From a virus, in the IMG/VR virus record IMGVR_UViG_3300044639_002535, positions 1-23,277 of that record: DNA of 23,277 bases. One strand, given 5' to 3'. Shown one piece after another: positions 1-23,277 of the stretch; within the stretch, counting starts at the first letter, position 1; each line of letters begins with the position of its first letter. Below the pieces are notes generated by a model. It worked only from the letters and a program-made list of their open reading frames with translations. It was not told where the DNA came from and searched no databases. The translations under genes were made by a program, and so were the position numbers.

Positions 1-462
1 ATTACTATCAGTAGCAACACCATCACACCAATAACAACGAATAGCATTTTCTGTTTCCCAAACTATTTTTGCTTTAATACCATTAGTAGTATCAAATTCT
101 AATAATTCATTATTTACATCATTTACATCATTAAATAATGTACGATAAATACCATAACCAAATTTATCCAATGAAACCATTCCTATTTCTGAATTGGTAC
201 CTACATTTGATTTTAAAAATAAAATAACAAAATTGGCTTCAGCAACCCAACCAATAGGAAGATAACGGTCATTATCATTTCCATTATCAGGTTTAATAGT
301 AAAACCTACAACATTACCATATTGATTTTCCCAAGAATAAGTTTTATCAACATTTGTAATTATACGTCCGTTATAAGAAATACGTGCAGAATCTTTAGCT
401 TGGAACATTTTATCCAAGTCCATCTGCATACCGCCAGTAAATAAGTTTTTTGTTTCAGCCAT
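1..462 (-). CDS. Tail nozzle / stabilization-type protein, N-terminal part (cut by window edge)
   Basis: The 154 visible codons are open to the window edge, so the C-terminal part is missing. The protein begins MAETKNLFTGGMQMDLDKM. An 'FTGGM.MD.D' start is typical of the large protein usually called stabilization protein in crAss-like phages, related to the P22 gp10 / T7 gp12 tail-tube or nozzle family. The family link rests on this N-terminal motif and on position at the distal end of the connector gene cluster; no further domain can be judged. The start ATG at 462 overlaps the stop of the preceding gene by one base (TAATG), suggesting translational coupling. Expected role: part of the tail tube/nozzle below the portal ring. 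Another tail-hub protein is possible. Confidence 0.6.
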   Translation of the reverse strand, partial: MAETKNLFTGGMQMDLDKMFQAKDSARISYNGRIITNVDKTYSWENQYGNVVGFTIKPDNGNDNDRYLPIGWVAEANFVILFLKSNVGTNSEIGMVSLDKFGYGIYRTLFNDVNDVNNELLEFDTTNGIKAKIVWETENAIRCYWCDGVATDSN

Positions 463-1634
463 TAGAAATTATTTTTATTTGGTAATGGAAGTAATTGCAT
501 GTGTTGATTAGCAAGATATTTATATTCATTAGCATCTGGCATTTCATCATTACCACGAGCTAGTCCACATTCCCAAGTCCAATCACGGTCAAGTTGAACA
601 ATGACATACTGTGGAGTTTTTCCTGAAATAAAATCTCTATACTTATACATATAAATTAAATATGTTGAAACAGCTTTAATATGATTATTCTTAACCATTG
701 GCCATCCATCTTCATCTAAATAAATTCCCATATAAGAAATACCTACTTTACCATTCTCAATAGTATTAAAAAAAATTTTATTATTTATTATTGAATAAAC
801 AGCATTACTACCACCAAAAACATTTAGTTTACCTGTAGCTTGATTATTTAAATTAACGGCAGAACGATTAGCAAGATTATTTGAACCTTTAGCTGGAACA
901 ATAGATGGTGTATCATCACACGTATCACAATCATCACCTTCTCTTGGAGCAACTCTTCTTTGAATAACTAAATTAGAAATCGTTCCAGTAATAGAAGTTG
1001 TTGAACTAAGTAAATTAAAATTAACTGTAGCATCACGACCTGTAATTATTAATCGTGAAACCATTGTATCAGCAATAGCTGAATATGGAAGTAATATTGC
1101 ATTTATTTGTGCTGCAAAGTCTGTTAAAATATCAGGAGTTGTTTCACCACCAACAACTAAATGCTGAAAGCTATTTGTAACTAAATTACCACAATCATTA
1201 TTTGTAATAGTTAGAATAATTAAATCTCCAACTAAAAACACTCCTGAAAAAACGTAGGCAATAGAGCCAGCCTGTCCAGGATTACATACAATCTTATTAC
1301 CGGAAAGATATCTTTCAGGAGTGGTAACAACTGGAGAACTTTTAGCTTTATTAAACATTCTAAAATCACGTTTGGTTACATCCAAATATGTTTCGCCAAT
1401 CTTTAATGCATTTAAATAAATAAAATTATCTGGAACACAAGCTTGATAATCTTCAACCTCTAGTTCACACTCAAATCTTTTATATGTATCACTAGATCCA
1501 ATTTTTGTTTCAGCTTCATAAGCCCAACGAGCAAAATCTTCCAATACCTCATTTGGATTTTCTAATTGAAGTAAAGTCATTGCAGCATCGATAGCCGAAT
1601 AAATACTTACATGTTGTTGTGAATTTAAACTCAT
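462..1634 (-). CDS. Connector/tail ring protein with an inserted beta-sandwich domain
   Basis: 390 aa. The N-terminal ~90 residues are helical (AAMTLLQLENPNEVLEDFA, then WAYEAETKIG) followed by a 'VPDNFIYLNALKIG' strand, a pattern common in T7 gp11/P22 gp4-like connector or tail-tubular proteins of podoviruses. Residues ~125-225 form an inserted beta-rich domain (GVFLVGDLIILTI, VVGGETTPDILTDFAAQINA) resembling a domain in the 229-aa protein at 2827-3516. A cysteine cluster (DDCDTCDD) near residue 235 could bind metal. The C-terminal third returns to the core fold. It sits between other connector-type genes and is coupled by TAATG to the nozzle-type gene. Family placement is by pattern only; the exact ring position in the virion is unknown. 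Confidence 0.55.
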   Translation of the reverse strand: MSLNSQQHVSIYSAIDAAMTLLQLENPNEVLEDFARWAYEAETKIGSSDTYKRFECELEVEDYQACVPDNFIYLNALKIGETYLDVTKRDFRMFNKAKSSPVVTTPERYLSGNKIVCNPGQAGSIAYVFSGVFLVGDLIILTITNNDCGNLVTNSFQHLVVGGETTPDILTDFAAQINAILLPYSAIADTMVSRLIITGRDATVNFNLLSSTTSITGTISNLVIQRRVAPREGDDCDTCDDTPSIVPAKGSNNLANRSAVNLNNQATGKLNVFGGSNAVYSIINNKIFFNTIENGKVGISYMGIYLDEDGWPMVKNNHIKAVSTYLIYMYKYRDFISGKTPQYVIVQLDRDWTWECGLARGNDEMPDANEYKYLANQHMQLLPLPNKNNF

Positions 1635-1637
1635 AAA

Positions 1638-2069
1638 TTATTTTTGTTGAGGTGCGTATTGTTGATTTCCATCCATTGTAATATCTAAATATTCTTTACC
1701 TAATTCAACTTGCTTCATAATTAATTTTTTAATTCTTGGAGCAGTTTTAAATTTAAAGTTTCGAAACTTTTTAGAGCATGAAAGGAATAAAAAAGTAAAT
1801 CTATAATCGTATTTACTCATATCAATACCAATAGGTAAATAATGAGTACACAATGTTTTTACGGGTAAGCAAAAGTTTTTTGCAAATAACCGAACTGGTT
1901 CATTATTTTCAATAGAATATTTCATTCCATTTAAATAATAATAATGAATAATCTTTGAAAATTCATCTTGACTTAAAACATAACCATCTTGTGTCGTAAG
2001 CATTTTATTTGCTCGACAATAATCATAGATGTCTTTCATCTTAAATTGTCTAGGTATCTTCCCGGCCAT
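1638..2069 (-). CDS. Small crAss-like virion-module protein, function unknown
   Basis: 143 aa, basic and helical: it starts MAGKIPRQFKMKDIYDYCR and carries a Tyr-rich stretch (KIIHYYYLNGMKY) and a Lys-rich C-terminal half (KKFRNFKFKTAPRIKKLIMK). I recognise a general resemblance to small proteins in the connector region of crAss-like genomes but no defined domain. Its start lies inside the end of the upstream gene (20-base overlap), so it is co-translated with the ring/tail cluster; three bases separate its stop from the next gene. A structural or assembly role is inferred from position only. Confidence 0.5.
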   Translation of the reverse strand: MAGKIPRQFKMKDIYDYCRANKMLTTQDGYVLSQDEFSKIIHYYYLNGMKYSIENNEPVRLFAKNFCLPVKTLCTHYLPIGIDMSKYDYRFTFLFLSCSKKFRNFKFKTAPRIKKLIMKQVELGKEYLDITMDGNQQYAPQQK

Positions 2070-2739
2070 CGTTTATTTCGTCAGTTTTTGAAGATTGAAC
2101 AATAGTTAATTCTCTTGGGAAAATTTTATCTACAATTTTTTGATAAACATCAAGTGACAATGGATAAGCGTCAGTCATTGGATTAAAACATGTAGGGGTA
2201 CATCCTTCAGTTGAATAATTATAAGCATCTTTTGGTTGCTCTGCAATTAAACGAACATTAATATATTTTGTTTTTTTAAATTCATTTTTAAACATTACAT
2301 ATAATGTATTACCAATAAGAAATGAACGATTAACGTTTTTACCAAAATGTGTTTTTTCACGAAAAAAAACATGATTAGCCTTACTTACAATAATTGGATT
2401 TTGTTTATTTATAAAACCAACCCAAAGAGCAGGACTATTACCACTACCCATAACAGGAACAGGAATTTTTACTTTTTTAATATTGCATCCCCATTTTAAT
2501 AATTCGCTACAATTTTGATCAGTCATATCCACTTCAGTAAGTGGAACAACTCCTAAGTCTTGTTGAAAGATTGCATCAATTGATAAATTCTTCAACATCA
2601 TTTCTTTTAGAATAGAAGCACGATAATACCGAATCCAAAATTCAATCTGTCGAGGATTTAATTTGTTATCATCCGAATTACCTTGCCCTGCCTTTGGACT
2701 ATTACGGATATTATAAATAAAACTATTAAGACTTTCCAT
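2050..2739 (-). CDS. Putative virion ring/tail protein
   Basis: 229 aa. The N-terminal half has the pattern 'NPRQIEFWIRYYRASILKEMM...IDAIFQQDLG.VPLTEVD', which I associate with a conserved uncharacterised virion protein family next to the connector genes of crAss-like phages. The middle is beta-rich (ALWVGFINKQNPIIVSK; FLIGNTLYVMF) and the tail is acidic (DEINDGREDT). It ends with TAG, supporting a standard genetic code. It is the first gene after the terminator hairpin at 2778-2797, so it may start its own transcript from the TATATTTG box just upstream. No enzymatic motif is seen. A ring or tail-hub role is inference. Confidence 0.5.
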   Translation of the reverse strand: MESLNSFIYNIRNSPKAGQGNSDDNKLNPRQIEFWIRYYRASILKEMMLKNLSIDAIFQQDLGVVPLTEVDMTDQNCSELLKWGCNIKKVKIPVPVMGSGNSPALWVGFINKQNPIIVSKANHVFFREKTHFGKNVNRSFLIGNTLYVMFKNEFKKTKYINVRLIAEQPKDAYNYSTEGCTPTCFNPMTDAYPLSLDVYQKIVDKIFPRELTIVQSSKTDEINDGREDT

Positions 2740-2761
2740 AAATTAAAAATTAGCAAGTAAG

Positions 2762-2769
2762 CAAATATA
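2762..2769 (-). promoter_or_regulatory. Candidate Bacteroidota -7 promoter box (TATATTTG)
   Basis: The minus strand reads TATATTTG 23 bases upstream of the start of the 229-aa ring-type gene and just after the terminator hairpin. It matches the -7 consensus TAnnTTTG. No TTG is found 17-23 bases upstream, so the -33 element is missing and the call is tentative. Confidence 0.3.
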
Positions 2770-2797
2770 AAAATAAAGGTCGGGATTTCTCCCGACC
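2766..2797 (-). terminator. Intrinsic terminator after the decoration/fibre candidate
   Basis: Perfect 7-bp stem GGTCGGG/CCCGACC (2778-2797) with a 6-base loop. In the minus direction it is followed by TTTATTTTTATATTTG. It lies 30 bases past the stop of the gene at 2827-3516 and separates that gene from the rest of the tail cluster, allowing separate dosage. Confidence 0.7.
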
Positions 2798-2826
2798 AGT
2801 TACATATTTTAAATAAAAAGTTTTGA

Positions 2827-3516
2827 TTAAAGTGCGTTAATCAATGCAGTTAATGCAGCACCTTCGCCAGCATCACCATACCAAACAAGTTCCATACTTT
2901 TACCATCAACCGTTCCATCGGTAAAATTTTGGTCAGCACTTGGGTTGTATTGAATTACTACAACATCGAATGTTGAGTTAGTAATTAAGTCAGCACTAAT
3001 ACCATCTACAATAGCTTGAGCTGGAGTTCCTGAAGAAACAGTTCCAGCAACACCCACTACATAAGCGATAGTTCCTGCAGTAGAATCAGCATATACATAA
3101 CCAACCATACTGTTCTTCAATGTTTGAGAAGCAGTGATCGTAAGAACACCAGCAACATTTGAAGCAGTATAAGGAGCTAATGTATCAGCATCAATCAATG
3201 CTTCAACAGCATTTGCAATTGTAGTTACAGTATCGCCAGCAACAACAGTGTACTGATATTGCTTTCTCCAAATTTGACGGCTTTCACTATTATCAACAAT
3301 AGTTACTTTTACAATATCGCCAGCAGCGTATGTTCCCGCAAAAGTGATAGTCAATGTACGAGCAGTACCCGCAGCATAAACATGTGAAACAGCACCCAAA
3401 AGAGAATCCGCAGAAACTACAAATGAAGGTGATAAATCAACTTTTCCACTAGCTAAAGCTGGTGTGTGCCCTTGGGCAAGAATCGCTCTGCGATTTGGTC
3501 CAATATTAATTCCCAT
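2827..3516 (-). CDS. Beta-rich virion protein, decoration or head-fibre candidate
   Basis: 229 aa, rich in Ala, Thr, Val and Gly, with almost no long helices. Residues ~45-160 contain strand patterns AGDIVKVTIVDN, QYTVVAGDTVTTIANAVEAL and LTITASQTLKNS. These resemble beta-sandwich modules of phage decoration or tail-sheath-like proteins ('GD.v.vtI...Y.yTV.aGDT...ia.al...I.....ytAs..g..l.ItA'). The same pattern recurs inside the 390-aa protein at 462-1634. The gene has a higher GC content and a more even codon choice than its neighbours and is closed by its own strong terminator, both fitting an abundant capsid component. Decoration, auxiliary capsid or head-fibre function is inference; no homologue could be checked. 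Confidence 0.5.
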   Translation of the reverse strand: MGINIGPNRRAILAQGHTPALASGKVDLSPSFVVSADSLLGAVSHVYAAGTARTLTITFAGTYAAGDIVKVTIVDNSESRQIWRKQYQYTVVAGDTVTTIANAVEALIDADTLAPYTASNVAGVLTITASQTLKNSMVGYVYADSTAGTIAYVVGVAGTVSSGTPAQAIVDGISADLITNSTFDVVVIQYNPSADQNFTDGTVDGKSMELVWYGDAGEGAALTALINAL

Positions 3517-3546
3517 AAGAATTTTTTATTTTTTTGATTTTGAAAA

Positions 3547-4188
3547 TTATGTGTTAGCAGTTTTAATTTCGTTCATTTGAACTTGATAATTTGGATCCTT
3601 GACAGTACCTAACATTTTACGAACAGCGATATTTACAATCTCATTATGAGTAGCTAAAGGTAAATCACAATTTACATTATTAGTTGGATTTGTTTCATCA
3701 TTTAAAACCGTTACCGGTAATTTAAGATAAACTAAATCAGCACTAACAAAATTTGTTATTCCTTTTATATCTATAATATCAACTGTTCCATTATTATTTG
3801 TTAAATAAATAGGATTTTCATTATCCGGAACATTAAATGGATCCCGTTGGCTTTCGTTATAATCATCCCATTTCATGGGTTTTACAGGCGCCGACCTTTG
3901 GTTATCGCATATATCAGTATAACTTGCAGACAAAGCAAGAATGTACATAAAACTAGGAACATTGATATTATTCAATGTAATTATAGGAACAGTAAAAGAC
4001 TTTTTACGAACCAATGAAACAAGGTCTTCACGTCTTTTTTCATTAAGTTCAAATTGAGCATACCTTTCTTTAGTGAATTCGACAATAGCCTCATTCAAAT
4101 AAAAATCTTTTTGAGTTGAATTAAACCAAGGATTACCTGGCTTATCCATTAACTCATCACAGGCGGTATGCATTTGAATTATAGTCAT
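3547..4188 (-). CDS. Head-tail connector / ring protein candidate
   Basis: 213 aa. The N-terminus 'CDELMDKPGNPWFNSTQKDFYLNEAIVEFTKERY' fits the helical start common to crAss-like ring/adaptor proteins (a 'DK.g.pwf...ei..ylN.A..ef' pattern). It is followed by beta-rich segments and a closing helix with 'LATHNEIVNIAVRKMLG'. It shares a TAATG junction with the upstream 329-aa gene and lies three genes after the portal, where adaptor or ring proteins are usually encoded. The most likely role is a ring below the portal. Support is by pattern and position; alternatives include a head-completion protein. Confidence 0.55.
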   Translation of the reverse strand: MTIIQMHTACDELMDKPGNPWFNSTQKDFYLNEAIVEFTKERYAQFELNEKRREDLVSLVRKKSFTVPIITLNNINVPSFMYILALSASYTDICDNQRSAPVKPMKWDDYNESQRDPFNVPDNENPIYLTNNNGTVDIIDIKGITNFVSADLVYLKLPVTVLNDETNPTNNVNCDLPLATHNEIVNIAVRKMLGTVKDPNYQVQMNEIKTANT

Positions 4189-5177
4189 TACTCTTCAGTT
4201 TTAGCAAGTTCTTTTTTATTAGCCTCTAGTTTTAACTTCATATCCTTAACCTTTTTATGGAATGCCGGAACTGATTTAATTTTCAATGAATGACCATACA
4301 TTTCGATTGCTACTTCAAGGTTTCCCTCGGCAACAGCCTCTTCTGCAAGTTTTACATATTCCAATCTTTCAGTTTCCTCTTCAGTATTTACAACTGGAGC
4401 AGACACAGGTTGCGGAGCTACCGCTACTGGTACTGGCACGATTCCTTGAGTATTTTTAATACCGAGTTGCGTATTGATTGATGGTATTAAATCTGAATTT
4501 ATTTTAAGCCAATTAATAGCTTGTTCTTGGTTAATACCAATTCGTTCATTATTAAAAAACCATAATCCTTGCGCTTCACGAATAATCTTACTTTCCTTTG
4601 CCATAAAGAAAACTTCCTTATAAACTTTATCAGGAGATTCATACTCTTCCAATACTTTAGCTGGATTCTTACGAACAGCATCATATACCAATTTCTTGAT
4701 AATGGCTTCGCTAGAAGCAACGTTTACTGGAATAGCAAGTAATCGAGCAAACATAAAAAGCTTTTGACCTTTTAGTTCACTAATAATCCCTCTAACTTTT
4801 CCTTCTAAGTCCATTTTCTCAACATCTTCAATTGCTTGAGCATGAATATTTACAGGAAGAAAAACAGGAGTGTTAGATTTACAATAAACTATATGATCTT
4901 TTACATGAAGATATTCTAAGCAGTCATTGATTTTTGAAAAACTCAATATCTTTTTCTTATTATATCTTGTTGTTTTTGGATTACCATGTTCATCATAAAA
5001 TTGACGATAAATACCATTATGATCGGTATAATCTCTAACTACAATTGTTCCCACACGCTTCGGATTGACCAGGCGGATTTCCGCCTGACCAGTTTCCGGA
5101 AGCATTATTAATTCCTGATAAACTTTAGTCGGCAATAAATCTTTTAATGCCTGACTAATTACTCTTTCTTTCTCCAT
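4188..5177 (-). CDS. Virion-module protein with TPR-like C-terminus
   Basis: 329 aa, mostly helical. Residues ~60-115 contain basic/beta segments (TTRYNKKKILSFSKIND; PVFLPVNIHAQAI). A Pro/Val/Ala linker (PVPVAVAPQPVSAPV, ~residues 245-262) leads to a C-terminal helical pair with a TPR-like pattern (YVKLAEEAVAEGNLEVAIEMY). It directly follows MCP in the operon. I do not recognise the full-length family; the linker-plus-TPR end suggests a protein-interaction role in assembly. Its 5' leader (AAAGAAAAAGAAAAGTTATG) is identical to that of the scaffold-like gene at 6656-7732. The Lys-rich end is probably exposed. Confidence 0.5.
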   Translation of the reverse strand: MEKERVISQALKDLLPTKVYQELIMLPETGQAEIRLVNPKRVGTIVVRDYTDHNGIYRQFYDEHGNPKTTRYNKKKILSFSKINDCLEYLHVKDHIVYCKSNTPVFLPVNIHAQAIEDVEKMDLEGKVRGIISELKGQKLFMFARLLAIPVNVASSEAIIKKLVYDAVRKNPAKVLEEYESPDKVYKEVFFMAKESKIIREAQGLWFFNNERIGINQEQAINWLKINSDLIPSINTQLGIKNTQGIVPVPVAVAPQPVSAPVVNTEEETERLEYVKLAEEAVAEGNLEVAIEMYGHSLKIKSVPAFHKKVKDMKLKLEANKKELAKTEE

Positions 5178-5217
5178 AACTTTTCTTTTTCTTTTTTAGT
5201 TTATATTCAATTTACTT

Positions 5218-6597
5218 TTAAGCCATTACAAGCATACCGCAAGACAATGGGTTTCTGATGATGTAACCACCTTCAGTCAAATACTCACATTTAAATGAGT
5301 CACTTGAATTGGCAGACATCATTGTTTTTTGGTCAAATGGATTTACCATACCTGCAATATACTTACAGATATATCCTCTTGACATTCCTTCAGCACCTTT
5401 AACAAGACGCTCGATGTTTGATTCACCACCAACCATATCAAAGTTCATAAATACCATACGGAAAGATTCCTTTGGTAAACCTGAATTTGCATCAATATTG
5501 TTTCCGTGTATGTTTGGATCATCAAAGATTGGAGCATCAACCAATGTCATACTAACACCAAAAGCATTGTATGAAGTAAAGTTTACACCAATATTCATTT
5601 CCTTACCAACAGCAGCATTGTAAATCATATTTCCGTTAGTCATAACAAATGCTTTCATAGCATTAGCAAAAGCTACACGTCCACCAGAACCAGTGTATAC
5701 TAACCAATGTTGACCTTTTTTACCAGTATTTAAAAACAATTGCATCAAGAAATCTTGAATACGTTGTTCAGTTAATATACCATTATATGTATCAATATTT
5801 GCAGAGTCAATCTGACGAAGTAAACCATCACCTTTAATGATTGGACGACCATTAGTATCGAACATTGTTGGATTACCATTAGAATCCATTGTAGAAATTG
5901 AATACCAAGCATCTAATTCTTTTTCGTAACGGAAATCATCTTCAGCAATCATTTGATCAGTGAAATACCATAAACGGCTTCCAGCATTTTCAATCCAAGT
6001 TACATCAGTCAATGCAGAACCAGAAATACTTCTAGCCTTACGATTGATACCAATGTAATTTGTATACCAGTCTGGATAAACGTGGTTTTCGTATCCTTTT
6101 TCAGAAGACTCAGTAAATGCAGTACCAATTTTACCAACAGTAACACCAGCTAAAAGAGCTGCAGCTGCAACAGCTGAAGTTCCAATAATTGATGAATCTT
6201 GAAGTTTGTAAGTATAGGTATATCCTCCCGCAGAAGCTACAGGTAATCCGATAATAACACCTTGGTTACCATCAGCAAATCTGATTACGTCATTTGGATT
6301 GAAATAATTCTCTTCAAATTCAACAGTTGCTGAAGCATGTGCTGAACCATCACCAGAAGAAGTTCCAGTACAAGTCGATGGACGATTTGTACGACCTAAT
6401 ATTGGCCATGAGAATTTTACATCACCGATTAATTTTTCTTTTGCAAAACGACCTGTTCCTTCGGTAAAATAGGCAACAGAGTATTGTGGAAATTGACGAG
6501 TTAATTTACGCTCGATCTCAGGAAATTTCAAGAGATTCGTCACTAGAGCATTACTTTCCATGGTTTCATTACCATAAGAACCTTTGTATGTACGCAT
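5218..6597 (-). CDS. Major capsid protein (HK97-fold, crAss-like)
   Basis: 459 aa, close to the usual size for crAss-like MCPs. Diagnostic stretches are 'DTNGRPIIKGDGLLRQID', 'YNGILTEQRIQDFLMQLFL' and 'HWLVYTGSGGRVAFANAMKAF', matching the central part of the HK97-type capsid fold in this group, with a C-terminal 'YICKYIAGMVNPFDQK' segment. An insertion rich in Ala and Gly (~residues 85-155, including SAVAAAALLAGVTVG) probably forms a surface or intercapsomer domain. The gene follows portal and a scaffold-like gene in the expected order. Codon choice is more GC-rich than in neighbours (e.g. GGT, AAC), fitting the most abundant structural protein. An inverted repeat sits in its 5' leader (6613-6634). 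Confidence 0.85.
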   Translation of the reverse strand: MRTYKGSYGNETMESNALVTNLLKFPEIERKLTRQFPQYSVAYFTEGTGRFAKEKLIGDVKFSWPILGRTNRPSTCTGTSSGDGSAHASATVEFEENYFNPNDVIRFADGNQGVIIGLPVASAGGYTYTYKLQDSSIIGTSAVAAAALLAGVTVGKIGTAFTESSEKGYENHVYPDWYTNYIGINRKARSISGSALTDVTWIENAGSRLWYFTDQMIAEDDFRYEKELDAWYSISTMDSNGNPTMFDTNGRPIIKGDGLLRQIDSANIDTYNGILTEQRIQDFLMQLFLNTGKKGQHWLVYTGSGGRVAFANAMKAFVMTNGNMIYNAAVGKEMNIGVNFTSYNAFGVSMTLVDAPIFDDPNIHGNNIDANSGLPKESFRMVFMNFDMVGGESNIERLVKGAEGMSRGYICKYIAGMVNPFDQKTMMSANSSDSFKCEYLTEGGYIIRNPLSCGMLVMA

Positions 6598-6612
6598 TTT
6601 AATTTGGTTTTT

Positions 6613-6634
6613 GATTAAACATTTTAATTTAATC
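6613..6634 (-). promoter_or_regulatory. Inverted repeat in the MCP 5' leader
   Basis: GATTAAA/TTTAATC, 7-bp arms with an 8-base spacer, 16 bases before the MCP start and 22 bases beyond the end of the scaffold-like gene. It could be an mRNA hairpin that sets MCP expression or protects a processed 5' end. AT-only arms make chance occurrence possible. Confidence 0.35.
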
Positions 6635-6655
6635 GGCTACCTAAAATACAATCTT

Positions 6656-7732
6656 TTAATCTTCTCCTACAAACCTTCTTGGATCAAAAGCACCTTTGCT
6701 TGTTGAAACATTTACTTTGTTTACTCCTGGCATTTCTGCATTTTTTAGAGTATTCAAAAGTTTGGCAGTAGCAGAGTTTTCTCCACGACTTTTTAATATT
6801 TGCTTTATCACATTTTTATTACGATAGATGAAAGCTATTTCAGCTAACTCTGATTCGTTTGCAGTAATCTCTCTCAGGAATTTACCACTTGTGATGTATT
6901 CATAATGTGAACCTTGAAATTTTTTAAGGTCAGAATCATTTTTAGCCACTTTAATATCAAACATCGTTTGAGTATTTTCTAAATGACTTTTTAGTTTCTC
7001 TTTAGAATACATTAAATCTTTATCGTTCATTGAACTCGATTCTTTATACTCTTCCTTTTTTTTATTTTCTAGTTCACCAACGTATCCGTTGATTCCATTA
7101 CGCAATTTTCTAGCTTCGATAACAAGAACACCACTGTTTTCCATTTTTTCAACAGCAATTTCAGCATCTTCTTCATTCATACCATTAAGGACTAAATCCT
7201 TAATCATCAAAGCATCATCTTTTAATTTAAGAACTTCATTTAATTTTAAAATCTGTTCGTCAAATTTAGAAGGAGTAGTCTTCATACGAAGTTCCTCATT
7301 CTCTTGTTTTAACTTTTTAATAGCCTCAACAGTTTTTTCGATTGGTTCATTTTCTTCAACTCCAAGTTCAGTATAAATTTCTTTTGAAATAACTGGCTTT
7401 TGGTTATTTGAATTTTTATTATCAGAATTATCGTTTTGTTCAACTTCTAATCGAACAGTTTTTTGTTCATTAGTTTCATCATTATTATTGGATCTTTTAT
7501 TTTCATCAAACCCTTTTTCATCTTCATCGGCTGAATCACTAAAATCACTCCATGTCAAAGAACCATCATTATCGGTATTTTCAGTTTCTCTATTATCGGT
7601 TTTAGAATTATCTTCTTCACCTTTATTATTAACTTCACTACCATTATTTGCATCGATATTATTTTCAATATCTACATCTTCTTCAGCAAACTTTTTTGCT
7701 AATTCAATGTTCATTTCATTTTCATTTGCCAT
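6656..7732 (-). CDS. Scaffold-like acidic coiled-coil protein between portal and MCP
   Basis: 358 aa. The first ~110 residues are low-complexity, Asn/Asp/Glu-rich and highly acidic (DSADEDEKGFDENKRSNNND). A coiled-coil-forming region follows (~125-165, IKKLKQENEELRMK), then mixed helical segments, ending in a basic 'STSKGAFDPRRFVGED'. Acidic disorder plus coiled coil plus a basic tail, encoded between portal and MCP, is the usual makeup of capsid scaffolding proteins. No protease motif is visible. The function is inferred from composition and synteny. A TATATTTG box lies 21 bases upstream of the start. Confidence 0.6.
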   Translation of the reverse strand: MANENEMNIELAKKFAEEDVDIENNIDANNGSEVNNKGEEDNSKTDNRETENTDNDGSLTWSDFSDSADEDEKGFDENKRSNNNDETNEQKTVRLEVEQNDNSDNKNSNNQKPVISKEIYTELGVEENEPIEKTVEAIKKLKQENEELRMKTTPSKFDEQILKLNEVLKLKDDALMIKDLVLNGMNEEDAEIAVEKMENSGVLVIEARKLRNGINGYVGELENKKKEEYKESSSMNDKDLMYSKEKLKSHLENTQTMFDIKVAKNDSDLKKFQGSHYEYITSGKFLREITANESELAEIAFIYRNKNVIKQILKSRGENSATAKLLNTLKNAEMPGVNKVNVSTSKGAFDPRRFVGED

Positions 7733-7753
7733 AACTTTTCTTTTTCTTTAATA

Positions 7754-7761
7754 CAAATATA
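7754..7761 (-). promoter_or_regulatory. Candidate -7 promoter box (TATATTTG)
   Basis: Minus-strand TATATTTG in the 34-base gap between portal and the scaffold-like gene, matching TAnnTTTG. It could supply extra transcripts for scaffold and MCP. No -33 TTG at 17-23 bases, and such 8-mers are expected a few times by chance in this AT-rich window. Confidence 0.25.
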
Positions 7762-7766
7762 TATAA

Positions 7767-10013
7767 TTATTTCTTTGAAGTACTTTTTGTAGGGGCTTTT
7801 TTATCGGGTGCTGGTTTGTTTTTACTGTCCATCATCTTTTCACGCTCAGACTGAATCTTTAAATTTGTTTCTTCAATCTTTGTACGATTTTTCATATCCG
7901 TAGTTTCTTTTGCTCCACGCATTAACTTGTCATTACTAATAGCCCTACCTTCACTCATAATATGAGCAACTTCAATTTTGGTTTTAGAATCCATATCTAT
8001 ATCGTACTTTTTCAACTCATTAGCCTGACCAGTAAGTTCATTTGATTGTTTAATCAATTCATTCTTTTGTTGCTCAATTTGAGTTTGTTGTGCTTGAACT
8101 TGTTTGAATCCATTTGTAATAATATTTTCAATTTCAGTAGCAGAACTGGCACGAACAGAACGAATAGCACTTGAAGGATCAATAGCACCTGAATTAGCAT
8201 ATTGCATAATTAAAGCAGCCATAGTTTTTCTATCTGAAAGTTCCTTTGCATTGTTTTTTACAAAAATACCGTACTCATCTTTAGCAATTGATTTATCAAT
8301 ATGAAATGTTTCCATGCCGGTATCTCCAAAAATATTAACCATACGACCTTCATTACCCCAACAAAAAGGCATAATATTAGCACACGCTTGTAAAACATCA
8401 CCAACAACCTTATAATGTATTTCATATAAAGGAGCAGTAATTAATGTAGATTGCATTACATTTCTTTCATTTACACCAACCAAATCTCCAGACTTATTTA
8501 TTCCTGATCGTGCAGCACTAATACCTGTCATTCTATCTGCTGTATCATTTAATAATGCAAGAAGGTTCATTAACTGTTGAACACTATTTGATAAAGTAAA
8601 ATCTACAGATTGAAATTGGTTAAAACCATTTCCTCCATACTTATTACCTTCTTGTTTACTATTAATAAGGATAAGTCCTGAGTTCTTGGCATGATAAAAA
8701 ACATCTTCTAAAGGAATCTTTTCAGGCTTTTGACTTACATCATAAACAACCGACTTACCACCCGAAGCAGCTAAAGCCTTTTCAATATGATACCAAACAA
8801 TGTTTGTCATCAATTGAACATTTTTTAATGCATCAACTGGCGATAATGTAACACTTGTAAAATTATTTTTAATACATCCGTAATAATCTAAAGTTGTATG
8901 TTGATAGTTTTCTTCTGGACGAAATTGATTTGGTTTTCTACCCCAATTAAGTAATAATTCATGACCAATAAGAATACCTTGTCTAACATCTGAACATCCA
9001 TACTCACGAATATCTTCACCTTTTTTACCTTCATAATCATCTTCCATCATTTTATAAAATGGAGTTTCTTCGTCATAAGGATTTTTAGAAACCTTATACT
9101 TCATCATTTTAATTGAACGCCATTGAAGTTCAGTAACGCAAACAGATAATACACCACCATCATCAAAACGATAAAAATCAAAACCGAATCCTAAATCGTC
9201 AAAATATGAACGGTCACGTGTTGATAAATCTTCAAGCCATTCAACCTGTTTCTTGTCTAATTTAAATCTATCAAGAATTTCATTAATTGCATAGTATCTT
9301 CTATGTCCAGCAAGTGAAGCATTTTGAATAAATTCTGATTCAGAATCTTTATCCCAAATCATATTTCTAGGGTCAATCCTTTCAACATAAGGATCACCAT
9401 TTTTTATATAAACTTTATAAAATTCTTTTGAGCAAATAGAAAGGTCATAAAAACCTCTTTTAAAAATATGGTCAAGACTATATTTTTGAACTAAAAATTT
9501 TAATCCTACATTAACATTTACCTCAACAGCATCTCTAAATTTCATATTGGAAAATTCTTCAATATCTTTTGGAATTTCTTCTCCAACATCTTCATCTTCC
9601 ATTGGCACACCAAGTAGTTCTTCCATCTCTCTTCGTATAGGACGAAGCAATGTTTCTACAGCGACACCAATTTTTTTTTCATTCTTTCTTGCAATAGCAT
9701 TTCTATTAGTAACATTTACTGTCCACTCTAAACCTTGTGAAAGTAATTCTCCAGCAAGTAATTCTAATCGTGGAGCAATTACTGGCCAATTAACTAATCG
9801 TGCGGGAGCAGTAATTCCATAAGTGTCGGTCATATATTGAAATTGCTTATGGTCAAAAATACCATCTACTAATTGGTAATTTTCATGGTCTTTAATATTT
9901 TCATTTCTAAAAACACCATAATCATGATGATAATTTATGGTTGCAAGAATACAATCACGATGAAATTGTTCATCTTTTTTATTCTCTGGTATTGACTGTC
10001 TAGGAAAAATCAT
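7767..10013 (-). CDS. Portal protein (crAss-like)
   Basis: 748 aa, typical for crAss-like portals. It begins with a helical region (DCILATINYHHDYGVF) leading to 'APARLVNWPVIAPRLELLAGELLSQ', a hallmark of portal N-terminal regions that thread conserved helices around the ring. 'ERIDPRNMIWDKDSES' marks the clip/wing region. The C-terminal ~100 residues form a Gln/Glu/Lys-rich coiled coil (TQIEQQKNELIKQSNELTG) ending in a Lys/Pro tail (KNKPAPDKKAPTKSTSKK) likely to lie in the capsid interior. The start overlaps the TerL stop (ATGA), the tight terL-portal pair seen across tailed phages. It forms the dodecameric DNA entry/exit channel. Confidence 0.85.
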   Translation of the reverse strand: MIFPRQSIPENKKDEQFHRDCILATINYHHDYGVFRNENIKDHENYQLVDGIFDHKQFQYMTDTYGITAPARLVNWPVIAPRLELLAGELLSQGLEWTVNVTNRNAIARKNEKKIGVAVETLLRPIRREMEELLGVPMEDEDVGEEIPKDIEEFSNMKFRDAVEVNVNVGLKFLVQKYSLDHIFKRGFYDLSICSKEFYKVYIKNGDPYVERIDPRNMIWDKDSESEFIQNASLAGHRRYYAINEILDRFKLDKKQVEWLEDLSTRDRSYFDDLGFGFDFYRFDDGGVLSVCVTELQWRSIKMMKYKVSKNPYDEETPFYKMMEDDYEGKKGEDIREYGCSDVRQGILIGHELLLNWGRKPNQFRPEENYQHTTLDYYGCIKNNFTSVTLSPVDALKNVQLMTNIVWYHIEKALAASGGKSVVYDVSQKPEKIPLEDVFYHAKNSGLILINSKQEGNKYGGNGFNQFQSVDFTLSNSVQQLMNLLALLNDTADRMTGISAARSGINKSGDLVGVNERNVMQSTLITAPLYEIHYKVVGDVLQACANIMPFCWGNEGRMVNIFGDTGMETFHIDKSIAKDEYGIFVKNNAKELSDRKTMAALIMQYANSGAIDPSSAIRSVRASSATEIENIITNGFKQVQAQQTQIEQQKNELIKQSNELTGQANELKKYDIDMDSKTKIEVAHIMSEGRAISNDKLMRGAKETTDMKNRTKIEETNLKIQSEREKMMDSKNKPAPDKKAPTKSTSKK

Positions 10014-11818
10014 AAGTTATAATTTAATGTTGGTGGCTTAGAGCCAGATTTATTCATTCCCACATAAGTAATTTTACCTGAATCTTTATCCCTATGGAAA
10101 CCAAATAATGATTCTTCTTTTTCTTCTTTTACAGGCTTAGCAATAAGCTTAATCATGTCCATATCGTGCATCAAACATAATCCAAAAGCCATTGCTTCAT
10201 CCGTATTCTTTGTCCCAAATTTAGCTAATTCATGCAAAAGTGACACAAAAAAAATATTATCGCAATAATCTCGCACATATTCTGCAATTAAATCTACTAA
10301 AAGACTTTTTTGGTATTCCGACATATTAACTCCATATCGATTTGTTGGCTTTGCATAGGGAGCATCTGAAGATAATGGTCGTTCTTTTAAGTATCTTAAC
10401 GCTTCTTTTTTATTAAACCATCCTAAAAAATAATCATCTGTATTTTCTACAAGTATTTGAGTATCAAAGTAAACAGCTAGTTTATAACAATTTTCACAAA
10501 ACGTATCTTTTGAAGCAGGTCGGTCCAAATACTTTGCTACAGGAATATTTCCAACTGTATTTACACCTAAGAACCTACGGTAGACATACATACAACCTTT
10601 TGAACGGTATTTATTATCATTTGAACCTTTTTCTTCAAACTCATCATTTATATTGTAACTATCAACACCCGCTACGTGAGCAAATTGATAACCATCCAAC
10701 GGAAGTGGTGGATCTAAAAGTTCAAAACAACCATTATCATCAAAAATAAATTCAGGTTTAGCACCAACAACACTTTTACCTTCTTTTGTTCTGGGCCATT
10801 CTAATCGACCACGAACAACCTTTCGGGAAGAAGTATCGGTAAGTATATAAGCTTTTTGATTATTAATCTTGTCAAGGTCAAATGGAGTATTACCAAGCGA
10901 TACAAAAGCATCTTCCATGCTAAGTGGCATCTCTTGTTTAAAAGTATAATACGCAAGTTTATCACCTTTTTTTTCAGCCAAACGTTTTTCAATATCTTTT
11001 GTTGCACCAGCAACATCTGACTTTCCTGTACTCATATCAAAAAATCCGACATAAGCTTTTGAAGCTGGAATAAATATTGGTTTTAAATTATACTTTTTGG
11101 CATCATAAAGCATATCTTGAAAATCCCTATGTTCATGGGAAATCTGATTTGAAGTACCACCAATAATTGGAATACCAAACTGTTTAGAACCTTCACGAAA
11201 ACATTCTTCAGAGTTGAGGTAAATTTTTTTAAGTTTTGAAACCTCACCACCCTCTTCAATAAACATCCATTTTAATGAAAGTCCACGAAAACAGTTTTCA
11301 TCTTTTGCTATACGAAAGTGCATTTCTGATTGTAATCCTTTTGGAACCCATTCACCTTCAATTTTTTCTTTATAACCAGATATTAAAGAACCATCTTCTG
11401 CTTTTGAATAAGATTTTAATTTAAAGTATGGATCTATTTTATTGTAAGCTTTCATGACCTTGGCACGAAAGTCCATTACATAATCTTCTTTTTCGGAAGC
11501 TACTGCAGAAACACTATTTGGAAAAAATGACCATTCATGAAGTAATAGTCCAGCATTATTAAAAGAAAAACCCTTACGTCTTGCTTTTAAAACAATAAGA
11601 CCGTAAGCTCCTTTTTCAGCTTCTTCAATTTCACAATAATATTCGTGATCTTGGTCACGATAAAAAGGATGACCTATTTTTTTACGATTTGTTTTTGGGT
11701 CAAAAGTATCAATGCTGCAAAAATTTAAATAAAAATAGTAAGCTCCCGACATTCTAGTACCTCCATTTGGAGTATATCCATTTATACATCGGTCATACTG
11801 TTCACTCCACCAATTCAT
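10010..11818 (-). CDS. terL: Terminase large subunit (TerL), packaging ATPase/nuclease
   Basis: 602 aa counted from the first ATG. ATPase: a Walker A-type 'KARRKGFS' at ~78-85, Walker B 'WMFIEEGGE' at ~184-192, and a coupling motif 'GGTSNQ' at ~220. The RNase H-like nuclease begins at 'HVAGVDSYN' (Asp ~386), with 'ILVENTDDYFLGWF' and 'DEAMAFGLCLMHD' supplying later acidic residues. It pumps DNA through the portal and cuts the concatemer. The start is doubtful: the frame stays open upstream for 34 codons to a TAG at 11921-11923, encoding a coding-looking LAEKYSPAVHDPLRYS stretch, but with no ATG, GTG or TTG. Options are CTG at 11896, a -1 frameshift from the preceding gene, or an indel in the assembly. 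Confidence 0.88.
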   Translation of the reverse strand: MNWWSEQYDRCINGYTPNGGTRMSGAYYFYLNFCSIDTFDPKTNRKKIGHPFYRDQDHEYYCEIEEAEKGAYGLIVLKARRKGFSFNNAGLLLHEWSFFPNSVSAVASEKEDYVMDFRAKVMKAYNKIDPYFKLKSYSKAEDGSLISGYKEKIEGEWVPKGLQSEMHFRIAKDENCFRGLSLKWMFIEEGGEVSKLKKIYLNSEECFREGSKQFGIPIIGGTSNQISHEHRDFQDMLYDAKKYNLKPIFIPASKAYVGFFDMSTGKSDVAGATKDIEKRLAEKKGDKLAYYTFKQEMPLSMEDAFVSLGNTPFDLDKINNQKAYILTDTSSRKVVRGRLEWPRTKEGKSVVGAKPEFIFDDNGCFELLDPPLPLDGYQFAHVAGVDSYNINDEFEEKGSNDNKYRSKGCMYVYRRFLGVNTVGNIPVAKYLDRPASKDTFCENCYKLAVYFDTQILVENTDDYFLGWFNKKEALRYLKERPLSSDAPYAKPTNRYGVNMSEYQKSLLVDLIAEYVRDYCDNIFFVSLLHELAKFGTKNTDEAMAFGLCLMHDMDMIKLIAKPVKEEKEESLFGFHRDKDSGKITYVGMNKSGSKPPTLNYNL

Positions 11819-11892
11819 ATAATCAGCAGAACCCTTACGTAAAGAATAACGAAGAGGATCATGAACAGCCGGACTATATTTTTCTGCTAGTA

Positions 11893-12447
11893 TCAGACTT
11901 TCATTGTTTTTTCTTTCTTTCTAAGTTTTTCCTCTTGATATGATAATGCTTCCTCTTCTTTACCATGTATCTGTACACCTTTTTCTAAACTGGCAATAAT
12001 TCGTTTTTCTAATTTCTCTCTTGATTCAGCAGCTTTTTCCATTTTAATTGCCATATCGTTTACTTCGTCTAGATTTTTTGCATCAACTTTAATCCCTCGA
12101 AATATTTTTGTAATCTCATTCATCTTATCAGTCATTGCCCAATACTGGTCAAGCAATGGATCGTATTGTAACTTACGATATTCTTCACGTGCAAGATTAA
12201 CTTTTGGATTACGCATATATCCTGTTTCACCATCTAATAAGTTTTCACAGGCTTGCTTTTCACGTTCCTCTGTTGGTAATTTCCTGTAGATAGATTTATA
12301 GTCTTCAACGGCTACTATCCAACGAACCATTCGTGAACCCATGTTCTTGTCTTTATAGACAGCAAAAAGTTTAGGAGCAAGTGCAATTGTCTTGTCCAGT
12401 AGGAATACATTTCCATCATTTTCTATATCTACTAAAGTCCCAAACAT
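11893..12447 (-). CDS. Protein preceding TerL; small-terminase candidate
   Basis: 184 aa, helical. The N-terminal part has basic and aromatic residues (LFAVYKDKNMGSRMVRWIV) and a central 'YDPLLDQYWAMTDKMNEITKIF'; the C-terminal 60 residues are a predicted coiled coil, very Lys/Glu-rich (EEALSYQEEKLRKKEKTMK). Position immediately upstream of TerL, size, and an N-terminal domain plus coiled-coil oligomerisation segment fit a small terminase subunit, but no helix-turn-helix is obvious and this is inference. The final codons contain an A6 run (11907-11912). The TGA stop overlaps a possible CTG start of TerL, and the TerL frame lies at -1 relative to this gene. It starts inside the end of the 68-aa gene. 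Confidence 0.55.
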   Translation of the reverse strand: MFGTLVDIENDGNVFLLDKTIALAPKLFAVYKDKNMGSRMVRWIVAVEDYKSIYRKLPTEEREKQACENLLDGETGYMRNPKVNLAREEYRKLQYDPLLDQYWAMTDKMNEITKIFRGIKVDAKNLDEVNDMAIKMEKAAESREKLEKRIIASLEKGVQIHGKEEEALSYQEEKLRKKEKTMKV

Positions 12448-12638
12448 GGTTCTTGCTCATCAGTTATTAAACCAGTTTTATTTTTTGGTGTTGCATGAAA
12501 ATCAAAAAAAAGAAATCTCATTCTTGTTCCTAAATAAAAATAATAATGAGGCTTACGTCTTATAATACGAGAAAATCTTCTATGTTTTTCAATAGAAGAT
12601 TCACTTTTTGACTTTCTAATAATACGATACGAAATCAT
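12432..12638 (-). CDS. Small basic/aromatic hypothetical protein
   Basis: 68 aa. The N-terminal half is strongly basic (RIIRKSKSESSIEKHRRFSR, then IIRRK) and the middle aromatic (HYYFYLGTRMRFLFFDFHA). No family is recognised. The ATG overlaps the stop of the 37-aa gene by one base (TAATG), and its end overlaps the next gene by 16 bases, so it behaves as part of the early section of the virion operon. A nucleic-acid-binding role is only suggested by charge. Confidence 0.45.
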   Translation of the reverse strand: MISYRIIRKSKSESSIEKHRRFSRIIRRKPHYYFYLGTRMRFLFFDFHATPKNKTGLITDEQEPCLGL

Positions 12639-12751
12639 TAATAAGGAGATTTCATTTTCTTTGGTCCTTTAACTGGTGTAAGTTTCTTAACTCCCTTTGG
12701 AGCTTTTACAGTTTTTAATCCCTTCTGAGCTTTTACTTTTTTTTGTGACAT
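12638..12751 (-). CDS. 37-aa lysine-rich protein
   Basis: Very short gene, MSQKKVKAQKGLKTVKAP followed by KG/KK repeats and ending KSPY; about a third of residues are Lys and there are several Pro. It shares the 'MSQ' start with the next gene upstream. The stop joins the 68-aa gene as TAATG, which argues for real translation. Highly basic peptides of this kind can bind DNA or RNA, or be packaged with DNA; no family is recognised. Confidence 0.5.
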   Translation of the reverse strand: MSQKKVKAQKGLKTVKAPKGVKKLTPVKGPKKMKSPY

Positions 12752-12766
12752 AATATTAATTTTAAA

Positions 12767-13018
12767 TTAAACGTGATTACTCATAAGAGGAATTTTTAAT
12801 TCTCTCAATAAATTTATGACTAACACTTCTGCATCTAATTTATGGCGAAATTCATTCTCCATAATTTTTTTGCATATAGCGGTAATCTCTTCAGGAATGG
12901 AATAACCTACAACGGCTTTCCAATGACCTGTATTTTGACAATGATAATATAAACGATCATTGCATCTAGCGCCTTTATTCTCGCTAAAAATTTCTACGGT
13001 GTAATTGTTTTGTGACAT
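12767..13018 (-). CDS. First gene of the virion operon, hypothetical
   Basis: 83 aa, MSQNNYTVEIFSENKGARCN, with three Cys and two His in the first half (RCND...YYHCQNTGHW) and a helical C-terminus (ICKKIMENEFRHKLDAEVLV). A metal site from the Cys/His residues is conceivable but spacing does not match a standard zinc finger. It is the promoter-proximal gene of the minus-strand operon, facing the plus-strand block across a 157-base divergent spacer, a common place for a regulator. No function is recognised. Confidence 0.5.
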   Translation of the reverse strand: MSQNNYTVEIFSENKGARCNDRLYYHCQNTGHWKAVVGYSIPEEITAICKKIMENEFRHKLDAEVLVINLLRELKIPLMSNHV

Positions 13019-13038
13019 AATTTATTTTACTCTCATTG

Positions 13039-13046
13039 CAAATATA
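13039..13046 (-). promoter_or_regulatory. Candidate -7 promoter box for the virion operon
   Basis: Minus-strand TATATTTG 21 bases before the first gene of the virion operon, preceded by an AT-rich tract. It matches TAnnTTTG. The position is where a late promoter is expected, but no TTG lies 17-23 bases upstream; a phage RNA polymerase might use a different -33 region. Confidence 0.4.
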
Positions 13047-13061
13047 TATAAAAAAATAATA

Positions 13062-13165
13062 CCTTTGACACTTCGGCAAATCCTTCAGCTTTCTTTTAAG
13101 CTACCCACGATGGATTAACGCTTCTCTCGCATTTAACCCTCGGTAACGGGGGTTCGGTGTTTAAT
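13062..13165. other. GC-rich structured divergent spacer
   Basis: About half G+C in a window that is roughly one-third. It contains AGCTT/AAGCT (hairpin) nested in AATCC/GGATT, an AACCC/GGGTT hairpin around TCGGTAACGG, and outer ACAC/GTGT ends. It lies between the divergent gene starts at 13018 (minus) and 13176 (plus). It could hold the leader RNA of either operon or an operator array. A tRNA was considered and not supported. Confidence 0.35.
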
Positions 13166-13175
13166 ATAAAAGCCT

Positions 13176-13463
13176 ATGCAGAAACCAATAGTTATTATTT
13201 GTGATCTTCAAGTTTCATACTACAAAGAAAACAAAACGAATAAAAAGCCCGAAACACTAAAAACAATTTTTAAAAAAGAATCAATTACTGTTTGGGATGA
13301 TATCCAAACAATACCCGGCAATCTAATCGAAGCGTATAAAAAGAGATTTGGAAAAGAGATTTCAGATAAAACTATTGTTACCGAAATACAAATTATAAAC
13401 TTCCACCAATCATTCGGTCCAGTTAATTATATCCCAAAAGAAGGTTGGCAAACATATAAATAA
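13176..13463 (+). CDS. Hypothetical 95-aa protein, divergent from virion operon
   Basis: 95 aa. A hydrophobic N-terminal strand (MQKPIVIICDLQVSYY) is followed by a Lys-rich segment and a helix 'IPGNLIEAYKKRFGKE', ending in aromatic-rich 'YIPKEGWQTYK'. No family is recognised and there is no signal peptide. It starts the short plus-strand unit beside the divergent spacer, six bases before the small membrane peptide gene, so the two are probably co-transcribed. Position suggests early expression or a regulatory role, but the sequence gives no direct clue. Confidence 0.5.
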   Translation: MQKPIVIICDLQVSYYKENKTNKKPETLKTIFKKESITVWDDIQTIPGNLIEAYKKRFGKEISDKTIVTEIQIINFHQSFGPVNYIPKEGWQTYK

Positions 13464-13469
13464 ATAATT

Positions 13470-13574
13470 ATGAAAATAAATCTAATAATCTTTATCGCTA
13501 TTTCCTCAACAGCAGTATTTGCCCTAACAGGTTATTTCTGCATCTATCCATTAATTCTTAAAAACCAAAACTAA
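13470..13574 (+). CDS. 34-aa single-span membrane peptide
   Basis: MKINLIIFIAISSTAVFALT then GYFCIYPLILKNQN; nearly the whole peptide is hydrophobic with a single Lys at the front, fitting one transmembrane span or a signal-anchor. It begins six bases after the preceding stop and is read in the same direction. Small membrane peptides of this kind occur in phages as lysis or host-modifying factors, but nothing here selects between these. Confidence 0.4.
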   Translation: MKINLIIFIAISSTAVFALTGYFCIYPLILKNQN

Positions 13575-13685
13575 TTTTCTATAAAACAAAAAATCCAGAA
13601 GATATTTCTACCCCCTGGACTTCTTGCAAAACATAAAACATTGTTCGATTTTAAGACAAAGAAAGAACTATTCCAAAGATAATAA
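13575..13685. other. Spacer between convergent genes; weak hairpin
   Basis: 111 bases between convergent gene ends. It carries TCCAG/CTGGA (around 13592-13619) in competition with AGAAG/CTTCT, which could act as a weak bidirectional terminator. Nothing else is seen. Confidence 0.3.
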
Positions 13686-14210
13686 TTAATCCTTACCTAC
13701 AACACCCCTCTTCCAACCAATAGCATTATCTTCCGTATCTACATCATCAATCCTTACCATAATCCTCGTATTACTTACCCAACTTAAAAACCATCCATAA
13801 TACTTTGTATCTCCTTCATAACGGTAAATCCTCTCCCCACCTTCCATATCCTTTAATTCACTATTCAATAACGCATGGGCCGTCTCCTCATCCATATTCT
13901 CGTACATCAAATATCCCTGATCTATAAACTCCCTACCCCTATCACTAATCTGAAACTTTACCCTATAATATCCCCCCTCCACATTCATCTCCCTTTCTAC
14001 CACCCCCACCATAACATCAGATTCACCTAATCGTACAACTAATCCATAACTCATACTACCAAACGTAAAAACCTTCCTTACATTCATCTTCTCAATATCA
14101 TCCCTCACCACACCCCTTCTCAATAATCCACTAAATACCTTATCAAGCAACCTGGACTCAACATCCAAATACTCCTTTACCATTTGCTCAAACATCTCTA
14201 TCCTCTCCAT
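13686..14210 (-). CDS. Compositionally distinct hypothetical protein
   Basis: 174 aa from the ATG at 14210 (a TTG two codons upstream is less likely). It begins MERIEMFEQMVKEYLDVES. The first ~60 residues are helical, the remainder beta-rich (YYRVKFQISDRGREFIDQGY; YYGWFLSWVSNTRIMVRI), acidic overall. The coding strand is very G-rich, using AGG, GGG, GAG and GTG where neighbours use AGA, GGA, GAA and GTA/GTT. This, its opposite orientation within the plus-strand region and its own flanking spacers suggest a separately acquired cargo ('moron') gene. 'RVKFQISDRGREFIDQGYL' recalls winged-helix proteins only faintly. Function unknown. Confidence 0.6.
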   Translation of the reverse strand: MERIEMFEQMVKEYLDVESRLLDKVFSGLLRRGVVRDDIEKMNVRKVFTFGSMSYGLVVRLGESDVMVGVVEREMNVEGGYYRVKFQISDRGREFIDQGYLMYENMDEETAHALLNSELKDMEGGERIYRYEGDTKYYGWFLSWVSNTRIMVRIDDVDTEDNAIGWKRGVVGKD

Positions 14211-14286
14211 ATTCAAAAATTACATAACTAACCCCTATTGCGTAAGCTTTACAGTACAAACACCCCCCCTCTATACTACTGAAAAT

Positions 14287-14320
14287 TATATTTGTGATAC
14301 CCCGGTACGGAGGTTATCAC
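14287..14320 (+). promoter_or_regulatory. Promoter-like box overlapping an inverted-repeat operator
   Basis: TATATTTG (14287-14294) matches TAnnTTTG. Its last base begins GTGATA (14294-14299), which pairs with TATCAC (14315-14320); an inner CCG/CGG pair adds to the symmetry. A repressor bound here would cover the transcription start. A further GTGATAAA half-site lies near 14411. No -33 TTG is seen at the standard distance, and an RNA hairpin is the alternative reading. Confidence 0.4.
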
Positions 14321-14647
14321 TAAAAAACCCCGATAATAAAATCAAAATGGAAACAGGGAGGCATCAATTCATCAAAAATTTTTTCATTTTGAAAAAAATA
14401 TCGTCTAATAGTGATAAATTCTAATCATTTTTGACGATTATGTAGAACTAATTCTAATTATATCAATCAATCTATTACTTGTGAGGTAATCCCTTATCTA
14501 CGTTAATCAACACTATAATTATGTGTGCTTTACTATCTATTGAGAATATTATATACGATGTAAAGATGTGTGATATTGTCCTAAGACTTTGTAAAGTTAG
14601 CGGAAATAAATGAGATAGTCAAGAATCTAAACGTATTTAGGTGAACA

Positions 14648-14728
14648 TAGTCGTTTGTTGTCGGATAAATATATTATTATCATTGATTCTCAATGATAAT
14701 AATTAATAGCCGTTTGTTGTCGGCTAAA
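14648..14728 (+). repeat. Duplicated hairpin element around a 13-bp inverted repeat
   Basis: A 22-base element, TAGYCGTTTGTTGTCGGMTAAA with two differences, occurs at 14648-14669 and 14707-14728. Each can fold into a short stem with the same TTTGTTGT loop (best in copy 2: TAGCCG/CGGCTA). Between them is a perfect 13-bp inverted repeat (14673-14685 / 14691-14703) with loop ATTCT. Read together it makes three hairpins in a row just before the early gene block. Confidence 0.6.
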
Positions 14729-14745
14729 CAAATACAATAATGTTT

Positions 14746-14763
14746 AGGGGCTTTATTGTCTTT
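14746..14763 (+). terminator. Recurring hairpin, copy 1 (degenerate)
   Basis: AGGGGC-loop-GTCTTT with several G-U pairs, followed by ATTAATTAA and an A-rich leader before the gene at 14786. An alternative ACAATAA/TTATTGT pairing overlaps it. Weakest member of the family. Confidence 0.3.
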
Positions 14764-14785
14764 TGTATTAATTAAATATAAAACT

Positions 14786-14950
14786 ATGAAACCATACATG
14801 ATTTGGCTAATAATACTTGGAGTAAGTATTGTGGCAACAGCAATGATTAAAGGATTAGAGATATTCTTAGGAGCAGACAAAGTGTTCTTGGGAGCATTAA
14901 TCTTAATGCCATTTGTATTCATTTGGTGTTTACTGACTGCTAAGAAATAG
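14786..14950 (+). CDS. Small two-span membrane protein
   Basis: 54 aa, MKPYMIWLIILGVSIVATAM then a short polar link (KGLEIFLGADK) and a second hydrophobic span (VFLGALILMPFVFIWCLL), ending TAKK. Two transmembrane helices with a Lys-Lys end. It stands at the head of the early block behind the hairpin array and is followed by a copy of the recurring hairpin. It ends with two consecutive TAG codons, indicating that TAG is a true stop. Size and topology allow a holin-like or host-membrane-modifying role, but the family is not recognised. Confidence 0.55.
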   Translation: MKPYMIWLIILGVSIVATAMIKGLEIFLGADKVFLGALILMPFVFIWCLLTAKK

Positions 14951-14956
14951 TAGTAT

Positions 14957-14980
14957 TCAAAGGGCTTTAATGTCCTTTGA
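14957..14980 (+). terminator. Recurring hairpin, copy 2
   Basis: TCAAAGG/CCTTTGA, 7 perfect pairs, extended by G-U and C-G, loop TTTAAT. It starts 6 bases after the stop of the small membrane gene and is followed immediately by the three-way-junction RNA candidate. Confidence 0.55.
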
Positions 14981-15044
14981 TTATAATAAACCAATGCAGT
15001 GGTTCAAGATGGTTTGATTGAGCTGAGAATTCAATCTATTATAA
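14981..15044 (+). ncRNA. Candidate three-way-junction RNA
   Basis: 64 bases without a gene. Outer stem TTATAATA (14981-14988)/TATTATAA (15037-15044); hairpin A AACCA/TGGTT (14989-15004) abuts the outer stem on one side; hairpin B GATTGA/TCAATC (15016-15036) abuts it on the other; 11 bases link A and B. It sits between two near-identical copies of the recurring hairpin, which could define its ends. AT-rich stems make this a hypothesis, though the exact stacking without gaps is notable. Confidence 0.45.
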
Positions 15045-15049
15045 TTTAG

Positions 15050-15073
15050 TCAAAGGGCTTTAGTGTCCTTTGA
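15050..15073 (+). terminator. Recurring hairpin, copy 3
   Basis: Same stem as copy 2 (TCAAAGG/CCTTTGA) with loop TTTAGT, followed by ATTATTAACCTAAAACTAAA and the start of the next gene. Copies 2 and 3 differ only in the loop. Confidence 0.55.
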
Positions 15074-15096
15074 TTATTAACCTAAAACTAAATGTT

Positions 15097-15393
15097 ATGA
15101 AAAATCAATTTGCTGTAATTGTACCAAAAGAATTTGGTAAACTAAACATTACAATCTTTGGAACAAACAACCATGTATCAAAGATTGAAAACCATTTCGT
15201 TACTGGATTAGACAATGCCAAAGCTGTATTAAAACAAAAGGCTAAGACATTCGCAGACGAACTGAAATTAAAGCATCCAAGTATCGTTATTGATGAATCA
15301 TCACTAGAAAAAAGTGATAATAAAATTCATGGACATATCATGTTCAATGATGAAGATTCAAAATATGATGGTACTTGGGAATTACAAATGTAA
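15097..15393 (+). CDS. Hypothetical 98-aa protein
   Basis: 98 aa from the ATG at 15097 (the frame is open further upstream, but that would run into the recurring hairpin). It alternates strands and helices: MKNQFAVIVPKEFGKLNI, a helix 'NAKAVLKQKAKTFADELKLK', and a closing 'KIHGHIMFNDEDSKYDGTWEL'. The last part resembles small phage proteins with a 'G..f..d...y.GtW.l' end. No family is named. It is flanked on both sides by recurring hairpins, so it probably has its own mRNA segment. Confidence 0.55.
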   Translation: MKNQFAVIVPKEFGKLNITIFGTNNHVSKIENHFVTGLDNAKAVLKQKAKTFADELKLKHPSIVIDESSLEKSDNKIHGHIMFNDEDSKYDGTWELQM

Positions 15394-15400
15394 TTAATAT

Positions 15401-15422
15401 CAAAGGGCTTTACAGCCCTTTG
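15401..15422 (+). terminator. Recurring hairpin, copy 4
   Basis: Perfect 8-bp stem CAAAGGGC/GCCCTTTG with loop TTTACA, 7 bases after the stop. It is followed by TATTAACTAACCTAAATTAA and the next start. Confidence 0.65.
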
Positions 15423-15447
15423 TATTAACTAACCTAAATTAAATACT

Positions 15448-15702
15448 ATGAAAACTTACATTGTTCTTGGAACATATTACGGTGATTGGATTGAAAGTAT
15501 GTCAATCGATACTTTAATATTAGCAGTCTTCGATAGCTTAGAAAAAGCAGAAGATTTTAAATCAAAACAACCACCAAAAATCAAAGGTGGATTTGATAAT
15601 GAATACGAGTATGATGAAAACGGAGATGTTTGTGGCTGTAAAACAATATCACATTACGATATTGATGTTAATTACAGAATTGAAGAATTCGAAATTAATT
15701 AA
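15448..15702 (+). CDS. Hypothetical 84-aa protein
   Basis: 84 aa, acidic. It opens with a strand 'KTYIVLGTYYGDW' and a helix 'FDSLEKAEDFKSKQ', the 'VF.S.EKAE.F' pattern of small phage/bacterial proteins that monitor or bind an unknown partner; the end is beta-rich and acidic (DIDVNYRIEEFEIN). No defined domain is recognised. It lies between two strong hairpins and its leader has the TTAACTAACCTAAA sequence shared with other early genes. Confidence 0.55.
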   Translation: MKTYIVLGTYYGDWIESMSIDTLILAVFDSLEKAEDFKSKQPPKIKGGFDNEYEYDENGDVCGCKTISHYDIDVNYRIEEFEIN

Positions 15703-15734
15703 ACAAAGGGCTTAAGTGCCCTTTGTTTAATTAA
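15695..15734 (+). terminator. Recurring hairpin, copy 5 (longest)
   Basis: 17 perfect base pairs (15695-15711 with 15718-15734) around loop TTAAGT; the core AAAGGGC/GCCCTTT is the family core and the rest is AT-rich. The left arm overlaps the last codons and stop of the upstream gene; the right arm runs into the leader of the next. Confidence 0.7.
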
Positions 15735-15752
15735 CCTAAAAACTAAATAGTT

Positions 15753-16100
15753 ATGCATAAAGATTTAAAGATTAATCTATATCGTGGATTAATTGAAGAT
15801 AAAGAAAAGCTTTACTTCAAAATTCAAAACATGAAAGCCTTCATAATACTTGAAGGAACAAATAGCGAAATGCTACAAGAATACATGGAAAGAAAGCATA
15901 AATTCTTGTGTACCAAAAAGAAATACAAAGACAGAATGTATGATTTATATCCAATCTATCTCTGGGATTTTCTAAGAGAAATCACATTTGATTCAAGCAT
16001 GAGTGGATTCTTTGAATTCAAGTCAAAGAAAGTAAAATTTCATATCGTGCAAACATCGAATTGGGATGAATCAAAGAATTGGTATATTGCTATTTACTAA
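15753..16100 (+). CDS. Hypothetical 115-aa protein
   Basis: 115 aa, basic and aromatic: MHKDLKINLYRGLIEDKEKL at the front, a helix 'NSEMLQEYMERKHKFLCTKK' and a closing 'FHIVQTSNWDESKNWYIAIY'. No conserved domain is recognised. Both flanks carry recurring hairpins, and the leader holds the TTAATTAACCTAAA sequence. Mixed alpha/beta with many Lys and Tyr; function unknown. Confidence 0.55.
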   Translation: MHKDLKINLYRGLIEDKEKLYFKIQNMKAFIILEGTNSEMLQEYMERKHKFLCTKKKYKDRMYDLYPIYLWDFLREITFDSSMSGFFEFKSKKVKFHIVQTSNWDESKNWYIAIY

Positions 16101-16106
16101 ACAAAT

Positions 16107-16126
16107 AAGGGTGCTTTTGTGCCCTT
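16107..16126 (+). terminator. Recurring hairpin, copy 6, with T-rich tail
   Basis: AAGGG/CCCTT extended by TGC/GTG wobble pairs around loop TTTT, followed by GCTTTGTTTTTTA. The T-run makes this the most terminator-like copy. Confidence 0.6.
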
Positions 16127-16167
16127 TGCTTTGTTTTTTAGGTTTACAAAGATAGCATTGAGAGAGT

Positions 16168-16252
16168 GTCATGCATGATTCATCGTGACCACAACTGGAC
16201 AACAGAGTTTTAGGGCTTTGTTGTCCTTTGTTTTGTTACAATGTCGTAACAA
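16168..16252 (+). promoter_or_regulatory. Structured 5' leader of the 199-aa gene
   Basis: Three hairpins in order: GTCATG/CGTGAC (16168-16189, with a TCATGCATGA palindrome), GGACAAC/GTTGTCC (16197-16226; overlaps a family-like AGGGC...GTCCT hairpin) and TTGTTAC/GTAACAA (16233-16252). The last ends 16 bases before the GTG start. It may control expression or stabilise the message. Confidence 0.45.
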
Positions 16253-16268
16253 TTAAAAACTAAAACAA

Positions 16269-16868
16269 GTGAGTAATTTAAAAGCATTATTGGCGAAACG
16301 CCAATCAGGTGAGGCTAAATCCACCGTTCAATTGAATCAATCAGGTAACGTAAAAATCGTTTCCGTTGAATCAGAAGTTTCACAAAAAGGAAATGGAATG
16401 ATTGTAATGATTGTTGAAGAAGAACTTGGTTTGAAACTTCAAAAGAAAGAATTCATGAGAACTTCTCAAGTGAAATACTTAGAAGGTTACAGAAAAAAGA
16501 TGAACTTGTTATTGGAATTCAACAAAATTCCAGCACCAACTGTTCAAACTCCATTCGCTTTTGTTCTTGACGCTAATAAAGAACCGATTACCATCAACGC
16601 TGAATTAAAAGGCGAAGAGTTATCGGCTGAATTAAAGCGTACCAAAGAAGAACTTGGTTCGGATGAATTCATTACGGTTACAGACGATGCGGGTACTAAA
16701 TTCCGAGTATTGGTAGTTGTTGACGAGTCAGCAATTCCAGCTTACAACGAGGCTTATGCAAATGCATTAAAACAATGTATTGATAAAAGTTTCTATTTGG
16801 AATTGAAAGAAAAAGATTCACAAGGTTATTGGAAGACATTCTATTTACCACGTAAATCAGCAAAATAA
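16269..16868 (+). CDS. Abundant-looking 199-aa early protein, unknown function
   Basis: 199 aa from a GTG start. It begins (M)SNLKALLAKRQSG, a motif repeated at the start of the protein at 17817-18227. The body is alpha/beta with long helices 'KYLEGYRKKMNLLLEF' and 'AYNEAYANALKQCIDK' and ends in a basic 'WKTFYLPRKSAK'. Codon use is richer in GC-ending codons (AAC, GAC, TTC, GTT) than in its neighbours. It has a structured leader and three consecutive 3' structures including a terminator, so it is a stand-alone unit and likely strongly expressed. Candidates are a DNA-binding or replication accessory protein, but no fold is recognised. Confidence 0.65.
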   Translation: MSNLKALLAKRQSGEAKSTVQLNQSGNVKIVSVESEVSQKGNGMIVMIVEEELGLKLQKKEFMRTSQVKYLEGYRKKMNLLLEFNKIPAPTVQTPFAFVLDANKEPITINAELKGEELSAELKRTKEELGSDEFITVTDDAGTKFRVLVVVDESAIPAYNEAYANALKQCIDKSFYLELKEKDSQGYWKTFYLPRKSAK

Positions 16869-16886
16869 TTATTTTGCGCAAAATAA
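16869..16886. other. Perfect 18-bp palindrome after the 199-aa gene
   Basis: TTATTTTGCGCAAAATAA directly follows the TAA stop. It could be a protein-binding site or the first of three 3' hairpins. Confidence 0.5.
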
Positions 16887-16893
16887 GGTTAAA

Positions 16894-16913
16894 AGAGGGC
16901 AGAAATGCCCTCT
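16894..16913 (+). terminator. Hairpin AGAGGGCA/TGCCCTCT with GAAA loop
   Basis: 8-bp perfect stem and a GNRA tetraloop, followed by CCTTTAT. It is a relative of the recurring GGGC/GCCC family; here the loop is GAAA and the outer stem differs. Confidence 0.6.
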
Positions 16914-16929
16914 CCTTTATATTGTACTT

Positions 16930-16956
16930 TGTATTACTTCGTAATACATTTTTTTT
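16930..16956 (+). terminator. Intrinsic terminator
   Basis: TGTATTAC/GTAATACA, 8 perfect pairs around TTC, followed directly by eight T. The low-GC stem is compensated by the T-run; it closes the unit of the 199-aa gene. Confidence 0.65.
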
Positions 16957-16972
16957 ATAAATCCTTGCTTCT

Positions 16973-17030
16973 CGCTTACCCATAATGCTTACCCATAACG
17001 CTTACCGATAACGCTTACCGATAACGCTTA
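16973..17030. repeat. 13-bp tandem repeats (iteron-like)
   Basis: Four full units: CGCTTACCCATAA, TGCTTACCCATAA, CGCTTACCGATAA, CGCTTACCGATAA, then a partial CGCTTA. A further CGCTTAT occurs at 17066-17072. The array lies in a ~290-base gene-free stretch (16869-17161) that ends in a GC-rich segment containing GGCGCC. Tandem direct repeats of this length near replication genes resemble iterons or repeated protein-binding sites. Confidence 0.75.
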
Positions 17031-17161
17031 AAAACACAAAAGCTCTCTTGAAATGCTTTGCAAAACGCTTATCAGCCCACGTTTTTCAGTCGGGTTCTAT
17101 CAGGGGGAGTGGCGCCAGACAATGTATTTATGTAATATGTAACCAACAAAAAATCAAATAT

Positions 17162-17746
17162 ATGAAAAGAATGAATTGTATTATTGTAATACTCATTGGA
17201 GTATTCATTGGAATGAGTAAAAACTCAAAAGCTACTATGATAATGACCGATCCTGGTCCTACATCTCATTATAGTCAATATTCAGATAGAGGTCTTCGAG
17301 GAAAAGTCATTAATAATGAACTATTAAAAAAAATTAAGACTGATGAACAAATTGTATTTACTGCAGGATCTGAAAAAAGAGTTAATCATGAAGGATGGAC
17401 AAGATACTTGATAGTAAGCATTATGTTGATTGTATTGATTAAATTCTGGATTGCTGAAATTGCAAGAAGAAAAGCTAATAAGATAACAAAGTATCTTGTA
17501 TTACATGCTATGCATTTCAATCTTGATTATCAATTAGCTAGTTTAATTTATCAAAGAAATTACTTAGATGAAACTGGACCTAAACACTTATTCTTTTTGT
17601 TTAGCTATAAACAACTGATTTCCAAGGATGATTTAAAAAGCTATAAAAAAATACAACATGATATAAATCAGAGTAGTATAAAAAAAAGCTTTGATAAAAC
17701 AAATTGGCAAGAGATCAGAAACAGTTTGCACATTCAAGGAATTTAG
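17162..17746 (+). CDS. Membrane protein with two hydrophobic segments
   Basis: 194 aa from the ATG at 17162; an upstream in-frame ATG at 17048 would add a stretch without coding character. Residues 5-19 (NCIIVILIGVFIGMS) form a signal peptide or first span, possibly cleaved after SKA; residues 82-98 (YLIVSIMLIVLIKFWIA) form a second span. About 60 residues between them would face the periplasm and about 95 basic, Tyr-rich residues (ARRKANKITKYLVL...) the cytoplasm. It ends in TAG. It follows the tandem-repeat stretch. No family is recognised; host-envelope modification or superinfection exclusion is a guess from topology and early location. Confidence 0.55.
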   Translation: MKRMNCIIVILIGVFIGMSKNSKATMIMTDPGPTSHYSQYSDRGLRGKVINNELLKKIKTDEQIVFTAGSEKRVNHEGWTRYLIVSIMLIVLIKFWIAEIARRKANKITKYLVLHAMHFNLDYQLASLIYQRNYLDETGPKHLFFLFSYKQLISKDDLKSYKKIQHDINQSSIKKSFDKTNWQEIRNSLHIQGI

Positions 17747-17816
17747 ATCTATTAGATTTATTATGTCTGTTTACCCAAAAAGAATTAACTCAAAAACCAA
17801 CCAAAACTATAAGGAA

Positions 17817-18227
17817 ATGAATACAAATTTAAAGGAACAGTTATTTGCTCGTCAAAGCGGTAATTTTATGGCTAAAACCCTACAGCCATCAACACTTCAA
17901 GGATTGAAAGAGGTATTAGAATCACGTCCAAAGAAAGAATTAGATGAACGCACGAAAATGAAAATTCAAGTATTCAAAAACCTGGAAAAAATCATTGAAA
18001 TGAAGAAAATGACAGTCAAAAGAAGTGCAGATAAAAGAAGAATTGAATCAGTTATTGTTTCTGTTGCTGGCTTTCCAGTTCCATTCAAACCGATTGTAAA
18101 TTACGATGGAAAACTAGAAATGATTAGTCTTTCAGAGAATGGATTCTTTAAAGGAGTTAGATTCTGGGGCAATGAATTATTTGGACACCATGTAAATTTT
18201 GTAGCTAAAAACTTTGAAGTATGTTAA
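17817..18227 (+). CDS. Small protein sharing the NLK..L..RQSG N-terminus
   Basis: 136 aa from the ATG at 17817; 17763 is an alternative start. The lower start is preferred because MNTNLKEQLFARQSG matches the beginning of the 199-aa protein at 16269 (8 of 12 positions: NLK, L, RQSG). Next comes a helical, Lys-rich middle (ERTKMKIQVFKNLEKIIEMK) and a beta-rich end (VIVSVAGFPVPFKPIVNYDG; FFKGVRFWGNELFG). The stop overlaps the next ATG by 7 bases. Function unknown; the shared N-terminus suggests a common partner or processing signal. Confidence 0.55.
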   Translation: MNTNLKEQLFARQSGNFMAKTLQPSTLQGLKEVLESRPKKELDERTKMKIQVFKNLEKIIEMKKMTVKRSADKRRIESVIVSVAGFPVPFKPIVNYDGKLEMISLSENGFFKGVRFWGNELFGHHVNFVAKNFEVC

Positions 18228-18430
18228 GTCCAGAATTAGAATTTGAACGGGTAACAAATGGATTGTTGCCCGATTTCGACCTTCAAGAATTTAAGGATTG
18301 TGATGAAAAACTGTATCAAGCGATAATTGAAACGGTTCGATTATTTGGTGAACTGAAATACCATGAAGGTGTTCAAGATGCCACCACTGCTGCTATTAAT
18401 GTAATCAGAAATCACGGTTTAGATGATTAA
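18221..18430 (+). CDS. Hypothetical acidic 69-aa protein
   Basis: 69 aa, acidic and helical (DCDEKLYQAIIETVRLFGEL; HEGVQDATTAAINVIRNHGL). It starts inside the end of the previous gene and overlaps the next by eight bases, so the three form a coupled set. I do not recognise the family; no motif points to a function. Confidence 0.5.
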   Translation: MLSPELEFERVTNGLLPDFDLQEFKDCDEKLYQAIIETVRLFGELKYHEGVQDATTAAINVIRNHGLDD

Positions 18431-18605
18431 GCTTAAATTTGTATGGATGTTGCTCACTCATATAGTAACGCCACAGGAAGAGCATGAAGGAAGGCAAATG
18501 TATAACATCTGTTTTAAGGATGGAACTACAATTGAATACGCTTACAAGGAAGAAGTTTTAGAATACATTAAAACTGGTACTTTCGAGTACAATGAAGATA
18601 TTTAA
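18423..18605 (+). CDS. Hypothetical 60-aa protein
   Basis: 60 aa. The hydrophobic beginning (MIKLKFVWMLLTHIVTP) is followed by a beta hairpin-like 'YNICFKDGTTIEYAYKEEVLEYIKTG', and the tail is acidic. It is the last gene of a three-gene overlap cluster and ends just before the structured non-coding region at 18611. Function unknown; small DNA-mimic or regulator proteins have similar size, but nothing specific is seen. Confidence 0.45.
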   Translation: MIKLKFVWMLLTHIVTPQEEHEGRQMYNICFKDGTTIEYAYKEEVLEYIKTGTFEYNEDI

Positions 18606-18610
18606 ATATT

Positions 18611-18688
18611 AAACACGTTGATTGAAGCCAGCACTAATAAAACCGAGTGCGTGAATGGATCAATATAAAGCCGGATATCAATGTGTTT
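18611..18688 (+). ncRNA. Structured RNA candidate, domain I
   Basis: Long-range stem AAACACGTTGAT (18611-18622) with ATCAATGTGTTT (18677-18688), 12 pairs including one G-U, enclosing a hairpin GCACT/AGTGC (18631-18650). TTGAT can alternatively pair with ATCAA at 18659-18663, and CACG with CGTG next to the inner hairpin, giving possible switching. A T-run follows the outer stem. It lies 5 bases after the 60-aa gene, with no coding frame. Confidence 0.5.
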
Positions 18689-18699
18689 TTTAAATTTTG

Positions 18700-18755
18700 T
18701 TTACGGTATGTCAGGCTAAACTACCATCCTGTAACCAGCGTAGTTTTATCGTAAA
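18700..18755 (+). ncRNA. Structured RNA candidate, domain II
   Basis: Nested stems TTTACG/CGTAAA (18700-18705, 18750-18755), AAACTAC/GTAGTTT (18718-18724, 18740-18746) and CTG/CAG around TAAC (18729-18738). The 5' side carries a 12-base internal bulge, the 3' side three bases. The three-level nesting is unlikely to be trivial in a 56-base stretch. Confidence 0.5.
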
Positions 18756-18761
18756 TAAATC

Positions 18762-18785
18762 AAGGATCGGGGCAACCCGGTCCTT
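18762..18785 (+). terminator. Recurring hairpin family, GNRA-loop copy
   Basis: 10 pairs (one G-U) AAGGATCGGG/CCCGGTCCTT around a GCAA tetraloop, followed by TACTAATTAAAAACAT and the ATG at 18802. It shares position and leader with the GGGC/GCCC hairpins. Confidence 0.65.
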
Positions 18786-18801
18786 TACTAATTAAAAACA
18801 T

Positions 18802-18978
18802 ATGAATCAATTAATGAAATTTGCGCAAGAAGCAATTACAAACAATCCTGAATACAAATCAAGGATAAATGAATTATTCCAATTATGCTTAGATGAAATT
18901 GATGAAGGTGGTTCAGAAGAACATGAGATTCAATTATGCTATTCTTCAATTTATGAATTAATAGAAAAACATTCATAA
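18802..18978 (+). CDS. Hypothetical 58-aa acidic protein
   Basis: 58 aa, MNQLMKFAQEAITNNPEYKS... with a strongly acidic second half (CLDEIDEGGSEEHEI) and a helical end. Its stop joins the next ATG (TAATG), supporting translation. It is the first gene behind the structured RNA stretch at 18611-18785. No family is recognised; if that RNA regulates in cis, this gene and the coupled genes after it are the targets. Confidence 0.45.
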   Translation: MNQLMKFAQEAITNNPEYKSRINELFQLCLDEIDEGGSEEHEIQLCYSSIYELIEKHS

Positions 18979-19067
18979 TGAACGATTATCAACGCAGTTT
19001 ATTTTGGACAAACTTCAATTGGAATTTGTACAAAGCATATTTACGAATTAAAAACCAACAGTCATGA
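18978..19067 (+). CDS. 29-aa aromatic peptide
   Basis: MNDYQRSLFWTNFNWNLYKA followed by YLRIKNQQS; eight of the first 21 residues are aromatic. It is joined by TAATG to the preceding gene and by ATGA to the following one, the same coupling style as the neighbours, which is the main support for its reality. Function unknown. Confidence 0.35.
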   Translation: MNDYQRSLFWTNFNWNLYKAYLRIKNQQS

Positions 19068-19348
19068 CAACAACAAGAGATGAAATGATGGTTTTATTAA
19101 AAGAAAAATATCCAAAGATGTTTTTAAAAACAACTGAAGAATTTAATAATGCAGAAAATGGTATTTGGACTACTTCAGAAAATGCTTCTGCAAAGGATGG
19201 ATGGCCATTATTTAATTACTATGCAGAAGACATACAAGAAAAAAGATATATAATTGGTGTTCATAAAGAAATTTATAATTTCCTTGATAAACATAAATGG
19301 TATGCAGAATGGTATGATTCAGAAACTATAATGATTTGGGAAATTTAA
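19064..19348 (+). CDS. Hypothetical 94-aa protein
   Basis: 94 aa. A helical N-terminus (RDEMMVLLKEKYPKMF) is followed by a Trp/Tyr-rich centre (NGIWTTSENASAKDGWPLFN) and an end of 'IYNFLDKHKWYAEWYDSETIMIW'. The 'YNFLDKHKWYAEWYD.ETIMIW' end recalls small proteins common in Bacteroidota phages and mobile elements, but I cannot name a family. It begins inside the stop of the 29-aa peptide gene and lies upstream of the clamp gene in the same run. Confidence 0.5.
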   Translation: MTTTRDEMMVLLKEKYPKMFLKTTEEFNNAENGIWTTSENASAKDGWPLFNYYAEDIQEKRYIIGVHKEIYNFLDKHKWYAEWYDSETIMIWEI

Positions 19349-19359
19349 AATATTTATCA

Positions 19360-19587
19360 ATGCCTAATAATAAAATTACTTATTGGATAATGCAAAATGG
19401 AGAAAAAATAAATGTTGATGATATGACCGAAAGTCATCTCAGAAACGTACTTAAACTAATTTTAAGAAATACAGAAAAAAGAAAATTTAAACTTAATGGT
19501 GACATGGCTAATGAGTTTAATGAATCTAATTTATCTGATGAAAATGATAATAGATTTGATGAAGCTTCAGAAGTTGATATTTATTAA
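19360..19587 (+). CDS. Hypothetical 75-aa protein
   Basis: 75 aa from the ATG at 19360; the frame is open eight codons further up, where only TTG could start. MPNNKITYWIMQNGEKINVD is followed by a helix 'SHLRNVLKLILRNTEKRK' and a disordered acidic Asn/Asp/Glu-rich tail (NESNLSDENDNRFDEASEVD). It lies 11 bases after the previous gene and 12 before the clamp gene. Short helix plus acidic tail could be a binding partner of a replication protein; this is inference. Confidence 0.5.
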   Translation: MPNNKITYWIMQNGEKINVDDMTESHLRNVLKLILRNTEKRKFKLNGDMANEFNESNLSDENDNRFDEASEVDIY

Positions 19588-19599
19588 AAACAAAACTTT

Positions 19600-20808
19600 A
19601 TGAATAAAGAAATAAAAAAGTTTAATGATTACCTCAGCAAAAGAATTGTTGATCTACGATCAACAACATGTGAAGTTCTTTTAATAGAAGTGCGAAATAA
19701 ATTTAATGAAACATTTACTATTCAAGAATTAAAACCAAAAAAAAATAAATTTGAAAATGATTTTGATAAAAACTTTAAAGAACTTTGTTCTTTTGGAAAT
19801 AATAAAAGTTGCTTACCAGCATTAGATAATGCATTACTTACAGAAGATGGATTATTAACAGTAACAGACCTTGAAATTTATTATCAATTACAAATTAATA
19901 TAAAAGATAAAAAAGCAATAATTCCAATAAGTATTTTAAAAACTGTGGGAAAGTTGGAAGCAATTCTTGATGTTGAATTTGATAATATAACTTGTAAAGG
20001 AAAACTTATTACTAATAGAAGAGAAATGATATTTACATCATGTGCAATTGATGAATTTCCTCAGTTACCTAAATTTGTTTCCGAGAAGTGGCATTTTGCT
20101 ATCATGCCAGAAGACCTTATTAATGCAAAGAAACTAATGACGTTTGCTGGAAATAATGATTTACGTCCTGTAATGAATGGTGTTTATTTTGGTGAAAAAA
20201 TTGTTTCTACAGATGCTCATAAGTTAGCTTGGTTTGAAACAAAAAGCAATATCAAAGATGAGCGTTTCATTATTGACAGGAAACATATTCCATTTTTATG
20301 TTATGGTGATGTAAAAACATGGTATGAAAATAAGCTAAGCATAATGAATAAGCAATGCAAATCTAATTGGATAACTATTGAAAATCCATGGAAGAAAATA
20401 TTCATTAGAACTACTGAAGGTATATATCCAAATTTTGAAGCTGTTATTCCAAAGATGGAAAATTGTCCTATTATTGTAAATATGGATAAGAACGATTTAA
20501 TTCAAGGTATCAATGATGTACTTCCTTTTGCAAACAAAACAACAAACAAAATTTCATTTAAAATGAAAGATGAATTAGGTGTTGTTTCTTTACATGCTGA
20601 GGACTTAGATATTGGTAAAGAATTAAAAATATTTATTGAAACAAATAAAAAAGTTGGAGATATTGAAATTGGATTTAATGGTAAAATGATGTTATCAATA
20701 TTAAAAACTATTGATGAATCAACTATTACTTTTAGTATGAGTGCTCCTGGTCGTGCTATTCGTGTAAATGAAAATGCTTTGATTATGCCATTAATGTTAG
20801 AGAATTAA
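19600..20808 (+). CDS. dnaN: DNA sliding clamp (beta clamp, DnaN family)
   Basis: 402 aa, about 35 longer than bacterial DnaN. Matches in order: 'CLPALDNALL..DG.LTVTDLE' (71-92; compare TLPILGNLLL...TLSLTGTDLE), 'DEFPQLPKF' (151-159), 'NDLRPVMNGVYF' and 'IVSTDAHKLAW' (186-211; compare VATDGHRLA), 'TTEGIYPNFEAVIPK' (271-285; compare GRFPDYRRVLPK) and C-terminal 'ALIMPLMLEN' (compare YVVMPMRL). All three clamp domains are present; the first is preceded by an extra ~50 residues, charged and divergent. It should form a ring that tethers a DNA polymerase to DNA, phage-encoded or host. A recurring hairpin overlaps its stop codon. Confidence 0.9.
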   Translation: MNKEIKKFNDYLSKRIVDLRSTTCEVLLIEVRNKFNETFTIQELKPKKNKFENDFDKNFKELCSFGNNKSCLPALDNALLTEDGLLTVTDLEIYYQLQINIKDKKAIIPISILKTVGKLEAILDVEFDNITCKGKLITNRREMIFTSCAIDEFPQLPKFVSEKWHFAIMPEDLINAKKLMTFAGNNDLRPVMNGVYFGEKIVSTDAHKLAWFETKSNIKDERFIIDRKHIPFLCYGDVKTWYENKLSIMNKQCKSNWITIENPWKKIFIRTTEGIYPNFEAVIPKMENCPIIVNMDKNDLIQGINDVLPFANKTTNKISFKMKDELGVVSLHAEDLDIGKELKIFIETNKKVGDIEIGFNGKMMLSILKTIDESTITFSMSAPGRAIRVNENALIMPLMLEN

Positions 20809-20843
20809 ATGTTTTGGGGCTTTCGGGCCCTTTACATTTAATT
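20803..20843 (+). terminator. Recurring hairpin after the clamp gene (compound)
   Basis: Outer AATTAAATG/CATTTAATT (9 pairs) with inner GGGC/GCCC around TTTCG. The left arm overlaps the clamp stop codon and the right arm runs into the leader TTTATAATT before the next ATG. The outer arms differ in sequence from other copies but remain paired. Confidence 0.65.
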
Positions 20844-20850
20844 TATAATT

Positions 20851-21186
20851 ATGGAATTTAAACCAACAGATAAATTTTTACCAATTAGCGTTTATCGTTT
20901 TCCTCTTGGTTCATGCGGAGGTATTACTGATTTACTTAAAACAATCTACATTCCTTCTCCAAAAGGAAATTATACATTTGAAGAAGTGGAAGACCATTTA
21001 ATTTTTTATGAAGAAAGACGTGGTGAAGAATACTGGGCTTTAAAGCCATACATTCAACCTAAAGGACTTATTGGACCAATGGCTGGAGGTAACTTAGCAT
21101 ACAGTTCTGATTCACGTTGCAAAAGAGTTTATCATATACATGATAGATTTGAAACCGAAGAACAATATAATTCAAATTCAAATTAA
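20851..21186 (+). CDS. Hypothetical 111-aa protein
   Basis: 111 aa, beta-rich with many Gly, Pro and Tyr: 'FLPISVYRFPLGSCGGITDL', 'YIPSPKGNYTFEEVEDHLIFYEERRGEEYW' and 'QPKGLIGPMAGGNLAYSSDSR'. The end is acidic and Asn-rich. No family is recognised. It lies between the clamp gene and the RadC-type gene (one base before the latter), so all three probably share a transcript started or processed at the hairpin. Confidence 0.5.
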   Translation: MEFKPTDKFLPISVYRFPLGSCGGITDLLKTIYIPSPKGNYTFEEVEDHLIFYEERRGEEYWALKPYIQPKGLIGPMAGGNLAYSSDSRCKRVYHIHDRFETEEQYNSNSN

Positions 21187-21187
21187 T

Positions 21188-21667
21188 ATGAGAAGTGTTC
21201 AAGAAATCCTATTTACTACAGAAGAATTACTAACAGTTAATGAAGTAGAAATTCATTACAAAAAAAAATCAAAAGTTAATTACAAAATTAGAAGTTCTCA
21301 AGATGCATACATGCTTTTTAAAACATTGTATGATGATTATACAATGGAACATAAAGAATTCTTTTGGGTAGCTTATACAAATAGAGCTAATAAAGTTATT
21401 TCATGTATGAAGTTATCTGAAGGAGGTATTGCTGGTACAGTAGTTGAAGTAAGTCATATTTTGCAACCTGCTATTCTTTCTAATGCTTCTGGAATTATTT
21501 TATGTCATAATCATCCAAGTGGAAATCTTAATGCTTCTGAAGCTGATAAAGTAATAACAAAAAAGATTCAAGAAGCATGTAAATGTTTCGATATGTCAGT
21601 TTTAGATCACTTAATCATAACACATGAAAACAAATACTACTCGTTTCAAGATGAAGGAATCCTTTAA
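21188..21667 (+). CDS. RadC-type JAB/MPN-domain protein
   Basis: 159 aa from the ATG at 21188. The MPN (JAMM) metal site is complete: Glu57 in 'HKEFFWV', His107 and His109 in 'CHNHPSG', Ser117 and Asp120 in 'NASEAD'. The end 'LDHLIITHENKYYSFQDEGIL' is the usual finish of RadC-like proteins. The N-terminal helix-hairpin-helix part of chromosomal RadC is absent, the usual state on phages and integrative elements. The family is widely spread on mobile DNA, but its biochemical role is unsettled (DNA-related or deubiquitinase-like hydrolase have been considered). It sits two genes after the sliding clamp. Confidence 0.85.
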   Translation: MRSVQEILFTTEELLTVNEVEIHYKKKSKVNYKIRSSQDAYMLFKTLYDDYTMEHKEFFWVAYTNRANKVISCMKLSEGGIAGTVVEVSHILQPAILSNASGIILCHNHPSGNLNASEADKVITKKIQEACKCFDMSVLDHLIITHENKYYSFQDEGIL

Positions 21668-21860
21668 TATTCTTTCTCCTGATGGATTTCCTATCAGTAG
21701 AGATAAAGAGTATAAAACAGAAAAAGAAGCATGGGAAACGTGCGATAAATGGATTGAAGGCTATAAACATCAAGGTTATTATTCTACTATTAGAAATGGC
21801 CAAAGATATAAAATGCCTATTGAAGAAATAAAAGAAAATTGTACTTTAATCAAAAATTGA
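21651..21860 (+). CDS. Small conserved-type phage/mobile-element protein
   Basis: 69 aa from the ATG at 21651, nine codons after another in-frame ATG (21624); the later one gives the typical start MKESFNILSPDGFPI. The pattern 'SPDGFPI....YKTEKEAWETCDKWI..YKHQGYYST..GQRYKMPIEEIKENC' matches a widespread short protein family of Bacteroidota mobile DNA that I know by its 'QGYYS' and 'IP.eEI..yC' motifs. It overlaps the RadC-type gene by 17 bases. Function not known to me. Confidence 0.6.
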   Translation: MKESFNILSPDGFPISRDKEYKTEKEAWETCDKWIEGYKHQGYYSTIRNGQRYKMPIEEIKENCTLIKN

Positions 21861-21863
21861 TTT

Positions 21864-22067
21864 ATGAGTAATTTAAAAATAAAAAAATCAAAAAAACAAT
21901 ACGAAAACTTTTTAAATTCAATATCTCCAGTGCAAGGTTCAGAAGAATGGATAATTGGTGGAACTATTAGATATTACCATATGTGGAAAAATCAATATGG
22001 TACAGCTATTCGTAAATTCGATCCAATTACATTTGAAGTAGGATTTAATGATTTTTTAAAAAACTAA
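21864..22067 (+). CDS. Hypothetical basic 67-aa protein
   Basis: 67 aa, a Lys-rich front (MSNLKIKKSKKQYENFLNSI) and an aromatic centre (EWIIGGTIRYYHMWKNQYGT). The end 'DPITFEVGFNDFLKN' is neutral. No family is named. The start lies three bases beyond the previous stop, within the coupled run of small genes downstream of the RadC-type gene. Confidence 0.5.
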   Translation: MSNLKIKKSKKQYENFLNSISPVQGSEEWIIGGTIRYYHMWKNQYGTAIRKFDPITFEVGFNDFLKN

Positions 22068-22072
22068 TTTTT

Positions 22073-22318
22073 ATGACAAAAAAATATGAAATAGAAGGTT
22101 TAAATGGATATAAAAATCCAAGAAAATGTATTGTTTTAATCTTTGAAAAACATACAGGATTAAAATGGTACGTTGAAGAAGGAAATATGATTGTTAATGC
22201 AACCTACGATGAAATTAAAGAAGGTGAGAACATTTGTGAACTTAATGATGTAGATTGTTTTACTTGGGATCATTCAATAAGAACATTAGATGAATTAGAG
22301 GAGGCAGTAGAATCATGA
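22073..22318 (+). CDS. Hypothetical 81-aa acidic protein
   Basis: 81 aa: 'MTKKYEIEGLNGYKNPRKCI', then 'FEKHTGLKWYVEEGNMIVNATYDEIKEGENI' and an acidic end 'DDELEEAVES'-like (LDELEEAVES). Mixed alpha/beta, negatively charged. The stop overlaps the next ATG (ATGA). An SD-like GAGGAGG lies just ahead of that next start. No family recognised. Confidence 0.5.
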   Translation: MTKKYEIEGLNGYKNPRKCIVLIFEKHTGLKWYVEEGNMIVNATYDEIKEGENICELNDVDCFTWDHSIRTLDELEEAVES

Positions 22319-22503
22319 AAACAATAACACAAGTTCGTAAATCATTTTGGGAAGCATATCCTGAATTTAAAAGTGAATACCGAAAAACATGGAGACAAAA
22401 TAAATATCGAACTGACATTCGTTGTGGCTTTGTTGATTATGTTGATTATTTAAAGAAAAATGGAACGATAACTGAAAATCTTGGAAATAAAGTAACATTA
22501 TGA
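22315..22503 (+). CDS. Hypothetical basic 62-aa protein
   Basis: 62 aa, basic: 'VRKSFWEAYPEFKSEYRKTW' followed by RQNKYRTDIRCGFVDYVDYL and KKNGTITENLGNKVTL. The helical, Arg/Lys/Trp-rich pattern 'R..FW..yPeFk.eYr..wrQN.Y..dIR..fvDYvD.L...G.Is..La..VTL' is a widespread short family in Bacteroidota phages; function not established. It overlaps both neighbours by ATGA junctions, with a GAGGAGG ribosome-binding-like sequence about 8 bases before the start. Confidence 0.6.
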   Translation: MKTITQVRKSFWEAYPEFKSEYRKTWRQNKYRTDIRCGFVDYVDYLKKNGTITENLGNKVTL

Positions 22504-22727
22504 TACTAAAAGTTGACAGTAGTGAAAAAAAGTTCTATATCTGTGAATACGGATGGTCAAGCACTAATTATGTCTGCAACCTAAAAGATGTGCCAAAGGT
22601 CATTAAGGATATTGCAGACAAAGAACCATACAAAATTTACATGATTTGGAACCACAAGCTTGTTCAGTTAAGCAAAAAGAAAATGAACGAAATGTTTGAA
22701 GCTAATCGTATAAAATTTAGATTTTAA
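22500..22727 (+). CDS. Hypothetical 75-aa protein
   Basis: 75 aa, beta then helix: 'MILKVDSSEKKFYICEYGWS', 'CNLKDVPKVIKDIADKEPYKIYMIW' and a basic end 'NEMFEANRIKFRF'. Coupled to the preceding gene by ATGA. It ends seven bases before the next recurring hairpin, which therefore closes the coupled run that starts near the clamp. No family recognised. Confidence 0.5.
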   Translation: MILKVDSSEKKFYICEYGWSSTNYVCNLKDVPKVIKDIADKEPYKIYMIWNHKLVQLSKKKMNEMFEANRIKFRF

Positions 22728-22733
22728 AAAACT

Positions 22734-22759
22734 AGTAAGGGGCTTTATTGCCCTTTACT
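22734..22759 (+). terminator. Recurring hairpin, last copy
   Basis: AGTAAGGGGC/GCCCTTTACT, 10 pairs with one G-U, loop TTTATT, followed by TAATTAAATTATT and the ATG at 22773. The outer arm AGTAA/TTACT is unlike other copies but still pairs. Confidence 0.65.
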
Positions 22760-22772
22760 TAATTAAATTATT

Positions 22773-22892
22773 ATGATTATACAATACATTGTAAACTACA
22801 ACGATAAAATCGTTTATTTAAAAACAAGAAAGATTGTGAAAGCAATTTTAATCGACCAACCTCAAGCAATAATTAAAAGAATAATAATATGA
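22773..22892 (+). CDS. 39-aa hypothetical basic peptide
   Basis: MIIQYIVNYNDKIVYLKTRK followed by a helix ending IIKRIII. Basic and Ile-rich. Supported by its position 13 bases behind a recurring hairpin with the standard leader and by the ATGA junction with the following gene. Function unknown. Confidence 0.4.
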   Translation: MIIQYIVNYNDKIVYLKTRKIVKAILIDQPQAIIKRIII

Positions 22893-23122
22893 ATTATATT
22901 GTAGCACGATTTAAAGGTAAATGTTCAGAAACAGGAAAAACAATACCTAAAGGTGAAAATTGTTTACATGATCCATTTTTAAAACAAGTCTATGCTATGG
23001 ACAGCCCTAAAGGAATTAAATGGCAACAGGACGAACAAAACAGTCATCTGGAAGCAGGAAAGATGGCACAAGCTGAGCAAGAAGCTTTTTATGACAATTT
23101 TTGTCAAAGAAATAGTATTTAA
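22889..23122 (+). CDS. Hypothetical 77-aa protein with a CxxTGKxIxKG motif
   Basis: 77 aa: 'VARFKGKCSETGKTIPKGEN' continuing CLHDPFLKQVYAMDSPKG, then a Gln/Glu/Ala-rich helix (KMAQAEQEAFYDNFCQ). The 'C..TGK.I.KGe.C...P..K.VY' front is a pattern of short zinc-ribbon-like phage and Bacteroidota proteins; two Cys here (C12, C25 region) could be half of a metal site. No function is established. It is coupled to the 39-aa peptide gene. Confidence 0.55.
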   Translation: MNYIVARFKGKCSETGKTIPKGENCLHDPFLKQVYAMDSPKGIKWQQDEQNSHLEAGKMAQAEQEAFYDNFCQRNSI

Positions 23123-23133
23123 TTTTATATTTG
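23099..23133 (+). promoter_or_regulatory. Bacteroidota-type promoter candidate (TTTTG-N22-TATATTTG)
   Basis: TTTTG at 23099-23103 and TATATTTG at 23126-23133 are 22 bases apart, inside the 17-23 range known for TTG...TAnnTTTG promoters. It lies 28 bases ahead of the next start, overlapping the end of the 77-aa gene. This is the only TATATTTG box noted here with a correctly spaced -33 element. Confidence 0.55.
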
Positions 23134-23161
23134 TAACACTTCATAGAGAGAAGTAATTTTT

Positions 23162-23277
23162 ATGGCAATAAATTTAAACATTACCTCAACAGTAAAAATG
23201 TTGATGGAAAAATTCCCTGAATGTAGGGATAACGATAATACGCTTATTGTAAAAGTATGGGCTGAAGAAAAACCTAC
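23162..23277 (+). CDS. N-terminal part of a phage hypothetical protein (cut by window edge)
   Basis: 38 codons are visible: MAINLNITSTVKMLMEKFPE then CRDNDNTLIVKVWAEEKP. The pattern 'T...iLe.fPe.RDnDn.Li..VW..E' is common at the start of small Bacteroidota phage proteins of unknown role. It has its own candidate promoter directly upstream. The rest lies outside the window. Confidence 0.5.
   Translation, partial: MAINLNITSTVKMLMEKFPECRDNDNTLIVKVWAEEKP

Follow-up and report, generated by a model that had tools for sequence, protein, structure and literature searches.

A run of overlapping genes on the plus strand of an uncultured virus contig is followed by a 196-nt non-coding gap, which raises the question of whether this gap acts as RNA and, if so, whether as one RNA or as several. 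The contig, record IMGVR_UViG_3300044639_002535, was analyzed over its whole 23,277 bases, referred to here as the window. Its minus strand carries the genes for the terminase, the major capsid protein and, between those two, a 748-aa protein that had no Pfam match and is probably the portal, judged by position. Small early genes occupy the plus strand, which also encodes a DNA polymerase sliding clamp and a RadC-like protein. The terminase has distant kin in crAss-like phages and Flavobacterium phages (best matches about 24-26% identity), and the host probably belongs to the Bacteroidota. In the region separating the two gene arms (14647-14733), the palindromic repeat TAGYCGTTTGTTGTCGGMTAAA occurs twice, 59 nt apart, and this could be a promoter or origin region. 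Four tandem copies of a 13-bp repeat, CGCTTACCNATAA, lie in an iteron-like array at 16973-17037, inside a 292-nt gap.

The gap before ORF 18802 and its three modules

The two small ORFs that flank the gap and the features within it are listed in Table 1. A coding explanation was rejected: the only ORFs in the gap are two chance ones, 35 and 32 aa long, that start with GTG/TTG, and the original prediction that it contains no coding frame was upheld. A tRNA or tmRNA identity was also rejected, as ARAGORN returned no match. The downstream 58-aa ORF carries no metabolic annotation. A small unlisted ORF at 18977-19066, MNDYQRSLFWTNFNWNLYKAYLRIKNQQS, overlaps its stop and is partly present in the closest relative.

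Table 1. Features of the gap and the genes on either side (window coordinates)
Feature	Position	Strand	Remarks
Upstream ORF, 60 aa	18423-18605	+	identity 95-97% in L001, 73% in L002
Left direct repeat TTTAAAT, domain 1 edge	18601-18607	+	single TTTAAAT in relative
Domain 1, optional module	18611-18688	+	fold compared with shuffles; absent from closest relative (G001/L001)
Right direct repeat TTTAAAT	18689-18695	+	second copy
Domain 2, unclassified folded RNA (candidate)	18696-18759	+	z -3.24; kept in L001
Domain 3, GC-rich 10-bp hairpin with GCAA loop	18762-18785	+	stem 18762-18771/18776-18785; z -5.66
AT-rich leader TACTAATTAAAAACAT before ATG	18786-18801	+	similar AT-rich leaders trail other hairpins
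Downstream ORF, 58 aa, function unassigned	18802-18978	+	60% identity in relative; weak phrog_32903 match, E 0.001

For 18600-18800, the plus-strand fold has an energy of -52.1 kcal/mol (z -4.31), and one of 200 shuffled sequences folded equally well, while the minus-strand fold was ordinary (z -1.04). Several other gaps in the window match or beat this fold. All helices named in the original prediction could be read directly in the sequence. The advantage over shuffled controls extended to domains 2 and 3, for each of which none of 200 shuffles was equally good, and did not extend to domain 1 alone, which was equalled by 13 of 200 shuffles (z -1.64; minus strand, -1.54). The structure of the gap is real, lies on the plus strand and is modular. 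It consists of three separable parts rather than one RNA, because the closest relative has domains 2 and 3 intact but no domain 1, and because domain 3 is a hairpin of a recurring type. The view of the gap as a single chain of nested helices was thus abandoned.

Domain 1 is closed by a 12-bp outer stem with one G-U pair (18611-18622/18677-18688). Its inner hairpin, GCACT/AGTGC (18631-18635/18646-18650), is ringed by alternative pairings of similar energy. Domain 2 is built on a 13-bp stem, P1 (18696-18708/18747-18759), which encloses P2 (18718-18724/18740-18746) and a CTG/CAG pairing (18729-18731/18736-18738); its minus-strand fold has a z of -0.42. A pseudoknot between CAGG (18712-18715) and CCTG (18728-18731), read by eye, is possible. 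Between domain 3 and the ATG at 18802 lie 16 nt.

Closest relative and searches for homologues

The closest relative is the contig of IMGVR_UViG_3300037493_004106 (G001, under which L001, L006 and L045 fall), which is about 96% identical around the gap. It lacks window bases from about 18611 to 18688, and TTTAAAT, present at both edges of domain 1 in the window, occurs once there. The absence of domain 1 is apparently an indel between these repeats. The same facts could describe a small palindromic, MITE-like DNA insertion with TTTAAAT as its target duplication: the ends of domain 1 are the inverted repeats AAACACGTTGAT/ATCAATGTGTTT, direct repeats stand at 18601 and 18689, and the element is cleanly absent from the relative. 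However, TTTAAAT is frequent in this AT-rich window (17 copies), neither the window nor its relatives hold a second copy of the element, and loss of the element from the relative, by deletion between the repeats, accounts for the data equally, so that we consider an insertion quite improbable. The search for a second copy of domain 1 was also negative in viral contigs, the phage collection and the species genomes; a 17-mer from the domain gave four matches, all by chance.

Domain 2, domain 3 and the leader up to the ATG are shared by the window and this one relative as a unit of 102 nt that is 99% identical and retains all 31 pairs. The identity, 98-100% ahead of the ATG at 18802, falls to 68% beyond it and returns to 96% past about 18950. 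Two substitutions fall in P1, each a one-sided G-U/A-U exchange, and none of the changes between these two sequences is double compensatory. Both exchanges keep the pair only when read as plus-strand RNA; they appear to favor an RNA on that strand and are too few to prove selection. The pairings therefore persist in the relative through two pair-preserving changes, and the covariation check gave no compensatory pair. Conservation of domain 2 (98%) is not above that of its flanks (92-100%), so selection on domain 2 is not established. In L002 and the distant L028-L033, which carry a homologous upstream gene, a different sequence follows that gene, and hence no covariation could be drawn from them. 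The sequence at this place in L002 is itself structured (z -2.2). Near the homologues of the upstream ORF, L002:3190-3430 and L029:3600-3720 are structured non-coding stretches in which TTACAACTGAGTGCARAGGGG is common to two distant phages; these could be a further phage RNA.

The gap had no match in Rfam release 15 at the gathering score, nor had its relatives, and at E 10 the gap matched nothing except, by chance, a nematode snoRNA. A domain-2 motif pattern gave seven matches in viral contigs, one in the true relative and six in a single coding-like stretch found in unrelated contigs; two more matches to a looser pattern were both due to chance. Four matches to an 18-mer in the species-genome collection all looked coding, and none had the stems. 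Searches of the phage database by blastn returned nothing or AT-rich chance matches. Among the relatives, the covariance model R1 found the two known copies and the reverse complement of the palindromic hairpin, and in 397 genomes of one bacterial family, which may not be the host's, it found nothing. Homologues of domain 2 beyond the one close relative were thus absent from viral contigs, the phage collection and species genomes. Domain 2 would be a leader RNA of no known class, with copies in two genomes.

These results bear on two readings of the gap. As a riboswitch or metabolite-sensing leader, it would be suitably placed before an ATG, and the alternative pairings in domain 1 could serve switching; but the Rfam search found no such class even at E 10, domain 1 is dispensable, the downstream gene is not metabolic, and the structure occurs in one close relative instead of recurring before different genes or species. 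The riboswitch reading of the gap is unlikely, and we give it very little credence. The original prediction, "riboswitch-like or new phage RNA", thus kept its second half, for domain 2, which has a plus-strand fold and no Rfam match, and lost its first; its statement that no named riboswitch class fits was borne out by Rfam. The other reading is a gene for a trans-acting small RNA formed by domain 2, with its 3' end possibly supplied by domain 3. A compact, self-contained fold with its own 3' hairpin, a conserved block adjoining a diverging gene and the other structured gap elements of the same arm would fit such a gene. Against it, matches to sigma-70-like promoters were at chance level in a scan that does not cover the promoters of this phage group, the conserved block stops, as expected of a leader, where the coding sequence begins, and the searches found no wider family. 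We regard a small RNA gene as rather unlikely.

Boundary hairpins and other elements of the early arm

Compact hairpins were found in most of the larger plus-strand gene gaps, at 14744, 14957, 15047, 15401, 15695, 16107, 16211, 16894, 18762, 20816 and 22734. Besides domain 3 there are about ten. Most have GGGCUUUA-N2-GYCCUUU in common, usually as RGGGCUUUA-N2-GYCCUUUR, and are followed by an AT-rich leader that runs to a start codon. Eight of the 11 hairpins are more stable as plus-strand RNA, a bias that agrees with their G-U pairs, and pooled copies gave a weak covariation measure. Domain 3 differs from the others in loop and core, with GCAA in place of CUUUA. By position, compact shape and leader, and not by core sequence, it would belong to this set. 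The identity to relatives breaks at or near hairpins at about six of nine places, counted by eye: these are 14748-14776, 15046-15052, 15445, 15700-15703, 18802 and ~20810, and the breaks away from hairpins are at ~15850/16093, 19040-19058 and 19350/19585.

Compact GC-rich hairpins in gaps are also the mark of intrinsic terminators between phage genes. In a terminator reading, domain 1 (a stem followed by TTTTTTAAATTTT) and domain 3 would end the upstream operon, with domain 2 incidental. Terminator-like sites are enriched in the early arm (14 found against 2.5 expected), and in the distant L028-L030 and L033 a classic hairpin with a T run follows the homologous gene. However, the tail of domain 3 is TTTACTAATT, and the terminator scan did not pick out 18762-18785 on the plus strand. 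In most of the phage's hairpins the stem runs into no more than TTTG or TTTA, a T tract so short that, compared with the terminators of L028-L030, they are non-canonical. Moreover, the loop of domain 1 is long and interrupted, and the domain is missing in the relative. A terminator region is possible, and on balance we think it unlikely.

A structured gap element was also found at 16140-16205, between two boundary hairpins. Its stem is GTGTCATG/CGTGACCAC in the window and GTAGCATA/TATGCTCAC in L006 and L016. Of the eight pairs, three show double compensatory changes and one a pair-preserving change, and the sequence on both sides is nearly identical. The covariation score was reached by 24 of 500 shuffles, and the comparison amounts to two versions, so that its support, though good, comes from one divergence. 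On this comparison, 16140-16205 would be the best-supported RNA of the early arm. Because of its three double compensatory changes, at least one gap RNA of the early arm appears to be under structural selection.

Two further structures were observed in the early arm. The boundary hairpin AGGGCTTTGTTGTCCT at 16212-16227 has a competitor in the long hairpin GGACAACAGAG/CTTTGTTGTCC at 16197-16226, and the two could possibly form a two-state switch before the gene at 16269. The non-coding stretch 14985-15050, between two similar boundary hairpins, has ATTATAAT/ATTATAAT as its outer stem, with two hairpins inside; the region 14955-15080 folds with a z of -4.7. It is conceivable that the unrelated small structured RNAs of the arm (domains 1 and 2, 14985-15050 and 16140-16205) are exchangeable cassettes between common boundary hairpins, some of them with host or phage genes as targets in trans, an idea that we hold to be doubtful.

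Proposed role of the gap and likeness to known systems

The gap most likely acts as RNA in cis. The reading that we prefer, and to which we give about an even chance, is that it forms a composite, modular and exchangeable untranslated leader, acting in cis, of the small early gene at 18802. Its chief rivals are the terminator and small RNA gene readings. In the proposed leader, the boundary hairpin may punctuate the early transcript by pausing or partially terminating upstream transcription; alternatively, it may protect and mark the following message at its 5' end. Domain 2, carried along as a compact folded leader, would adjust the expression of the next gene. The hairpins are repeated copies of similar sequence and may for that reason also provide the homology for recombination, through which genes and short RNA modules, domain 1 among them, could be swapped in and out between hairpins.

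In the account given in PMC4503421 (citing Arbiol 2010 and Comeau 2014), promoter early stem-loops (PeSLs) of T4-like phages are reported to mediate gene shuffling, and an early promoter is part of their definition. The boundary hairpins resemble PeSL shuffling cassettes as described there: stem-loops likewise recur between small early genes, and the identity of relatives appears often to break on them, by the count made by eye. Measured against that account, the present hairpins differ in that the scan for sigma-70-like promoters gave matches at chance level, the phage group is unrelated to the T4-like phages, the start codon closely trails the stem-loop, and extra structured RNA lies alongside.

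Candidate structured RNA motifs from comparative genomics (e.g., PMC2864571 and PMC8040213) are comparable in being structured intergenic RNAs with no function assigned. The present RNA differs in that it occurs in two genomes only, below the evidence used for calling motifs, and in its absence from Rfam 15. A phage counterpart is also at hand when small structured RNAs amid small early genes are considered. T4 has the stable RNAs C and D, small structured RNAs whose role is unassigned. Unlike these, the RNA described here has no tRNAs nearby, is probably a leader and is known from its sequence alone.

At present, the gap provides one sound structural observation, to which the role proposed above is a plausible addition. 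If the gap elements are functional RNAs, they would add a group of uncharacterized phage RNAs outside Rfam. They would also show how Bacteroidota-type phages may organize and exchange their early genes, in an arrangement that would work without a classic promoter and terminator in each gap.
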